This document shows positions 1 through 64,000 of a stretch of DNA of 64,000 nt, piece after piece. The notes beneath the pieces are model-generated. The model did not search any database. It had not been told where the DNA came from and saw nothing but the letters and a program-made list of their open reading frames with translations. Each line of letters begins with the position of its first letter. The first letter of the stretch is position 1. The translations under genes and the position numbers were made by a program. This DNA comes from Nonomuraea turcica (GTDB lineage Bacteria > Actinomycetota > Actinomycetes > Streptosporangiales > Streptosporangiaceae). The DNA lies in the NCBI RefSeq assembly GCF_030718205.1, contig NZ_JAUZQF010000023.1, positions 1-64,000 of the forward strand, given 5' to 3'.

Positions 1-140
1 GTGACGGCGACACGGTGACGGCGACACGGTGACGGCGACACGGTGACGGCGACACGGTGACGGCGACACGGTGACGGCGACACGGTGACGGCGACACGGT
101 GACGGCGACACGGTGACGGCGACACGGTGACGGCGACACG
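1..140. repeat. 14-bp tandem repeat, 10 perfect copies
   Basis: The unit GTGACGGCGACACG is repeated ten times without a mismatch and starts at the window edge, so the array may continue to the left. The period is not a multiple of three and the plus-strand frames meet stops, so it is not obviously coding. It lies just past the stop codon of the metallopeptidase gene on the minus strand. Perfect copies suggest recent slippage expansion, so copy number is probably variable. Confidence 0.95.
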
Positions 141-170
141 GCCGTGTGGCGGCGGCGTGGAAATCGTCGG

Positions 171-938
171 TCAGGAGACCTTCGCGGTGGGTGCCGACCA
201 GGTGTCGCAGGCGGCGGGGGAGAGGGCCCGATACCCGCGCTTGAGCCAGTAGACGCGCGTGGCTCCCTTGCCATGGCTGCGGTAGTCATCGCCGTCGTCC
301 CCGCTGGCCCGGGTGGCATCGACGAGCGCCTCCCAGTCACGCCCCGTACGATCCAGCGATCCCCACGAGCTGCCCAGAAACACGCCGGCCAGGCAGTCGG
401 CCTGCAACTCGTAGCGCCGCTTCAGCTCGTCCTGACGCGCCGGCTCGGCCCGCACCCGCGCTTCGTAGGCACCCCGCACCCCGATCAGGCTCTGCAGATG
501 ATGCCCGTACTCATGGGCGGCCACCTTGAACGGAAAGAGATCAGTCCTGTCCTCGATCCACCGCCCGGTGAGCGGGAACACCAACGTGCCGCGCTCAGTG
601 CAGTAGAAGGCCGCCGCGTGCTCAGGCCACGCCACCCCGCACACGGTGCTCTGGGGCTCCTCGAAGTAGAGCACGACCGGCTTGCGGAACGTCCACCGCG
701 TCCGCTTGAAGTACGCCGCCCACGACTTGTCCAGACATTTCACGACACCCTGGAGATACTCCCGCGTCCGCGGAATCCCTCCCGAACTGATCGCCGTCTC
801 CGGGCATGACGTGATCGCCAGCTTGCCGGCCTTCTTGGGGAAAGCGACTGGGGCCGCCTGGGCGCTCTGGGCGGGTACGCAGGCGATCGCCAAGATCATG
901 GCAAGGACCAAGGCCCGTGTGAGGGGGAGGGATTGCAC
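171..938 (-). CDS. Secreted neutral zinc metallopeptidase, paralog 1
   Basis: Predicted exported metallopeptidase of the YpfJ-like neutral zinc peptidase family (PF04228). From the GTG at 938 it has 255 residues: a short basic start, a hydrophobic signal segment ending near SAQA, then the mature domain. HEYGHH at about residues 142-147 supplies the two zinc histidines and catalytic Glu; the Glu of ELQADC near 177 is the probable third ligand. Cysteines before and after the motif fit disulfides in an exported protein. A TTG at 1016 in frame would add 26 residues before the signal peptide and is less likely. Three paralogs lie at 7.7-10.2 kb. Substrate unknown. Confidence 0.85.
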   Translation of the reverse strand: MQSLPLTRALVLAMILAIACVPAQSAQAAPVAFPKKAGKLAITSCPETAISSGGIPRTREYLQGVVKCLDKSWAAYFKRTRWTFRKPVVLYFEEPQSTVCGVAWPEHAAAFYCTERGTLVFPLTGRWIEDRTDLFPFKVAAHEYGHHLQSLIGVRGAYEARVRAEPARQDELKRRYELQADCLAGVFLGSSWGSLDRTGRDWEALVDATRASGDDGDDYRSHGKGATRVYWLKRGYRALSPAACDTWSAPTAKVS

Positions 939-1019
939 GATGGGCAGCTTAACGATCAGTGGCGTGTGGCACGATAGGGGTGCCACCCGGCGAACTACTA
1001 TTTCGCCGGGCGGCAAGCC

Positions 1020-1355
1020 TCATAGCATTCGGTTGAGCGCGGTGATCGCTTCGGCGACGACGTCGTCAGGTGCGTTGCCAATGAAGAAGTCGAGCCTGTC
1101 GGGCGAGATCGCGCGCACCTGCTCGATCATCGCCCAGCTGGTCTTGGTTAGCCCTGTGCCCTTGCCGCCAATGCGAATATGAGAAACATATCCGCGCTCA
1201 CGGCTGGTCAGCGGCACCGCCCAGACGAGCCCCAGCCTCGATCGGTTGAACTGGTCGTTGCTGAGAATCATGGCCGGACGATCGAAGCCTTGCTCGCGAC
1301 CGATGGGGCGGGGATCGAACCGTGTGAACCAGATCTCACCTTGCGTTAGTTTCAT
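1020..1355 (-). CDS. mazF: MazF/PemK-family toxin
   Basis: 111-residue protein of the MazF/PemK family (PF02452), which are usually sequence-specific endoribonucleases that arrest growth. Family features visible are the start QGEIWFTRFDP, the PAMILSNDQFN strand region, a VPLTS strand and the SWAMIEQVRAIS segment near residue 80. The start overlaps the upstream antitoxin gene by 20 bases, typical of a coupled toxin-antitoxin operon. The gene is complete and full length, so the toxin is probably functional. Cleavage specificity cannot be read from sequence. Confidence 0.9.
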   Translation of the reverse strand: MKLTQGEIWFTRFDPRPIGREQGFDRPAMILSNDQFNRSRLGLVWAVPLTSRERGYVSHIRIGGKGTGLTKTSWAMIEQVRAISPDRLDFFIGNAPDDVVAEAITALNRML

Positions 1356-1659
1356 CCTTCTCCTCGGGGAATGTGATCAGTCCTTCCCACTCCGGCGCGA
1401 TCTGACGGGAGCGTGGCCGTGGACCCAGGAAGGCCTCGCGCTCGGCGAGGTATTCGGCCCAGCCCTCCGGGTCTTCGCGCTGGGTCCGCTCGATCTGCTC
1501 GTTGAGGGTCTGCCAGAACAGCTTCTGCTCGAAGTCGGCGATGGCTTCGTTGAGCACCTCGGTCATGGTTCGGCCCTCCTGCCGGGCGATTCGGGCTAGA
1601 CGGTCTCGGGTGTCGACGCTGACGCGTATCGTCGTCGCAGCCTTAGGCTTCATGCTCAT
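1336..1659 (-). CDS. Ribbon-helix-helix antitoxin paired with the MazF toxin
   Basis: 107-residue protein. Residues about 8-45 (TTIRVSVDTRDRLARIA followed by GRTMTEVLNEAI) have the pattern of a ribbon-helix-helix DNA-binding domain: one strand then two helices. The acidic C-terminal half (EDPEGWAEYLAEREAF and beyond) would wrap the toxin. The first of two close ATG codons (1659) is used; the second at 1653 is equally possible. It overlaps the toxin gene by 20 bases. By family rule it neutralises the toxin and represses its own promoter; candidate half-sites lie at 1706-1739. Confidence 0.88.
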   Translation of the reverse strand: MSMKPKAATTIRVSVDTRDRLARIARQEGRTMTEVLNEAIADFEQKLFWQTLNEQIERTQREDPEGWAEYLAEREAFLGPRPRSRQIAPEWEGLITFPEEKDETNAR

Positions 1660-1705
1660 ACTCAACAGGCTACGTCGGCGTCTTGGAAACCATACCCCGG
1701 AGCGG

Positions 1706-1739
1706 TTACTCTCGCAGGAGAAACGGCAACGGAGAGTAA
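1706..1739. promoter_or_regulatory. Inverted repeat upstream of the antitoxin gene, candidate TA operator
   Basis: TTACTCTC at 1706-1713 is mirrored by GAGAGTAA at 1732-1739, with a further GACTCTC copy just downstream. Repeated short half-sites are typical of ribbon-helix-helix antitoxins. The site lies between the antitoxin start (1659, leftward) and the permease start (1759, rightward), so it could affect either promoter. Assignment to the antitoxin is inferred. Confidence 0.5.
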
Positions 1740-1758
1740 AGATGGTTGACTCTCGTGC

Positions 1759-2499
1759 ATGACTAATGCCGCATTGGTGCTGATCCTCGCCGGTCTGGCG
1801 GTTTTCGTCGGTGCGATCGTCCAGGGCGCCGTGGGTTTCGGCCTGGGCCTGGTCGCAGCGCCTGTGCTCACCTTGCTCAATCCCGAGCTGATGCCGGGCG
1901 CCATTCAGGTGGTCAATATGACGTTGCCGCTGTTCACGCTGGCCGCCGAATGGCGCAGGGTGGACTGGCGCGGGCTGGGCTTCGCGGTGCTCGGCAGGAT
2001 CCCTGGCAGCGTCCTTGGGGCGCTCATAGTTGTCTACGTTTCTGTCTACATGCGCGGCATTTTCGTCGCGGTCATGGTGCTCGTCGCGGTGGCGCTGACG
2101 GCAAGGGCGTTGAGCGTGCCGCGCAACGGTGTGACGATCACGTCGGCGGGTTTCGTGTCGGGGATCACCGGCACCGCCACGGGCATCGGCGGGCCGCCTC
2201 TCGCGCTGGTCTATCAGAACGCCAAGGGCCCGCAGATCCGCGCGACGCTGGCGATGTTCTTCTTCCTTAGCGCGGCGCAGTCGCTGGCCATCCTGGCCCT
2301 GGTGGATGAGCTGCCGTCCCGGGCGCTGACGACGGGGGCGATCCTCATCGTGCCGATGGTGCTGGGCTTCTTGGTGTCGGGGCCGTTGCGGCGCTATCTC
2401 GACGGCGGGAAGGTGCGTGCGGGCGTCCTGGTCGTGGCGGCGGCCTCGGCGGCGGCGTTGATCGTGCAGAACGTGGTCAGCCAGGTCGTGGCACCCTGA
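1759..2499 (+). CDS. TauE/SafE-family membrane permease
   Basis: 246-residue integral membrane protein of the TauE/SafE sulfite exporter family (PF01925). The family's duplicated architecture is visible: an N-terminal block with GAIVQGAVGFGLGL and a second block with GITGTATGIGGPPLALVY near residue 140, each followed by hydrophobic helices. Members export sulfite, sulfoacetate or other organic anions, but the substrate is not predictable here. No sulfur-metabolism gene is adjacent. It is transcribed away from the toxin-antitoxin operon and converges on the GrpB-like gene with a 7-base gap. Confidence 0.88.
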   Translation: MTNAALVLILAGLAVFVGAIVQGAVGFGLGLVAAPVLTLLNPELMPGAIQVVNMTLPLFTLAAEWRRVDWRGLGFAVLGRIPGSVLGALIVVYVSVYMRGIFVAVMVLVAVALTARALSVPRNGVTITSAGFVSGITGTATGIGGPPLALVYQNAKGPQIRATLAMFFFLSAAQSLAILALVDELPSRALTTGAILIVPMVLGFLVSGPLRRYLDGGKVRAGVLVVAAASAAALIVQNVVSQVVAP

Positions 2500-2506
2500 G
2501 GGCGCC

Positions 2507-3052
2507 TCACGCGTCGCTGGGACCGGGTCGCCAGCCGACGCCCTGAGCCCACGTGTCGGCCCGCCGCACGACGTCCCAGACGTACGGCTCCTTGGCCGCG
2601 ACGTATTTCTCCCGCTCGTCGCGAAAGCGCTCCGCGCAGCGCCGTTTCGCCTCGGCGAACTCGGCCGCGGCGGCGGGGTGGACGCGCAGGTAGTCGCGGA
2701 ACAGCAGGGGGAGCTGCTGGGAGAAGCTGCCGAGCTCACGCACGTGGATATGGGTCCGGTGGTGTCCTGGGGCCTCGCGGAAGTAGCGCTTGGTCAGCTC
2801 GGGGTTGCCCGCCCGATGCACCAGTCCCAGGCGTTCCAGCGGAGCCTTGAACGCCTCCAGCGGTTCGAAGGAGCGTACCGAGATCTGGATGTCGATCACC
2901 GGCTTGGCGGCCAGGCCGGGCACGGACGTCGACCCGATGTGATCGATGCGCACCGCGATGTCACCGAGCGCCGAACGCATCGCCGCGCCCAGTGCGGCGA
3001 ACCGCGCCGTCCAGCCCCGGTCGTAGTCCACGACCTCAACGAGATCTGCCAT
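2507..3052 (-). CDS. GrpB-family (UPF0157) nucleotidyltransferase-fold protein
   Basis: 181-residue protein of the GrpB/UPF0157 family (PF04229). Typical features are an early YDRGW segment, IDHIGSTSVPGLAAKPVIDI (residues about 38-57) with the GSTSVPGL and D-I-D-like motif of nucleotidyltransferase-fold proteins, and RTHIHVRE in the middle. Members occur alone or fused to CoaE; the enzymatic role is poorly known. The ATG at 3052 is chosen because the family begins shortly before the VVDYD segment; the longer frame upstream has no family similarity. Confidence 0.85.
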   Translation of the reverse strand: MADLVEVVDYDRGWTARFAALGAAMRSALGDIAVRIDHIGSTSVPGLAAKPVIDIQISVRSFEPLEAFKAPLERLGLVHRAGNPELTKRYFREAPGHHRTHIHVRELGSFSQQLPLLFRDYLRVHPAAAAEFAEAKRRCAERFRDEREKYVAAKEPYVWDVVRRADTWAQGVGWRPGPSDA

Positions 3053-3131
3053 GCCCGGATTGTCCCAGGAAGGTCCTGGTGGTGCACAGGTGGCGAGGAG
3101 GAGTCGGGGAGATTGAGGTGGCGTTTCTGGA

Positions 3132-3147
3132 TTGTTACCGGATACAA
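3132..3147. promoter_or_regulatory. Dyad upstream of the sugar ABC operon, candidate ROK operator
   Basis: TTGT-N2-CCGG-N2-ACAA is symmetrical in 12 of 16 positions and lies about 100 bases before the substrate-binding protein gene, in the promoter region. A second weaker GTTG...CAAC pair follows at about 3196-3210. The ROK regulator encoded at the end of this operon is the natural candidate ligand; this is inferred from position only. Confidence 0.4.
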
Positions 3148-3248
3148 CAAACTCCCGGCCCCCAGCCTCTTCCAAAGCAGGCCGTCCCGGAATACGTTGC
3201 CGCAAACAACATTCATCCGGGCCCCTCCGGAAGAAAGGACCCTGCACC

Positions 3249-4358
3249 ATGCGCAAGGGGATCCTCAGCTTGACCGCCGCGGCAGCCGCGCTCGCCCTCG
3301 GTCTCACCGCCTGCGGGGGCGATAGCGGTCAGACCACTTCGACGTCGACCGCATCGGCCCCCGCGGCCAAGGCGGGAAAGATCGGCGTCATCCTGCCGGA
3401 CAGCAAGTCGTCCGCCCGGTGGGAGACGGCTGACCGCAAGTATCTGGAAGAGGCGTTCAAGGCCGCCGGCGTCCAGTACGACATTCAGAACGCCCAGAAC
3501 GACAAGACGGCGTTCCAGACCATCGCCGACCAGATGATCACGAACGGCGCCACCGTTCTGATGATCGTGAACCTGGACAGCGGCACCGGCAAGACGGTCA
3601 TCGAGAAGGCCAAGTCTCAAGGTGTGCCGACGATCGACTACGACCGGCTGACGCTCGGCGGCGGCGCCGCCTACTACGTCAGCTTCGACAACACCAAGGT
3701 CGGCACGCTCCAGGGCGAAGGCCTCACCAAGTGCCTGACCGACAAGAAGGCCGAAAAGCCGATCGTGGCTTACCTGAACGGCTCGCCGACCGACAACAAC
3801 GCGACGCTGTTCAAGAGCGGCTACGACGGGGTGCTCAAGCCGAAGTTCGACTCCGGCGACTACGTCAAGGGCCCCGAGCAGTCGGTGCCCGACTGGGACA
3901 ACACCCAGGCAGGAACGCTGTTCGAGCAGATGCTGACCGAGCAGCCGAAGATCGCCGGCGTGCTGGCCGCCAACGACGGCCTGGGCAACGCCGCCATCAC
4001 CGTGCTGAAGAAGAACAACCTCAACGGCAAGGTGCCGGTCACCGGCCAGGACGCCACCGTCCAGGGCCTGCAGAACATCCTCGCGGGTGACCAGTGCATG
4101 ACCGTCTACAAGGCGGTCAAGAAGGAGGCCGACGCCGCGGCCAAGCTCGCGGTGGCGCTGGCCAAGGGTGAGAAGCCCACGGCCGCCTCGAGCGTCAAGG
4201 ACCCGGAGACCGGTCAGGACGTGCCCTCCGAGCTCATGGATCCCCAGGCCATCTACTTCGACAACGTCAAGGACGTGGTGGCCGACGGTTACGTGACCAA
4301 GGAGGAACTGTGCACCGGTGACTTCGCCGCGAAGTGCACCGAGGCCGGAATCCAGTGA
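3249..4358 (+). CDS. xylF: Xylose-type sugar ABC transporter substrate-binding lipoprotein
   Basis: 369-residue lipoprotein. The signal peptide ends at a lipobox LTAC with Cys22; a Ser/Thr/Ala linker follows, then a periplasmic-binding-protein type 1 fold (GVILPDSKSSARWETADRK, later NDGLGNAAI and GQDATVQGLQNI). This is the arrangement of D-xylose-binding XylF proteins. The start is supported by GAAAGGA ahead of ATG 3249. It is the first gene of an importer operon with ATPase, permease and ROK regulator. It would capture a pentose outside the membrane; the precise sugar is inferred from family only. Confidence 0.88.
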   Translation: MRKGILSLTAAAAALALGLTACGGDSGQTTSTSTASAPAAKAGKIGVILPDSKSSARWETADRKYLEEAFKAAGVQYDIQNAQNDKTAFQTIADQMITNGATVLMIVNLDSGTGKTVIEKAKSQGVPTIDYDRLTLGGGAAYYVSFDNTKVGTLQGEGLTKCLTDKKAEKPIVAYLNGSPTDNNATLFKSGYDGVLKPKFDSGDYVKGPEQSVPDWDNTQAGTLFEQMLTEQPKIAGVLAANDGLGNAAITVLKKNNLNGKVPVTGQDATVQGLQNILAGDQCMTVYKAVKKEADAAAKLAVALAKGEKPTAASSVKDPETGQDVPSELMDPQAIYFDNVKDVVADGYVTKEELCTGDFAAKCTEAGIQ

Positions 4359-4364
4359 GTCCAT

Positions 4365-4391
4365 GGGGGCGCGGCCGCCGGTCGCGCCCCC
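4365..4391 (+). terminator. Intercistronic hairpin after the binding-protein gene
   Basis: Nine-base-pair stem GGGGGCGCG / CGCGCCCCC with a nine-base loop followed by TT, placed between the binding-protein stop and the ATPase start. Such hairpins in ABC operons act as partial terminators or mRNA stabilisers so that the binding protein is made in excess. Confidence 0.65.
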
Positions 4392-4404
4392 TTGAGGGAG
4401 CCCC

Positions 4405-5169
4405 ATGACCCCCCTGCTTGAAGTGCGCGGGATCGACAAGAGCTTCGGTCCGGTGAAAGTCCTGCACAACGTCGAGCTCTCGGCGTACGCCGGCGAGGTC
4501 ACAGCGCTCGTCGGCGACAACGGCGCGGGCAAGTCGACGCTGGTCAAGTGCATCGGCGGCATCTATCCGATCGACGCGGGCGAGGTCCTGTTCGACGGCC
4601 GCCCGGTCGTGATCCACACTCCCCGCGACGCGGGCGAGCTCGGGATCGAGATCGTCTACCAGGACCTGGCGCTGTGCGACAACCTCGACATCGTCCAGAA
4701 CATGTTCCTCGGCAGGGAGCGCAAGAGCGGGCTCCTGCTGGACGAGGACAGCATGGAGGAACTGGCCGAGAAGACGCTCAGCAGCCTGTCCGTGCGTACG
4801 GTCAAGTCCATCCGGCAGCAGGTCTCCAGCCTGTCCGGCGGGCAGCGGCAGACCGTCGCCATCGCCAAGGCCGTGCTGTGGAACAGCAAGGTCGTCATCC
4901 TCGACGAGCCGACCGCGGCACTGGGCGTCGCCCAGACCGCGCAGGTGCTCGAACTCGTCCGCAGGCTGGCCGACACGGGCCTCGCCGTCGTCCTCATCTC
5001 CCACAACATGAACGACGTGTTCGCCGTCTCCGACCGGATCGCGGCGCTCTACCTCGGCAGGATGGCCGCCCAGGTCAAGACCTCCGACGTGACGCACGCC
5101 CAGGTCGTCGAACTGATCACCGCGGGCCGCAGCGGGGATCTCGGCCTCAAGAACGGGGTCACGCCATGA
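4405..5169 (+). CDS. xylG: Sugar ABC transporter ATP-binding protein, single domain
   Basis: 254-residue ABC ATPase. Walker A GDNGAGKST at residues 37-45, Q-loop YQDLAL, signature LSGGQRQ near 144, Walker B VVILDEP with the following T-A-A-L-G segment, and H-loop His in LISHN. Enterobacterial XylG/RbsA proteins carry two ATPase domains in tandem; this one has only one and would need to dimerise. The start follows GAGGGAGCCCC. Its stop overlaps the permease start as ATGA, so the two are translationally coupled. Confidence 0.88.
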   Translation: MTPLLEVRGIDKSFGPVKVLHNVELSAYAGEVTALVGDNGAGKSTLVKCIGGIYPIDAGEVLFDGRPVVIHTPRDAGELGIEIVYQDLALCDNLDIVQNMFLGRERKSGLLLDEDSMEELAEKTLSSLSVRTVKSIRQQVSSLSGGQRQTVAIAKAVLWNSKVVILDEPTAALGVAQTAQVLELVRRLADTGLAVVLISHNMNDVFAVSDRIAALYLGRMAAQVKTSDVTHAQVVELITAGRSGDLGLKNGVTP

Positions 5170-6428
5170 TCAAGGTCAAGGAACTCCCCGGCGAGGCCAT
5201 CGTCACCGCGACGCAGGCCCCGTCGATCAAGAACAGCTTCCGCGCGTACATCCAGCGGGTGCGCGGCGGCGACATGGGCGCGCTGCCCGCCGTGCTCGGC
5301 CTGGTCGTGCTCTGCGTGGTCTTCGCCGTCGCCCGCCCGTCCTTCGTGACGGCGGGCAACTTCGCCAACCTGTTCACCCAGGGCGCCGCCGTCACGCTCA
5401 TCGCGATGGGCCTGGTGTTCGTGCTGCTGCTCGGCGAGATCGACCTGTCGGCCGGCTTCGCCAGCGGCGTGTGCGCGGCGGTGCTCGCCGTCACGCTCAC
5501 CAGCATGGGCCTGCCGTGGTACGTGTGCGCGCTGGCCGCCATCATCACCGGCGTGATCATCGGGACCGTGCTCGGCACGCTGGTGGCCAAGGTCGGCATA
5601 CCGTCGTTCGTCGTGACGCTGGCCGCGTTCCTCGCCTTCCAGGGCCTGGTCCTGGTGCTGGTCGACGAGGGCACGAACATCTCCATCCGGGACACCGTGA
5701 TCGTCGCGATCGCGAACAGGAACCTGCCGCCGTGGCTCGGCTGGGCGCTGTACGCGGTGTCCGTGGCGGTGTTCGCGGGCGTGCAGCTGCTGCGGGCCAG
5801 GAAGCGGGCCAAGCGCGGGCTGGTGGCCGACCCGCTGTCGCTGATCGCCTTCCGGGTCGGGGCGCTGGCGGTGCTGGCCGGGGCCGCGGTGTTCGTGCTC
5901 AACCTGGAGCGCAGCCGCAACCCCCTGCTGGTCTCGCTGACCGGCGTGCCGATCGTGGTCCCCGTCATCCTGGTGCTGCTGGTCGTGTGGACCGTGATCC
6001 TGCGGCGCACCGCGTTCGGCCGCCATCTCTACGCGGTCGGTGGGAACACCGAGGCCGCTCGCAGGGCGGGCATCCCGGTCGACCGGCTCAGGATCAGCGC
6101 GTTCGTGATCTGCTCCTCGATGGCCGCCATCGGCGGCATCGTGGCCGCTTCCCGCGCCAGCTCCGTCGACCCGAACACGGGCGGCAGCTCCGTCCTGCTG
6201 TACGCGGTCGGCGCCGCGGTCATCGGCGGAACGAGCCTGTTCGGCGGGAAGGGCCGGGTGCTCGACGCCGTGCTCGGCGGCGCCGTGGTGGCCGTGATCG
6301 AGAACGGCATGGGTCTGATGGGATACGGGGCGAGCGTGAAGTATCTGGTCACGGGGTCCGTTCTGCTGCTTGCCGCGGGCGTGGACGCCTTGGCGCGCAA
6401 ACGGGCGGCTGCCGCTGGGTTAAGGTGA
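5166..6428 (+). CDS. xylH: Sugar ABC transporter permease, XylH-like
   Basis: 420-residue membrane protein of the BPD_transp_2 family. Helices begin near residue 40; GLVFVLLLGEIDLSAG near 85-100 and the GRHLYAVGGNTEAARRAG loop near 285 are signature features of ribose/xylose-class permeases. A central insertion rich in basic residues and extra hydrophobic segments (about 195-270) is characteristic of XylH and makes it longer than RbsC. It overlaps the ATPase gene by four bases. It forms the membrane channel for the sugar captured by the lipoprotein. Confidence 0.88.
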   Translation: MIKVKELPGEAIVTATQAPSIKNSFRAYIQRVRGGDMGALPAVLGLVVLCVVFAVARPSFVTAGNFANLFTQGAAVTLIAMGLVFVLLLGEIDLSAGFASGVCAAVLAVTLTSMGLPWYVCALAAIITGVIIGTVLGTLVAKVGIPSFVVTLAAFLAFQGLVLVLVDEGTNISIRDTVIVAIANRNLPPWLGWALYAVSVAVFAGVQLLRARKRAKRGLVADPLSLIAFRVGALAVLAGAAVFVLNLERSRNPLLVSLTGVPIVVPVILVLLVVWTVILRRTAFGRHLYAVGGNTEAARRAGIPVDRLRISAFVICSSMAAIGGIVAASRASSVDPNTGGSSVLLYAVGAAVIGGTSLFGGKGRVLDAVLGGAVVAVIENGMGLMGYGASVKYLVTGSVLLLAAGVDALARKRAAAAGLR

Positions 6429-6463
6429 TCGGCGACCAGCAGCCCCTGAAGGAACCCCAGCCC

Positions 6464-7669
6464 ATGCGTGCCGGCCCGTCGCAAGAGGACATCAGACGCC
6501 ACAACCTCGGCGCGCTGCTGCGTCATGTCCACCTCGGCGGGCCGATCTCGCGTGCCGAGCTGACCTCGAAGATGGGGCTCAACCGCAGCACGATCATGGC
6601 GCTGACCTCCGATCTCACCGCCGCCGGGCTGGTGCGCGAGGAGCTGCCCCGCGAGACGGGCCGCGCGGGCCGGCCGTCGCTCGTGGTGCGGCCCGAGTCG
6701 GCGCGCGTCTACGTGTTCGCCTTCGACGTGGGTCCCGACCGGCTGGCCGTCGCCCGGGTCGGTCTCGGCGGGGTCATCCTCGACCAACGGGAGACCGTCC
6801 GGCGGCGGGGTGCGTTCCAGCTGGAGGAGCTGATCGGCGAGCTGGCCGGGTTCGCCCGCCAGATGCGGCGCAAGACCAGGGACGACACGGTCTGCGTCGG
6901 CGCGGCGGCGGCCGTGTCGGGCGGCGTCCGCAAGGCCGACGGCGTGGTCGTGTTCGGGCCCAACCTGAAGGCCGAGGAGGTGCCGTTCGGCGAGGAGCTG
7001 GGCCGCAAGCTGGGTCTGGGGCTGCCGGTCAGCGTGGGCAACGACGCCAACCTGGCCGCGCTGGCCGAGCACAGCCGCGGCGTCGGCGTCGCCGTCCGCG
7101 ACCTCATCTACCTGCACGGCGACGTGGGGATCGGCGGCGGGATCATCGCCGGAGGGCATCTGCTCGGCGGCCACGACGGCTACGGCGGTGAGATCGGCCA
7201 CATGGTGGTCAACCCGGGCGGCCGGGCGTGCGGCTGCGGCTCACACGGCTGCCTGGAGGCGGAGGTGGGGGAGCGGGCCCTGCTGGAGGCGGCCGGCCGG
7301 TTCGGAGCCGGGCCGCAGGGGCGGGACGCGGTGCGGGCCGTGGTCGAGGCCGCCGACCGGGGGGACATCGGCGCGCAGGAGGCGCTGAGCCGGATCGGCG
7401 AGTGGCTGGGGCTGGGCGTCGCGAACCTGGTGAACATCTTCAACCCGGAACTGCTGATCTTCGGGGGGATGTTGCGTGAGGTCTATCTCGGGTCGGCGGC
7501 GCAGGTGCGTACGCAGCTGGCCCTGCACGCCATGGCGCCGCAGCGGGAGCGGCTGCGGTTGCGCACCTCGGCGCTGGGGGACGCGGCCACGCTGGTGGGC
7601 GCCGCCGAGCTGGCCTTCGCCCACGTCCTCGCCGACCCCCTGGAAGTCCTGGCCCGCGCCAACACCTGA
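6464..7669 (+). CDS. ROK-family transcriptional regulator
   Basis: 401-residue regulator. The N-terminal winged helix-turn-helix (residues about 10-70, ISRAELTSKMGLNRSTIMALTSDL) is followed by a ROK sugar-kinase-like domain. The zinc motif CGCGSHGCLE near residue 253 and preceding GGEIGHM are conserved. ATG 6464 is preceded by GAAGGAA; a GTG at 6425 overlapping the permease stop is possible. As last gene of the importer operon it probably represses the operon in the absence of its sugar (XylR-like). No xylose isomerase or kinase gene is in the window. Confidence 0.88.
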   Translation: MRAGPSQEDIRRHNLGALLRHVHLGGPISRAELTSKMGLNRSTIMALTSDLTAAGLVREELPRETGRAGRPSLVVRPESARVYVFAFDVGPDRLAVARVGLGGVILDQRETVRRRGAFQLEELIGELAGFARQMRRKTRDDTVCVGAAAAVSGGVRKADGVVVFGPNLKAEEVPFGEELGRKLGLGLPVSVGNDANLAALAEHSRGVGVAVRDLIYLHGDVGIGGGIIAGGHLLGGHDGYGGEIGHMVVNPGGRACGCGSHGCLEAEVGERALLEAAGRFGAGPQGRDAVRAVVEAADRGDIGAQEALSRIGEWLGLGVANLVNIFNPELLIFGGMLREVYLGSAAQVRTQLALHAMAPQRERLRLRTSALGDAATLVGAAELAFAHVLADPLEVLARANT

Positions 7670-7674
7670 TCCTC

Positions 7675-8427
7675 TCAGGTGACCTTGGCCTTGGTGGCCG
7701 TCCACGTGTTGCAGAAGCCTGTGGCCCCGCCCCGATAGCCGCGGTCCTGCCAGAACGCCAGGTTCTTCGGCTTGCCGTGGATCTCGCTCTCCTCGGCCCG
7801 CCGCACGGCGTCGATCCATTCCTCCCACTCGATCCCGGGCTTGATCGACTCGAGCGTCGCACTGTAGAAGACGCCGGCGAAGCACTCGGCCTGCATCTCA
7901 AGACGATGGCTGAGCAGGGTGCGCGCGCTGCCGGACGCCGGCCAGTACAGCGCGCTCTGCGCGTCCAGCACGCCGGTGAGCTGCTGCACGTGGTGCCCCC
8001 ACTCGTGGGCGACGGAGTGCGCCATGTTCATCCTGAACGGGTCCCGCAGGTCCTGTTTCGTGATGCGGATGACGATCGTGCGCTGGTGCGGGCAGTAGTG
8101 GGCGCCGCTGCTGGTGATCTTCCCGCAGACGGAGTCGGCGCCTGTCGTGATCGTCACCTCGGGAGCGCTGTACGCCAGCCCGGCGGCCGCGAAGCGATCG
8201 GCCCAGAACCGGTCGGCGCAGCGGGCCATCGCCCGGTGGAAGGCCTTCAGCGAGGCGACGACCCCTGCCCGGATCGCGGGGATCGCGCACGTCAGGCGGA
8301 GCTGGTCACCGCCCATCACGTCGGACAAGCCGGCCTGGGGAGTGCCCGGCGCCGCCGCCCGGGCCGCCCCCGATAAGAGAAGACCCGCGACCGTGCACGT
8401 AGCTGCCGCTACGAGAAGAGTGCGCAC
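7675..8427 (-). CDS. Secreted neutral zinc metallopeptidase, paralog 2
   Basis: 250 residues: signal peptide of about 25 residues ending ARA, then a YpfJ-like zinc peptidase domain. HEWGHH at 141-146 carries the zinc ligands and catalytic Glu; EMQAEC further on provides the third ligand. Its C-terminus (FCNTW followed by A-T-K-A-K-V-T) matches the ends of the sister proteins. It heads leftward and converges on the ROK gene with a 5-base gap. It is the downstream-most of three consecutive paralogs, each with its own spacer of 40-60 bases, so co-transcription is possible. Function outside the cell unknown. Confidence 0.85.
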   Translation of the reverse strand: MRTLLVAAATCTVAGLLLSGAARAAAPGTPQAGLSDVMGGDQLRLTCAIPAIRAGVVASLKAFHRAMARCADRFWADRFAAAGLAYSAPEVTITTGADSVCGKITSSGAHYCPHQRTIVIRITKQDLRDPFRMNMAHSVAHEWGHHVQQLTGVLDAQSALYWPASGSARTLLSHRLEMQAECFAGVFYSATLESIKPGIEWEEWIDAVRRAEESEIHGKPKNLAFWQDRGYRGGATGFCNTWTATKAKVT

Positions 8428-8471
8428 GATCGCGGATCATAGATCAATATGTCGGGATTTGTCCTAGAGTC

Positions 8472-9284
8472 CTAAAGTACCTGCGACTTCGGCGCCTTGA
8501 AGGTGTTGCAACCGCCCGCGGACTCGGTGTCGAAGCCGCGCTTCAGCCAGCGGCCCACGGTGGTGGGCTTGCCGTGCGTCTTCGAGCCCCAGTCCTCCGC
8601 GTTCACCCCGATGAGACTCAGGCCGCCGCCGCTACCGCCAGCCTTGACGAGGAGGTCGAACTCGGTCTGCCGGCGGCCCAGCGAGTGCCACACGTCGCCG
8701 ATGAACGCCCCGCTCAGGCATTCGGCCTGCAGCTCGAAGCGGCGCAGCTCGTCCAGCACCCTGGCCTCGTTCTTGCCGTTGTAGCGCGTCAGGCCCTTGA
8801 ACATGCCCGTGAGCTGCTGGATGTGGTGGCCGTACTCGTGGGCGACGGTCACCAGCAGGAGCATGTCCGACTGCTCCTCGACGAGAGCCGGCTGGACCAG
8901 GAGGGAGATCTTCTTGTTGAGCGAGCAGTACAGCGCCAGCGCGCCCGCGGGGTACTTGCCGCATCCGGTCGCCGCGCCGACCTTGGTGACCACCTGGAAC
9001 GAGGGCTTGCTGAAGGCGAAGCCGGCCTTCTTGATCTTCGGTTCCCAAGCGGCGTTGAGGCAGTCGAGGACCACGTCCATATAGCCCTTGACCTCTTCCG
9101 CGCTCCCGGTCAAGACCTTCGGCTCCTCGCAGGTCTCGAGGCCCAGCTCGCCCGTCTTGTAAATCGCGTTCTTGGCCAGGACCGGCTTGTACGCCGGAGC
9201 GGAGACGGCTGCCGCAGGGGCCGTGCCGGCGAACAGCACGCTCGCCAGGGCGCCCGCCATGAGCGCCAATCGGGGGATACGCAT
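8472..9284 (-). CDS. Secreted neutral zinc metallopeptidase, paralog 3
   Basis: 270 residues from ATG 9284: basic N-terminus and hydrophobic signal ending near APAAA, then the mature domain. HEYGHH at 149-154, ELQAEC downstream with the third zinc ligand, and a C-terminal GGCNTF segment shared with paralogs. An insertion of Gly/Ser (KAGGSGGG) between the ligand helix and the C-terminal block distinguishes it. Paired cysteines are kept. The family is clear; what it cleaves and whether it is wall-bound or free cannot be told. Confidence 0.85.
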   Translation of the reverse strand: MRIPRLALMAGALASVLFAGTAPAAAVSAPAYKPVLAKNAIYKTGELGLETCEEPKVLTGSAEEVKGYMDVVLDCLNAAWEPKIKKAGFAFSKPSFQVVTKVGAATGCGKYPAGALALYCSLNKKISLLVQPALVEEQSDMLLLVTVAHEYGHHIQQLTGMFKGLTRYNGKNEARVLDELRRFELQAECLSGAFIGDVWHSLGRRQTEFDLLVKAGGSGGGLSLIGVNAEDWGSKTHGKPTTVGRWLKRGFDTESAGGCNTFKAPKSQVL

Positions 9285-9340
9285 GGGAATGAACCCTAGT
9301 AAAGAGGGAGTTCCAGGTAAAGGAAGATTAAAGCGTGGCG

Positions 9341-10222
9341 TCAGGTGACATTGCGATGGTTCGCGGCCCACGTGTTGCACGAGCCAGGAGTGCCGCGGTT
9401 GAAGCCCCGTGTCATCCAGGCGGCCTGCGTCGGGCCCTTGCCGTGGTCGTTCTGCGGCCACCCCTTGGCGCCGTTCTTCCTGAACCAGTCCACCGTGTAC
9501 GCCCAGTCCGCGTCGGTGACCAGCGGCGTGCCCTGCATCGTGCTCATGAAGGCCGACGAGAAGCACTCGGCCTGCAGCTCCGACTTGCGCGAGAGCATGA
9601 GCCGCTGGGCCTTGGTCGCTCCCATCCTGGCCGTCCAGTAGTAGTTCCAGATGCCGGAGATCTGCTGGACGTGGTGGCCGTACTCGTGGGCGATCAGCCG
9701 CGTGATGCCCAGCGGGAACGGGTTGCGCAGCTGGTCCCGGCTGATCATCAGGTACATGGTGCGGTCGGTGGAGCAGTAGACGCCGTCGGCGCCGGTGTTC
9801 CAGGACCCGCAGGGCGTCTTGATCTTGCTGGTGATGATGCGCAGGCGCGGCTTGGCGAAGGGCAGCCCGGCCTTGCGGAACTGGGCGCCCCACGCCCTGT
9901 TCAGGCACCCGGTGACGCGGGTGAGGAAACGCCGGTACGCCGTCATGCTGCCGGCCGGCAGGTGACCGGGCGAGCAGTTCACGTCGGCCAGCCGCCCCGT
10001 CTTGTAGAGCGGGTTCGCCGTGGCCAGCGCCTTGCCCGGCGCCGCCTTCTTCGCATCGGCCGCCTTCACCGGCGGTGAGACGATCTGCTGGGCCTCGTTG
10101 GCCGACTCCGTCGAGGTCGTGGCCACGTCGGCGAGCACGAGCACCAGACCGGCCGCCGCCAGAGCGAGCGCCAGAAGCGCGGCGACGAGTGCCACAAGTT
10201 TGCTTATGGGGACGGAGTTCAT
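9341..10222 (-). CDS. Membrane-anchored or secreted zinc metallopeptidase, paralog 4
   Basis: 293 residues. The N-terminus has a long hydrophobic stretch (about 8-33) with no obvious signal-peptidase site directly after it, so it may be a signal anchor; a Thr/Ser/Ala/Lys-rich linker follows to about residue 70. The peptidase domain has HEYGHH at 179-184 and SELQAEC for the third ligand. C-terminal SCNTW matches the others. It is the first of the three tandem copies and lies divergent from dxs across about 120 bases that must hold both promoters. Confidence 0.85.
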   Translation of the reverse strand: MNSVPISKLVALVAALLALALAAAGLVLVLADVATTSTESANEAQQIVSPPVKAADAKKAAPGKALATANPLYKTGRLADVNCSPGHLPAGSMTAYRRFLTRVTGCLNRAWGAQFRKAGLPFAKPRLRIITSKIKTPCGSWNTGADGVYCSTDRTMYLMISRDQLRNPFPLGITRLIAHEYGHHVQQISGIWNYYWTARMGATKAQRLMLSRKSELQAECFSSAFMSTMQGTPLVTDADWAYTVDWFRKNGAKGWPQNDHGKGPTQAAWMTRGFNRGTPGSCNTWAANHRNVT

Positions 10223-10345
10223 AGGTACCGAAAGACTAGGTCAAGATCGGACATATGTGGGTGCGTTTGACGCGATGGAGTCAGCGAGGCGTCCGCGAAC
10301 TACACTCGGGGGGTCGGCGCACAAGAGCAGAGGGGAGTCGGATCC

Positions 10346-12235
10346 GTGAGCGGGTTGCTGGGCTCGATCAAGGGACCGGACGACGTCAAACGGCTGGCGG
10401 CAGAGGAGCTGCCGGGGCTCGCGGGGGAGATCCGTGACCTGCTCGTCGACTCGTGCGCGAGATTCGGCGGCCACCTGGGCCCCAACCTCGGTGTCGTGGA
10501 GCTCACCCTCGCCGTGCACCGCGTCTTCGACTCCCCGCGCGACCCGATCGTCTGGGACACCGGACACCAGGCCTACGTGCATAAGCTCCTCACCGGCCGG
10601 GCCGCCGGGTTCGCGGCGCTCAAGCAGGAGGGCGGCCTGTCCGGCTATCCGAGCCAGGCCGAGTCCGAGCACGACTTCGTGGAAAACTCCCACGCCTCGA
10701 CCGCGCTGTCCTACGCCGACGGCCTGGCCAAGGCGTTCAAGGTGCGCGGCGAGCACGACCGCACGGTCGTCGCGGTGATCGGCGACGGCGCGCTGACCGG
10801 AGGCATGGCCTGGGAGGCGCTCAACAACATCGCCGCCGGCGAGGACCTGCCGGTCGTGATCGTGGTCAACGACAACGGCCGCTCCTACTCGCCCACGATC
10901 GGCGGGCTCGCCTCCCACCTGTCCTCACTGCGGGTCAACCGCCGCTATGAGGACTTCCTCGACTACGTCAAGGACAAGATCGGCAACGTTCCGCTGCTCT
11001 ACGACGCGCTGCACGGCGTGAAGAAGGGCGTCAAGGACGTGCTGGCGCCGCAGGTCATGTTCGAGGACCTCGGGCTGAAATACCTCGGCCCCATCGACGG
11101 CCACGACGAGCAGGCCATGGAGGCCGCTCTGCGCAAGGCCCGCGACTTCCGCGGCCCCGTCATCGTGCACGCGGTCACCCAGAAAGGCCGCGGCTACACG
11201 CCGGCGGAAAACCACGACGAGGACCAGTTCCACGGCCCCGGCCCCTTCGACAAGGTCACGGGCCAGGAGAAGCCCAAGGGCCGCATCTGGACCAACGTGT
11301 TCAGCGAGGAGCTCGTCCGGCTCGGCAAAGAGCGGGACGACATCGTCGCCATCACCGCGGCCATGCTCCACCCGACGGGGCTCAACGCGTTCGCCGAGGC
11401 CTACCCCGAGCGCATCTACGACGTGGGCATCGCCGAGCAGCACGCGCTGACCAGCGCCGCCGGGCTGGCACTCGGCGGCATGCACCCGGTCGTGGCCGTC
11501 TACGCCACGTTCCTCAACCGGGCCTTCGACCAGCTCCTCATGGACGTCGCCCTGCACCGCCTGCCGGTGACCGTCGTGCTCGACCGGGCGGGCGTCACGG
11601 GTGACGACGGCGCCAGCCACAACGGCATGTGGGACCTGTCCATCCTCCAAGTGGTGCCCGGGCTCAGGATCGCGGTGCCGCGCGACGGGGACCGGCTCAC
11701 CGAGTTGCTGCGCGAGGCCGTGGAGGTCACCGACGGCCCGACCGTGCTGCGTTTCCCCAAGGGCCCGGTGGCCGAGGCGGTCGAGCCGGTCGGCAAGCTG
11801 GGCGAGATGGATCTGCTGCGCGCCCCCGTGGGAGAGCCTGACGTGCTGCTGGTCGGTGTGGGGCCGATGGCGCAGGTCTGCCTGGACGCGGCCGTCCTGC
11901 TCGACGCCCAGGGCATCGCGGCCACCGTGGTCGACCCGCGCTGGGTCAAGCCGCTGGACGAGGCGCTCGTGCTGGCCGCGAGCGCGCACAAGCTGGTGGC
12001 CGTCGTGGAGGACAACGGCCGGGTCGGCGGTGTGGGCGACGCCGTGGCGCGGCTGCTGCGCGACGCCGACGTCGACGTGCCCGTGCGCACCTACGGCATC
12101 CCGCAGGAGTTCCTCGACCACGCCAAGCGGGCCGCGATCCTCGGCCAGATCGGACTGACGGGCCAGGACCTCGCCCGCCAGATCACCGAGGCCGTCGCGA
12201 AGCGGACCTCCCACGTGGAGCCTGCCCGCCACTGA
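10346..12235 (+). CDS. dxs: 1-deoxy-D-xylulose-5-phosphate synthase
   Basis: 629 residues, the normal length. It condenses pyruvate and glyceraldehyde 3-phosphate to DXP, the first step of the MEP isoprenoid pathway, using thiamine diphosphate and Mg. Visible: N-terminal [13 protein letters not shown], thiamine-diphosphate motif beginning GDGALTGG near residue 147 and ending in the N-x-N pair VVNDNG, the central transketolase block DVGIAEQHA with the catalytic Glu, and [12 protein letters not shown] 10346 follows AGGGGAG. The last 53 bases overlap the DedA-family gene on the other strand. Confidence 0.97.
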
Positions 12236-12818
12236 GCGCCCTGCGGACCGCGGCGGAGATCCCCAGCACGACGATCACCGCCGCGGCCGCGATCGGCACC
12301 AGCCACTCCGCGTGTTGCCGCGCCACGCCGCCCGCCACGGCGCCGAGCGTGACGTACGCGCTCACCCAGGCCGTGCTGCCGGCCATCGCCCACGGCATGA
12401 ACGTGCGATAGGGCATGCCGACCGTGCCCGCCACGGCCGGGGTCAGCGCATGCAGCACCGGCAGGAAATACGCCAGCGCCAGCGCCCATCCCTTGCGCTC
12501 GAACAGCCGCTCCGCGCGCTGCCACCGGGCCTCGCCGACGCGCCGCCCAAGCCGCCCGTGCCGCAGCCGGGTCCCGTACCGGCGGCCCAGGAAATAGCCG
12601 CCCGAGGCGCCTGCGTAGCACGCCAGCATGCCCGCGCCGATCAGCGCCAGCGCCTCCGGCGCACTGTCCGCGCTGGCGCCCGCGACCAGCAGCAGGGTGT
12701 CGCCCGGCGTGATCAGGCCGACTCCGACCGAGGCGTCCAGCGTCAGGAAGACCAGCAGGAGCAGCATCACCACGCCGAGGTCTTGCCTGGCCAGAGTGTC
12801 GAGCAGATCATGAGACAT
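12183..12818 (-). CDS. DedA-family membrane protein
   Basis: 211-residue protein of the DedA/SNARE-associated family (PF09335). The hallmark [14 protein letters not shown] (family form: F-x-P-G/E) and the [25 protein letters not shown]-like segment (here [11 protein letters not shown] then AGTVGMPY) are clear, with about five hydrophobic helices. Family members are proposed phospholipid flippases. The basic C-terminal tail is encoded on the strand opposite the end of dxs; dropping the overlap would remove only that tail. The gene points toward dxs, so the two transcripts collide. Confidence 0.88.
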
Positions 12819-12927
12819 AGTCCAGGACCGCTACCCCGATCCAGGAGGATCATCGGGAACGTCACGGAACCATCCCCGTCAAGGAATCAAGGAATGATCG
12901 CCTAACGTATGGGAAGGATCACTGGCC

Positions 12928-14397
12928 GTGGAGATCTTTCGTACGAAGTCCGTCGAGCAGTCGATCCGTGACACCGAGGATCCCGAGCATCAGCTGCGTA
13001 AACGCCTGACCGCCACGGACCTCACGGTGTTCGGCATCGGCGTGATCATCGGCACCGGGATCTTCGTGCTCACAGGAACGGTCGCGAAAGGGCTGGCGGG
13101 GCCTGCGGTGGCGCTGTCGTTCGTCGTGGCGGGCATCGTCTGCGGGCTGGCCGCCCTGTGCTACGCCGAGTTCGCCTCCACGATCCCGGTGGCCGGATCG
13201 GCTTACACGTTCGCCTTCGCCACCCTGGGCGAGTTCCCGGCCTGGGTGATCGGCTGGGACCTGCTCCTGGAGCTGGCGCTGGCGGCGGCCGTGGTGGCGA
13301 CCGGCTGGTCCGGCTATTTCGCCTCGATGCTCGCCTCCGTCGGCATCCCCCTGCCGGAGTCTATCGCCGGGGCGAACCCCGTGGTCAACGTCCCCGCTGT
13401 GCTCATCATCGCCGTCCTCACCGCGATCCTGGTCGCCGGCATCAAGCTCTCCTCCCGGGTCAACCTTGTCCTGGTGGTCACCAAAGTCGCGGTGGTGCTG
13501 CTCGTCATCATCGCCGGGCTGTTCTTCATCCGGGCCGCCAACTACACGCCGTTCATCCCCGAGGCGGTGTCCACACCGCGCGTCGGCGGACTGAACGCGC
13601 CGCTGATCCAGGTGCTGTTCGGGATCACGCCGGTGGCGTTCGGCGTGATCGGCATCTTCACCGCCGCGGCGATCGTGTTCTTCGCCTTCATCGGCTTCGA
13701 CATCGTCGCCACCGCCGCGGAGGAGACCCTCGAGCCGCAGCGGGACGTGCCCCGCGGCATTCTCGGCTCGCTGGCGATCTGCACGTTCCTGTACGTCGCC
13801 GTCTCGCTGGTCGTCGTGGGCATGCAGAACTACAGCCAGCTGAGCACGTCCGCGCCGCTGTCGGACGCCTTCCGGGCCGTCGGGCACCCGTGGCTGGCCA
13901 CGATCATCAGCGTGGGCGCGATCGCCGGCCTGACGACCGTGGTGCTGGTGCTGCTGCTGGGCCAGACCCGGGTGTTGTTCGCGATGTCCCGCGACGGGCT
14001 GATGCCGCGCGCGCTGGCGGCGGTCCACCCCCGGTTCGGCACGCCGGCCAGGCTCACCGTCGTGATCGGCGTGGTGACGATGGCGCTGGCCGGTTTCGTG
14101 GACTTCGAGGAGCTGGCCGAGCTGGTCAACATCGGCACGCTGTTCGCGTTCGTGGTGGTCTCGATCGGCGTGGTCGTGCTCAGGCGCACCCGGCCGGACC
14201 TGCCCCGGGCCTTCCGCGCGCCGCTCGTGCCGGTGCTGCCGATCCTGTCCGTGCTGGCCTGCATTTACCTGATGCTGAACCTGCCGGTCGAGACCTGGCT
14301 GCGGTTCCTGATCTGGATGGCCGTCGGCGTGGTCATCTACTTCGGCTACAGCTACTGGCACAGCAGGACGGCCGCGCCCGTGAAGGGCGGGCGCTAG
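12928..14397 (+). CDS. APC-family amino acid permease
   Basis: 489-residue transporter of the amino acid-polyamine-organocation superfamily, closest in pattern to the bacterial cationic amino acid transporters (YfnA-like): GIGVIIGTGIFVLTG in helix 1 with the unwound Gly motif, FAFIGFDIVATAAEE in helix 6, and about twelve hydrophobic segments. GTG 12928 is preceded by GGAAGGA. It would import an amino acid by proton symport; the substrate is not determinable. It is flanked by opposite-strand genes and ends in a strong hairpin. Confidence 0.9.
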   Translation: MEIFRTKSVEQSIRDTEDPEHQLRKRLTATDLTVFGIGVIIGTGIFVLTGTVAKGLAGPAVALSFVVAGIVCGLAALCYAEFASTIPVAGSAYTFAFATLGEFPAWVIGWDLLLELALAAAVVATGWSGYFASMLASVGIPLPESIAGANPVVNVPAVLIIAVLTAILVAGIKLSSRVNLVLVVTKVAVVLLVIIAGLFFIRAANYTPFIPEAVSTPRVGGLNAPLIQVLFGITPVAFGVIGIFTAAAIVFFAFIGFDIVATAAEETLEPQRDVPRGILGSLAICTFLYVAVSLVVVGMQNYSQLSTSAPLSDAFRAVGHPWLATIISVGAIAGLTTVVLVLLLGQTRVLFAMSRDGLMPRALAAVHPRFGTPARLTVVIGVVTMALAGFVDFEELAELVNIGTLFAFVVVSIGVVVLRRTRPDLPRAFRAPLVPVLPILSVLACIYLMLNLPVETWLRFLIWMAVGVVIYFGYSYWHSRTAAPVKGGR

Positions 14398-14404
14398 CCC
14401 GCCC
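14385..14404. terminator. Hairpin between convergent permease and inhibitor genes
   Basis: GGGCGGGC-GCTA-GCCCGCCC, an eight-pair stem that spans the permease stop codon, with the convergent inhibitor gene ending nine bases on. It can serve as a terminator in both directions, although no T-tract follows. Confidence 0.6.
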
Positions 14405-14412
14405 CACACCGG

Positions 14413-14793
14413 TCAGGAGAGCAGCTTCCCGCCCGCGGCCTGCATCACGCAGAAGTTGCGGTATCCCTTGCTCCACTCCACCTTCTTGCCGCGCCAGGTG
14501 CCCGTGATCGCCACCGCGTACGGCTCGAGCTTCTGGTCGCAGGTCTCGTTCGCCGGGACGTGGATCTGGTTGAAGTCGCCCCCGATCTTGCGGATCACGT
14601 CGCAGGCGGCGCGTGGGTGGGGATGGGTGCCGCCGTCGGGACCGCAGTGGAGCGTGCCGCCCCGTGCCGGGCTGCCCTTCGTAGCGATCGCGATCTTCAG
14701 TTTGCCCTTGGGTGGGCGGGCCGCCTGCGCGGCGGGGGACGAGCACGCCAGGAACGCCGCGCAGAGCGCGATCGTACCGATCGTTCGCATCAT
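14413..14793 (-). CDS. Secreted subtilisin-inhibitor-like protein (SSI family)
   Basis: 126 residues: signal peptide to about residue 25, then an SSI domain (PF00720). Features matched: C50 followed by GPDGGTHPHPRAAC (C64), C85 and C115 in NFCVM, giving the two expected disulfides; the ITGTWRGKKVEW strand fits the family's VTVDGVWQG region. Aligning CDQKLEP with the SSI reactive loop CPMVYDP puts Gln87 at P1, unlike the Met, Lys or Arg usual in characterised members. Start from ATG 14793, preceded by GGAGGG. It probably inhibits an extracellular serine protease. Confidence 0.87.
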   Translation of the reverse strand: MMRTIGTIALCAAFLACSSPAAQAARPPKGKLKIAIATKGSPARGGTLHCGPDGGTHPHPRAACDVIRKIGGDFNQIHVPANETCDQKLEPYAVAITGTWRGKKVEWSKGYRNFCVMQAAGGKLLS

Positions 14794-14850
14794 GATTACC
14801 CTCCGTTCGTCGTGCGGCACCAAACGCTACGGAGGGGAAGGTCATGAAAA

Positions 14851-14875
14851 GCGGGGGCCCTGGTCGGGCCCCCGC
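14851..14875 (-). terminator. Rho-independent terminator of the fadBA operon
   Basis: Read on the minus strand: ten-base-pair GC stem (GCGGGGGCCC / GGGCCCCCGC), five-base loop, then TTTTC. It begins seven bases after the fadB stop codon and is the clearest intrinsic terminator in the window. Confidence 0.9.
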
Positions 14876-14881
14876 AAAGAA

Positions 14882-16965
<2,084 letters not shown>

Positions 16966-16969
<4 letters not shown>

Positions 16970-18150
16970 GCGAGGTTCTCCCAGATCACAGTGCCGCCCA
17001 TGCCCATGCCGACGCACATCGTGGTGATGCCGTAACGCACGTCGGGACGCTCGCCGAACTGCCGGGCGAGCTGCGTCATCAGCCGCACGCCAGAAGAGGC
17101 GAGCGGGTGGCCGTAGGCGATCGCGCCGCCGTAGGGGTTCACGCGGGGGTCGTCGCCGTCGATGCCGAAGTGGTCGAGGAACGCCAGGACCTGTACGGCG
17201 AACGCCTCGTTGATCTCGAACAGCCCGATATCCGAAATATCGAGATTCGCCAGCCGGAGCGCCCGCTCCGTGGACGGGATCGGGCCCACGCCCATGACCT
17301 CGGGGTCGACGCCCGCGAACGCGTACGACACCAGCCGCATCTTCGGCGCCAGCCCCAGCTCCTCGGCGACGTCCTTGGCGGCCACGACGCAGCCGGTGGC
17401 GCCGTCGTTGATGCCCGAGGAGTTGCCCGCCGTGACGTTGCCGTGCGGCCGGAAGGGCGTCTTGAGCCCGCTCAGCCCCTCCATCGTGGTGCCCGGCCGC
17501 GGCGCCTCGTCCTCGACGGCCAGGCCCCAGCCCTTCTCGGCCGTCCTGATCGCGGTCGGGACCAGGTCGGGCTGGATCTTGCCGTCGGCGTACGCCTTGG
17601 CCGCCCTCTCCTGCGAGAGCACCGCGTACGCGTCCGCGCGCTCCTTGGAGATCGACGGGTAGCGGTCGTGCAGGTTCTCCGCCGTCATGCCCATGACCAG
17701 CGCGCTCGGGTCGACCAGCTTCTCCGACAGGAAGCGCGGGTTGGGGTCGACGCCCTCGCCCATCGGGTGGCGGCCCATGTGCTCGACGCCGCCCGCGATC
17801 GCCACGTCGTACGCGCCGAACGCGATGCCGCCCGCGACCGTGGTGACCGCGGTCATCGCGCCCGCGCACATGCGGTCGATGGCGTAGCCGGGCACGCTCT
17901 TGGGCAGCCCGGCCAGCACGGCCGCCGAGCGGCCGATGGTCAGGCCCTGGTCGCCGATCTGCGTGGTCGCGGCGATGGCGACCTCGTCCACGCGCTCGGG
18001 GGGCAGGTTGGGATTACGCCGGATGAGCTCGCGGATGACACGGACGACCAGGTCGTCGGCGCGGGTCTCGGCGTACAGTCCCTTCGGCCCTGACCTGCCG
18101 AAAGGCGTGCGCACGCCGTCGACGAACACGACGTCACGAGAGGAAGGCAC
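16966..18150 (-). CDS. fadA: Acetyl-CoA C-acyltransferase (beta-oxidation thiolase)
   Basis: 394 residues. Thiolase landmarks: nucleophile Cys in DRMCAGAMTAV near 90, NEAFAVQ, GGAIAYGHPLASSG with the catalytic His, and CVGMGMGGTVIWE with the second Cys close to the end. It releases acetyl-CoA in the last step of beta-oxidation and forms the complex with the alpha subunit encoded directly downstream. GTG 18150 is chosen because GAGGAG sits seven bases ahead; a GTG at 18183 would lack such a site. A dyad 40 bases upstream is a candidate fatty-acid regulator site. Confidence 0.95.
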
Positions 18151-18189
18151 GGATTCGCTCCTCGCTGCTGGAAGGGGTTCCACGCTTAT

Positions 18190-18205
18190 GCTACTCGTGA
18201 GTAAC
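18190..18205. promoter_or_regulatory. Palindrome upstream of fadAB, candidate fatty-acid-responsive TetR site
   Basis: GCTACTCGTGAGTAAC: arms TACTC/GAGTA are perfect around a two-base centre and the outer bases pair apart from one transition. It lies 40 bases before the thiolase start. TetR-family repressors of acyl-CoA metabolism in actinobacteria bind palindromes of this size; none is encoded next to this operon, so the regulator would be elsewhere. Confidence 0.6.
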
Positions 18206-18362
18206 TAGTCCGCGTCCCATGCCCTCCCCAGGGTCAGGTGATGGAGGAGTGGCGGAAAGGTCATAGTCTGCCGCGCCTCGGAGGGGCGAACTGAGCGTGG
18301 GGGCGGTGGAGTGGTGGTGATTCGCCGTCGGGGACCCCTGTTGGTGACTATGCTTCGCGATC

Positions 18363-19883
18363 ATGACGCAGGGGGTGGAGCGCGTGCGAGGGCGCCCTGG
18401 CGAGATGGCCGGCGATACTCGCGTCGCCCCCGTGCCGCGCCGGTCCAGGAAGCTCGACCCGCGGCCGCGCAGGAACCCGCTGACGCCCCTGGGCTGGGTG
18501 AGCGTGGCGCTGACGTTCGTGCTGGTGGCCACCACGCTCGGCGCGTACGCGTACTACCGGAGCATCGACGGCAGCATCCCCCGCGACCCCATCGTCGTCG
18601 GCCCGAGCCGGCCGCCGGAGACGGGGGCGCTCAACGTGCTGCTCGTCGGCTCCGACTCGCGTGAGGGCGACAACAAGACGTACGGCCCCAAGTCGCAGGG
18701 GCTGGGGGAGCGCACCGACACGATCATGTTGCTGCACATCTCCCCGAACAGGGACAAGGCCACCATGATCAGTTTCCCCCGCGACTCCATGGTGGCGATC
18801 CCCGAGTGTCAGGGCAGGAACGGCACCGTACTGCCCGGCGGGATCCGGCAGATCAACTCCGCCTTCAACGACGGCGGCATCAACTGCACCATCAAGACAC
18901 TCGAATCGCTCACGAACATCAAGATCAACCACTTCGTGAAGGTCGACTTCACCGGCTTCAAGGGCATCATCGACGCCGTCGGCGGCATCGAGATCTGCCT
19001 GCCCAAGCCGGTCAACGACCCCAAGGCGAAGCTGGTGCTCCCCGCGGGCAAGCACGTGGTCAACGGCGAGCAGGCGCTCGGCTACGTACGCACCCGCTAC
19101 GCGCTGGGCGACGGCAGCGATCTGAGCAGGATCCAGCGTCAGCAGGTGTTCCTCACCCAGGTGCTGAAGAAGGTCACCGACGGCGGCCTGCTCACCAACC
19201 CCATCAATCTGGACGGGTTCCTGCGCTCCGCCGCCGCCGCGGTCACCGTGGACAGCGAGCTGACGTTCGAGCGGATGCTGGAGATCGCCAACAGCGTCAG
19301 GGGGCTGACCGCCAAGGAACTCAAGGGCATCACGGTGCCCGTCGAGGCGTATCCGGGGGACAAGAACCGGGTGCAGTTCAGCCAGCCGGCCGCGAAGAAC
19401 TTCTTCGAGGCCGTACGCAGCGACGTCGAGGTCACCGCCACCCCGACCCCCGGGACGTCCGCCGCGCCGAAGATCGAGCACGAGCAGGTGCGCGTGCAGG
19501 TGCTCAACGGGACCGGCGAGGCGGGCAAGGCCGTCCAGGTGGCCGACGAGCTGGCTGCCCAGGGCTTCGCCGTCATCGAGGTCGGCAACGCTCCCGCGAC
19601 CGCGGCCACCGCGATCCGCTACGCGAAGAAGGACGCCCAGGACGGACCGGCCTACGCCGACGCGGTTGCCGTCCGGCTGTCCCAGGACAAGCGGACCGCG
19701 GTGGCCGGCAAGGTCAAGCCGGTCAACACCGAGCCGTACACGTCCAAGGTCGCCGAGCCGCCCGACGGCCCGATCGTCCAGCTCGTGATCGGGGCGGACT
19801 GGCCGGGCGTGCGCGTGCAATCGGCGATCCCGGACTCGCTCAAGGACAAGGTGGTCGACTCGAGCACCAACCCATGCTTGTGA
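18363..19883 (+). CDS. LytR-CpsA-Psr family cell wall glycopolymer transferase with LytR_C domain
   Basis: 506 residues. Basic cytoplasmic N-terminus, one transmembrane helix at about 40-62, then an LCP domain (about 90-260) with GSDSREG, RTDTIMLLHIS, the FPRDSMVAIP segment with conserved Arg-Asp, and YVRTRYALGDGSDLSRIQRQQ. A Thr/Pro linker (about 360) leads to a C-terminal LytR_C domain (VQVLNGTGEAGKA). LCP enzymes attach teichoic acid- or arabinogalactan-like polymers to peptidoglycan from lipid-linked donors. Monocistronic, converging on an SDR gene three bases away. Confidence 0.93.
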   Translation: MTQGVERVRGRPGEMAGDTRVAPVPRRSRKLDPRPRRNPLTPLGWVSVALTFVLVATTLGAYAYYRSIDGSIPRDPIVVGPSRPPETGALNVLLVGSDSREGDNKTYGPKSQGLGERTDTIMLLHISPNRDKATMISFPRDSMVAIPECQGRNGTVLPGGIRQINSAFNDGGINCTIKTLESLTNIKINHFVKVDFTGFKGIIDAVGGIEICLPKPVNDPKAKLVLPAGKHVVNGEQALGYVRTRYALGDGSDLSRIQRQQVFLTQVLKKVTDGGLLTNPINLDGFLRSAAAAVTVDSELTFERMLEIANSVRGLTAKELKGITVPVEAYPGDKNRVQFSQPAAKNFFEAVRSDVEVTATPTPGTSAAPKIEHEQVRVQVLNGTGEAGKAVQVADELAAQGFAVIEVGNAPATAATAIRYAKKDAQDGPAYADAVAVRLSQDKRTAVAGKVKPVNTEPYTSKVAEPPDGPIVQLVIGADWPGVRVQSAIPDSLKDKVVDSSTNPCL

Positions 19884-19886
19884 GCC

Positions 19887-20618
19887 TCAGGCCGTGACGC
19901 CTGCGTCGACGGGGATCGAGGCGCCCGTGATGTGGCGCCCGCCCTCCCCGGCGAGGTAGGCGACGGCAGCGGCGATGTCGTCGGGAGAGCAGTACGTGCC
20001 GAGCGCGGTGTAGCGCCGTTCCTCCTCCGCCTCCGGGGTGTCGGCCGGGTTCATGTCAGTGTCCGTGGAGCCCGGGTTGACCAGGTTCGCGGTGATGCCG
20101 CGCGGTCCCAGATCTCGAGCCAGACCCTTGACGAGGCCGGCCAGCGCCGACTTGCTCATCGCGTACGCCGTCCATCCGGGATAAGGCACCCGCTCGGCCA
20201 GGCTGCTGCCGATGAGGACGATCCTGCCGCCCCGCCCCATGTGCCGGGCGGCCGCCTGCGCCAGCACGAACGCCGCCCTCGGGTGGACGGCGAGCAGCCG
20301 GTCCACCTCCTCGAGCGTCACCTCCTCCAGCGCCCCGTACGGCGCGATCCCGGCGTTGCTCACCAGCACGTCGAGCCGCCCCAACTTGCGCACCGTGCGC
20401 TCCACCGCCTCGACTAGCGCGCCGGCGTCGGCGGCCTCCGCGCGCATGCCGAGGGCGCGCCGGCCGGCCGCCTCGACCTCCTTGGCCACGGTGGCGGCCC
20501 GGTCGCTCGCGTTCTGGTACGTGATCGCCACGTCGAATCCGTCGCCGGCCAGCCGCCGTGCGACGGCCGCGCCGATTCCCCTGCTCCCGCCCGTGACCAG
20601 GGCGACCTTTCGGATCAT
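19887..20618 (-). CDS. Short-chain dehydrogenase/reductase
   Basis: 243 residues. Classical SDR: NAD(P)-binding TGGSRGIGAA at about 9-18, SNAGIAPYG near 88, catalytic Ser in LIGSSLAE, and Tyr-Lys in YAMSKSAL at about 155-159, then PGSTDTDMN. Patterned like FabG-type 3-oxoacyl reductases; substrate unknown. ATG 20618 is preceded by GGAGG at a good distance. It is transcribed divergently from a TetR regulator with two near-identical palindromes between them, so TetR probably represses it. Confidence 0.92.
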   Translation of the reverse strand: MIRKVALVTGGSRGIGAAVARRLAGDGFDVAITYQNASDRAATVAKEVEAAGRRALGMRAEAADAGALVEAVERTVRKLGRLDVLVSNAGIAPYGALEEVTLEEVDRLLAVHPRAAFVLAQAAARHMGRGGRIVLIGSSLAERVPYPGWTAYAMSKSALAGLVKGLARDLGPRGITANLVNPGSTDTDMNPADTPEAEEERRYTALGTYCSPDDIAAAVAYLAGEGGRHITGASIPVDAGVTA

Positions 20619-20633
20619 GCCATCCTCCAAGAA

Positions 20634-20649
20634 CCGGAATATGTTCCGG
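20634..20649. promoter_or_regulatory. Operator 1 of the SDR/TetR divergon
   Basis: CCGGAA-TATG-TTCCGG, perfect six-base arms (seven if the flanking A/T is counted). It is 16 bases upstream of the SDR start and 28 bases centre-to-centre from a second copy with identical arms. Likely target of the adjacent TetR protein. Confidence 0.8.
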
Positions 20650-20661
20650 TTGTGACTCTAA

Positions 20662-20677
20662 CCGGAACACATTCCGG
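20662..20677. promoter_or_regulatory. Operator 2 of the SDR/TetR divergon
   Basis: CCGGAA-CACA-TTCCGG, the same arms as operator 1 with a different centre. Two sites spaced 28 bases apart in the shared promoter region suggest cooperative repression of both divergent genes. Confidence 0.8.
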
Positions 20678-20738
20678 ATACAACTGGTGCCAGGATGGAG
20701 ATCGATCGTGAGAGGGTCCGGGATGGCGCGAGGGCGGA

Positions 20739-20795
20739 GACTGTGACGCGAGAGGGCGGACCGTGACGCGGGAGGGCAGACCGTGAAACGCGAGC
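20739..20795 (+). repeat. 20-bp tandem repeat forming chained mini-ORFs ahead of tetR
   Basis: Three imperfect copies of a 20-base unit, each with GTGA preceded by CC. The GTG at 20743 opens a seven-codon frame whose stop overlaps the GTG at 20763; that frame (seven codons) stops at the GTG at 20783, which is the TetR start. Each is preceded by a purine-rich stretch within the repeat. This could be a translational-coupling leader or merely a recent duplication of the ribosome-binding region. Confidence 0.7.
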
Positions 20796-21346
20796 GCACC
20801 GACGCGGCCCGTAACCGCGCGAAGATCCTCGCCGCGGCCGAGGCCATCGTCGCCGACCGGGGAGTGGGCGGCTTGTCGATGGCGGAGGTGGCCGCGGCCG
20901 CCGGGGTCGGCGTCGGCACGCTCTACCGGCGCTTCGGGGATCGCTCCGGGCTGGCGTACGCGCTGATCGACCGGCGGGAGCGGGAGTTCCAGTCCGCCTT
21001 CATTGAGGGGCCGCCGCCGCTCGGGCCGGGTGCGGAGCCCGCCGCGCGGGCACGCGCGTTCCTCGACGCACTTGCGGATCGCACGGTCGAGCAGCTCGAC
21101 CTGCTGGTCATGGCGGAGACGGCGGGGCCGTTCGCCCGGTTCGGCGGCGCGTACGACGCCTATCACGGGCACCTGACGATGCTGATCGCACAGGTGCGGC
21201 CGGACGCCGATGCCTCCTGTCTGTCCGACGCGTTGCTGGCGCCTCTGGCCGCGCCGCTGCTGGCGTATCGGATCCGGGAGTGCGGGGTGGGAATCGAGCG
21301 GGTGAAGTCGGCGCTCGGCGACCTGCTCAACGGACTCACCCCCTGA
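20783..21346 (+). CDS. TetR-family transcriptional regulator
   Basis: 187 residues. The N-terminal helix-turn-helix at about 25-55 reads GLSMAEVAAAAGVGVGTLYRRFGDRSGL, the standard TetR pattern; the rest is a helical ligand domain with no recognisable ligand class (TetR_C-like). GTG 20783 is chosen by the GGGAGGG just upstream, although two earlier GTG codons in repeated copies of the same sequence are in other frames. Divergent from the SDR gene, which it likely controls together with itself through the twin palindromes. Confidence 0.92.
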   Translation: MKRERTDAARNRAKILAAAEAIVADRGVGGLSMAEVAAAAGVGVGTLYRRFGDRSGLAYALIDRREREFQSAFIEGPPPLGPGAEPAARARAFLDALADRTVEQLDLLVMAETAGPFARFGGAYDAYHGHLTMLIAQVRPDADASCLSDALLAPLAAPLLAYRIRECGVGIERVKSALGDLLNGLTP

Positions 21347-21501
21347 CGCCCGTCCGGAATACCGCCTGAGGTGGCGTGAGAGCGGGGAGTGACGAATGTT
21401 ACTCTACGTGATTTTAGGGAAACATGTGAAATATCCGGACAACTCGTGGTCGGGTCTGCTAGGAAAGGGCGCGGTCCGCATTCGTACTAGAGAGGTTCAT
21501 C

Positions 21502-22701
21502 GTGGCGCGCGACGAGAACGACAGGCCATACGAGGATGGGCAGGGTAGGTCGTTAAACCCGGAGCTGACGGGTGACGTGCTGTCGCCGCGGTGGAGCACC
21601 GATGACACCGACGAGCAGCCTGCCATCCAGGTCGTCGGCAACGAGACCTACATCATGCCGCCCAATTCGCTGACCGGTGAGCCGCAGTTGGTGGGCCGCG
21701 ACGGCGTGCGTGACGTGCTCGACGACGGCCCGGCGGCCTCGCACGATCTGCTGAGCGGCGGGCCCCGCGACCTGGGCGGCGGCCCGCAGGACGTGCTGGG
21801 CGACCCCGGTGGCCCGTACGACGTGCTCGGCGGCCACAGCGGTCCCCATGACGTCCTTGGTGGCCACAGCAGTCCTCCCGACGCGCTTGGCGGTCCTTAC
21901 GACGTGCTCGGTGGCCACAGCGGTCCCCATGACGTGCTCGGCGATGCCAGTGGCCCGCATGACGCTCTGCCGGAGCACAGTGGACCGCATCAGGTCGAGG
22001 ACGGAGCCCCGTACCTGCCGCTCGACCGGAGCTACGAGGGGGGCTACACCGACGACCGCGAGGAGGAGCAGACCAAGCGCGGCTTTCTCGGCTCGGGGTG
22101 GACCGACGACTCTCGCGGCGGGCGCTCGGGCGGCGACCGGGAGGTGCGGCGCCGCACCAGGAAGCTGCTCGTGGCGGCGGCCGCGGTGGTGCTGGTCGGG
22201 GTGGGGGCCGGGTTCATGCTCACCGGCACCTCGTCGGACGACCCGTGCCAGGGCGGCCAGTGTGCCAGCGCTGGGGAGGTGACCACGCCCTCCGACACCG
22301 CGGCTCCCGAGGACACGCCGGCCGAGGAGGCCACTCCCGAGCCCGACGATTCGGCCACCTCGGAGCCGACCGATACCGAGTCCGCAATGCCCACCCCGAC
22401 GGCCCAGCGGGCGCGGCCGACTCGCGAGCCGGCCGCGCGTCCCACCTCCACCCGCGCCGGCGAGCCGACCAAGAAGGCCACCAGCAAGGCCACCCGGCCG
22501 CCGGTGAGCGAGATGCAGGACACGAACCCGGACCCGGACACGGACTCGCGTCCCCAGAGCGGGCAGTCGGACAGCAAGCAGCAGCAGCCCACGCAGCCGA
22601 GCAGCAGCCAGCCGGCGCAGCAGCCCACCACCCAGGCGCCCGCGCCGACGCCGACGCAGGAGGAACGGAAGGGACTGCTCGACATCCTCTTCCCCTGGTG
22701 A
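21502..22701 (+). CDS. Repeat-containing single-pass membrane protein, function unknown
   Basis: 399 residues; I do not recognise a family. N-terminal half is cytoplasmic by charge and acidic, with degenerate repeats of about 8-11 residues around GHSGPHDVLG (about residues 85-165). Basic residues VRRRTRK precede one transmembrane helix (about 222-240), and a possible disulfide CQGGQC follows. The outer part is an unstructured Thr/Pro/Glu then Lys/Gln/Ser-rich stalk ending in ERKGLLDILFPW, a hydrophobic tip. GTG 21502 follows GAGAGG. No operon partner. The inside repeats and outside stalk suggest a wall-spanning scaffold; this is speculative. Confidence 0.75.
   Translation: MARDENDRPYEDGQGRSLNPELTGDVLSPRWSTDDTDEQPAIQVVGNETYIMPPNSLTGEPQLVGRDGVRDVLDDGPAASHDLLSGGPRDLGGGPQDVLGDPGGPYDVLGGHSGPHDVLGGHSSPPDALGGPYDVLGGHSGPHDVLGDASGPHDALPEHSGPHQVEDGAPYLPLDRSYEGGYTDDREEEQTKRGFLGSGWTDDSRGGRSGGDREVRRRTRKLLVAAAAVVLVGVGAGFMLTGTSSDDPCQGGQCASAGEVTTPSDTAAPEDTPAEEATPEPDDSATSEPTDTESAMPTPTAQRARPTREPAARPTSTRAGEPTKKATSKATRPPVSEMQDTNPDPDTDSRPQSGQSDSKQQQPTQPSSSQPAQQPTTQAPAPTPTQEERKGLLDILFPW
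21811..21935 (+). repeat. In-frame coding repeat, 81-bp spacing
   Basis: A 44-base segment at 21811-21854 recurs at 21892-21935 with about four changes, 81 bases (27 codons) apart, and shorter fragments lie between and after. It encodes the GPYDVLGGHSGPHDVL repeats of the membrane protein and would allow in-frame length variation by recombination. Confidence 0.85.
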
Positions 22702-22710
22702 CGCTCCCAC

Positions 22711-22743
22711 GGGCCGGGGATGACTCGCTCCGCACCCCGGCCC
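22711..22743 (+). terminator. Hairpin after the repeat membrane protein gene
   Basis: Nine-base-pair stem GGGCCGGGG / CCCCGGCCC with a 15-base loop, starting ten bases after the stop codon. There is no T-tract, as is common for terminators in very GC-rich genomes. Confidence 0.5.
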
Positions 22744-22837
22744 GCTGCTGCCGGCCGTCCCGCCCTGCCCGGGGGCGTTCTGTCGTCTGGCGCCCGGGCA
22801 TGTAAGGATGCGGATCCAGGTGCTGTTCTGGCACACT

Positions 22838-22851
22838 GGAAACCGCTTTCC
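22838..22851. promoter_or_regulatory. LacI-type operator in front of the lacI-family gene
   Basis: GGAAA-CCGC-TTTCC, perfect arms with the central CG typical of LacI/GalR operators. It ends immediately before the ribosome-binding site of the regulator at 22862, so binding would block its own transcription. The same arms occur at 32084-32097 ahead of the Gfo/Idh operon. Confidence 0.8.
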
Positions 22852-22861
22852 GGGAGGTCAC

Positions 22862-23857
22862 GTGGTCACGCTTGAGGACGTCGCCAGGCAGGCGGGCGTC
22901 TCGCTGGCGACCGCCTCGCGGGTGCTCAACGGCAGCACCCGCCAGGTCGGCGCGGCCCTGCGAGCGCGCGTCGAGCAGGCCGCCGACGAGCTGGGCTATC
23001 GGGCCAACATCGCGGCCCAGACGCTGGCCCGCGGGGCCGGCAACGTCATCGGCATCGTCGTGCACGACCTGACCGACCCCTACTTCGCGGCCCTGGCCGA
23101 CGGGGCGATGCGGGCCGCGGCCACCGAGGGCCTGCTGGTCGTGGTGGGCACCACGCATCGCGACCCGGAGCAGGAGATCGCCTACGTGGCCACGCTCAAC
23201 GCCCAGCGCGTGCGGGCCGTGCTGCTGGTCGGCTCCCGCGTGGCCGATCCGGCCGTCACCGGGCGGCTCCGCGACGAGCTGGCCCGATACCGCTCGGGCG
23301 GCGGCCGGGCGGCCTGTGTTGGTCAGGATCTGCTGGGAGTGGACACCGTCGCGCCCGCCAACCGGGAGGGAGCGGCGGAGCTGGCACGCGCGCTGGCCGG
23401 GCTCGGGCACACCCGCTTCGCGGTGCTCGCCGGGCCGCCGCACCTGGTGACCGCCGCCGACCGCTGCGCCGGGTTCGCCGGGGCGCTGGAGGAGTTGGGG
23501 CTGCCCGCACCGCACGTGATCCACGGGCCGTTCGACCGCGACGGCGGCTACGCGGCCGCCCAGCAGGTGGGCGAGGACACGACGTGCGTGTTCGCGGTCA
23601 ACGACGTGATGGCGGTCGGGGCGCTGGCGGCCTACCGCGAACGCGGAATCCGGGTGCCGGAGGACGTGTCGGTGGCCGGTTTCGACGACATCGTGACCCT
23701 GCGGGATCACGTGCCGGCGCTCACCACGGTGCGGCTGCCGTTGAAGGCCATGGGTGCGCGGGCGCTGGAGCTGGCACTGGGCGAGGAAGAGGCTGTCGTC
23801 GTCGAGCAGGTCGCTGGCGAGGTCGTGTTGCGGGAAAGCGTACGGAGGCTGATGTGA
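22862..23857 (+). CDS. LacI-family transcriptional regulator
   Basis: 331 residues. HTH at the extreme N-terminus (VTLEDVARQAGVSLATASRVLNGS) including the hinge-helix region (LARGAGNVIGI), then a sugar-binding domain with the late FAVNDVMAVGAL and GFDDI segments. GTG 22862 is chosen over ATG 22808: GGGAGG sits four bases ahead, the HTH begins immediately, and an operator palindrome occupies the bases between the two candidates. The isomerase gene overlaps its stop (GTGA). Predicted to control this operon and the catabolic operon at 28.9-32.1 kb. Confidence 0.92.
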   Translation: MVTLEDVARQAGVSLATASRVLNGSTRQVGAALRARVEQAADELGYRANIAAQTLARGAGNVIGIVVHDLTDPYFAALADGAMRAAATEGLLVVVGTTHRDPEQEIAYVATLNAQRVRAVLLVGSRVADPAVTGRLRDELARYRSGGGRAACVGQDLLGVDTVAPANREGAAELARALAGLGHTRFAVLAGPPHLVTAADRCAGFAGALEELGLPAPHVIHGPFDRDGGYAAAQQVGEDTTCVFAVNDVMAVGALAAYRERGIRVPEDVSVAGFDDIVTLRDHVPALTTVRLPLKAMGARALELALGEEEAVVVEQVAGEVVLRESVRRLM

Positions 23858-24627
23858 GGCTGGCGGTCAGCACGCTGGGGATGCCCGGCGAGGACCTGGA
23901 CCGGGCGATCGAGATCGCGACCGGGTCCGGGTGCCAAGGGCTGGAGCTGCGCCTGCACCCGGACACCGGGGTGCACGCCGGGCTGGACTCGGCGGAGCGG
24001 CGTTCGGTGCGGGAGCGGGTGGAGCGCGCGGGTCTGGAGATCTCCGCCCTTGCCGGCTATGTCGGGATCTGCGAGCCGGGGCCGGACGAGCCGGTCCTGG
24101 AAGCGCTCCTCGCCGACCTGCGGCTCGCCGCCGACCTGGGCGCGCCCGGGGTCCGGGTGTTCCCGCGCGGCGACGATCCGGCCGTCGGCGCCCGAAGGTT
24201 GAAGGCCGTCTCCGGCACGGCGGCCACGCTCGGCCGCCGCGTGCTCGTCGAGACGCACGACAGCATGGCCACCTGCGCGGCCGTGGCGGGGCTGCTCGCC
24301 GAGGCGGCCTGCCCCGAGACCACGGGAGCGATCTGGGATCTGCTGCACCCGTGGCGGCACGGCGAGTCCCCGGCCGACTCGCTGGCCGCGCTCGGTCCCT
24401 ACCTGTCCTACGTCCAGGTCAAGGACGCGGTCTCGGCGCAGGACACCACGCCGGTGCCGATGGGCGCCGGATCCGTGCCGCTGGAGGAGGCGGGCGCGTT
24501 GCTGCGCGAGGCCGGATACGACGGGTGGGTGTCGCTGGAGTGGGAGCGCACGTGGTATCCGCAGGTCGCGCCGGTTGAGGAGATCCTGCCCGGAGCGGCT
24601 GACTGGGTGCGGAGGTTCACCGCTTAG
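23854..24627 (+). CDS. Sugar phosphate isomerase/epimerase-type TIM barrel
   Basis: 257 residues of the AP-endonuclease-2/xylose-isomerase-like TIM-barrel family (PF01261). Metal-binding acidic and His positions are visible: ETHDSM near 128-133, WDLLHPW near 160, VQVKDAV near 185, and a closing SLEWERTW with Glu near 231. Members isomerise or epimerise keto-sugars or cyclitols. Translationally coupled to the LacI regulator (4-base overlap), so its substrate or product is likely related to the regulator's inducer. Exact reaction unknown. Confidence 0.85.
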   Translation: MRLAVSTLGMPGEDLDRAIEIATGSGCQGLELRLHPDTGVHAGLDSAERRSVRERVERAGLEISALAGYVGICEPGPDEPVLEALLADLRLAADLGAPGVRVFPRGDDPAVGARRLKAVSGTAATLGRRVLVETHDSMATCAAVAGLLAEAACPETTGAIWDLLHPWRHGESPADSLAALGPYLSYVQVKDAVSAQDTTPVPMGAGSVPLEEAGALLREAGYDGWVSLEWERTWYPQVAPVEEILPGAADWVRRFTA

Positions 24628-24635
24628 ATAGGGGG

Positions 24636-25556
24636 ATGCCCCTACCTAGGAACAAAGTCTTGGTCGTCGGGATGGACGGCCTGCGGTTCGACCTGCTCGC
24701 CGCGTCGGGCGCCCCCGTGCTGACCGCGTTGATGTCCACCGGCGCGTACGGCACCAGCCTGCTCCCGTACGGCGAGGCCGGCGCGCCCCGCACGGAGTCG
24801 CCCGGCGAGGTCGTGCCCAAGAGCCCGGAGCCGGGGGACGGCGGCCGGGTCATCAAGTCCCGCACCGACTCGGGGCCGGGCTGGTCGTCCATCGCGACCG
24901 GAGCCTGGCCCGACAAACACGGCATCGTGGACAACGGCTTCGCCGACCCCCAGTTCCAGAAATTTCCGGACTTCCTGACTCGTGCGAAGAATGCCCGGCC
25001 GGACTGCGTGACCTCAGCGTTCTTCTCCTGGGCGGCGCTCGCCGACCACGGCGCGTTCGGTCCGGTCATCGACCACCGATTCGTGCTGGACGGGTACACC
25101 TGCGGCTGGGCCGAGGCCGACAAGCAGGTCACCGAGGCCGCCGAGCGGCACTTGGCTGACGACCACCCCGACGCCGTGTTCGTGTACCTGGGCGACACCG
25201 ACGAGGTGGCCCACGACCTCGGCCCGCACGGCCCCGAGTACGCCGCCGCCCTCCAAGCCCAGGACGCGTACCTGGGCCGCCTGCTCGACACGATCCGCGC
25301 GCGGCCGTCGTACCCGGGCGAGCGCTGGACCGTGTTCGTCACCACCGACCACGGACACGTGGACGAGGGCGGCCATGGGGGCACCTCGGACGAGGAGCGC
25401 ACGGTCTTCGTGATCGCCGCCCGGCTCGGCGAGGACCTGGGCGGCCGCTCGCTCGGCACACCGCGCCTGGTCGACGTGGCGCCGTCGGTGCTGGCGGCAC
25501 TGGGGGTGCCGATCGATCCGGAATGGGACCTGGACGGCCGGCCACTGGAGCCATGA
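24636..25556 (+). CDS. Alkaline-phosphatase-superfamily phosphodiesterase / nucleotide pyrophosphatase
   Basis: 306 residues of the type I phosphodiesterase/nucleotide pyrophosphatase family (PF01663). Metal-binding residues are in place: VVGMDGLRFD near 10-19, nucleophile region SGPGWSSIATG near 80, YLGDTDEVAHDLG near 183, and TTDHGHVDEGGHGG near 235. No signal peptide, so it acts in the cytoplasm, unlike exported family members. Eight bases follow the isomerase stop, giving a three-gene operon. Substrate could be a phosphodiester or a phosphonate; not determinable. Confidence 0.85.
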   Translation: MPLPRNKVLVVGMDGLRFDLLAASGAPVLTALMSTGAYGTSLLPYGEAGAPRTESPGEVVPKSPEPGDGGRVIKSRTDSGPGWSSIATGAWPDKHGIVDNGFADPQFQKFPDFLTRAKNARPDCVTSAFFSWAALADHGAFGPVIDHRFVLDGYTCGWAEADKQVTEAAERHLADDHPDAVFVYLGDTDEVAHDLGPHGPEYAAALQAQDAYLGRLLDTIRARPSYPGERWTVFVTTDHGHVDEGGHGGTSDEERTVFVIAARLGEDLGGRSLGTPRLVDVAPSVLAALGVPIDPEWDLDGRPLEP

Positions 25557-25564
25557 CCTCGGAG

Positions 25565-25580
25565 TTCATCACGTGTTGAA
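25565..25580. promoter_or_regulatory. Palindrome upstream of the PEP-utilizing enzyme gene
   Basis: TTCA-T-CACGTG-T-TGAA: symmetrical in 14 of 16 positions around CACGTG, located 60 bases before the start codon and just after the phosphodiesterase stop. No matching regulator is obvious nearby. Confidence 0.45.
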
Positions 25581-25639
25581 TTTCTGCCGAAAAAGCGGGA
25601 AACTGAGTGACAGGACGCTGAACGGCTGGAGTGCACTCG

Positions 25640-28222
25640 ATGAACACGGCACTGGACTTCTCCGAGATCGACGGCGGGATGCTGGCCGAGGTGGGCGGCA
25701 AGGCCGCCAACCTCGGCGAGCTGACCAGGGCCGGGCTGCCCGTGCCGCCCGGCTGGGTGCTCACCACGGAGGCCTACCGTCAGGTCGCGGACGGGCTGGA
25801 GACCGGCGGAGAAGGGCTGGCCGAGCGCGCCAGGCGGCACCTGCTCCAAGCCCCGGTGCCGGCCGCCGTGCACGAGACGATCGTGAAGCACTACGCCGCG
25901 CTCGGCCCCGACGTCCCGGTGGCGGTGCGCTCGTCGGCCACGGCCGAGGACCTGCCGTTCGCCAGCTTCGCCGGGCAGCAGGAGACCTACCTCAACGTCG
26001 TGGGCGCCGAGGCGGTGGTCGAGGCCGTACGCCGCTGCTGGGCCTCCCTCTGGACCGACCGCGCCGTGGCCTACCGCGAGTCCAACGGCATCGACCACGC
26101 CGCCGTGCGCCTCGCGGTGGTCGTCCAGGTCATGGTGGACTCCCAGATCGCCGGGGTGATGTTCACCGCCAACCCGGTCACGGGCCGGCGGCGCGAGACC
26201 GTCATCGACGCCAGCCCGGGGCTGGGCGAGGCCGTCGTCTCCGGCGCCGTCAACCCCGACCGCTTCGTGGTGTACTCGCGCGAGATCCTCGAACGCCACG
26301 CCGGCGACAAGCGGCTGGCCATCCGCTCCCTGCCCGGCGGCGGCACCGAGCGGGTCGAGACCACCCACGACGGCCTCTGCCTGACCGACGCCCAGGTCCT
26401 CGCGCTGGCCGAGCTGGGCGCCCGGGTCGAGGACCACTACGGCGCGCCGCAGGACACCGAGTGGGCCATCGACGCGGACGGCACGCTCTGGCTCACCCAG
26501 GCCAGGCCGATCACCACCCTCTACCCGCTGCCGGAGACCACCAGGGAGGGCCTGCGGGTCTTCTTCTCGGTCAACGTGGCCCAAGGCGTCATGGGGCCGA
26601 TCACGCCGCTGGGGCTGTCGGCGTTCAAACTGATCAGCGGCGGCGCCGCGAGCCTGCCCGGTTACGGCCCCGCCGACCCGCTCGACGGCCCGCCCTTCGT
26701 GTCCGTTTCAGGGCAGCGCCTGTGGCTCGACATCACCACCGCCGTACGCAGCCGCCCCGGCCGCGCCATCCTCCCGCGCGCGCTGACGCTCGGCGAGGCC
26801 CGCACCGCCACCGTCATGGAGCGGCTGGTGGAGGACCCTCGCCTGTCGCTCGTCCACACCTCCCGCCGCCCGTTCCTGCGCGCCCTCGCGCGCTTCGCCC
26901 ACCGCGTCCATGCCCCGTCGCGTGTCCTGATGGCCCTGACCAGGCCGGAGAGGGCTCTGGCCTATGCCGCCCGGCTCGGCGGAGAGCTCGACAAGAGGCT
27001 CCAGGTGCCCGATTCCGCCACCCCCGCACAGCGGCTGGATCACGCCGAGCGCATGCTGGCCGGCACCTTTCCCACCATCATCTCGATCATGCCCATCGTG
27101 ATCACCGGGTACGGCCTGTTCGCGCTGGCGTCCAAGCTGTCCGGTGTGCCGCTGGCCGAGATGCAGGACGTGCTGCGCAGCGTCCCGCACAACCCGACCA
27201 CGGAGATGGACCTGGAGTTGTGGGCCCTGGCCACCCGTATCGAGCCGGAGCCGTTCAAGGAACTGCCGGTCGCCGAGCTGGTCCGCTGCTACAAGGAGGG
27301 CGGCCTGCCGCCCGTCGCACAGCGCGAGATCACCGCGTTCCTGGACAAATACGGCCACCGCGGCGTCGCGGAGATCGACCTGGGCGTGCCCCGATGGTCG
27401 GAGGAGCCCGCGCACATTCTCGGCGTGCTGGCCAACTACCTGCGCATGGACCTGCAGCAGGATGGGGGCGCCGACCTCGCTCCCGCCGCGCTGTTCGCCA
27501 AGGGCGCCGAGCAGGCGCAGGCCGCCATCGCACACGTGGTGACGCAGGCCCGGCGCAGGGCCCGCTGGCGGGGTGCCGTGGCGCGGTTCGGGCTCCGGCG
27601 CACCAGGAAGTTCGCCGGCCTGCGTGAGCTGCCCAAGTTCTACCTGGTCAAGACGCTCGCCGCGGTGCGGCACAGCCTCTTCGCGGTCGGCGAGCACCTG
27701 GTGGGGCTCGGCGTGCTCGACGCGGCCGAGGACGTGTTCTTCCTGGACCTGCGGGAGGTCAGGGCCGCGCTCGGCGGAGGCGACCTGCGGGCGGTCGTGG
27801 CCGAGCGGCGGGCGGCGTACGAGCAGGAGCGGCGCCGCAGGCACGTCCCCCGAGTCCTGCTGTCCGACGGCACCGAGCCGGAGGCGCTGGCGGTCGCCGC
27901 CGCGGACGGCGCGCTGATCGGCACGGCCGCCTCGGCGGGCACCGTCACCGGCGTGGCCAGGGTGGTGCTCGACCCGGTCGGCGCGCACCTGGAGCCTGGC
28001 GAGATCCTGGTCTGCCCGTCCACCGACCCCGGCTGGACGCCGCTGTTCCTCACGGCCGGTGGCCTTGTCATGGAGATGGGCGGCGCCATGTCGCACGGCG
28101 CGGTGGTGGCCCGCGAGTACGGCATCCCCGCCGTCGTCGGCGTCCCCGACGCCACCCACCGCATCAGCACGGGCCAGGAAATCGAAGTGAACGGCGCGGC
28201 GGGCACCGTGACGCTAATGTGA
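25640..28222 (+). CDS. PEP/pyruvate-binding phosphotransferase, rifampin phosphotransferase-like
   Basis: 860 residues. Order: N-terminal ATP-grasp PEP/pyruvate-binding domain (GGKAANLGEL near 20; AVRSSATAEDLPFASFAGQQETYLN near 98; MFTANPVTG near 175), a large central domain (about 330-750), and a C-terminal swivelling phospho-His domain with GGAMSHGAVVAREYGIPAVVGV near 815-836, whose His is the phosphocarrier. Size and order match rifampin phosphotransferases (RPH) rather than PEP synthase, which carries a C-terminal PEP-binding barrel. RPH phosphorylates rifamycins using ATP. I saw no rifamycin-associated element upstream. Start ATG 25640; GTG 25631 possible. Confidence 0.8.
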   Translation: MNTALDFSEIDGGMLAEVGGKAANLGELTRAGLPVPPGWVLTTEAYRQVADGLETGGEGLAERARRHLLQAPVPAAVHETIVKHYAALGPDVPVAVRSSATAEDLPFASFAGQQETYLNVVGAEAVVEAVRRCWASLWTDRAVAYRESNGIDHAAVRLAVVVQVMVDSQIAGVMFTANPVTGRRRETVIDASPGLGEAVVSGAVNPDRFVVYSREILERHAGDKRLAIRSLPGGGTERVETTHDGLCLTDAQVLALAELGARVEDHYGAPQDTEWAIDADGTLWLTQARPITTLYPLPETTREGLRVFFSVNVAQGVMGPITPLGLSAFKLISGGAASLPGYGPADPLDGPPFVSVSGQRLWLDITTAVRSRPGRAILPRALTLGEARTATVMERLVEDPRLSLVHTSRRPFLRALARFAHRVHAPSRVLMALTRPERALAYAARLGGELDKRLQVPDSATPAQRLDHAERMLAGTFPTIISIMPIVITGYGLFALASKLSGVPLAEMQDVLRSVPHNPTTEMDLELWALATRIEPEPFKELPVAELVRCYKEGGLPPVAQREITAFLDKYGHRGVAEIDLGVPRWSEEPAHILGVLANYLRMDLQQDGGADLAPAALFAKGAEQAQAAIAHVVTQARRRARWRGAVARFGLRRTRKFAGLRELPKFYLVKTLAAVRHSLFAVGEHLVGLGVLDAAEDVFFLDLREVRAALGGGDLRAVVAERRAAYEQERRRRHVPRVLLSDGTEPEALAVAAADGALIGTAASAGTVTGVARVVLDPVGAHLEPGEILVCPSTDPGWTPLFLTAGGLVMEMGGAMSHGAVVAREYGIPAVVGVPDATHRISTGQEIEVNGAAGTVTLM

Positions 28223-28226
28223 TCAA

Positions 28227-28838
28227 ATGCCCGAGGCGTACTGGAACCACAACGTTCACTACCAGCAGCTCGTGCTGAAGCTCCTGCCGGAAGGCTGCGA
28301 GCACGCGCTCGACGTCGGCTGCGGCGACGGGCTGCTGGTGAGCAAGCTGGCCGCCCGCGTGCCGGCCGTAACCGGTGTGGATCGTTCCGCCGACGCGATC
28401 GCGATGGCGCGTCGGCAGTATGGCGACCTGGACAACGTCACCTTCGTGGAGGCCGACTACCTCGATGACGCGAAAGGCCTGCTCTCCGAGGGCAAGTACG
28501 ACTTCGTCACCGCCGTCGCCGTCGTCCACCACGCGGACTTCGGCGCGGCCATGAACGGCCTGATCGGGCTGCTGGCGCCGGGCGGCCGGCTCGTGATCAT
28601 CGGCATCGCGCGGGACCGCACACTCCTGGACCACGTCGTGCGCCTCGCCGGACAGACGGTCTCGCACGTGCTCAAGCTGTTCCACGGCGGCAAGCGCGGG
28701 CCCGGCGTGCCGGGCATGGACCCCGTCATCACCAAGGGACAGGTCGCCAAGGAGGCCCGTGTGCTGTTGCCCGGCAGCCGCTTCCGACGCCTGCTGCTCC
28801 GCCGCTACCTGCTGACCTGGGACAAACCGGAGCGCTGA
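28227..28838 (+). CDS. Class I SAM-dependent methyltransferase
   Basis: 203 residues. SAM motif I ALDVGCGDGLLVSKLA at about 27-42, acidic end of strand 2 GVDRSADAI, and FVTAVAVVHH at motif IV followed by LLAPGGRLVIIG, all typical of methyltransferases of the Methyltransf_11/25 type. The His-rich post-motif loop and missing C-terminal cap leave the substrate open. Starts four bases after the phosphotransferase stop, so the two are probably co-transcribed. Confidence 0.88.
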   Translation: MPEAYWNHNVHYQQLVLKLLPEGCEHALDVGCGDGLLVSKLAARVPAVTGVDRSADAIAMARRQYGDLDNVTFVEADYLDDAKGLLSEGKYDFVTAVAVVHHADFGAAMNGLIGLLAPGGRLVIIGIARDRTLLDHVVRLAGQTVSHVLKLFHGGKRGPGVPGMDPVITKGQVAKEARVLLPGSRFRRLLLRRYLLTWDKPER

Positions 28839-28868
28839 CTTGGGACGAGCCCGAGCGCTGACCGAGCG
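28812..28868 (+). repeat. 23-bp degenerate tandem duplication across a stop codon
   Basis: A 23-base unit starting CTGACCTGGGAC at 28812-28834 recurs at 28835-28857 with four changes, followed by a shortened third copy. The first copy encodes the last residues of the methyltransferase (LTWDKPER); its stop codon lies at the start of copy two. Confidence 0.8.
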
Positions 28869-28891
28869 GCGGCCCCTTCGAGCCGCCGCTC
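28864..28891. terminator. Bidirectional hairpin between convergent genes
   Basis: Ten-base-pair stem GAGCGGCGGC / GCCGCCGCTC with an eight-base loop, midway between the methyltransferase stop (28838) and the stop of the leftward TIM-barrel gene (28902). Confidence 0.75.
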
Positions 28892-28901
28892 CGAGGCCTT
28901 C

Positions 28902-29750
28902 TTACGGACGGGCCACCACCACGTCCTCGTAGCGGGCCTTCATCGTGGCCACCACCTCGTCCGGGTCGGCGGCCCAGATGTCGGCGTTGAAGATCTCCAC
29001 CTCGACGTCGCCGGTGTAGCCGGCGTCCAGGACCGCACGCGTGATCGGCTTGAAGTCGATCACGCCGTCGCCCATCATGCCCCGGCCGAGCAGCACGTCC
29101 TCCGGCAGCGGGTGCAGGTAGTCGCACACCTGGTAGGACGCGATCCGGCGGCCGGCCCGCGCGATGTCGTCGAACACCCTCGGGTCCCACCACACGTGGA
29201 ACGTGTCGACCACCACGCCGACCTGCTCCTCCGGGTGCGCCAGCGCCAGGTCGAGCGCCTGGCCCAGCGTGGACAGGACCGCACGGTCCGGGCAGTAGAT
29301 CGGGTGCAGCGGCTCCAGGGCCAGCTTGACGCCCCGCTCACCGGCGTACGGCGCCAGCTCCGCCAGTGCCTCGGCCACCCGCTCGCGCGCGCCTGCCAGA
29401 TCCCGCGACGCGCCCGCGGTCAGCGGCTCGCCCGGCTGCACACCGGGCAGGCCGCCCACCACCATCACCAGGCAGGCCGCCTCCAGCTCGGCCGCCTCGT
29501 CGATGGCGCGGCGGTTGTCCTCGAGCGCTTCGGCGAACGCCTTGCCGCTGGTGGTGAGGAAGCCGCCGCGGCACAGCGAGGACACCCGCAGGCCCGCGTC
29601 CCGCACCAGCTTGACACTCTCCGCCAGGCCCTGCTCGGCCACGTTCTGCCGCCACAGCCCGATCGCCTCCAGGCCGTGCCGCACGCACCCGTCCACGGCC
29701 TCCGCCACGGACCAGCGCTTGGTCGTCCACTGGTTGAGTGAAAGGCTCAT
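28902..29750 (-). CDS. Sugar phosphate isomerase/epimerase-type TIM barrel
   Basis: 282 residues, AP-endonuclease-2-like TIM barrel (PF01261). Begins LSLNQWTTKRWS; metal-ligand candidates are LALEPLHP near 140, VVVDTFHVWWDP near 175, and a closing EVEIFNADIW near 250. Differs clearly from the isomerase at 23.9 kb. Its ATG overlaps the stop of the DUF993 gene (ATGA), so it is the third gene of a tightly coupled operon. Such trios of oxidoreductase, DUF993 aldolase-like protein and TIM barrel recur in actinobacterial sugar or cyclitol catabolism; the substrate is not established. Confidence 0.85.
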   Translation of the reverse strand: MSLSLNQWTTKRWSVAEAVDGCVRHGLEAIGLWRQNVAEQGLAESVKLVRDAGLRVSSLCRGGFLTTSGKAFAEALEDNRRAIDEAAELEAACLVMVVGGLPGVQPGEPLTAGASRDLAGARERVAEALAELAPYAGERGVKLALEPLHPIYCPDRAVLSTLGQALDLALAHPEEQVGVVVDTFHVWWDPRVFDDIARAGRRIASYQVCDYLHPLPEDVLLGRGMMGDGVIDFKPITRAVLDAGYTGDVEVEIFNADIWAADPDEVVATMKARYEDVVVARP

Positions 29751-30910
29751 AGCCCGTTCACCGCCAGCAGCGCCTTCATGCGGTGCACGGCCAGCTCCTG
29801 ATCGGACAGTAGCCCGGCCTGGTCGGCCAGGTGGAACACCTCCGACAGGTGCAGCAGCGAGCGGGCCGACTGGGCGCCGTTCACCATGGCGAACGCGTCC
29901 TGGTGGCCGTTCAGCCAGGCCAGGAAGACGATGCCGGTCTTGTAGTTGTACGTGGGCGTCTCGAAGATCTTCCGCGACAGCGGTACCGTCGGGCCGAGGA
30001 TCTCGTCGTACGAGGCCAGCAGCCGGTCACGGCCCGCCTCGTCGCAGGCCGCCTCGGCCGCGTCCAGCACCTGCAGTGCCGCCGCGGCCGCCGGGGCGAT
30101 CGCGTCGAAGATGCCCAGCAGCGCGTGCGAGCCCGTCTTGATCAGCGACGGGTAGTTGAAGTCGTCGCCCGTGTAGAGCTTGACGCCCTCGGGGAGCGCG
30201 GCGCGCAGGCGTACCTCGTGCTCCTCGTCCAGCAGCGACACCTTCACGCCGTCCACCATCGAGGCGTGGGCGTGGATCAGCTCCAGGAACGACTCGGTCG
30301 CGGCGTCCACGTCCCGCGAGCCCCAGTAGCCGGCCAGCTGCGGGTCGAACATCTCGCCTAGCCAGTGCAGGATCACCGGACGGTCGGCCAGGCCGAAGAG
30401 CTTTCCGTACACCTGGTGGTAGTCCTGCGGCCCCGCGGCCACCTTGGCGAGCTGTCGGGAGGCCATGATGATCACGCCGGCGCCGGCCGACTGGACGGTC
30501 TCCAGCTGCTCGGCGTACGCGGCCGTGATGGTGTGCAGGTCGGCGGCGTCAGGCGCGTGGTCGGTGCCGGCCCCGCAGGCCACCAGCGTCGCCGGGTCGC
30601 CGAACGAGCGGGCCTCGGCGGCGCTGCGCCAGATGAGCTCCTTGGTCGCCGCCCAGTCCAGGCCCATGTTGCGCTGCGCGGTGTCCATCGCGTCGGCGAT
30701 CCGCAGGCCGTGCGACCACAGGTGGCGGCGGAAGCGGAGGGTGGCGTCCCAGTCCACGGCGGCGGGGGAGCCGGGCGTGTTGTCGCCGAGCGGGTCGGCC
30801 ACCACGTGGGCGGCCGCGTACACGATGCGGCTGGTCGCCGGCGTCTCCGACACCGGCCAGACCGTCGGCTCGGCCAGCGTGTACGCGCCGACGCCGGGCA
30901 GATCGATCAT
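29747..30910 (-). CDS. DUF993 dihydrodipicolinate-synthase-like TIM barrel
   Basis: 387 residues of the DUF993 family, distantly related to dihydrodipicolinate synthase/aldolases. Features: VDWDATLRFRRHLWSHGLRIADAMDTAQRNMGLDW-like N-terminal block (about residues 50-85), VKVSLLDEEHE with a Lys that could form the Schiff base near 222, and LYTGDDFNYPSL. Its start overlaps the Gfo/Idh stop (TGATG) and its stop overlaps the downstream start. Presumed to cleave or rearrange a sugar acid produced by the dehydrogenase; activity unknown. Confidence 0.85.
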   Translation of the reverse strand: MIDLPGVGAYTLAEPTVWPVSETPATSRIVYAAAHVVADPLGDNTPGSPAAVDWDATLRFRRHLWSHGLRIADAMDTAQRNMGLDWAATKELIWRSAAEARSFGDPATLVACGAGTDHAPDAADLHTITAAYAEQLETVQSAGAGVIIMASRQLAKVAAGPQDYHQVYGKLFGLADRPVILHWLGEMFDPQLAGYWGSRDVDAATESFLELIHAHASMVDGVKVSLLDEEHEVRLRAALPEGVKLYTGDDFNYPSLIKTGSHALLGIFDAIAPAAAAALQVLDAAEAACDEAGRDRLLASYDEILGPTVPLSRKIFETPTYNYKTGIVFLAWLNGHQDAFAMVNGAQSARSLLHLSEVFHLADQAGLLSDQELAVHRMKALLAVNGL

Positions 30911-32055
30911 CACAGCCCCGGCACCTCGATCCTGCGGCCCTCGGCGGACGAGCGCAGGCCCAGCTCGGCGAGCTGCACGCCGCGAGCGCCCGACGCGAAG
31001 TCGTACGGGAAGGGCGCGTCCTCCAGCACGTGCTTGATGAACGCCTCCCACTGGATCTTGAACCCGTTGTCGAACTCGGCGTTGTCCGGCACCTCCTGCC
31101 AGCCGTCGCGGAAGCGCGCCGTGACCGGCAGATCGGGGTTCCAGACCGGCTTGGGGGTGGCCGAGCGGTGCTGCACGCGGCAGTTGCGCAGGCCCGCCAC
31201 GGCGCTGCCGTGCGTGCCGTCCACCTGGAACTCCACCAGCTCGTCCCGGTTCACGCGGACGGTCCATGAGGAGTTGATCTGCGCGACGATGCCGCCTTCA
31301 AGCTCGAAGACGCCGTACGCGGCGTCGTCCGCGGTGGCCTGGTACGTCTTGCCCTGCTCGTCCACACGTGACGGGACGTGCGTCACGGCGCGGGCGTAGA
31401 CCGACTCGACCCGGCCGAACAGGTTCTCCATCACGTAGTGCCAGTGCGGGAACATGTCCAGGACGATGCCGCCGCCGTCCTCGGCCCGGTAGTTCCACGA
31501 GGGGCGCTGCGCCTCCTGCCAGTCGCCCTCGAACACCCAGTAGCCGAACTCGCCGCGCACCGACAGGATGCGGCCGAAGAAGCCGCCGTCGATCAGCCGC
31601 TTCAGCTTGAGCAGGCCGGGCAGGAACAGCTTGTCCTGGACCACGCCGTTCTTGATGCCCTTGGCGGTGGCGGCCTCGGCCAGCGCCACCGCCTCCTGCG
31701 TGGACTCGGCGGTCGGCTTCTCGGCGTAGATGTGCTTGCCGGCCTCGATGGCCTTCAGCACGGCCTTCACCCTGGCGCTGGTGACCTGGGCGTCGAAGTA
31801 GATCACATTGTCGTCGTCGGCGAGGGCCGCGTCGAGGTCAGTGGTGAAATCCGAAATCCCATGCTTCGACGCGATATCTGCCAATTTGTCGGCATTCCGG
31901 CCGACCAGCACCGGCTTGAGCTTCACCCGGGCGCCGTCCGAGAGCGTCACACCGCCCTGTTCGTTGATCGCCAGGACGGACCGGACCAAGTGCTGGCGGT
32001 AGCCCATCCGCCCGGTGACGCCGTTCATCACGACGCCGATGGTGCGCACGCTCAT
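30910..32055 (-). CDS. Gfo/Idh/MocA-family oxidoreductase
   Basis: 381 residues. The N-terminal NAD(P)-binding fold starts GVVMNGVTGRMGYRQH (about 7-22), and AEKPTAES near 115-122 is the EKP motif with the conserved Lys; the C-terminal half is the GFO_IDH_MocA_C sheet domain. Members oxidise sugars or inositol. ATG 32055 follows AAGGGA. First gene of a three-gene operon; a perfect LacI-type palindrome 29 bases upstream matches the one ahead of the LacI gene, so it is probably repressed by that LacI protein. Confidence 0.9.
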   Translation of the reverse strand: MSVRTIGVVMNGVTGRMGYRQHLVRSVLAINEQGGVTLSDGARVKLKPVLVGRNADKLADIASKHGISDFTTDLDAALADDDNVIYFDAQVTSARVKAVLKAIEAGKHIYAEKPTAESTQEAVALAEAATAKGIKNGVVQDKLFLPGLLKLKRLIDGGFFGRILSVRGEFGYWVFEGDWQEAQRPSWNYRAEDGGGIVLDMFPHWHYVMENLFGRVESVYARAVTHVPSRVDEQGKTYQATADDAAYGVFELEGGIVAQINSSWTVRVNRDELVEFQVDGTHGSAVAGLRNCRVQHRSATPKPVWNPDLPVTARFRDGWQEVPDNAEFDNGFKIQWEAFIKHVLEDAPFPYDFASGARGVQLAELGLRSSAEGRRIEVPGL

Positions 32056-32083
32056 TGAGGATCCCTTCAGGTCAAACGGGTGA

Positions 32084-32097
32084 GGAAAGCGCTTTCC
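32084..32097. promoter_or_regulatory. LacI-type operator of the Gfo/Idh-DUF993-TIM operon
   Basis: GGAAAGCGCTTTCC, a perfect 14-base palindrome with the LacI/GalR central CG, 29 bases before the first gene. Shares arms GGAAA/TTTCC with the site at 22838-22851. The 32098-32333 stretch shows no further gene. Confidence 0.85.
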
Positions 32098-32333
32098 CGA
32101 ACCGTACGGCCGCCCCACCGGGGGCGTCAAGTAGCGCCTCCCTTAACCACCGATCACAGGGTACGGAGTGGCACGTCCGTGCCAGTCACAGGGGTCGTCA
32201 CGGCTCTTGCGAGATGCCTGCGCTGGAAGGCCGCCTGCGGGCTGGGACTGCACGACACGCCACCGCCACCGGCGCCCACCCGTCGAACGCGCCGTCGCCT
32301 GGATCGTCGCGCGGGGCAGCCGGCGCTCAGTTA

Positions 32334-33335
32334 CTAGTCGGCGCGCCTGGCCCGGCTCGGCTGGACCCGCATCGGCTCCCCCGGCATCTTGGGGTAGTTG
32401 GGCGGGTATGGCATGTCGCCGCGTTCGTCCTTGGCGTACATCTCCAGCAGGGGCTCGATCGAGTATGACCGGTCGTCGATGTCCGCGTGCACGTCGCCCA
32501 CGTCGGCGAAGCGGGCCGGGACCGTGCGGATGTCGAAGTCCCGCGGGTCGGCGTCGGCCAGCTCGTCCCAGGTCAGCGGCGTCGAGACGGGGGCGTGCGG
32601 CTGGGCCCTGACGGAGTAGGCGCTGACCACCGTGCGGTCGCGGGCGTTCTGGTTGAAGTCGATGAAGACCCGGTCCCCGCGCTCCTCCTTCCACCACGCC
32701 GTGGTCACCAGGCTCGGGTCCCGCTCCTCGACGGCTCTGGCCAGGGCGATGCCGGCGTGGCGGACCTGGACGAAGTCCCAGCGCGGCTCGATGCGCACGG
32801 CGATGTGCGCGCCCCTGTTGCCCGACGTCTTGACGAATCCGGTCATCCCCAGCTCGCCCAGCACGTCCCTGGTGAGGAACGCGGCCTTGCGCGCGGCCTC
32901 GAAGTCCAGGCCGGGCTGAGGGTCCAGGTCGATGCGCAACTCGTCGGGGTGCTCGACGTCGGAGGCCCGCACCTGCCAGGGGTGGAAGTCGATGGTGCCC
33001 AGGTTGGCGCAGTAGGCGATGGCGGCCACCTCGGTGACCCGCACGGACTGCGCCGTCCGGCCGCTCGGGAACGTGACGGTGACCGACTGGAGCCAGTCGG
33101 GATGCTTGGGCGGCATGCGCTTCTGGTAGATCGCCTCGGTCTGCACGCCGTCGGGGTGGCGCTTGAGGTTGGTCGGCCGGTCTTTCAGCGCCCGCAGGAC
33201 GCCGTCGCCGACGCTCACGTAGTAGGCGACCAGTTCGCGCTTCGTGGCGCCGATCTCCGGAAAGTACACCTTGTCGGGGTTGGTGACCTTGACGGTCCGC
33301 TCGCCAACCTCGAGCTCTATGAACGGCGATGCCAT
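32334..33335 (-). CDS. LigD-type NHEJ polymerase/primase domain protein
   Basis: 333 residues, a stand-alone archaeo-eukaryotic-primase polymerase of the LigD PolDom family (PF21686-type). Metal-binding LRIDLDPQPG near 132-141, KTSGNRGAHIAV near 169-180, and FIDFNQN near 233 are the three catalytic blocks. Such proteins add ribonucleotides at DNA ends in non-homologous end joining with Ku and a ligase. A fused ligase or phosphoesterase is absent; a separate ATP-dependent ligase is encoded at 62.6 kb. ATG 33335 chosen; longer upstream frame shows no similarity. Confidence 0.92.
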   Translation of the reverse strand: MASPFIELEVGERTVKVTNPDKVYFPEIGATKRELVAYYVSVGDGVLRALKDRPTNLKRHPDGVQTEAIYQKRMPPKHPDWLQSVTVTFPSGRTAQSVRVTEVAAIAYCANLGTIDFHPWQVRASDVEHPDELRIDLDPQPGLDFEAARKAAFLTRDVLGELGMTGFVKTSGNRGAHIAVRIEPRWDFVQVRHAGIALARAVEERDPSLVTTAWWKEERGDRVFIDFNQNARDRTVVSAYSVRAQPHAPVSTPLTWDELADADPRDFDIRTVPARFADVGDVHADIDDRSYSIEPLLEMYAKDERGDMPYPPNYPKMPGEPMRVQPSRARRAD

Positions 33336-33689
33336 GCCCCCGAACCTACTACCGTCCTGCGACATTGAGGCGGATCCGCCCCCGCGGGGTACAGAACAGG
33401 GCGGGCCCGCCCCGGAGCCGCCTCGGTGGCGGGACCGAGGGCTCGACGGGGCGGGCCAACAGATCGTCCGTCGCCGTTCCGGGCGCTGGCGCGCCACCCG
33501 GTCGGCCGTGACGATCCCCAGCGGCTCCAGCACGGGCGTGGGCTGTGCCGCTCGGCGGGATCTGCGGACGATCTCACCCCTTGGCAGGAGGCGATGACAC
33601 CCCCTTGCCTACAAAGACGCGAATTCTCCCCAGAATGGATGCTTCACCCAGTGGAGATCTCTTTTTGCCGGATCTCGTACCCTGGACGT
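33336..33689. other. 354-base intergenic region without a recognised gene
   Basis: Between the leftward polymerase gene and rightward msrB; must hold both promoters. GC-rich until about 33590, then noticeably AT-richer (GAATTCTCCCC..., CTCTTTTTGCC), as expected for the msrB promoter. Open frames here are fragments with no family features. Confidence 0.6.
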
Positions 33690-34091
33690 ATGGAAAAGGT
33701 CGTCAAGAGCGAGGCCGAGTGGCGGGTCCAGCTTGCCCCCGAGGAGTTCCACGTCCTCAGGGAAGCCGGGACCGAGCGCCCGTTCACGGGGGAGTACGTC
33801 GACACCAAGACCGAGGGCGTCTACTCGTGCCGCGCCTGCGGGGCCGAGCTGTTCCGGTCCGACACGAAGTTCGAATCCCACTGCGGGTGGCCGAGCTTCT
33901 TCGCGCCTGCCGACTCCGATGCGGTGACGCTGATCGAGGACCGCAGTCACGGCATGGTCCGGGTCGAGGTCCGGTGCGCTCGGTGCGACTCGCATCTGGG
34001 GCACGTGTTCCACGGCGAGGGTTATCCGACTCCGACCGACGATCGCTACTGCATCAATTCGGTCTCACTGCGGCTCGAGTCCAAGGCGTGA
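33690..34091 (+). CDS. msrB: Peptide-methionine (R)-S-oxide reductase
   Basis: 133 residues. Reduces methionine-R-sulfoxide. Two zinc CxxC pairs (CRAC near 49 and CARC near 98), GWPSF, and the catalytic RYCINSVSL close to the end with the active-site Cys are all present. Family length is normal. ATG 33690 begins exactly where the family starts ([11 protein letters not shown]); the frame is open further up but unconvincing. Stands alone, with no msrA nearby. Confidence 0.95.
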
Positions 34092-34254
34092 TCGACTCGC
34101 GACTCCGCGTATCAACCTTCTGCCACGGGTAAAGAATCCCGCGTGGGGTTCCGCCATCTCCGCCACCGCTGGGTGACGATCGAGGCTATCGGCCGCATCG
34201 TGACCCAGCGGTGCCAGGTGTGCGCGAAAACACGGGTGCGAGTGCGGTGACCGC

Positions 34255-35070
34255 TCAGTCCGGCGCCGGGTGGGTGACGCGGCAGCTCCGGTCGGAGGGG
34301 CCGAGGATGTTGGCGAGCACCGGGTTGCCGTTCCCGCCGAACCTGGCCTGCACGAACACGACCGGCCTGGCCACCCCGGCGGCCTTCAGATAGGCGAGGC
34401 CGCGCTTGCACAACGTTATGGCGTGAGGGGAATTGTGCGCCGTTTCCGGTAAATCAGTATAAATCCGCAAATATCCGCCGATGGTGCGAATGTCGTTAAG
34501 GCGTTTCAGCGCCTTGTCGTCCGGGCCCCAGTGCGTACGGAAATACTCCTCCGCCCGCCGGTCCGTATGCGCCGAGGGCCCGTCGGCGCGGTAGCCATCG
34601 GTGTCGTCCATCCCCGGCACCAGGAGCACGGGCTCCTCCGGCCCCTCCTCTGGCGGCGCCGAACCCTCGACCACGTCAGGCGCGGCGGAGCCCGCCACCG
34701 CGTCGGGAGTCTCTTCCCGCACAGGGGTCTTGGTCTCCTTCGGCACGGCCTGCTCGATCTCGCGCGCCTTGGCCTGGCCACTCGACCTCGGACTCGCCGC
34801 CCCCGCCCGGCCCGGCAGCGCCGCGGACGGGCTCGCCTCCTCCGCCCGCGCGTGCGGCCCGGCCTGCGTCGGCGACCTGGAGGCCACCGGCGCCCCGCCG
34901 AAGGTCCCGCCCGTGCCCAGCAGCCCGGCCACTCCACCGGCCAGCGCCAATGCCCCCAGCACCAGCCCCCGCCGCACGGCACGGCGACGCCGCCGCCCGT
35001 GCCGCGAGCGGCCCGCCGCGTGCCGACCGGGCGGGCGCCGTCCGCGGCCCGGCCCTCCGGATGTCTCCAC
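34255..35070 (-). CDS. Membrane-anchored protein of unknown function
   Basis: 271 residues. Very basic N-terminus (Arg/His-rich to about 30), one hydrophobic helix at about 35-55, an Ala/Pro/Glu-rich linker to about 150, then a compact C-terminal domain with EEYFRTHWGPDDKALKRL and ITLCKRGLAYLKAAG, ending in two Cys. The C-terminal region, with YLRIYTDLPET, may bind or sense something outside; I do not recognise the family. GTG 35070 has AAGGAGG six bases ahead, better than GTG 35112. Confidence 0.75.
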   Translation of the reverse strand: METSGGPGRGRRPPGRHAAGRSRHGRRRRRAVRRGLVLGALALAGGVAGLLGTGGTFGGAPVASRSPTQAGPHARAEEASPSAALPGRAGAASPRSSGQAKAREIEQAVPKETKTPVREETPDAVAGSAAPDVVEGSAPPEEGPEEPVLLVPGMDDTDGYRADGPSAHTDRRAEEYFRTHWGPDDKALKRLNDIRTIGGYLRIYTDLPETAHNSPHAITLCKRGLAYLKAAGVARPVVFVQARFGGNGNPVLANILGPSDRSCRVTHPAPD

Positions 35071-35229
35071 CCGCCCCTCCTTGCCCCCGTGGAACGTGCC
35101 ACCACACGTCACATCCCACGAACAAGGGATTTCCCTGATTCTGACAAAGGGGGTAGATCACTTCAGTTGGATCGCCAACTTGGATCCGACTCTCCCCCCG
35201 ATCAAGGACGCCGGGCTCGGGTCGGCGGA

Positions 35230-35931
35230 TTACGGCAGGGCGGCGACCAGTTCGCGGACCGGCTTGCGCGCGCCGGTGTAGAACGGGATCTCGACGCGGG
35301 TGTGGCGGCGGGCCTGCGCGCCCCGCAGCGTCCGCATCAGGTCGACGATCCGGTGCAGCTCGTCGGCCTCGAACGCCAGCATCCACTCGTAGTCGTTGAG
35401 CGAGAAGCAGGCCACGGTGTTGGCCCGCACGTCAGGATAGTCGCGCGCCATCCTGCCGTGCTCGGCCAGCATGGCCCGCCGCTCGGAGTCCTCCAGCAGA
35501 TACCACTCATATGAGCGGACGAACGGATAAACGCTCACATACGCCCGCGGCTCCTCCTCCGCGAGGAACGCAGGAATGTGCGACTTGTTGAACTCGGCCG
35601 GCCGGTGCAACGCCATCGCCGACCACACGGGCCTGCTGTGCCGCCCGAGCGTGGTGCGGCGGAACCTGGCGTAGACGTCCTGCAGATCCTCGGGCGTGGC
35701 CGCGTGCCACCAGAACATGTAGTCGGCGTCGGCCCGCAACCCGGCCACGTCGTAGACCCCCCTGGTCACGACGTCCTTGCCGGCGGCCTGCTCCAGCAAC
35801 TCCTCGACCTCGCCCGCCAGGCCGTCACGGTCAACGGGACACGGCTCGGTCACCTGGAAGACCGACCACATCGTGTAACGGATCACTTGGTTGAGATCGC
35901 GGGCCTTGAGCCGCGGAGCTGCCTCTGTCAT
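35230..35931 (-). CDS. hemQ: Coproheme decarboxylase / hydrogen peroxide-dependent heme synthase
   Basis: 233 residues of the chlorite-dismutase-like ChdC/HemQ family. It decarboxylates coproheme to heme b, the last step of the coproporphyrin-dependent pathway used by actinobacteria. Visible: [12 protein letters not shown] at the start, ADYMFWWHA near 71, the catalytic Tyr segment [12 protein letters not shown] near 135-146 and a late MLAFEADEL. Lies five bases downstream of hemY on the same strand, forming an operon. Confidence 0.95.
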
Positions 35932-35936
35932 GGTTC

Positions 35937-37340
35937 CTATTCTCCTCGCAGGGACAGGTGGTCGAGAATCCGGGCGGCGGCCGTGCGGGCGGTGCCGACG
36001 CAGGCCGGGATGCCGATGCCGTCGTAGGCGGCGCCGCAGACGGCCAGCCCCGGCTGCATCGCGACCGCCGCGCGCACGCGCGCCACCCGATCCAGGTGTC
36101 CCACGTTGTACTGCGGCAGCCCGCCGCCCCAGCGCGTCACCCTGCTGTCGACCGGCAGCCCCCGCGCGCCCATCACGTCGGCCATCTCCGCCGTGGCCAG
36201 CGACACCAGCTCGGTGTCTTCGCGGTGCAGCAGGTGCTCCTCGCCGATCCTGCCGATCGAGCAGCGCAGGATCACCAGGTCCCCGGCCAGGTGGGGCCAC
36301 TTCACCGAGCTGAACGTGACCGCCTTGACCGGTCTCCCCTCGACGGGCGGCACCAGGTAGCCGCTGAAGGCGGGCGGTTCGGGGAAGGCGCCCAGCGGGT
36401 AAGCGAGCGTGACGATGGCCATGCTGGCGTATTCGATCCTGGCCAGCTCCCCGGCCGCCTTGGGCGCCTCGGCCTTGAGGAGCCGGGCCGCGGCCGGCCC
36501 CGGCACCGCGACGATCACCGCGTCGGCTTCGATCGTCTCGGGTCTGGGCACCGGACCGGTCACCAGCCGCCAGCCCTGCTCGGTCCTGTGCAGCTCGCGT
36601 ACGGTAACCCCCGTCCTGACGTCGGCCCCCGACGCTTTGGCGACCGCCTCGGGGAGCGCGCCGACGCCGTGCGCCAGCGAGGTGAAAACCGGCCCGGCGT
36701 CTTTGGGCGTCTCCTCCACGAGGTGCCGGGCCGCCGTCAGCAGCGAGCGCTCGGAACGGGCGACGGCCGCCACCCGCGGCATCGTGGCCTCCAGCGACAA
36801 CATGTCGGAACGGCCTGCGTAGACGCCGCCGAGCAGCGGCTCCACCAGCCGGTCCACGACCTCGCCGCCCATCCTCGCGCGGATGTAGGCGGCCACGGAC
36901 ACGTCGGTGCGCACCAGCGTGGGCGGCAGGATCTGGTCGAGCGGCACGCGCAGCAGCCCGCCGGGCGAGATGATGCCCGACTTGGCCAGCTCGGTCAGGT
37001 CGGCGGGGACGCCCATGACCTGCCCCTTCGGCATCGGGCGCAGCGCGCCCCTGGTGTAGACGGCCGATTGCATGGTGCCGGGGAACACCAGGGCGTCGCC
37101 GAGCCCGACGGCCCTGGCCAGCTCGGCGCCCTCGGGCCGCCTGGCCAGCATGGCCTCGGCGCCCGCGTCGACGCTCACCCCGGCGACCTCCGAGACGTGC
37201 AACTTGCCCCCGACGCGCGGGCCCGCCTCGAGCACGGTCACCTTGACCCGCTCGCCGGCGCCCTGCCGGATGTACCAAGCGGCGGCGAGACCGGAGATTC
37301 CCGCGCCGACGACGACCACGTGCGCCCGATTCCCTTCCAC
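35937..37340 (-). CDS. hemY: Coproporphyrinogen III oxidase (HemY/CgoX type)
   Basis: 467 residues. FAD-binding [17 protein letters not shown] near the N-terminus, [12 protein letters not shown], and near the C-terminus [17 protein letters not shown] with the dinucleotide-domain closing motif. In actinobacteria this protoporphyrinogen-oxidase-like enzyme oxidises coproporphyrinogen III and feeds ferrochelatase and HemQ. Start GTG 37340 has AGGAGG too close; GTG 37319, immediately before the FAD motif, is an alternative. Co-transcribed with hemQ. Confidence 0.93.
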
Positions 37341-37458
37341 GCCTCCTGACGCTACCGCCTCATGGGCGTGGCCAGCCGCTCGGGGCCGCGAGGGACACGG
37401 TGACCGTACCGTGATTCCCGCCTTCAAACCGGGGTGATCCGCACGCCGTCTTAGAGGC

Positions 37459-38430
37459 ATGAGGAGAATCCGGTACGGCATCGCGTTATCGGCCGCCTGC
37501 GTGGCTCTGGCTCTGGCGGGCTGCGGTGGCAGCACGTTGACGAGCACCTCGGAAGCGGCCGGAGCCCCCGCCCCCGCCCGCGCGGACGCGGCCAGGGACG
37601 AGGCCGCCACCGCCGAGGTCCAGGCCAAGCAGCCCCAGGCTCAGAAGCAGGGCGGCCAGGACGGCATCGTCTCGAACGTCAAGGTCACGCAGCAGGAGCG
37701 GCAGGTCATCTACACCGGCAGCATGACCGTGCGGGTCAAGAAGGTCGCCGCCGCCGTCGAGCAGGCCAAGCAGATCGTGACCGCGGCCGGCGGCTACCTG
37801 TCCAAGGAGGAGAGCCGCTCGGCCAGCGACTCCCGGGACTCGGCGACGCTGGAGTTCAAGATCCCGCCGAACGGGTACGGCGGAGTGCTCGGGCGGCTCG
37901 GCAAGGACCTGGGCACGCAGATCTCCATGAACCAGGCCACCCAGGACGTCACGCTGAAGATCGCCGACGTCAACAGCCGGCTGAAGTCGGCCGAGCAGGC
38001 GCTGGAGTCGCTGCGTTCGCTGCTGAAGCGGGCCGACACGATCGGGCACGTGCTGGAGGTCGAGCGGGAGATCTCCGCTCGGGAGGCCGACCTGGAGTCG
38101 CTGCAGGCGCAGCAGAAGGAGCTGGCTGCCCAGGTGTCCATGGCCACGCTGACGCTGCGGCTGCTGGGGCCGGTCGCGGTCGCGGAGGAGCCGGAAGAGG
38201 AGGAGCCTGCCGGGTTCCTCGGGGGGCTCAAGTCGGGATGGAGCGGGCTGGTGTCCTTCACGAAGGTGGTGCTCACGGTGCTGGGCGCGGTGCTGCCGTG
38301 GACGATCGTCGCGCTGCCTCTGGTGGCGCTGCTGGTCTACCTGGTTCGCCGTGACCGCGCCCGACGCCCCGGGATCCCGGCGCCTCCCTCTGGCCCGCGC
38401 CCGGGCGACCCGGACCCGGAAGCCGCCTGA
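37459..38430 (+). CDS. DUF4349 lipoprotein
   Basis: 323 residues. Signal peptide with lipobox ALAGC (Cys22), an Ala/Gln-rich region, then DUF4349 (about 85-270): TGSMTVRVKKVAAAVEQAK, GGYLSKEES and a coiled-coil-like stretch ending with LRLLGP. A C-terminal transmembrane helix (about 275-297) and basic tail follow. Lipid anchor plus C-terminal helix would hold both ends at the membrane. Function unknown; homologs are annotated only by domain. Divergent from the heme operon. Confidence 0.85.
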   Translation: MRRIRYGIALSAACVALALAGCGGSTLTSTSEAAGAPAPARADAARDEAATAEVQAKQPQAQKQGGQDGIVSNVKVTQQERQVIYTGSMTVRVKKVAAAVEQAKQIVTAAGGYLSKEESRSASDSRDSATLEFKIPPNGYGGVLGRLGKDLGTQISMNQATQDVTLKIADVNSRLKSAEQALESLRSLLKRADTIGHVLEVEREISAREADLESLQAQQKELAAQVSMATLTLRLLGPVAVAEEPEEEEPAGFLGGLKSGWSGLVSFTKVVLTVLGAVLPWTIVALPLVALLVYLVRRDRARRPGIPAPPSGPRPGDPDPEAA

Positions 38431-38550
38431 CCGGCAGCCGCGCCGCCCGGCATCGACGCGGCGCTTCACAGTGAGGCGCGTCGAAGGCGGTGAGGCGCGG
38501 CGCATCACAGGGCGCTATGCGGTGGCGCGCTCACGCGAGCGGCGCGGGTG

Positions 38551-39579
38551 TCAGGACTCGGGGGTGAAGGCGTGGACCAGGTCGGTGAGGCGCTTGAGCT
38601 GGTCGGGGTCGGTCGAAGGGAGCACGCCGTGCCCCAGGTTGAACACGTGCCCTTCGGCCGCCCGCCCTCGCCGCAGCACCTCGCGGGCCTTGCGCTCGAC
38701 CACCTCCCACGGCGCCAGCAGGATCGCCGGGTCCAGGTTGCCCTGCAGTGCCTTGCCGGGCCCGACCCGGCGGGCCGCCTCGTCCAGCGGCACCCGCCAG
38801 TCGACTCCCACCACGTCGGCGCCCGCCTCCCCGAGCACGCCGAGCAGCTCGCCGGTGCCCACGCCGAAGTGGATGCGCGGCACGCCGGCGATGCCCTCGA
38901 AGATCCGCCGGGTGTGCGGCAGGATGAACTCCCGGTAGTCGTCCGGCGCCACCGCCCCCACCCAGGAGTCGAAGAGCTGCACGGCCGAGGCGCCTGCCGC
39001 GATCTGGATGCGCAGGTGCTCCAGCACGATGCCGGACAGCCGCTCCATCAGCGCATGCCACAGCTCCGGCGCCCCGTACATCATGGCCTTGGTGCGGTCG
39101 TGGTTCTTGGACGGGCCGCCCTCGATCAGGTAGGAGCCGAGCGTGAACGGCGCCCCCGCGAACCCGATCAGCGGCGTGCCGCCCAGCTCGCCGGTCAGCG
39201 CCCGGATGGACTCGGTGACGAACGGCACGTCGTCGGGCTCCAGGGGGCGCAGCGAATCGAGCCCCTTGGCATCGCGGATGGGGTCGGCGACGACCGGCCC
39301 GACGCCCGGCTTGATGTCGAGGTCGACGCCGATGGCCTTGAGCGGCACCACGATGTCGCTGAAGAAGATGGCCGCGTCCACGCCGTAGCGGCGGACGGGC
39401 TGCATGGTGATCTCGACGATCAGGTCCGGCGTCGCGCAGGCGGTGAGCATCGGCACGCCCTCGCGCACTTTGAGGTATTCCGGCAGCGACCGGCCGGCCT
39501 GGCGCATATACCAGACCGGGGTGTGCGGGACGGGCCGGCGGCGGCAGGCACGCAGGAACGCTGAGTCGGCGAGGTTCAC
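38551..39579 (-). CDS. hemE: Uroporphyrinogen decarboxylase
   Basis: 342 residues. Decarboxylates uroporphyrinogen III to coproporphyrinogen III. N-terminal [16 protein letters not shown] (RQAGR substrate motif), [11 protein letters not shown] with the conserved Asp, [20 protein letters not shown] near 140, and a late FNLGHGVLP. Full length from GTG 39579. With hemY and hemQ it gives three heme steps within 4.5 kb, interrupted only by the opposite-strand DUF4349 gene. Confidence 0.96.
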
Positions 39580-39896
39580 CCCACAAGGGTGCCATGCTCG
39601 GGGGCCGGTCCCCGCATCGGCAGCGAGGTGTCGGAAAAACATCCATTGGACACCCCAAATCATGATCAGATAGCGGGATGAAGGTTTACCGGTCCGCTCG
39701 GCGACGGCATCGCACACGGGTCGAACACGGCCCATGGCGTACCAGAGAGCCGGTCTCGACTGGGTCAAATGTTCGCCAACCCACCGCGCGGCACCGATTC
39801 AGCGACCACTTTCGGGACACGCCGAGCGCGTTGCGGGGAATTGTCAGCGGCTCGTGCCAACGTCGGACCCACAACCCGAAGGAAAGGCCCCGTGCG
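39580..39896. other. 317-base divergent intergenic region
   Basis: Lies between hemE (leftward) and the small zinc-ribbon gene (rightward). GGTGTC...GACACC arms near 39627-39655 flank a GGAAAAACATCC stretch and could bind a regulator. An open frame from ATG 39678 continues into the next gene but lacks a ribosome-binding site, so I do not call it. Confidence 0.5.
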
Positions 39897-40106
39897 ATGA
39901 CCGCGTTGTGGAGTTCCACAGAGCGCCGCAGTGAGCGCTGCGCCTCCTGCGCTGGTGAGCGGCTGTTCGAGCAGCCGCCGTGCTTCGACGGACACGGGCC
40001 GGGAGAGTGCCCGGAATGGGCCTGCGTCGAGTGCGGCCACGCGATCATGCTCGGCTCCGCCGAGACCACCACAGCGGCTCGCCGGTTCGTTATGGCTGCG
40101 GCTTGA
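39897..40106 (+). CDS. Small cysteine-rich (zinc-ribbon-like) protein
   Basis: 69 residues. Cys pairs CASC (16-19) and CVEC, with further Cys and His (PPCFDGHGPGECPEWACVECGH), suggest a zinc-binding knuckle. No family recognised. ATG 39897 is supported by GAAGGAAAGG. It lies between hemE and the DUF3000 gene in a conserved actinobacterial neighbourhood but I cannot say it is part of the conserved set. Confidence 0.65.
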   Translation: MTALWSSTERRSERCASCAGERLFEQPPCFDGHGPGECPEWACVECGHAIMLGSAETTTAARRFVMAAA

Positions 40107-40166
40107 TCACCAAGGATGAGCACCCCCGTGGTCCCCTTCCGTCCGATATCGACCTACGCTTCGGCT

Positions 40167-40751
40167 ATGACACTCGGTGACCAGCCACCGCCACCCGCGG
40201 CGTTCACGCGCGCGGCGGAGAGCCTGCGGCTGTCCGAGGTCAGGCCGGAGATCGAGCTGGAGGACCTGCCCGCGCCTCAGCGGCTGGCCCCCTACTCGGC
40301 CGCGATCGGCGCGTCGGTCTACCGCGACGACGACGAGCTCGCGGTGGGCAGGCTGATCCTGCTCTACGACCCCGACGGCCAGCGCGGCTGGGAAGGCCCG
40401 TTTCGGCTGGTGGCGTACGTGCGGGCCGACATGGAGCCGGAGATCACCTCCGATCCGCTGCTCGGGCCCGTCGCGTGGAGCTGGCTGACCGAGGCGCTCG
40501 ACGCCCATCAAGCCGACTACTCCGCCGCTGGCGGTACCGTGACTAGAGCCGTGTCAGAGGGGTTCGGCAACAAAGCCGAAGACCCGGTCACGACCGAGCT
40601 CGAGCTGCGGGCCTCCTGGTCACCCGCCCAGGAGGATCTCTCCGGCCACGTCGCCGCCTGGTGCGACCTGATGTGCCTGGCGGCGGGGATCCCGCCGCTC
40701 CCGCCGGATGTGGCCGCGCTGCCCCGCCGACGTGATGAAACCGGAGAGTGA
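40167..40751 (+). CDS. DUF3000 family protein
   Basis: 194 residues from ATG 40167. Matches DUF3000 (FTRAAESLR..EVRPEIELEDLPAPQRLAPYSAA at the start; GRLILLYDPDGQRGWEGPFRLVAYVRADME; WSWLTEAL; ELELRASW), an actinobacteria-restricted family of unknown function habitually found next to hemE and RNase D. ATG 40116 in frame adds 17 residues with rare codons, so the later start is preferred. Probably co-transcribed with the RNase D gene 58 bases on. Confidence 0.85.
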   Translation: MTLGDQPPPPAAFTRAAESLRLSEVRPEIELEDLPAPQRLAPYSAAIGASVYRDDDELAVGRLILLYDPDGQRGWEGPFRLVAYVRADMEPEITSDPLLGPVAWSWLTEALDAHQADYSAAGGTVTRAVSEGFGNKAEDPVTTELELRASWSPAQEDLSGHVAAWCDLMCLAAGIPPLPPDVAALPRRRDETGE

Positions 40752-40809
40752 CCGAACGAAGTGAGGGCACCAGTCAATACAGCACCCGCGTCATGAGGCC
40801 GGTGAACTC

Positions 40810-42030
40810 GTGACAGAAGAACGCACCGTCGAGCCGCTGCTCGAGCCGCGCGAGGGCATTCCGCCGGTGATCGAGGACGCGGACGGTTTCGCCATGGTCG
40901 TGGAGCGGTTCGCCGCGGGCAGTGGCCCGGTGGCCGTCGACGCCGAGCGTGCCTCGGGCTACCGCTACGGCAACCGTGCCTACCTGGTGCAGTTGCGCCG
41001 CGCCGGGGCGGGGACCGCGCTGATCGACCCGACCTCCTGCCCCGATCTGTCCGCGCTCGACGCGGCCGTGGCCGAGGCGGAGATCGTGCTGCACGCCGCG
41101 TCGCAGGACCTGCCGTGCCTGCTGGAGGTCGGGTTCCGGCCGCGCGAGATGTTCGACACCGAGCTGGCAGGCCGGCTGCTCGGTTACGAGCGCGTGGGAC
41201 TCGGCACGATGGTCGAGACGGTGCTCGGGCTACGGCTGGAGAAGGGCCACTCGGCCGCCGACTGGTCGACCAGGCCGCTGCCCGAGGACTGGCTGCGCTA
41301 CGCGGCGCTGGACGTGGAGGTGCTGGTCGAGCTGCGGGACGCGCTCCACAAGGAGCTGACGGACAGCGGAAAGCTGGAGTGGGCGCGCGAGGAGTTCGCC
41401 GCCGTGCTCAACACCCCGCCGCCGGCGCCCCGGTCGGATCCGTGGCGGCGCACGTCGGGCATCCACAAGGTACGCAACGTCCGGGCGCTGGCCATCGTGC
41501 GCGAGTTGTGGACCATGCGCGACCGGATCGCCCGCGAGGCCGATCTCGCCCCCGGCCGGGTCCTGCCGGATGCGGCGATCATCACGGCCGCGCTCGAAGG
41601 GCCTCGCACCAAGAAGGCCTTGACCGAAATCTCGGCTTTCACGGGGCGCAGCGCACGCCGCCACATGAGCGACTGGCTCGCCGCCGTCAACCGGGCCCGC
41701 AACCTGTCCGACAGCCAGCTTCCCCAGCCCAGCACGCCCGGGGACGGCCCACCGCCGCCCAACCGCTGGGCCGACCGCGACCCGGCCGCCGCCAAGCGCC
41801 TGGCCGCGGCGCGCGCCGTGGTGGCGGCGCTGGCCGACGAGCACCACATGCCGACGGAAAACCTGCTGCAGCCGGACGCGGTGCGGCGGCTGACCTGGGA
41901 GCCGCCGGACGAGATCACGGACGAGACGGTCGCGGCCCGGCTGCGCGAGTTGGGCGCCCGCGAATGGCAGCTCTCCCTCACCGCCCATCCCATCGCCAAG
42001 GCGCTTTCCCGCCTCGAGGTGGTGTCCTGA
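40810..42030 (+). CDS. rnd: Ribonuclease D with HRDC domain
   Basis: 406 residues. DEDDy exonuclease: VAVDAERASG (Asp, Glu), LHAASQDLPCLL (Asp), and YAALDVEVL (Tyr, Asp) near 160. An HRDC domain follows at about 215-290 (VRNVRALAIVRELWTMRDRIAREAD), then a C-terminal helical domain. Trims 3' ends of RNA, classically tRNA precursors. GTG 40810 used. Downstream of DUF3000 in the usual actinobacterial order. Confidence 0.92.
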   Translation: MTEERTVEPLLEPREGIPPVIEDADGFAMVVERFAAGSGPVAVDAERASGYRYGNRAYLVQLRRAGAGTALIDPTSCPDLSALDAAVAEAEIVLHAASQDLPCLLEVGFRPREMFDTELAGRLLGYERVGLGTMVETVLGLRLEKGHSAADWSTRPLPEDWLRYAALDVEVLVELRDALHKELTDSGKLEWAREEFAAVLNTPPPAPRSDPWRRTSGIHKVRNVRALAIVRELWTMRDRIAREADLAPGRVLPDAAIITAALEGPRTKKALTEISAFTGRSARRHMSDWLAAVNRARNLSDSQLPQPSTPGDGPPPPNRWADRDPAAAKRLAAARAVVAALADEHHMPTENLLQPDAVRRLTWEPPDEITDETVAARLRELGAREWQLSLTAHPIAKALSRLEVVS

Positions 42031-42116
42031 TCGTTCTTTACGCGGGTGCCGCAGCCGGCCACCGGAGCGGCGAGCGGCAGCTTGCGCGCTGGCCGAGGCC
42101 GCCATCCGGATATGGG

Positions 42117-42767
42117 TCACCGACCCTCACCGCCGTGCACGAGTCCGTCGATGTGTGACGGCGCGGACGTGAGCGTGTCCCACGCGGCCATCGCGCAGGT
42201 GATGACCGTTTCCAACTCGGCGCGGGTGGCGCCGTCGCGGGCTTGTACGGATAGGCCCTGCACCACGGTGGTGTAGTAGCGGGCGATGGCGTCGAGGCCG
42301 GCGGGCGGCGCGGTGAGGTCGCTGTCGGCGACGCCGCGGGCGAGCCGGTCTTTGATGGTGGTGAGCATGTCGCGCCGGAGATCGGCCAGGAACTCCCGGA
42401 CCGCGTGGTTTTCCACGGCGCCGGTGGGCGCGGCCAGGATGAGCATGCAGTAGTGCGGCGTGTCCGGGCGGGTGATCTCATCGGCGGTGGCGCGGAGCAT
42501 GGCCTCGATTGCGGCGCGCGCGGTCGGTTGTTCGCGCAGCGCGCGCCTGGGCGGCTCGCCCGAGGTCGCGCCGTAGAGCGCCATGACCTTGCGGAACAGA
42601 TCCTGCTTGCTGCCGAAGCAGGCGTAGATGCTGGCCGAGGCGATTCCCATGGCCTCGGCCAGGTCGTTGAGCGACGTCCCCTCGTAGCCCCGCTCCCAGA
42701 ACAGGTCCAGCGCCGTGCGCAAGGCGGTGTCCGGGTCGAAGGTGCGCGGCCTCCCGCGAGTAGCCAT
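42117..42767 (-). CDS. TetR-family regulator of the adjacent oxidoreductase
   Basis: 216 residues. HTH at about 28-55 (GTSLNDLAEAMGIASASIYACFGSK), C-terminal ligand domain of the TetR_C type seen with AcrR-like regulators. Divergent from the quinone reductase gene across 113 bases that contain two copies of TTTGTCGTTCGA. Presumably represses both genes and is released by an electrophile or quinone; the ligand is inferred from the partner only. Confidence 0.9.
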   Translation of the reverse strand: MATRGRPRTFDPDTALRTALDLFWERGYEGTSLNDLAEAMGIASASIYACFGSKQDLFRKVMALYGATSGEPPRRALREQPTARAAIEAMLRATADEITRPDTPHYCMLILAAPTGAVENHAVREFLADLRRDMLTTIKDRLARGVADSDLTAPPAGLDAIARYYTTVVQGLSVQARDGATRAELETVITCAMAAWDTLTSAPSHIDGLVHGGEGR

Positions 42768-42788
42768 CCAGCGTCCCCTCCGGACTTC

Positions 42789-42800
42789 TTTGTCGTTCGA
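42789..42800. promoter_or_regulatory. TetR operator copy 1
   Basis: TTTGTCGTTCGA followed by C gives the dyad GTCG-TT-CGAC. It lies 22 bases upstream of the TetR start. An identical 12-base copy lies 56 bases away near the divergent gene. Confidence 0.65.
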
Positions 42801-42844
42801 CCGACTTTACCTTGACCCCAGCCAGAGCGCCGTGCCACGGTTTG

Positions 42845-42860
42845 TTTGTCGTTCGATAAA
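42845..42860. promoter_or_regulatory. TetR operator copy 2
   Basis: TTTGTCG-TT-CGATAAA: outer TTT/AAA and inner TCG/CGA are symmetrical around a two-base centre. It is 20 bases before the oxidoreductase start, overlapping where its promoter must be. Confidence 0.7.
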
Positions 42861-42880
42861 TAAATAGGAAGGCGACCGCC

Positions 42881-43879
42881 ATGAGTATTCCGTCCACCAT
42901 GCGCGCCCTGCAGCAGACGTCACTGAACGGCCCGCAGGACCTGTGCCTGATCACCGACGTGCCGGTACCGAACCCAGGCCCGGGCGAGGTCCTGATCCGG
43001 GTCACCGCCGCCGGCGTCAACTTCGTCGACATCTCGCAGGCCCGCGGCACGTTCGCAGGCGGTCCGCAGCCGCCATATCTGGCGGGCATCGAGGGGGCGG
43101 GTGAAGTGACCGCCGTTGGCGAGGGGGTGACCGGCCTGGAGCCCGGCGCCCACGTCATCGGCGTCGGCATCGGAGGCGGCGCCTTCGCCGAGTACATGGT
43201 GCTGCCCGCGGCGGCGGCGGTCCCCGTGCCGGCGGGCTGGGCGGACGAGCAGGCGCTGGGCATGGTCGTCAACTGGCCGACCGCGCTGGCGGCGCTCAAG
43301 CCACTGGGCCGCATCGCCGCAGGGCAGACCGTGCTGATCCACGCCGCGGCCGGCGGGACCGGCCAGGCCGCGGTGAAGATGGCCAAGCACTACGGCGCGA
43401 CGGTGATCGCCACGGCCTCTCCGGGCAAGCACGAGGTGGTACGGGCGCAAGGCGCCGACCACGTCATCGACTCCCGCGGCGCCGACCTCGCCGCCGAGGT
43501 CCTGCGACTGACCGGCGGCGCGGGCGCCGATCTGGTGCTGGAGTCGGTCGGCGGCGCCACCCTCGACGCCAGCCTGGCCGCGACCAAGCGGGTCACCGGC
43601 CGGGTCGTCGTCTATGGCGTGGTCGGCGGGGAAGCCGCGATCACCAACTGGGAGCTGGTTTACAAGCACCAGATCCACGTCATCGGCCTGAACATCGGCA
43701 TCCTGATCCAGTCCGCACCGCAAATCTTCGGCGACGTCATGGGTGAGATGTTCGGGCTCCTCGCAGCCGGAGTGCTCGGCCCCGGCCGGCCCACCATCTA
43801 TGAGCTGGCCGAGGGGCCGAAGGCACTCGCGGAACTGGAAGCGCGGGCCACTGTGGGCAAGCTGGCACTCCTGCCCTGA
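42881..43879 (+). CDS. MDR-family NADPH:quinone oxidoreductase
   Basis: 332 residues, zinc-independent medium-chain dehydrogenase/reductase of the quinone-reductase type. GroES-like N-terminal half with GVNFVDISQARG and GIEGAGEV, then the Rossmann motif AAAGGTGQAAVKMAK near 150 and a C-terminal ADLVLESVGGATL. It lacks the structural-zinc Cys cluster, as expected for this subfamily. ATG 42881 follows AGGAAGG. Controlled by the divergent TetR. Likely reduces quinones or alkenals. Confidence 0.9.
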   Translation: MSIPSTMRALQQTSLNGPQDLCLITDVPVPNPGPGEVLIRVTAAGVNFVDISQARGTFAGGPQPPYLAGIEGAGEVTAVGEGVTGLEPGAHVIGVGIGGGAFAEYMVLPAAAAVPVPAGWADEQALGMVVNWPTALAALKPLGRIAAGQTVLIHAAAGGTGQAAVKMAKHYGATVIATASPGKHEVVRAQGADHVIDSRGADLAAEVLRLTGGAGADLVLESVGGATLDASLAATKRVTGRVVVYGVVGGEAAITNWELVYKHQIHVIGLNIGILIQSAPQIFGDVMGEMFGLLAAGVLGPGRPTIYELAEGPKALAELEARATVGKLALLP

Positions 43880-44542
43880 GCCCGCCATCGCGATGGCCTG
43901 CCAGGATCGCAGACCCAAGCGCAGGCGAATCCTCCTGATCTCAACTCCGTACAGGCCCAACACGGCCTGAGGCCGTCGCGTGCACGCACCGGCTCCAGGG
44001 CACGCTGCTCGTCGCGCGCCAAGGGGCCGATCAGTCCCCGGTGCCGGAGAAGGTTCGACGATAATGTTCGGCCGCCTGGGCCATGTCGCGACTCAGGAGG
44101 TCGAACACCGATCTGCCGATCTTCGCCGGGGCGGGCGAGCCTGGATCAGCGTCTTCGGTTCTCTGTGTTTACATGAGTAAAACGGACATCAGCGTAGCCT
44201 CGTCGCATGCCAGCCGGGGCAGGGAAGCGATCCGGTGGAAGCCGAAGCCGCGTCCGCCCGGCGAGACGGGCGGACCGTGGCTGAGAACCGCGTCATCGGG
44301 GCCTGACTCCGCATTCCTGGAGGGAGTGCGGCTCTTGGGCCACCGCCCCGCCGAACGCTGTCCCGTTGGTGCGGACACCAACGGTGGCGGGGACCGGACG
44401 CCAGTCAGACACCCGGCTGTGACTGAACATTACCATCCGATTACCTTCAGTCGCTACCGATCAACCCAGAGAGAACAACCGCAGTTCTATGGGCAACCAC
44501 AGGTTCGCATAGCGAGCGCCGCAACAGTTCATACCCTCATGA
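43880..44542. other. 663-base region without an intact gene
   Basis: Contains a perfect hairpin CCGTTGGTG-CGGA-CACCAACGG at 44363-44384, without a T-tract. On the minus strand a frame runs open for 45 codons to a stop near 44037 and reads like a protein C-terminus (VFDLLSRDMAQAAEHYRR), possibly a gene fragment. Together with the decayed permease beyond 44543, this looks like a degraded accessory segment. Confidence 0.55.
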
Positions 44543-45022
44543 TGTTCGCTGGCTCCCGCTACACCGGCGTCTTCGGTCCTGTCGGTCATCCGGCTCCGGG
44601 GGGAGGAGGTGCGCGGCCGCATCGGTCCCGTTCTGGCCGGGCCGACCGGCAGATCAACGTGGCTCGGGTCGTCTCTGCTGGTCTCCGCGCTCGCCGGGGT
44701 CATCTTGCTGGCGGTGTACGGTGCCGCGCTCGGCATCGGCGCCGCCGTGTCGACCGGCGATCTCGGCCTCGTGGGAGAGACCATCGGGGCGAGCCTGCTC
44801 CGCGTCCCGGAGGTGCTGGTGCTGCTCGCCGTCCTCGTCCCGTTGCTCGGGCTCGCCCCGCAGGCCATGGCCGTGACGAACACGTCGGTGCTATCCCACC
44901 TCCCCTGGCACCCGTTGGGGTCGTTCGCCCCGGTGGCCACGGTGGTGCTGGTCGTCCTCGCCGCGGCGCTGACGAGCCTCGGTCTGTACGGCCTGCGCCG
45001 CCGCGACCTCGCCGCAGGTTGA
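44543..45022 (+). pseudogene. Decayed ABC exporter permease (C-terminal remnant)
   Basis: From 44543 the frame reads VIRLRGEEVRGRIGPVLAGPTGRSTW, then hydrophobic helices and a final SLGLYGLRRRDLAAG. This is the C-terminal part of large ABC-2 permeases annotated as exporters of polyketide antibiotics. The first two thirds of the gene are missing, there is no start codon ahead of the conserved part, and the stretch between LLGLAPQA and the last helix is shortened compared with the family. A GTG at 44609 could give a short product, but no ATPase gene is adjacent. Most likely non-functional. Confidence 0.75.
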
Positions 45023-45036
45023 GCCGCCGCCGCGGA

Positions 45037-45858
45037 TCAGTGGCGGATGAGCCGGTGCGGGGCGAGCTCTCGGGTCTCGCCCCGTTCCAGGCAGACCATC
45101 CGGTCGGCGTGCCCGGCCTGGTCGATCTGCCGCCGGAAGTCCTCCAGCGGCGAGCTGAAGACGGTGTAGTCGTCGTAGTGCACCGGCACCACCGTCTTGG
45201 GATTGATCACATCCACCCATGAGGCGCCCTGCTCGCCGTCCATGGTGACCATCAGCGTGCCGAGCCTGGTGCCGCCCAGGTGGACGAGGGCCAGGTCGAT
45301 CTCCGGGAAGCGGCGCGGAATCGCGTCCAGGCGGCGGTCGAGCAGCGTGTCGCCGCTGATGTGCAGGCGCAGCTCGATGCGCTCGTCCCGGTTGTAGAAC
45401 TCCAGCATCGTGCCGATCACCGGCGGCAGCAGCGCCTCGGCCGCGCCGGGCGCGTGCCTCGCGGGCAGGGCGGTGATCACGACGGTCCCGCCGGGGCCGC
45501 GGAGCTTGTGCTGCTGCCACTCCTCCAGACCCACGCTGCTGCGGAACCCCCGCCAGCGCAGCTTGCGTGCCGCTGTGGTGGTGGTGATGATCGGCGTGTC
45601 CCTGTCGAGGCCCCGCCGGGCGACCCGGTCCCAGTGGTCGCCGTGCAGGTGGGACAGCACCACCGCGTCCAGGGTGGGCAGGTCCTCCATCTCCACCGCG
45701 GGGTCGGTGAGCCGGCGCGAGCTCAGGCCGAATCCCAGATACGCCCGCTGACCCCGATGCAGGAAGTTCGGATCCGTCAGCAGCGTGAAGCCGTTGTAAC
45801 GGATCAGCGTGGTGGCGTTGCCGATGAACTGCAGGCTTCCCTTCACCTCTCGCCTCAC
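45037..45858 (-). CDS. Metallo-beta-lactamase-fold hydrolase
   Basis: 273 residues of the MBL superfamily, UlaG/RomA-like (lactamase_B_2). Zinc motif HLHGDHWD at about 70-77 (HxHxDH), the His in ARHAPGA near 134, SGDTLL with the bridging Asp, and a late PVHYDDYTVF with His. N-terminal GNATTLIRYNGFTLLTDPNFL is the usual first strand pair. Such enzymes act on N-acyl ethanolamine phospholipids, lactones or phosphodiesters; no assignment is safe. The GTG start overlaps the stop of a small Gly-rich gene (GTGA). Confidence 0.87.
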   Translation of the reverse strand: MRREVKGSLQFIGNATTLIRYNGFTLLTDPNFLHRGQRAYLGFGLSSRRLTDPAVEMEDLPTLDAVVLSHLHGDHWDRVARRGLDRDTPIITTTTAARKLRWRGFRSSVGLEEWQQHKLRGPGGTVVITALPARHAPGAAEALLPPVIGTMLEFYNRDERIELRLHISGDTLLDRRLDAIPRRFPEIDLALVHLGGTRLGTLMVTMDGEQGASWVDVINPKTVVPVHYDDYTVFSSPLEDFRRQIDQAGHADRMVCLERGETRELAPHRLIRH

Positions 45859-46052
45859 TCTGGATACGGCGAGCGCTGGCCGGGAGGCACGCCGCCGCCC
45901 TTGCCGCCGCCTTTGCCTCCCTTGTCGGTCCCGTGCGGGCGGATGGTCCGCCGCTTGGCGCCGCTCTTCGTCTCAGGTATGGCGTGGGCGGATGTGGAGT
46001 CGGTGGCCGCCTTGCCTGATCTGCGAAGTTCGGGCTGTTGTGGTTGACTCAT
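45855..46052 (-). CDS. Small basic, Gly-rich protein coupled to the MBL hydrolase
   Basis: 65 residues, no family recognised. Polar N-terminal half (SQPQQPELRRSGKA), a basic middle (KSGAKRRTIRPHG), and a Gly/Lys-rich run KGGKGGGKGGG before a VPPGQRSPYPE tail. No signal peptide or cysteine. ATG 46052 is preceded by GGGGGA. Its stop is read through the start of the MBL gene (GTGA), so the two are made together. Could be a partner, a substrate peptide, or an upstream coupling ORF. Confidence 0.6.
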   Translation of the reverse strand: MSQPQQPELRRSGKAATDSTSAHAIPETKSGAKRRTIRPHGTDKGGKGGGKGGGVPPGQRSPYPE

Positions 46053-46215
46053 GGCTTTTGTCCCCCTAACGGGGTACTTCTGCCACGTCGGCGGCCGACC
46101 AAACACTCCGTATCCGCCTGTTTCACTTCGGTTACATTACTTGACTCCCCGTCCAATAGTTCGCAAGGCTCACTGCTGCATCGGGGGGCGACAACCGACG
46201 AATTCGGGAGCCTTC

Positions 46216-46665
46216 ATGGCAAGAGCGCGACGTCTCGCGGCCGCTGGAGCGGTCACGGCATTCATGGTCGCAGGAGTGAGCCTGGCGGCGGGCATCGGCA
46301 CCGCCTCCGCACAGTCCGGCCCTGAACTGCCGGACGTGGTCCCCACCTGCCTCCTTCCACTGCCGATCCTCTGTGACGAACCCCCGCCGGACTCGAGCAC
46401 CCCCGCACCCGAGGATTCCTGGTCGGGCGAGCCCGCGCCGGACGAGGAGCCCTGGCCCCACCAGCCGGGACCCGAGGCGAATGAGGATCCGTGGCGGCCG
46501 GCGGGCGAGCGCGAGCACAAGGTGCCCGAGGGGCATCCGGAGACCGGCGGGGGCGGGCTCACGCAGGACGGCGCGGTGTGGCCGTTCGCGCTGGGCGGTA
46601 CCGCGCTGCTGACCGGGGCCGGGCTGGCCGGGTTCGCGGTACGGCGCCGCGGGGATGCCGCCTAG
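46216..46665 (+). CDS. Secreted sortase substrate with HPETG sorting signal
   Basis: 149 residues. Signal peptide to about residue 32 (ASAQS), a Pro/Glu/Asp-rich stalk with a Cys pair (TCLLPLPILC, 45-53), then a cell-wall sorting signal: HPETG at 107-111 followed by GGG, a hydrophobic helix (about 121-142) and RRR tail. Only the first position differs from LPxTG. The next gene, overlapping by 11 bases, is a class F sortase, so this is probably its dedicated substrate. No binding domain seen; it may be a short wall-exposed linker. Confidence 0.82.
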   Translation: MARARRLAAAGAVTAFMVAGVSLAAGIGTASAQSGPELPDVVPTCLLPLPILCDEPPPDSSTPAPEDSWSGEPAPDEEPWPHQPGPEANEDPWRPAGEREHKVPEGHPETGGGGLTQDGAVWPFALGGTALLTGAGLAGFAVRRRGDAA

Positions 46666-47392
46666 GGTGGCCGGCAGTTCGCGCGCTCCCGCTGAAGCGG
46701 CCGGTGGGTCGCGCGCTCCTGCCGACGCGACGCGCGGGACACGTGCTCGCGGAAATCGGCTGATCCTGGCCATCGCGGGCGTCATCACCGTGGCCGGGGC
46801 GCTGCTGATCTGGTCCGGGCTGAGCGGCATCGTGGGCGGCGAGCCCGAGACGACGCCGGTCGCGACCGCACGCCCGGCGCCGATCGCTGGCGTGCCGCTC
46901 TCCAAGATGGCCAGGCCCATGGAGGCCGCCCGTCCCACCGCCGTCTACATCCCGTCCATCGGCGTCGCCGCGCCGCTGACGGAGCTAGGCCTGGACACGC
47001 GCGGCGCCATCGAGAACCCGCCGCTCGACGCCCCGAACCTGGCCGGCTGGTACCGCTACGGCCCCGTCCCCGGCCAGCGTGGCGCCGCCGTGATCACCGG
47101 GCATCTCGACACCAGGAGCGGCCCCGCCGTCTTCGCCCGCCTCAAGGAGGTCAAGCGCGGCGACCAGGTCCAGGTGCTGCGGGCCGACCGCTCGGTGGCC
47201 GTCTTCGTCGTCGACAAGGTCGAGCACACGCCGAAGACGCACTTCCCCGCCAAGAAGGTCTACGGCAAGCTCGCCTATCCGGGGCTGCGGCTGGTGACCT
47301 GCGGCGGGGCGTTCGACCGGCAGGCGCACAGCTACCGGGACAACACGATCGTGTACGCGCACCTGGCGGCCCCGTACTATCCCAAAGGCTGA
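46655..47392 (+). CDS. Class F sortase
   Basis: 245 residues. N-terminal Ala/Gly/Arg-rich segment, membrane helix at about 36-60, then a sortase domain. Catalytic His150 in VITGHLDT, Cys216 in LVTCGGAF and Arg228 in HSYRDNTIV are present in order, as in actinobacterial class F enzymes (YIPSIGVAAPLTELGL start). It cleaves sorting motifs and attaches proteins to the cell wall or to each other. Starts within the end of its presumed substrate gene. Its stop abuts, with no gap, the stop of the convergent acyl-CoA dehydrogenase gene. Confidence 0.92.
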   Translation: MPPRVAGSSRAPAEAAGGSRAPADATRGTRARGNRLILAIAGVITVAGALLIWSGLSGIVGGEPETTPVATARPAPIAGVPLSKMARPMEAARPTAVYIPSIGVAAPLTELGLDTRGAIENPPLDAPNLAGWYRYGPVPGQRGAAVITGHLDTRSGPAVFARLKEVKRGDQVQVLRADRSVAVFVVDKVEHTPKTHFPAKKVYGKLAYPGLRLVTCGGAFDRQAHSYRDNTIVYAHLAAPYYPKG

Positions 47393-49453
47393 TCACGGGT
47401 CCCGCGGCAGCCCCAGCACCCGCTCGGCGATGATGTTGAGCTGCACCTCCGTGGTGCCGCCGCCGATGGTGAACGCGCGGGTGGTGAGGATCATGCGATT
47501 CCAGTACGGGTCCGCCGGGGCCAGCGACCAGCAGAACTCCGAGATCGCCTGCGCGTGCCGCATGCCGAGCAGCTTGCGGACACTGGAGGCCGCTCCGGGA
47601 TCCGTGCCGGACAGCTTCGAGAGCGTCACACGCAGGCCGAGCGCCGAGATGGCCTGGCCCTCCGCCCACAGACGTCCCGCCTGCTCGCGCTGCGCCTGCC
47701 GGAGCTCGGGCAGGCGGGCGATCAGTTTGACCATGTCGGTGTGTTGCGAGCCGGGACCCCAGGAATCGCCGAGCGCGACGCGTTCGTGGGACAGCGTGTC
47801 GCGGGCGACCCGCCAGCCTGCGTTCACCTCGCCGACGACCAGGTCGTCCGGCACGAAGACGTCGTCGAGGAACACCTCGTTGAAGATCTCCTCGCCGTTG
47901 ATCTCCTTGAGCGGCCTGACGGTGATCCCGGGGGAGGACATGTCCACCAGGAAGTACGAGATCCCGTCGTGCTTCGGCCGCTCGGGCGCGGTGCGGGCGA
48001 GGCAGATGCCCCAGTGGGCGTACTGCGCGAGCGACGTCCAGATCTTCTGCCCGCTCAGCGACCAGCCGCCCTCCACCTTCGTGGCCTTCGTCGACAGCCC
48101 GGCCAGGTCGGAGCCGGCTCCCGGCTCGCTGAACAGCTGGCACCAGACGATCTCGCCGGTCAGCGTGCCCGGGAGGAAACGTTCCTGCTGCTCGCGGGTG
48201 CCGTACCGGACGATGGACGGGACCGCCCAGGCGGCGATGCCCAGGTTCGGGCGCTTGAGGTCGCGGAACTCCTGGTGGATGATCACCTGCTCGAGCGGGG
48301 AGGCGGCCCTGCCCCACGGCCTGGGCAGGTACGGCATGATCCAGCCCTCGCGGGCGAACCTCGCCCGCCTGGCCGCCGGCTCCTGCGCCCGCAGCGACTG
48401 CGCCTCCGCCCTGATCGTGTCCCTGACGGCCGCGGCCTCGTCGGGCAGGTCCGGCTCCATCGCCCGCCGCGTGCCCTGGACCGCCAGCCCGGCTGCCTCC
48501 TCCGCCCAGGGGCCGGGGTCGCCGGCCAGCATGCGGTCGGACAGGGCGCGGCGATAGTAGCGGTGGGCGTCGTGCTCGAAGGTGTAGCCGATGCCGCCGA
48601 GCACCTGGATCGCATCCGCCGCACACCGCACGGCCGCATCGGGCCCGAGCACCGCAGCCACCCCGACCGCCAACCGCGTCTCATCCGAGAGGCCGGTGTT
48701 CCCGACGGCGGTGTCCATGGCCCGGGCGGCGTCCCAGACAGCGGCGCGGGCCTGCTCCAACGCCACCAGAGCGGCGGCCACCCGATGCTTGACGCCCTGG
48801 AACTGCCCGATCGGCCGGCCGAACTGCTCGCGGACCTTGGCGTAGCCGGCCGCCGTCGCAACGGCCCACGCCGCAAGGCCGCACGCGTCGGCGCCCAGCA
48901 GCACCGCGGCGAGCTCCCGTACGGGCGCGTGGGGGAGCACCCGGTCGGCGGGGACCTGCCCGCGCGGCGTCACGGAGCAGAGGGCCCGGTCGAGATCGAC
49001 GCTGTCGGCGGGCTCGGCAGCGACATCGTCACGACCCAGCACGGCCCACGCGCCACCGCCTACCGGCAGGAGGAAGAGGTCGGCGTCGCACGCACCCAGA
49101 GCGAGCAGCCCGGCGCCGGCGACCGGGGCGTCGGCGGGGAGAGCGACGGTCGCGGTCATCGAGCCGTCGGCGAGCGCCTTGACCAGGTCCCCGTACCGGT
49201 CGCCGCCTGAGCGGGCGAGAACCGCCGACGTCAGGACCGTCGGCAGGTAAGGGCCGGGGACGCGCCGCTCGCCCAGCACCTCGAGCGCGACGCACAACTC
49301 CAGCAGCCCGTACCCCTGCCCGCCGTGCTCCTCCGGAAGATGCAGCCCCAGTAGCCCTTGCCCGGCGAGGGCCGCGTAATCGACGGTCCGCTCCGCCAGC
49401 CCCCGAACGGAGGCGGCCAATGCCAGGTGTTCCTCGCTCAGCCCGATCCCCAT
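47393..49453 (-). CDS. Fused two-domain acyl-CoA dehydrogenase (FadE34-like)
   Basis: 686 residues: two acyl-CoA dehydrogenase units. First (about 1-325) has KVREQFGRPIGQFQ, and IQVLGGIGYTFEHDAHRYYRR with its C-terminal block; second (about 335-686) has CQLFSEPGAGSDLAGLSTKA, SGQKIWTS, and FTIGGGTTEVQLNIIAERVLG. Fused or heterodimeric FadEs of this type act on steroid side-chain CoA esters in actinobacteria. Which half keeps the catalytic Glu is uncertain; EHD in the first half is the usual position. ATG 49453. A dyad lies directly upstream. Confidence 0.88.
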   Translation of the reverse strand: MGIGLSEEHLALAASVRGLAERTVDYAALAGQGLLGLHLPEEHGGQGYGLLELCVALEVLGERRVPGPYLPTVLTSAVLARSGGDRYGDLVKALADGSMTATVALPADAPVAGAGLLALGACDADLFLLPVGGGAWAVLGRDDVAAEPADSVDLDRALCSVTPRGQVPADRVLPHAPVRELAAVLLGADACGLAAWAVATAAGYAKVREQFGRPIGQFQGVKHRVAAALVALEQARAAVWDAARAMDTAVGNTGLSDETRLAVGVAAVLGPDAAVRCAADAIQVLGGIGYTFEHDAHRYYRRALSDRMLAGDPGPWAEEAAGLAVQGTRRAMEPDLPDEAAAVRDTIRAEAQSLRAQEPAARRARFAREGWIMPYLPRPWGRAASPLEQVIIHQEFRDLKRPNLGIAAWAVPSIVRYGTREQQERFLPGTLTGEIVWCQLFSEPGAGSDLAGLSTKATKVEGGWSLSGQKIWTSLAQYAHWGICLARTAPERPKHDGISYFLVDMSSPGITVRPLKEINGEEIFNEVFLDDVFVPDDLVVGEVNAGWRVARDTLSHERVALGDSWGPGSQHTDMVKLIARLPELRQAQREQAGRLWAEGQAISALGLRVTLSKLSGTDPGAASSVRKLLGMRHAQAISEFCWSLAPADPYWNRMILTTRAFTIGGGTTEVQLNIIAERVLGLPRDP

Positions 49454-49456
49454 GAG

Positions 49457-49478
49457 CCGAATCTAGAACCTTATTCGG
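49457..49478. promoter_or_regulatory. Dyad directly upstream of the fused acyl-CoA dehydrogenase gene
   Basis: CCGAAT-N10-ATTCGG: perfect six-base arms starting four bases before the ATG. A protein bound here would block initiation or transcript start. No regulator is encoded next to it. Confidence 0.6.
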
Positions 49479-49509
49479 TCAATCACCAGTCGGACCCGGA
49501 AGGAGCCCT

Positions 49510-50034
49510 TCACTCCTGCCGGGTGGGCTGCACGGCCCGACGGCGCGTCAGCACGCGAGTGGTGCCGCCGTCATCCTCTGCTATGTCCCGGACGTGCTCG
49601 AATCCGATCCTGTTCAGCACGGCCAGTGAGGCACTGTTCGACGCCGCCACGGTGGCGTACACCTCCGTGAGCCCCAGGGTGTCGAAGCCGTAGGCGACGA
49701 TCGCCTCGGCCAGTTCTCTCCCCAGTCCCGATCCCCACACATCAGGGGCCAGTGCGTAGATGATCTCGTAGCCTTGGACCACGTCGGTCTGCTTGATCTC
49801 AGCGTGTCCGATCAAACGACCGTCCCGACGAACGGCCCAGACGTCGAACAGATCCTGGGCATAGACCTTCGTGAAGATCCGTCCGAACAGCGCGCGGTCC
49901 TCCGCCTCGGGAGCAGGCCCGTCGCCCATCCACTGCGAAACCCTCCGGTCCTGGAACAGGGCGACGAAGTCTTCCTGGTCTTCGGGGACGTACGGCTCCA
50001 GCAGCAGCCGCTCAGTGCGCAGAGTCGGGGTCAT
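49510..50034 (-). CDS. GNAT-family N-acetyltransferase
   Basis: 174 residues of the RimJ/RimL-like GNAT type (Acetyltransf_3): TERLLLEPYVPED at the start, acetyl-CoA binding loop DVWGSGLGRELAEAIV near 98-113, then NSASLAVLNRIGFEHV near 133-148. Acetylates an amine, in this subfamily often a protein N-terminus. Substrate unknown. Shares no operon; it ends 57 bases before the acyl-CoA dehydrogenase start and runs in the same direction. Confidence 0.9.
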   Translation of the reverse strand: MTPTLRTERLLLEPYVPEDQEDFVALFQDRRVSQWMGDGPAPEAEDRALFGRIFTKVYAQDLFDVWAVRRDGRLIGHAEIKQTDVVQGYEIIYALAPDVWGSGLGRELAEAIVAYGFDTLGLTEVYATVAASNSASLAVLNRIGFEHVRDIAEDDGGTTRVLTRRRAVQPTRQE

Positions 50035-50117
50035 GGACGGCGAAGCTAGCCGTGCGCCGCTCTCCCGGCAAATCGCCCCGATCGCTCCTTCGCGACTGCT
50101 GCGACAGTATTGACGGC

Positions 50118-50648
50118 ATGCTCATCGTCATCGGCGGCCTGCCCGCGACGGGAAAGACCACGCTCGCCCGCCTCCTCGCCGAGCACATGGGCGCCGTGCA
50201 CCTGCGCATCGACACCATCGAGCAGGCGATCGTCCGTTCCGGCCTGGCCAGTCAACCCCTCGGCCCCACCGGCTACGTCGTCGGGTACGCACTGGCCGGA
50301 GACCACCTTCGGGGCGGACTCACCGTGATCGCGGAATCCGTCAACCCGCTGGCGATCACCCGTGACGCCTGGCGAGACGTGGGGACCGAGGCGCACGTAC
50401 CGACCGCGGAGGTGGAGGTGATCTGCTCGGACCCGATCGAGCACCGGCACCGTGCGACCTCGCGCTCGACCGACATCCCTGACCTCCACCTTCCCGACTG
50501 GCAGCAGATCATCGACCGCGCATACGAACCTTGGGATCGGGAGCACATCGTCATCGACACGGCCGGGCAGACTCCAGACGACTCGCTCAATGTCCTCCTG
50601 CGCGCCCTGCACGACGGTCGGCACGCAGGCGAAAACCATTGGCGGTAG
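50118..50648 (+). CDS. P-loop kinase-like ATPase (AAA_33)
   Basis: 176 residues. Walker A GGLPATGKTT at 6-15, then TIEQAIVRSG, a lid region with RHRATSR near 115 and C-terminal HIVIDTAG. Patterned on small kinases related to adenylylsulfate/gluconate kinases and aminoglycoside-type phosphotransferases; no specific substrate. Start ATG 50118; the frame extends upstream with no plausible ribosome-binding site. Divergent from the GNAT gene. Confidence 0.82.
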   Translation: MLIVIGGLPATGKTTLARLLAEHMGAVHLRIDTIEQAIVRSGLASQPLGPTGYVVGYALAGDHLRGGLTVIAESVNPLAITRDAWRDVGTEAHVPTAEVEVICSDPIEHRHRATSRSTDIPDLHLPDWQQIIDRAYEPWDREHIVIDTAGQTPDDSLNVLLRALHDGRHAGENHWR

Positions 50649-50882
50649 GCGATCCGGCGCCGTTACCCTCGCACGTGGCCGAGTCGAACGGGCGGGTCAT
50701 GCCGCCGTGGAAGGGGTGGGTTGATGTCTGGCACCGCGCCAAGTGCGCCTCGACGTGTTGCCGGCGAATCCTGCCTCTGACGCATCACATCTGTCATCGT
50801 CCTGACGGGGCCGGGCCGGCCGCGGCTGGCGCACTTCCTTGCTGTCTTCACCCCCATTCGTTTCCGGCAAGGAGTACCCGCG

Positions 50883-51251
50883 TTGTCTGCCAACGGCAAA
50901 CCACGTTCCATCGTCAACACCGAGACCTTCCAGTGCGTCCGCTGCGGCCTGACCGTGACGGCGACCGCCCCTGACGGCACTCGCCGCAACCACTGCCCGA
51001 GCTGCCTGCACTCGCAGCACGTGCTCGACCGTATGGAGGGCGGCCCGTCCGAGTGCCGCTCGCGGATGATCCCGATCGCGATCGCGGTCCTCCGCACCGG
51101 CGACTGGATGATCATCCATCGCTGCACCCGTTGCGGTGAGCTGACGTCCAACCCCATCTGCGGGGACGACAACCAGCTCATCCTCATGCGCATGGCGGTA
51201 CGCCCGCTCGCGCAGCCGCCGTTCCCGCTCGAGGCGTTCGGCGACCTGTGA
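50883..51251 (+). CDS. RNHCP domain protein 1
   Basis: 122 residues. RNHCP family (PF12647): FQCVRCGLTV (CxxC), the eponymous RRNHCPSCLHSQHVD-like segment (here RNHCPSCLHSQHVLD), IIHRCTRCGEL and NPICGDDN near 95. Four Cys pairs suggest a zinc-binding fold. Function unknown. TTG 50883 is chosen because AAGGAG stands nine bases ahead. A second RNHCP gene follows one base after its stop. Confidence 0.85.
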   Translation: MSANGKPRSIVNTETFQCVRCGLTVTATAPDGTRRNHCPSCLHSQHVLDRMEGGPSECRSRMIPIAIAVLRTGDWMIIHRCTRCGELTSNPICGDDNQLILMRMAVRPLAQPPFPLEAFGDL

Positions 51252-51252
51252 C

Positions 51253-51657
51253 ATGCCCAGGAGGAACCCGGCCCGGGAGAGGCCGCAACGGCGCAAGACC
51301 GCGCATCATCACCGGGAGCCGGCGGACGCGTCCCGCTGCGTCGGCTGCCGGCTGGACGTCCCGATGATCGCGCCGGGCACCGCGCACCGCAACCACTGCC
51401 CGCACTGCCTGACCAGCCTGCACGTCGACCACCGCATTCCGGGGGACCGGCGGGCGGGCTGCCGGGGCCGGATGGCGGCGCTCAGCGTCACCGTCCGGCC
51501 GGACGGGGAGTGGCTGATCATCCATCACTGCGAGTCCTGCGGCGAGCTCAGCGCCAACCGCATCGCGGGCGACGACAACGCGCTGGCGCTGCTCCGCATC
51601 GCCATGCGCCCGCTGTCCGACCCCCGCCTGCCGGTGAACGCCCTGCTTGCCCTCTGA
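51253..51657 (+). CDS. RNHCP domain protein 2
   Basis: 134 residues. Basic N-terminal extension (about 30 residues rich in Arg/His), then CVGCRLDV, HRNHCPHCLTSLHVD, IIHHCESCGELSANRIAGDDN and a shared C-terminal LRIAMRPLSDPRLPVNALL. Same fold as the preceding protein with about half of positions alike by eye, so a tandem duplication. The start lies next to the stop of copy 1, hence coupled. Confidence 0.85.
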   Translation: MPRRNPARERPQRRKTAHHHREPADASRCVGCRLDVPMIAPGTAHRNHCPHCLTSLHVDHRIPGDRRAGCRGRMAALSVTVRPDGEWLIIHHCESCGELSANRIAGDDNALALLRIAMRPLSDPRLPVNALLAL

Positions 51658-51733
51658 TCCTCACCGGGGCCGTGCGGTACGGCCCTGGTGAGACACCTGG
51701 CGCTCGCATTCCCTGGTCGTTAGGCTCGGCCGG

Positions 51734-52582
51734 GTGGTGAAAGAGCTGACCCTGGATCTTGGCGACGACCGTACGCTGCACGTCTACGACTCGACTGCCG
51801 GCGATGCCGATGATCGGCTGACGGTCTTCTGGCATCACGGCACGCCCAACATCGGCACGCCCCCGGAGCCCCTCTTCCCGGTTTCTGACCGGCTCGGCAT
51901 CCGCTGGGTGTCGTACGACCGTCCTGGCTACGGCGGCACCACCCCTGTTCCCGGCCGGAATGTGTCTTCGGCGGCCGAGTACGCTCAGCGCGTCGCCGAC
52001 GCTCTGGGCATCGCCAGGTTCGCCGTCATGGGTCACTCGGGTGGCGGCTCGCACGCCCTGGCCTGCGCCGCGCTGCTGCCCGACCGGGTGCTGGCCGCGG
52101 TGAGCGTGTCGGGACTGGCTCCGTACGGCGCGGAGGGGCTCGACTGGTTCGCCGGCATGTCCACCTCGGGCGAGGCCTCCCTGCGTGCCGCCGTCGCGGG
52201 ACGCGCGGCGAAGGAACGACACGAGGCGACGGCCGAGTACGACCCGGAGATGTTCGCCCCTGTGGATCATGCGGCGTTCACAGGTGAGTGGTCCTGGTTC
52301 GACAGCGTCGTCGGCCCCGCCCTGGAGGGCGGCCCCGGAGGGCTGATCGACGACGACCTCGCGTACGTCGCCCCGTGGGGCTGCGATCCCGGCCAGGTGA
52401 CCGCTCCGGTGCTGCTCATGCACGGCGGTCAGGACCGGGTCGTGCCCAGTTCACACGGCGAATGGCTGGCCCGCCACTGCCCTCGGGCCGAGCTGCGGCT
52501 CTACCCGGAGGACGGGCACATCTCGATCCTCCATGCGGCGGCTGACGCCTTGGAATGGCTCGGCGTGAACGCCGCTGCCTGA
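51734..52582 (+). CDS. Alpha/beta hydrolase
   Basis: 282 residues. [11 protein letters not shown] forms the oxyanion-hole HG loop near 34-44, nucleophile Ser in [11 protein letters not shown] near 97-107, catalytic Asp in HGGQDRVVP near 237 and His in DGHISIL near 263. Full-length serine hydrolase fold, substrate unknown. Start GTG 51734 or the GTG three bases later. Monocistronic. Confidence 0.88.
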
Positions 52583-52936
52583 GGCCTCGAAAATCAAACG
52601 TCGCACGTGTTTCGATCTGAGCCATAAAGGCGGCTCGGCCTCACATTCACCCGAGTTGTCCGACGCCGTACGGCGCGCGCGGATCCGGGCCCAGCTTTCG
52701 CCGCCGAGAGCGGATGAAACCGGCAAATCACCTCATTCTGTTTTATTTCATGAAAGCTCAAAAAGAGCCATGGATGCGTTAGAATCAAGCAAACACACGA
52801 AAGCCCCCCGTTTACTGCACACTTATCCAGGAAAGAAGATGCACGGATAGCACATTTGGCTGCCATTCATCAACGTTTTCCCAATCACCCGGAAAATATT
52901 GAGAACAGGGCAACCGAACCTTTGGGGGGAAATTCA
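52583..52936. other. 354-base upstream region, locally AT-rich
   Basis: Past about 52725 the DNA is markedly lower in GC than anywhere else in the window (for example TTCTGTTTTATTTCATGAAAG). It must hold the promoter and leader of the His-rich protein gene. The short frame SDAVRRARIRAQL resembles the start of some XRE-type regulators but is too brief to call. Confidence 0.5.
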
Positions 52937-53305
52937 ATGCCCAAGTTCAAGACTGCGACCGGGGCTCTCGCGGTCAGCGTCGCCATGTCCGCTGCCGCCG
53001 TCACGCTGGCCGCTTCCTCGCCCGCCTACGCCGGAGGCGCGCCGCCACAGCCCAAGGGGCAGCCCGTCAAGGAGCAGCCCGTCGTGAGCCACGCCAAGCC
53101 CAAGCATCACCACCACTACAGCTACCACTATCGCCAGAAGCAGAAGGCCCACCTCTGGATCCACAACAACAACCATCAGAACCAGCATCAGGTCGCGCGC
53201 CAGGACCAGGACCAGGCCCATGCCCAGGTCGAGAAACAGGTCTCAGACAACGAGTCGTTTTCGACCGACAACGCGTTTGCGACATCTACCGCCGACGGCT
53301 CGTAG
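52937..53305 (+). CDS. Secreted His/Gln-rich small protein
   Basis: 122 residues. Signal peptide cut near SPAYA (about residue 34); the mature part is unstructured: GAPPQPKGQPV, then KPKHHHHYSYHYRQKQK, HNNNHQNQHQ and acidic/Ser-rich C-terminus. No cysteine. The dense His and Gln suggest metal binding (zinc, copper or nickel) or aggregation. ATG 52937 follows GGGGGGA. Origin may differ from neighbours because the upstream DNA is AT-rich. Function unknown. Confidence 0.8.
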   Translation: MPKFKTATGALAVSVAMSAAAVTLAASSPAYAGGAPPQPKGQPVKEQPVVSHAKPKHHHHYSYHYRQKQKAHLWIHNNNHQNQHQVARQDQDQAHAQVEKQVSDNESFSTDNAFATSTADGS

Positions 53306-53475
53306 TCTCGTAGAGCGCGCAGGAGCGCGTTTGAATGGTCGAGTGGCGATCACGTGACCTTATCCAGGTCGTAGTGAACCGCGGCAGAGTGCCTGTGTCC
53401 CGCAGTGGCTTCACCTACTCCGACGGAGAGGCAATGAGCCGGCGCGGGACACAGGCACTCCGTTTCATCGCCGCC

Positions 53476-53628
53476 TTACCCGGCTCCGACGCCGGCCTGG
53501 ATGTTCTCGGCGGCCTCCTGCGGGCTGATGTCCGCCGCTTGAGCGGCGCCCTGCAGATCCTGTGCGGTGATGTTGGCCGGATTGCCGTGATCGTCGTTCG
53601 GCTCTCCGCAGCCACAGCTCAGACACAT
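53476..53628 (-). CDS. Small MCLSCGCG-type protein
   Basis: 50 residues. The start MCLSCGCGEPNDDHG has three Cys in CxxCxC, then NITAQDLQGAAQAADISPQEAAENI, an amphipathic helical part. This small protein type recurs in actinobacteria with the same first dozen residues; role unknown, metal or cluster binding plausible. ATG 53628 has AGGGGGGAG upstream at a good distance. Not part of an operon I can see. Confidence 0.75.
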   Translation of the reverse strand: MCLSCGCGEPNDDHGNPANITAQDLQGAAQAADISPQEAAENIQAGVGAG

Positions 53629-53860
53629 GTCAGTCTCCCCCCTGTAAGCCCGCACCACCTACCCGGCAGCCGACGACGAAACAGGCGTGCCGTGGGGGCC
53701 GGCTGATAACGCCATGGTGATCGAGATCTTCGATCGCCATGACAGGCCAACCTGTAGCCTCATCGAGCAGCACACGGGCATACGTTCCTGTTCGACTGCA
53801 TCGAGGGTCGGGCTTGGGGCATCACGTCTGGGCTTACGTGCAGGTGTTGCCGTGGTTTCG

Positions 53861-55009
53861 TCATGCTGGGGTGGGCTGGTTGTAGAGCCAGCCGGTGGCC
53901 CTTTCGTAGAAGTGGCGGAAGAAGACCGGCATGACGAGGTCGTTGATTCGGCGTTCGATCGGTCCGGCGGTCTTGGCGTCGCGGTTGTCGCTGGCGGCCT
54001 TGACCATCTTGGCGATGCGGGTGCGGCGGGTCTGGGCATAGTCGGCGAGGGCCTGGGGGATGTCCCGGGCCGTAGCCAGCGAGCGGGCGAGGACCAGTGC
54101 GTCCTCGATGGCCATGGAGGCGCCCTGGCCCGAGCCGACCGGGTGCCCGGCGTCACCGAGCAGCACGACGCGGTCGTTGTGCCAGGTCGGCACCGCGGCC
54201 AGCTTGTGCATGAGGGTCGGTCGGTGCACCTCGACGGTGGATTCCAGGATGGCGGTCGCGCTCTTCTCGTGGCGGTAGAGCTCGGTGAGCTCGGGGATCC
54301 AGTCGGCGACCGCATTCAGGTCCGGCTCATCGGGGCTGGCGACCTGGGCGGACCACCACAGAGCCCCGTTCGGGGCCGGGACGTGGATGAAGGCGCCGTT
54401 GCGCGCGAAGGTCATGTTGAAGGTGCCGGGGGTGACCGTGAGTCCGGCGGGCATTTCGGCGACGCCCGAGACGCTGAACAGGCCCGCGTACTCGGGGGCG
54501 GGCGCGTTTGGGTCGAGCACGGTGCGGGTCCGGGACCAGATGCCGTCCGCCCCCACCAGCAGGTCGGCGTCGTCGGTGCGGCCGCCGGCGAACTCCGCCC
54601 TCACTTCGGTCGCGGTCGTCACGGCGCCGGTCAAGCGTTCTCCCGTGACCAACTCGGCGCCCGCGCGCACCGCGTGGTCGCGCAGGACCTCGACCAGGTG
54701 GCCGCGCGCGAGCGTGACGCTGTGCATCGGATCGCCGGACAGCCGGCCGCGCGGCACGTCGCCCAGGAGCCTGCCCGAACTGGACCACATGTGCTGGCGC
54801 GCGATGTCGATGCCGGCCCGCCGCACTTCCTCCAGGCAGCCGAGCGTCTCCAGTCCGCGCAGACCGTTGACGGCGAGGCTGAGGAAGGAACCCATCTGGC
54901 CCGCGGGGTCGGGATAGGCCTCGTAGACGGTCACCTCGCAGCCGAGCCGCCGCAGGGCGATCGCGCCGGCGGCCCCGGCGACGCCGCCGCCGATGATGAT
55001 GGCACGCAT
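53861..55009 (-). CDS. FAD-dependent monooxygenase
   Basis: 382 residues of the group A flavin monooxygenase type (PF01494). GxGxxG start [15 protein letters not shown] at 4-18, VYEAYPDP at the end of strand 2, [14 protein letters not shown] near 150-163 (DG motif), and [21 protein letters not shown] near 277-297 binding FAD phosphate. Hydroxylates small aromatics or modifies an antibiotic. ATG 55009 used. Divergent from a TetR gene with two dyads between them. Confidence 0.9.
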
Positions 55010-55027
55010 AGTGAACCCCAATTCAGT

Positions 55028-55054
55028 GAATCTTTATTCGGCGAACGAGGGTTC
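55028..55054. promoter_or_regulatory. Two tandem dyads between monooxygenase and TetR genes
   Basis: GAAT-CTTT-ATTC (55028-55039) and GAAC-GAGG-GTTC (55043-55054), same 4-4-4 geometry and 15 bases between centres. They lie in the middle of the shared promoter region and are the likely TetR operators. Confidence 0.7.
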
Positions 55055-55094
55055 AGTATGCTTGGCTTGTGGAACGAGGTCAAGGAGAAAAGGC

Positions 55095-55712
55095 GTGACA
55101 ACGCGGAAGATCAAGGCGGCCGAGACCGGGCAAGCGCTCAAACAGGCAGCCCGGAAGCTGTTCGTCGAACGCGGCTACCTCAACACCAAGGTGACCGACA
55201 TCACTCGGGAGGCCGGGCGGGCCACCGGCTCGTTCTACGACCACTTCCCCAGCAAGGAAGCACTGCTCCAGGCACTGCTGGAGGAGATGGCGGTGCAGGC
55301 CGACCGGGAGATCGACGCCGCTGGGCACCCGCGCGAGCACGACCTCGGCGACCCCGGCCAACTCCGCGCGCACATCGCCGTCATCTGGCACGTCCTGGGT
55401 GACCACCTGCCGGTAGTGGCGGCGCTGATGCAGTCGAGAATCGCCGAACCACCCGGCGACGGCCATGTCTGGCGGCACATGCTCGCCGAAACCGATACGC
55501 TCCGCGACCACCTGGAGTACATGCGAGAGCAGGGAAAGACCTTGCCGGGAGATCCCGCCCTGGTCGCCGCCGCGATCGGCTCGATGATCTCCCTGCTGGG
55601 CTACGCCATCCTCGGGGCGGGTCAGAACGGGCCACGTCTGCCCGCCGAGGAGATCATTGACACGCTCACGGCCCTGCTCCTCCACGGACTCGCCGGCCGC
55701 ACGGCCGGCTGA
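55095..55712 (+). CDS. TetR-family regulator of the monooxygenase
   Basis: 205 residues. HTH at about 30-58 ([29 protein letters not shown]), standard TetR. C-terminal domain helical, with TetR_C-like features but no known ligand class. GTG 55095 has AAGGAG 11 bases ahead. Divergent from the monooxygenase; probably represses both through the two dyads and is induced by the monooxygenase substrate. Confidence 0.9.
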
Positions 55713-55819
55713 CCTGGGGTCTGCCTGTCGCGTCGGCTCCCGACTTGCCGTGATCTTGCGGCATCCGCCTATATTTCGTCGCCACAACCCTTGAAGGTGT
55801 GCATGACTATGATTCCGTC

Positions 55820-56158
55820 ATGGAGATCATCAAGGGTGCGGGGGTGTGGACGCCGCTCGCTGCCGGAGCGGCCAACGACTGGGTGGAGCACCTGAGGGTG
55901 CCGGACCTGTCGGTCGGAACGTACTGTATTCCGGCGGGCGGGCGCGACGATCAGAGCCCGCACACTGAAGACGAGATCTACGTGGTCACCGCGGGCCGGG
56001 CCAAGATCGTGACCCCGGACGGCGCTGCCGAAGTGAACCCCGGTTCGGTGATCTTCGTGCCGGCGGGCGAGGAACACCGCTTCGACGAGGTGAGCGAGGA
56101 CCTGGCACTGCTGGTGGTGTTCGGCCCGGCGTACGGCTCGCGCGCCCAGGGTCGGTGA
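55820..56158 (+). CDS. Small cupin protein
   Basis: 112 residues. Single conserved barrel: SVGTYCIPAGGRDDQSPHTEDEIYVVTAGRAKI with His and Glu metal ligands (about 45-65), then PGSVIFVPAGEEHRF with the second His near 96. Binds a metal and may be an isomerase, dioxygenase or binding protein. ATG 55820 chosen; an in-frame GTG at 55799 lacks proper spacing to GAAGG. No operon partner. Confidence 0.85.
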   Translation: MEIIKGAGVWTPLAAGAANDWVEHLRVPDLSVGTYCIPAGGRDDQSPHTEDEIYVVTAGRAKIVTPDGAAEVNPGSVIFVPAGEEHRFDEVSEDLALLVVFGPAYGSRAQGR

Positions 56159-56262
56159 GTTGTTCTTAGGGCAGGATCGCGCTGTTCGGTGACCACAAGC
56201 CCACCGATACGTTGCTCGGAGTGGAGACGCTGGCCGCGCCCGGCTACCTGATCGAGTGGACG

Positions 56263-56289
56263 CGATCACGGTGCCCAGCACCGTGATCG
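56263..56289 (+). terminator. Strong hairpin with T-tract after the cupin gene
   Basis: Eleven-base-pair stem CGATCACGGTG / CACCGTGATCG, loop CCCAG, then TTTGT. It lies about 100 bases after the cupin stop, ahead of the decayed methyltransferase, and would stop readthrough into it. Confidence 0.7.
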
Positions 56290-56336
56290 TTTGTGAGAAC
56301 ATGTCCGGATGCCGCGCCCGTTCGGCGGCGGCCAGC

Positions 56337-56933
56337 AGCGCGCGAAAAGCCACCGCGATCGCAGAAGGCATCACCAACCTGCGGTTCGAACAGGGCGACG
56401 CCCAGGTGCACCCTTGCCCCGAGGGCGGTTTCGACGTGGCCATCAGCAGGGGCGGGATCATGTTCTTCGCCGATCCCGTCGCAGCGTTCGCCAACATCGG
56501 CCGTGCCCTGCGACCGAGCGGCCGCCTCGCGTTCGTGTGCCTGCGGGAGATGGCGCGCAACGAATGGTTCACCGTTCCGATGACAGCGCTGCTCGGACAC
56601 CAGCCCAAGCCCTCGGCCACCGCACCGTACGCCCCAGGCATGTTTTCCTTGGCCGACCCTGGCCGCATCAACGACGTGCTCACCCACGCCGGCTTCCAGA
56701 ATGTGCGAACAGTGCCCATCGACACGTCCATGGTCTACGGCACAGACGCCGCCGCCTTCATCCTCAGCAGCGGGCCGGTCCGGTTTTACCTCCGCACGGC
56801 CGACCGGTTCACCGTCGACCAGGCACGCGAACGACTGAGCGCGGCGTTGCGCCCCTACCACGAACCCGACACCGTCCGTATGCGCGGCGCCTGGTGGGTT
56901 GTCACCGCCACCCGGCCACGGCGTCGTAGTTGA
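56337..56933 (+). pseudogene. Decayed SAM methyltransferase (N-terminal part missing)
   Basis: About 198 codons read like the C-terminal two thirds of a Methyltransf_11/25 protein: EGITNLRFEQGDAQVHP, GFDVAISRGGIMFFADPVAAFANIGRALRPSGRLAFVC, TVPMTALLG. The SAM-binding motif I (normally a D-x-G-C-G-T-G segment) and first strand are missing. The DNA before it contains a strong terminator-like hairpin and no usable start, so the product is unlikely to bind SAM. The region 56160-56260 upstream shows no intact gene. Confidence 0.75.
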
Positions 56934-56998
56934 CTGTTTGGGCACTCCCATGCTCCGAAGCTCCGCGACGCGAGGACCGCGCTTTTCGCCGGGGACCC

Positions 56999-57874
56999 CT
57001 AGCCGCCGAATTCCAGGTGGAGGGCCTGGGTGAAGTCGGAGACCGCTTCCTCATGGCGTTCCAGCTCCTGGAAGATCTCGCCCCTCACCCGATACGCCCA
57101 CACGTACTCGGGGTCCAGCTCGATCGCCCGGTCCAGGTCGGTCAGCGCCGCCTCGTTGTCGCCCAGCTCGCTCAGCACCGCACCCCTGCTCCCCAGCGCC
57201 CGGTCATTGTCCGGGTCCAGTTCCAGGGCACGGCTCAGGTCGGTCAGCGCCTCCTCGTAGCGGTCCACCATGCGCAGGGCCTCGCCGCGCCGGCTGAGGG
57301 CTCGCACGTGCTCGGGGTCCAGGTCCAGCGCCTTCGTGTAGTCGTCGATCGCCTCGGCGTACAGGTGCAGGCGCTGATACAGGTCGCCGCGGGCCACCCA
57401 GGAGTACGGCAGGTCGCCGTTCAGGGTGAGGATCTTGGCGTGCTCGTCCAGGGCCTCGTCGAGGCGGTCCAGGTCCACCAGGGCGTCCGCCTTCGCCTCC
57501 AGGATCCACAGGGAGTCGGGGGAGAGGGTGAGGGCGTGGTCGAAGTCGGCCATGGCCTCCTCCAGGCGGCCCATCGCGGCGTGGGTCTGGCCGCGCGAGC
57601 CCAGCGCGTACGCACTGTCCGGCTCCAGCTTCAGCGCCTCGTCGAAGTCCTCCAGCGCGGCCTCGTACCGCTCGATCATGCGGTGGCTCTCCCCGCGCAG
57701 GCGCCAGGCGCGGGCGTTGTCGGGCGCCAGGGCGATCGACTCCGTCAGGTCGGCGATCGCGGCGTCATGCCGCGACAGGGCGATGTACGATTCGGCGCGG
57801 CTACGCAGCACCGATGCCCGTGACTGGGCGGCTGCCTCCGAAAGCCCGGAGTGGTCCTTGATCCCCTCGCTCAC
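56999..57874 (-). CDS. Tetratricopeptide repeat protein
   Basis: 291 residues, almost entirely TPRs of 34 residues; about eight are readable, each with a YEEALTDLSRALELDPDNDRALGSRG-like pattern (W/Y-x2-L/G-x2-Y-x8-A/F-x11-A-x4-P consensus). Such proteins are scaffolds for protein complexes. Start is unsure: GTG 57874 is used, TTG 57883 is possible; neither has a good ribosome-binding site. It lies 19 bases downstream of the aldehyde dehydrogenase stop on the same strand, so co-transcription is likely. Confidence 0.87.
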   Translation of the reverse strand: MSEGIKDHSGLSEAAAQSRASVLRSRAESYIALSRHDAAIADLTESIALAPDNARAWRLRGESHRMIERYEAALEDFDEALKLEPDSAYALGSRGQTHAAMGRLEEAMADFDHALTLSPDSLWILEAKADALVDLDRLDEALDEHAKILTLNGDLPYSWVARGDLYQRLHLYAEAIDDYTKALDLDPEHVRALSRRGEALRMVDRYEEALTDLSRALELDPDNDRALGSRGAVLSELGDNEAALTDLDRAIELDPEYVWAYRVRGEIFQELERHEEAVSDFTQALHLEFGG

Positions 57875-57893
57875 GAGGGGCAAATCTATCTGA

Positions 57894-59339
57894 CTAGATC
57901 TGGATAATGGCGGCTTTTTCGCGGGTGAACTCGAGGACCGAATCGTGGCCGTACCCGCTGTCCTTGACCCCTCCGAACGGCAACCCCGGCGGCATCTGGC
58001 GGAAAGTGTTCACCCACACCGTGCCGCTCTGCAGATCCCGGACGAAGCGGTGCGCGCGGCCGAGGTCACGGGTCCAGACGCCGGCCGCCAGCCCGTACGG
58101 GGAGTCGTTGGCGATCTCCAGCGCCTCCTCGTCCGTCTCGAACGGCAGCGCCACCGCCACCGGCCCGAAGATCTCCTCCTGGCACACCCGCAGCGAGTTG
58201 TCCTCCGTCGTGAACAACGTCGGCTCGACCCAGTAGCCGCCGGGCAGTCCAGGCACGACGTCCGCGCCGGTCCGGCCGCCGAAGACCAGCCTGGCGCCCT
58301 CCTTCTCGGCCAGTTCCAGGTAGGAGGTCACGCGCTCGAACTGCCCCGCCGACACGATCGGCCCCATCGTCGTCGCCAGATCCTGCGGGTCGTCCAGCAC
58401 CAGGCCCGCGCAGATCCGCTGGATCCGGCCCAGCATGTCGTCCCAGATCGAGCGGTGGATGAGGATGCGCGAGCCGGCCACGCAGACCTGCCCGGCGTTC
58501 CCGGTGTAGATGGAGTTCACGGTGACGCCCTGGGCCGCCGCGTCCAGGTCGGCATCCGGAAAGACGATATTGGGGGATTTGCCGCCCAGCTCGAACGTCA
58601 TCGGCTTCAGCGCGTCCGCCGACGCCCGGGTGATCGCCTGGCCGGTCGCCGTCGAGCCGGTGAGACTGATCTTGCCGACGTCGCGGTGCCGCACGAGGGC
58701 GTCCCCGACCTCCTCGCCCAGGCCGCTGACGATGTTCAGCACCCCAGGCGGGAACACCCCGGCCAGCAGCTCGCCCAGCCGCAGCACCGACGCGCTCGCC
58801 TGCTCGGCCGGCTTGACGATCACGGTGTTCCCGGCCGCCAGCGCGTACGCGGCCTTCGCCGAGAAGGTGGAAATGGGGGAGTTCCACGGGATGATGCAGA
58901 CCACCACCCCGTACGGCTCCCGCCGCGTCAGCCCCAGCGCGTCAGGACCGAGGATGACCGTCTCGCCCTTGACCGCGTCCAGGCACTGCCCGGCGGCCAG
59001 CTGCCACAGGTACGCCATCCCCGGCAGGTCCTTCTTCAAGGTGTCCCGCAGGATCCTGCCGTTGTCGCGGGTCTCCAGCCTGGCCAGCTCCTCGGCGTGC
59101 CGGCCGAAGACCTCCGACACCTTGCGCAGGAAGTGCGCCCTGGCCAGCGCGGGCAGCGCCGACCAGGCGGGGAACGCGGCACGGGCCGCCGCCACGGCCG
59201 CCTCGGCCTCGGCGGGGCCGCTCGCGGGGATCCGCGTCCACACCTCGCCGGTGGCCGGGTCGACCGAGTCCATCGTCCGGGCCGCGGCGATCAGCTCGCC
59301 GCCGATGAGATTACGATAATCAGGCACGCAGCCAAGCAT
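57894..59339 (-). CDS. Aldehyde dehydrogenase
   Basis: 481 residues of the ALDH superfamily. Catalytic Asn in IIPWNSP near 150, NAD-binding KPAEQAS and SLTGSTATGQ near 225, catalytic Glu in FELGGKSPNIV near 250, and Cys in NAGQVCVAGSR near 285. Oxidises an aldehyde to the acid with NAD(P); substrate unclear. Start ATG 59339 within a perfect palindrome, or GTG 59327 immediately before the conserved part; neither has a Shine-Dalgarno. Confidence 0.92.
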   Translation of the reverse strand: MLGCVPDYRNLIGGELIAAARTMDSVDPATGEVWTRIPASGPAEAEAAVAAARAAFPAWSALPALARAHFLRKVSEVFGRHAEELARLETRDNGRILRDTLKKDLPGMAYLWQLAAGQCLDAVKGETVILGPDALGLTRREPYGVVVCIIPWNSPISTFSAKAAYALAAGNTVIVKPAEQASASVLRLGELLAGVFPPGVLNIVSGLGEEVGDALVRHRDVGKISLTGSTATGQAITRASADALKPMTFELGGKSPNIVFPDADLDAAAQGVTVNSIYTGNAGQVCVAGSRILIHRSIWDDMLGRIQRICAGLVLDDPQDLATTMGPIVSAGQFERVTSYLELAEKEGARLVFGGRTGADVVPGLPGGYWVEPTLFTTEDNSLRVCQEEIFGPVAVALPFETDEEALEIANDSPYGLAAGVWTRDLGRAHRFVRDLQSGTVWVNTFRQMPPGLPFGGVKDSGYGHDSVLEFTREKAAIIQI

Positions 59340-59346
59340 ATGCTTG
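59333..59346. promoter_or_regulatory. Perfect palindrome over the aldehyde dehydrogenase start
   Basis: CAAGCATATGCTTG, 14 bases, includes the candidate ATG. It could be an operator, or coincidental; if the true start is GTG 59327 it lies in the leader. Confidence 0.45.
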
Positions 59347-59481
59347 CTTGATAGGATCAAGCCATAAGTCCTGACATGTCGATGAGGGCATGCGCCTGGT
59401 CGCCCAAGAGCCTGTAAAGCGCCCGAACATGGGCGCATAGTCACAGAGGTGTGGGGCAAAACGCTTCGCAAGGTGGTGGCT

Positions 59482-60561
59482 ATGTCATATCGACGACTTT
59501 TGGGGCGGCTCGCGTACGGCTCCCGTTATGACCGTGTTCCTTGGGGCCAGCGGGTCTATGTGCGGCCCGGCGAGCGGGCGATCCGCGAGGCGCAGTGGAA
59601 ATGGCTGACCAGGCGCGCGCCGGTCATCTCGCTGGAGGCGTACCGGCAGCTCAGGCCGCTGGGGGAGATCGAGGAGTTCCTCAGCTGCATGATGTGCGGG
59701 GAAGCCCGCCAGCAGCCGCTGTTCGAGCCGACCGGCGGCTCCGGCTCGTGGCGCTACTACGTCGTGCGCTGCCCGTCGTGCGGCTTCCTCTATCGCAATC
59801 CGAACGTCCGCCCGGAACGCCTCGGCGACCTCTACGCCACCGGCTACAGCAAATTCCTGTCCGGCAAGTACGCGGCCAACCGGCAGCGCCGCTACGACCT
59901 GACCATGAAGGCGTTCTCGCCGGTCTTCGACGAGGGCAAGGAGCGACGGCTGCTGGACTTCGGCTCCGGCGTGGGCCTGTTCCTGGAGCTGGCCGAGCAG
60001 CGCGGATTCGACGCCTACGGCGTGGACCTGTCGCCGGAGTCCGTCCAGCAGGCCAACGAACGGCTGAGCAAGGCGCGGACCTACTTTGGCGCGCCCGAGG
60101 ACGTGCCGGAGATCGCGGCGGGCGGGTTCGATGTGATCACGCTCTGGTCGGTGCTCGCGCATCTGCCTCGGCCGCTGGAGGACTTCAGGAAGTTCCGCAG
60201 CCTGCTGGCGCCCGGCGGGGTGCTGCTCATCCTGACCGTCAACGCCCGGTCGCTGCTGCTCAAGGCGTATGGGTCGGCGTGGAGCGGCTTCACCAAGAAC
60301 CACCTGATGTTCTACTCCTCGGAGACGGTGCGCACGCTGCTCGGCCGTACGGGATTCGCCGGCGTCGCCTTCGCCCCCCACTACGGCGACACCATCGAGG
60401 CCGGCACCACCAACCTGGCGCCCGATTTCGTCACGCGGCTGCGGCGCAACGTGGAGGCCAGCGACGGCGGCAACATGATGCGCGTGCTCGCCTTCGCCGA
60501 CGAGGAGGCGATCGGCCGCTGGGGCGGCGGCCCGCTCACGGTCCACCGCCTGCACGCCTAG
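59482..60561 (+). CDS. Methyltransferase with N-terminal zinc-ribbon
   Basis: 359 residues. An N-terminal zinc knuckle (CMMCG near 72 and CPSCG near 100) precedes a class I SAM domain with LLDFGSGVGLFLELAE near 155, VDLSPESV, and VITLWSVLAHLPRPLEDF. This layout matches methyltransferases of the C-methyltransferase / Methyltransf_23 group found in glycan or sugar modification. ATG 59482 chosen for AAGGTGG upstream; GTG 59449 in frame is possible. Isolated, converging on the U32-like gene. Confidence 0.85.
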   Translation: MSYRRLLGRLAYGSRYDRVPWGQRVYVRPGERAIREAQWKWLTRRAPVISLEAYRQLRPLGEIEEFLSCMMCGEARQQPLFEPTGGSGSWRYYVVRCPSCGFLYRNPNVRPERLGDLYATGYSKFLSGKYAANRQRRYDLTMKAFSPVFDEGKERRLLDFGSGVGLFLELAEQRGFDAYGVDLSPESVQQANERLSKARTYFGAPEDVPEIAAGGFDVITLWSVLAHLPRPLEDFRKFRSLLAPGGVLLILTVNARSLLLKAYGSAWSGFTKNHLMFYSSETVRTLLGRTGFAGVAFAPHYGDTIEAGTTNLAPDFVTRLRRNVEASDGGNMMRVLAFADEEAIGRWGGGPLTVHRLHA

Positions 60562-60567
60562 AAGCGG

Positions 60568-61503
60568 CTAGACCTCGGGCACGCCCAGGTCCGACGGACG
60601 CGAGTGGGCGGGCAGCCGCTTGGCCAGCTCGGGATCGAGCTGCTCGATGAGCCGCTGCACCAGCGCGGCCCGCCGCACCCGCTCGCGGCCCAGCTCGCGC
60701 GGCACCACCCCTAGGTGCCCGCCGGAGGGGTAGATGTTGGGCGCGTTGCGCAGCCCCATCTTGAGGTAGACGGGCGCGGTGGCCCGGACGATCTCCACCG
60801 CCTCGTAGAACCGTACGAATCCGCCCTGGTCGTCCGGCACCTCAAGGTACAGGTCGATCGGCAGCCGGGTCGCGGCCCGGATCTCGGCCAGGTGCGGCAC
60901 GGTCAGGTCGGTGCCGACGTTGACCGTCGTCGCGCCCAGTCGTTCGAGGATCGCGGCGGTGGGGCCGTTCGTGAGCGGCAGCAGCACGGACGTCTTCAGC
61001 ACCAGGTTGGCCGGTAGCGTGCCGTCCTCCTTGAGCGTCCGCAGCACCTCCAGCATGCCGAGATCGCCCACCAGCAGGCTGCGGATGCCCAGGGAGCAGG
61101 CCCGCAGGGCGTCGGCCACACCCGCCGCGACCATCGCGTTCCCCCGCGCCGCCGCCCCTACGGCCTGCGTGAGCTTGGCCTGCCCGCCGGTGTCCCAGGC
61201 GGCCCGCGGCCCGAGGAACAGATTTATCTCGATGCCGCGCTCGGCCCCGATCCTCGCCATGTCGGAAATTTCATCGTCCGTCAGCATCATCACGCCGCTG
61301 CCCTGCGACGTCCTCGCGATCGGCACACCCAGCCGGTCGGCCTCCGTGACCACGGCCTCCAGCACGGCCGGCCCCTCCACGCTGGGGATCTCGTACCGGT
61401 ACGGGGCGCCGTCCGCGAAGCCGCACCCGGACGGGGCGGCCAGCTGGACCACCGGGTGTCCGAGGCGGGCCATCAGCACGTGCAGGTCGGCGAGGTTGGT
61501 CAT
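60568..61503 (-). CDS. U32-peptidase-like TIM barrel, function unknown
   Basis: 311 residues. An uncharacterised actinobacterial protein with U32-family-like features: VQLAAPSGCGFADGAPYRYEIPSVEGP near the start, a long alternating alpha/beta pattern, and APVYLKMGLRNAPNIYPSGGHL near 240. Homologs are usually annotated U32 family peptidase, but no catalytic residues are confirmed. No iron-sulfur Cys cluster like those in the better known U32 hydroxylases is seen. Role unknown. Confidence 0.65.
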   Translation of the reverse strand: MTNLADLHVLMARLGHPVVQLAAPSGCGFADGAPYRYEIPSVEGPAVLEAVVTEADRLGVPIARTSQGSGVMMLTDDEISDMARIGAERGIEINLFLGPRAAWDTGGQAKLTQAVGAAARGNAMVAAGVADALRACSLGIRSLLVGDLGMLEVLRTLKEDGTLPANLVLKTSVLLPLTNGPTAAILERLGATTVNVGTDLTVPHLAEIRAATRLPIDLYLEVPDDQGGFVRFYEAVEIVRATAPVYLKMGLRNAPNIYPSGGHLGVVPRELGRERVRRAALVQRLIEQLDPELAKRLPAHSRPSDLGVPEV

Positions 61504-61552
61504 CGGGAATCCCTTCCATCAGGTACGTCTCCCAGCACTCTAGGATCTAGGC

Positions 61553-62260
61553 ATGCAGCTGGCTCCCGGAGTGCACGTCGCCATCACCGACCGGCACGGC
61601 GGCGTCAGCGCCCCGCCCTACGGCTCGCGCAACCTCGGCGGCATGGTCGGCGACGACCCCGCGGCCGTGCGGGCCAACCGGGCAGGCCTGGCGGCCGAGC
61701 TGGGCGTGCGGGCGGTCGTCTACATGCGCCAGGTCCACAGCGCCGACGTCGCGTACGTGAGCGAGCCGTTCGGCGACGACCCGCCGCCGCTCGACGGCGT
61801 GTTCACCACCGAGCCGGGGCTGGCGCTGGCCTCACTCGGAGCGGACTGCCCCGCTGTGCTGGTGGCCGACCCGGAGGCCCGCATGGTCGGCGCCGCGCAC
61901 TCCGGCCGCCCCGGCACCGAGGCCGGCATCGCCACCGCCCTGGTGGCGGCCATGGCCGCCAAGGGCGCCGCGCCGGGCAGGATGGTCGCGCTGGTAGGGC
62001 CCGGCGCCTGCGGCCGCTGCTACGAGGTGCCGGCCGCGCTGCGCGAGCAGGTGGCGTCGAAGGTCCGCGAGACGTGGTCCACGACGTCGTGGGACACCCC
62101 CGCGCTCGACCTGCGGGCCGGCATCGAGGCCCAGCTCAGGGCGGCCGGGCTGGCGGACGTACGCCACGACGCCCGCTGCACGATCGAGTCCGAAGAGCTC
62201 TACTCCCACCGTCGTGAGCAGCCGGGCGGCCGCTTCGCGGGGCTCATCTGGCTGGCCTAG
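61553..62260 (+). CDS. pgeF: PgeF/YfiH-family polyphenol oxidoreductase (laccase domain)
   Basis: 235 residues of the multicopper-oxidoreductase-like DUF152/YfiH family (PF02578). Zinc/copper ligands seen in order: RQVHSADV near 59-66, LGADCPAVLVAD near 101-112, and AAHSGRPG near 121-128. Homologs cleave mis-incorporated L-Ser from peptidoglycan precursors or have adenosine phosphorylase-type activity. In many actinobacteria it neighbours ftsZ; here it stands alone. Confidence 0.9.
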   Translation: MQLAPGVHVAITDRHGGVSAPPYGSRNLGGMVGDDPAAVRANRAGLAAELGVRAVVYMRQVHSADVAYVSEPFGDDPPPLDGVFTTEPGLALASLGADCPAVLVADPEARMVGAAHSGRPGTEAGIATALVAAMAAKGAAPGRMVALVGPGACGRCYEVPAALREQVASKVRETWSTTSWDTPALDLRAGIEAQLRAAGLADVRHDARCTIESEELYSHRREQPGGRFAGLIWLA

Positions 62261-62598
62261 CCGCCCTTGCCCCGGTTGTTGAACAACACGTTGACAATGA
62301 TGATCGCCACCCAGATCGGGATCACGTAGCCCGCACGGCCGTCGCCCACCAGGACGAACAAGATGGTGGTGAGGGTGCCGAGACTGAGCGACACGATCGC
62401 CAGGGCCAGCCGCTGCGCGTCGCTCGGCCCCTGGTGGGCAACCGACTTCGGGGCCGCCTGGGCCAGGCGCTCATCCACCCGCCGGTCGACCTCCTTGCCC
62501 ATCGTGTCGAGGAACGACTCCACGATCGCGTCCTCGAACTCGGGCCCGAGCTCGCGGCGGGCGGACACGGCGGCCTTTAACTCATCCCCAGTGCTCAT
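62257..62598 (-). CDS. Small membrane protein with two helices
   Basis: 113 residues. N-terminal acidic/amphipathic soluble part (about 1-60, FEDAIVESFLDTMGKEVDRRV), then two hydrophobic helices at about 62-83 and 86-106, ending NNRGKGG. No family recognised; resembles small integral membrane proteins that follow a soluble coiled part. Overlaps the pgeF stop by four bases in convergent orientation. ATG 62598. Confidence 0.7.
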   Translation of the reverse strand: MSTGDELKAAVSARRELGPEFEDAIVESFLDTMGKEVDRRVDERLAQAAPKSVAHQGPSDAQRLALAIVSLSLGTLTTILFVLVGDGRAGYVIPIWVAIIIVNVLFNNRGKGG

Positions 62599-62624
62599 GC
62601 ATCGAGATATATCGGGATATCGGG

Positions 62625-63776
62625 CTAGTGGGCAAGGATGTCGTCAAGGTTGTAACTGACCGGACGCTCCAGTTGCTCGTACGTGCACGACTCAGGCGTG
62701 CGGTCGGGCCGCCAGCGGCGGAAGTGCGCGGTGTGCCGGAACCGGTCGCCTTCCATCTGGTCGTAGGCCACCTCCATCACCCGCTCCGGCCGCAGCGGGA
62801 TGAACGACAGGTCCTTCTTGGCGTTCCAGCGCGACACCGCCCCCGGGACCCGCTGCCCGCCCCTCGCGGGCCCGGCGGCCGGCTGGCCGATGTTGGCCGC
62901 CGCCTGCTCGGCCCAGTGGCCCCACGGGTGCTCGCTCAGCTCCGCGACGAGCGGCCTGAGCTCCTCCACCAGCTCGGCCCTGCGCGCCATCGGGAACGAG
63001 GCCGCCACCCCCACGTGGTGCAGCCTGCCGTCGTCGCCGTAGAGCCCGAGCAGCAACGACCCGACGATCGGGCCCGACTTATGCTCCCGGTAGCCGCACA
63101 CCACGACATCGGCCGTGCGCTCGTGCTTGACCTTGAACATCGTGCGCTTGTCCGGCACATACGGCTGGTCGCCCGGCTTGACGATGATCCCGTCGAGCCC
63201 CGCGCCCTCGAACGTCTCGAACCACTCGTGCGCCTGCTCGTCGCTGGTCGTGACGGGGGTCAGCCGGACGGATCCGACCTTCTCCGGGAAGATCCCCTCC
63301 AGCCGGGCGCGCCGCTGCGCGAACGGCGCCTCCATCAGCGACTCCTCGCCCAGGGCCAGCAGGTCGAACGCGATGAACTGGGCCGGCGTGCGCTCCGACA
63401 ACATCTTCACCCGCGACGCGGCCGGATGGATGCGCTGCTGCAGCGCGTCGAAGTCCAGCTGCGACCCCATGGGCAGCACGATCTCGCCGTCCACCACGCA
63501 CTTGTCCGGCAGTTCGGCCCTGACCGCCTCGACCAGCTCGGGGAAGTAGCGCGTGAACGGCCGCTCGTTGCGGCTGCCCAGATAGACCTCGTCCCCGTCG
63601 CGGAACACGATGCACCGGAACCCGTCCCACTTCGGCTCGTAGAACAGCGTGCCGTCCTGCTTCGGCATGGTCTTGACCGCCTTGGCCAGCATGGGCGGCA
63701 CGGGCGGCCGCACCGGCAGATTGGGCACCGGCTCCGGCTCTTGGACCGTCCCGGTCGGCTCCGTCGGCTCGCTCAT
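62625..63776 (-). CDS. ATP-dependent DNA ligase (LigC-like)
   Basis: 383 residues. Adenylation domain with KWDGFR (Lys49 nucleophile), SRNERPFTRYFPEL, DGEIVLP near 120, IVKPGDQPYVPDKR, and FKVKHERTADVVV, then an OB-fold domain with late RHTAHFRRWRPDR. Seals DNA nicks using ATP, as LigC/LigD ligases in actinobacterial end-joining or base-excision repair do. ATG 63776 with GAGGGAG ahead. Its ATG overlaps the stop of the upstream reductase gene (TGATG). Confidence 0.94.
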   Translation of the reverse strand: MSEPTEPTGTVQEPEPVPNLPVRPPVPPMLAKAVKTMPKQDGTLFYEPKWDGFRCIVFRDGDEVYLGSRNERPFTRYFPELVEAVRAELPDKCVVDGEIVLPMGSQLDFDALQQRIHPAASRVKMLSERTPAQFIAFDLLALGEESLMEAPFAQRRARLEGIFPEKVGSVRLTPVTTSDEQAHEWFETFEGAGLDGIIVKPGDQPYVPDKRTMFKVKHERTADVVVCGYREHKSGPIVGSLLLGLYGDDGRLHHVGVAASFPMARRAELVEELRPLVAELSEHPWGHWAEQAAANIGQPAAGPARGGQRVPGAVSRWNAKKDLSFIPLRPERVMEVAYDQMEGDRFRHTAHFRRWRPDRTPESCTYEQLERPVSYNLDDILAH

Positions 63777-64000
63777 CAGCTGTGCTCCCTCACATACCTG
63801 CAGAAGAGGACCCCCTCTTCTTCCAGCACTTGCCTGAGATCCAGTGTGACGTGCGCGGGCTCGCCGTTTTGAATGCGCGCCGCGCCGCCGCCGACCAGCA
63901 TGGGGCTGATCGACAGGCACAGCTCGTCGACCAGGTCGTCGGCCGACAGCTGGGCGTTGATCCTGGGCCCGCCCTCGCACAGGATCCTGGTCAGCCCGCG
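63776..64000 (-). CDS. Dihydrofolate reductase-like/RibD C-terminal family protein, partial
   Basis: Only the last 74 residues are in the window; the start lies beyond base 64000. LCEGGPRINAQLSADDLVDELCLSISPMLVGGGAARI matches the NADPH-dependent reductase domain of the RibD_C family (PF01872). Its stop overlaps the ligase start (TGATG), so the two are coupled. Whether it acts on riboflavin precursors or another pyrimidine is unknown. Confidence 0.85.
   Translation of the reverse strand, partial: RGLTRILCEGGPRINAQLSADDLVDELCLSISPMLVGGGAARIQNGEPAHVTLDLRQVLEEEGVLFCRYVREHS

Follow-up and report, generated by a model that had tools for sequence, protein, structure and literature searches.

A class F sortase of Nonomuraea turcica with its likely dedicated substrate, and HPETG as a lineage form of the class F sorting signal

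The locus studied here raises the question of whether a small, putatively secreted protein that ends in HPETG and is encoded next to a sortase carries an LPxTG signal with a single residue changed, or a sorting signal of another kind. Both genes lie on the forward strand of the window, by which we mean the whole stretch of 64,000 nucleotides that was analysed, and the first-pass annotation had read them as an overlapping sortase-substrate pair in which His in place of Leu might reflect sortase-specific recognition.

The upstream gene (46216-46665) starts with ATG and encodes a predicted sortase substrate of 149 amino acids, an assignment based on the open reading frame and on the 36 homologues described below. 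From N- to C-terminus its product shows a signal-peptide-like start, Cys45 and Cys53, a stalk rich in Pro and Glu, then VPEGHPETGGGG, a hydrophobic helix and RRR, so that signal peptide, motif ending in T-G, hydrophobic helix and basic tail follow one another in the order general for sortase substrates; the ending in HPETG, helix and RRR that had been noticed earlier is seen directly in the reading frame. The signal peptide (residues 1-32; 46216-46311) and the helix were recognised by eye, and the former, which is conserved in the homologue alignment, is likely cut after ASA according to the usual cleavage rule. Two cysteines enclose the hydrophobic loop Cys45-LLPLPIL-Cys53 (46348-46374), and both are invariant in 36/36 loci, which bears out the Cys pair previously pointed out in the stalk. 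The sorting signal K-V-P-E-G-H-P-E-T-G-G-G-G (46519-46557), in which HPETG occupies residues 107-111 (46534-46548) with a predicted cut between T110 and G111, is followed by the membrane helix and RRR tail (46579-46650), where the homologue alignment shows W122, G127, L131, G134, L137, G139 and A141 to be invariant and R143 and R144 to be present in at least 90% of sequences. Further invariant columns include C45, C53, W93, P95, E98, P104, G106, P108, T110, G111 and G113, and the conserved signal therefore extends well upstream of the pentapeptide. A Pfam scan of the substrate returned no family at E<=1 (the filters of the program drop most matches above about 0.1), in agreement with the earlier remark that the stalk has no binding domain. 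An LPxTG substrate of class A or C type would have Leu at P4 and a Pfam anchor domain, whereas P4 is His in this protein and a Pfam family at E<=1 is lacking. The closest model is NF058571 (GVDTG_CTERM), which matches residues 103-145 with 19 bits, and with 21.9 bits in a search of the genome, in both cases below its cut-off of 29. A chaplin-like surface protein, a resemblance that we presumed from the paired cysteines only, was rejected as no chaplin domain was found in the substrate (Pfam, E<=1).

The downstream gene (46655-47392) encodes a protein of 245 amino acids counted from its ATG (241 if GTG 46667 is the start), which passes the class F sortase model NF033748 (209.2 bits against a cut-off of 166; E 2.4e-62) and scores 81.3 bits against PF04203 (cut-off 26.6), whereas it fails the class E model NF033747 (22.4 bits against 160). 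The structural model has a pLDDT of 93.4 over residues 66-245, and its PDB fold matches, 50 listed of 391, are by title sortases of classes A, C, D and E, with no class F structure recognised by title among those 50. The catalytic His150 (47102-47104) is found in 76/76 aligned sortases, and so is the catalytic Cys216 of the LVTC motif (47300-47302), although the latter count is partly built in because the rows had been chosen with a [TSV]CGG pattern; the same selection underlies the site comparison and the tree described below, from both of which L046, L081, L095, L126 and L128 were lost. Lys194, in the beta6/beta7 loop, is invariant in the 76 aligned class F domains, and Asn230 (47342-47344; Asn in 75/76) stands where other sortase classes have the catalytic Arg. 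In five class E sequences, matched by eye, Arg opens the corresponding strand ([QE]R[LY]IV[YH]G versus DNTIVYA), and the change from Arg to Asn in actinobacterial class F sortases is already in print, in a passage of PMC6998099. Judged from its sequence the enzyme is a class F sortase, with predicted transpeptidase activity.

With ATG 46655 as the start of the sortase the two genes overlap by 11 bases, and with the in-frame GTG 46667 they would be separated by a 1-base gap; since this second start is also possible, the statement that the sortase begins inside the substrate holds for the ATG and lapses for the GTG, and the overlap is likely but unproven. The arrangement itself is constant, as a sortase on the same strand downstream of the substrate was found in 36/36 species-level loci, and together with the class F score this upholds the pair as originally described. 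The two genes probably form one transcription unit. Distances within the pair vary, and in five loci (L033, L034, L045, L046, L050) the sortase frame has its nearest start codon 454 to 1037 bases further on, which in L045 is explained by a sortase that matches in two frames. This locus (the same place as L077) has an intact HPETG substrate beside the two-frame sortase, reflecting either a frameshift or a sequencing error, and its row, which forms a long branch in the tree for the same reason, was kept. Upstream of the substrate gene, a non-coding block (46121-46171) is strongly conserved in 40 aligned upstream regions, from Nonomuraea to Planobispora, and may serve as a promoter or operator. 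A search of the genome with its 27-base core gave one match at <=3 mismatches (reversed control 0), and a regulon shared through this block was rejected as no second copy occurs in the genome itself at that threshold. Between 46165 and 46214 the leader is flanked by AAGGCTC and GAGCCTT, which span the probable ribosome-binding region and are kept in most of those relatives whose leader is long. A leader hairpin between GGCTC and GAGCC was considered and rejected: two-sided change was seen at 0/5 predicted pairs, so the structure is unsupported, and the pieces as such are conserved.

When 98 relatives were searched with the substrate, 42 genomes gave matches at E<=0.001, some of them weak and partial only, and 36 species-level loci whose substrates are clear were retained, that of the window among them. 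The motif, on whose conservation the first-pass annotation had made its reading depend, is HPETG in 31 of these loci, YPETG in one (L050), APQTG in one and PPQTG in three, and 30 of the 36 homologues match NF058571 at E<=0.01. More distant homologues in Planobispora and Planomonospora carry GAPQTG (4/4), each with a downstream sortase. Sortases encoded next to such substrates group in a single clade (39 rows; support 100/99). Within it the GHPETG group is surrounded by rows with GAPQTG and GPPQTG, which suggests a derived state for HPETG; L044 and L057, both Q-type, are placed within the GHPETG group by a weak branch (82/66).

What a class F sortase usually has beside it was assessed at 60 loci of the order, which were hand-picked from the matches listed, mostly better-scoring ones and therefore non-random, using a rule that asked for P-x-G-x-x-x-[TAS]-G, a helix and a basic tail on the same strand. 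An upstream protein of this kind occurs at 43/60 loci, a count that is not an independent test because the rule was written after a first look at the loci; at the control positions the same rule gave 3 on the opposite strand upstream, 1 on the same strand downstream and 0 on the opposite strand downstream. Including four signals with Ala or Glu for Gly and one missed by the hydrophobicity filter, such a signal is found at 48/60 order loci, and, judged by eye, a same-strand neighbour of this type is found at 23/29 loci of the phylum, leaving 12 and 6 loci, respectively, with none. LPxTG followed by a sorting tail was found upstream at 0/60 order loci and downstream at one, and LAxTG at none. 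At three of the 12 (L109, L114, L118) a signal-bearing frame with P-I-G-G-V-A-A-G lies upstream on the opposite strand, and a divergent arrangement is possible there. The order and phylum loci together yielded 71 signals, with P-x-G-x-[A/V/P]-x-[T/A]-G-x-G as their usual frame: Pro at P7 (68), Gly at P5 (66), Gly at P1' (71) and Gly at P3' (65), with Ala (29), Val (26), Pro (8), Ile (6) or Met (2) at P3 and Thr (56), Ala (12) or Ser (3) at P1. P4 is Gly in 51, Ala in 10, Ser in 4 and Pro in 2, with Thr, Trp, Arg and His once each and Leu never, and for this reason HPETG is best seen as a dialect of the class F signal. An origin from LPxTG by a change of Leu to His was accordingly rejected, and the description "His instead of Leu" has to be given up, the usual residue being Gly. 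Compared with the GVDTG model, two of ten neighbour proteins pass the cut-off, four score below it and four, a Frankia protein included, are unmatched at E<=0.01. From these alignments HPETG is the form that the class F signal takes in the Nonomuraea lineage, close to the GVDTG domain but under its cut-off. One apparent LPxTG counter-example, an LPKTG gene downstream of a class F sortase (L131), was set aside as that sortase has its own upstream substrate with TPLGGAATG. Directly after the LPKTG gene a further membrane protein, sortase-like by eye, begins, and there the stretch ends.

The signal is also single. A profile built from 21 C-termini and run against 52 Nonomuraea-group genomes found a single strong match in each of 36 genomes (E 1.4e-33 to 2.6e-26), two in none and no strong match in the remaining 16, and the next-best matches, some of which are other class F signals, begin at 1.5e-4. 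Within the 12.66-Mb genome of the window, CAYCCNGARACNGGNG, the DNA coding for HPETG, has 10 exact matches (reversed control 0), of which only the window copy leads into a C-terminal membrane helix and basic tail. Further HPETG substrates in this genome were rejected, the other 9/10 matches having no sorting tail, and HPxTG with other x residues was covered by the profiles only; of the scan for HPxTG proteins that had been proposed, the part for HPETG thus returned one sorting tail, that of the window. Six sortases were found in the genome, all above the class F cut-off, and the five others might act on the HPETG signal as well. Beside another of them, a secreted protein of 180 amino acids (L007, contig C45, 1480-2022, reverse strand) carries four tandem [AP]PR[GS]G[VI]DTG[VL]GG signals, mostly with poly-Asp between them and with a helix after the last only, an architecture that would offer several possible sites for cleavage or linkage. 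A further protein of this genome (L008, C49:169614) has TPEGGVDTGAGG at its end and scores above the GVDTG cut-off, with no sortase among the open reading frames listed there.

Taken together, our data make it very probable that the class F sortase of the window is dedicated to one substrate, the protein encoded beside it. The P-E-T-G core, the membrane helix and RRR would also suit an LPxTG signal that differs at one residue and is used by the general (housekeeping) sortase, and a secondary source (PMC13257024, in part) reports LPXTG for the class F enzyme of C. acnes. Such a reading nevertheless seems extremely improbable, as Leu is absent at P4 from 71/71 signals, the invariant P104 and G106 lie outside the LPxTG pentapeptide, each genome has a single strong signal, and no class E sortase was found at E<=1e-10 in 7/52 genus genomes, that of the window among them. 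The substrate might instead be merely tail-anchored and retained in the membrane, beside a sortase that is there by chance, and the report in PMC13251363 (in part) that a quadruple class F mutant of Actinoplanes had no phenotype under the tested conditions could be taken in its favour; this too is improbable, given a linkage of 36/36 with invariant T-G and flanking residues and a like linkage at most of the loci sampled in the order and the phylum.

A separate matter is whether the dedicated sortase reads the His. P3 follows the lineage of the sortase, with 14 changes on a tree of 74 rows (the Nonomuraea/Planobispora clade reduced to four rows, with L089, L088 and one own-genome row added) versus 31.5 after shuffling and 0/200 shuffles as low, although this agreement may reflect co-inheritance because the genes are linked. 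Tracking of the sortase tree by P1 was rejected: Thr versus Ala/Ser requires 11 changes versus 12.2 shuffled, with 107/500 (Thr) and 91/500 (Ala/Ser) shuffles as low. P4, the position of the His, is looser than P3 in these comparisons, with His fixed in one lineage of Nonomuraea. An S4 pocket fitted to His (combined with Glu at P2) that excluded both Gly and Leu would make the His a specificity determinant and would agree with the pairing of H with E in 31/36 loci, of Y with E in one and of A or P with Q in the other four, as well as with sortase sites 239-240, which are A-P in 31/31 H-type rows (one of them beside YPETG) and R, L or H followed by A in 7/7 Q-type rows; sites 175, 192, 199 and 206 also differ in frequency between the two types. 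However, a single origin inside Nonomuraea is possible, in which case these site differences may reflect shared descent, the relative L050 has Tyr, P4 is variable over the 71 signals, and five close sortases of one other genus, presumably Streptomyces, stand beside GSVKTG (4) and GHVNTG (1), and we therefore regard such a pocket as doubtful. A Gly-rich protein of Frankia sp. AiPs1 (L088), whose resemblance to the substrate is confined to the sorting signal, ends in the GHPETG-bearing VIPAGHPETGAGGA. The class F-like sortase encoded downstream of it occupies a long branch elsewhere in the tree, which suggests two or more separate origins of GHPETG.

If the pair works as proposed, that is, as one sortase with one substrate of its own, the substrate would be exported, probably by Sec, and its C-terminal helix and RRR would hold it in the membrane. 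Cys216 of the sortase would then cut P-x-G-H-P-E-T↓G-x-G between Thr110 and Gly111, and the cut substrate would be joined to peptidoglycan. On the wall there would remain a short stalk that is probably disordered and contains the disulfide-type Cys loop; D-S-W-S-x-A-P repeats are present in the stalk of many relatives. By analogy with SspA, a disordered wall protein of Actinoplanes (passages in PMC13251363; its own paper is PMC13293333), our guess would be a hyphal or spore surface coat.

Known systems resemble the pair in part. The GVDTG_CTERM signal (NF058571) shares with it the C-terminal place, the P-x-G-x-x-x-T-G-x-G frame, the helix and the basic tail, but has G-V-D where the window has H-P-E. 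With the class F sortases (NF033748), whose founder is in C. acnes, the window sortase shares a score above the family cut-off, the conserved His and Cys and Asn for Arg as reported for actinobacteria (PMC6998099, in part); the C. acnes enzyme is described, in the secondary account of PMC13257024, as recognising LPXTG, whereas no such motif occurs at the window locus. The SrtE systems of Streptomyces and Actinoplanes (LAXTG or LPVTG), according to passages in PMC5148588 and PMC13251363, also anchor secreted, partly disordered proteins to the wall, but class E enzymes keep the Arg and read L-[AP]-x-T-G, and the window sortase is separated from them by its class E score. Further parallels are AMIS_11010 and AMIS_36440, encoded beside srtF1 and srtF4 of Actinoplanes missouriensis, which by their published descriptions alone are secreted proteins with a C-terminal helix and basic tail (PMC13251363, in part). 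In that paper substrates were sought by LPXTG-like pentapeptides, and these two were set aside because no known pentapeptide was found, though its authors name them as possible substrates. Passages of PMC5148588 give specificities for classes A to E and not for F, and the physiological roles of class F sortases are described as unknown in part of the 2026 paper PMC13251363. No paper on the subject was recognised by title in the literature on HPETG, on GVDTG or on Nonomuraea and sortase.

More broadly, we think it rather likely that actinobacterial class F sortases rely on their own sorting code, P-x-G-x-[A/V/I/P]-x-[T/A]-↓G-x-G, which LPxTG-like pentapeptide searches would not see, that most of these sortases are dedicated to a neighbour, that lineages differ in dialects at P4-P2 (GHPETG, GAPQTG, EGADTG, GGVATG, GSVKTG), and that Asn for Arg goes with this code. 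The profile of 71 signals provides a concrete search motif and ready substrate-enzyme pairs, among which the window pair is a good first case, having one strong signal per genome (36 genomes) beside one sortase. If confirmed, signals like PxGHPETGGGG might be usable as separate sortase ligation tags. For the family itself, such a code would mean that class F comprises many private anchoring lines, as against one housekeeping line.
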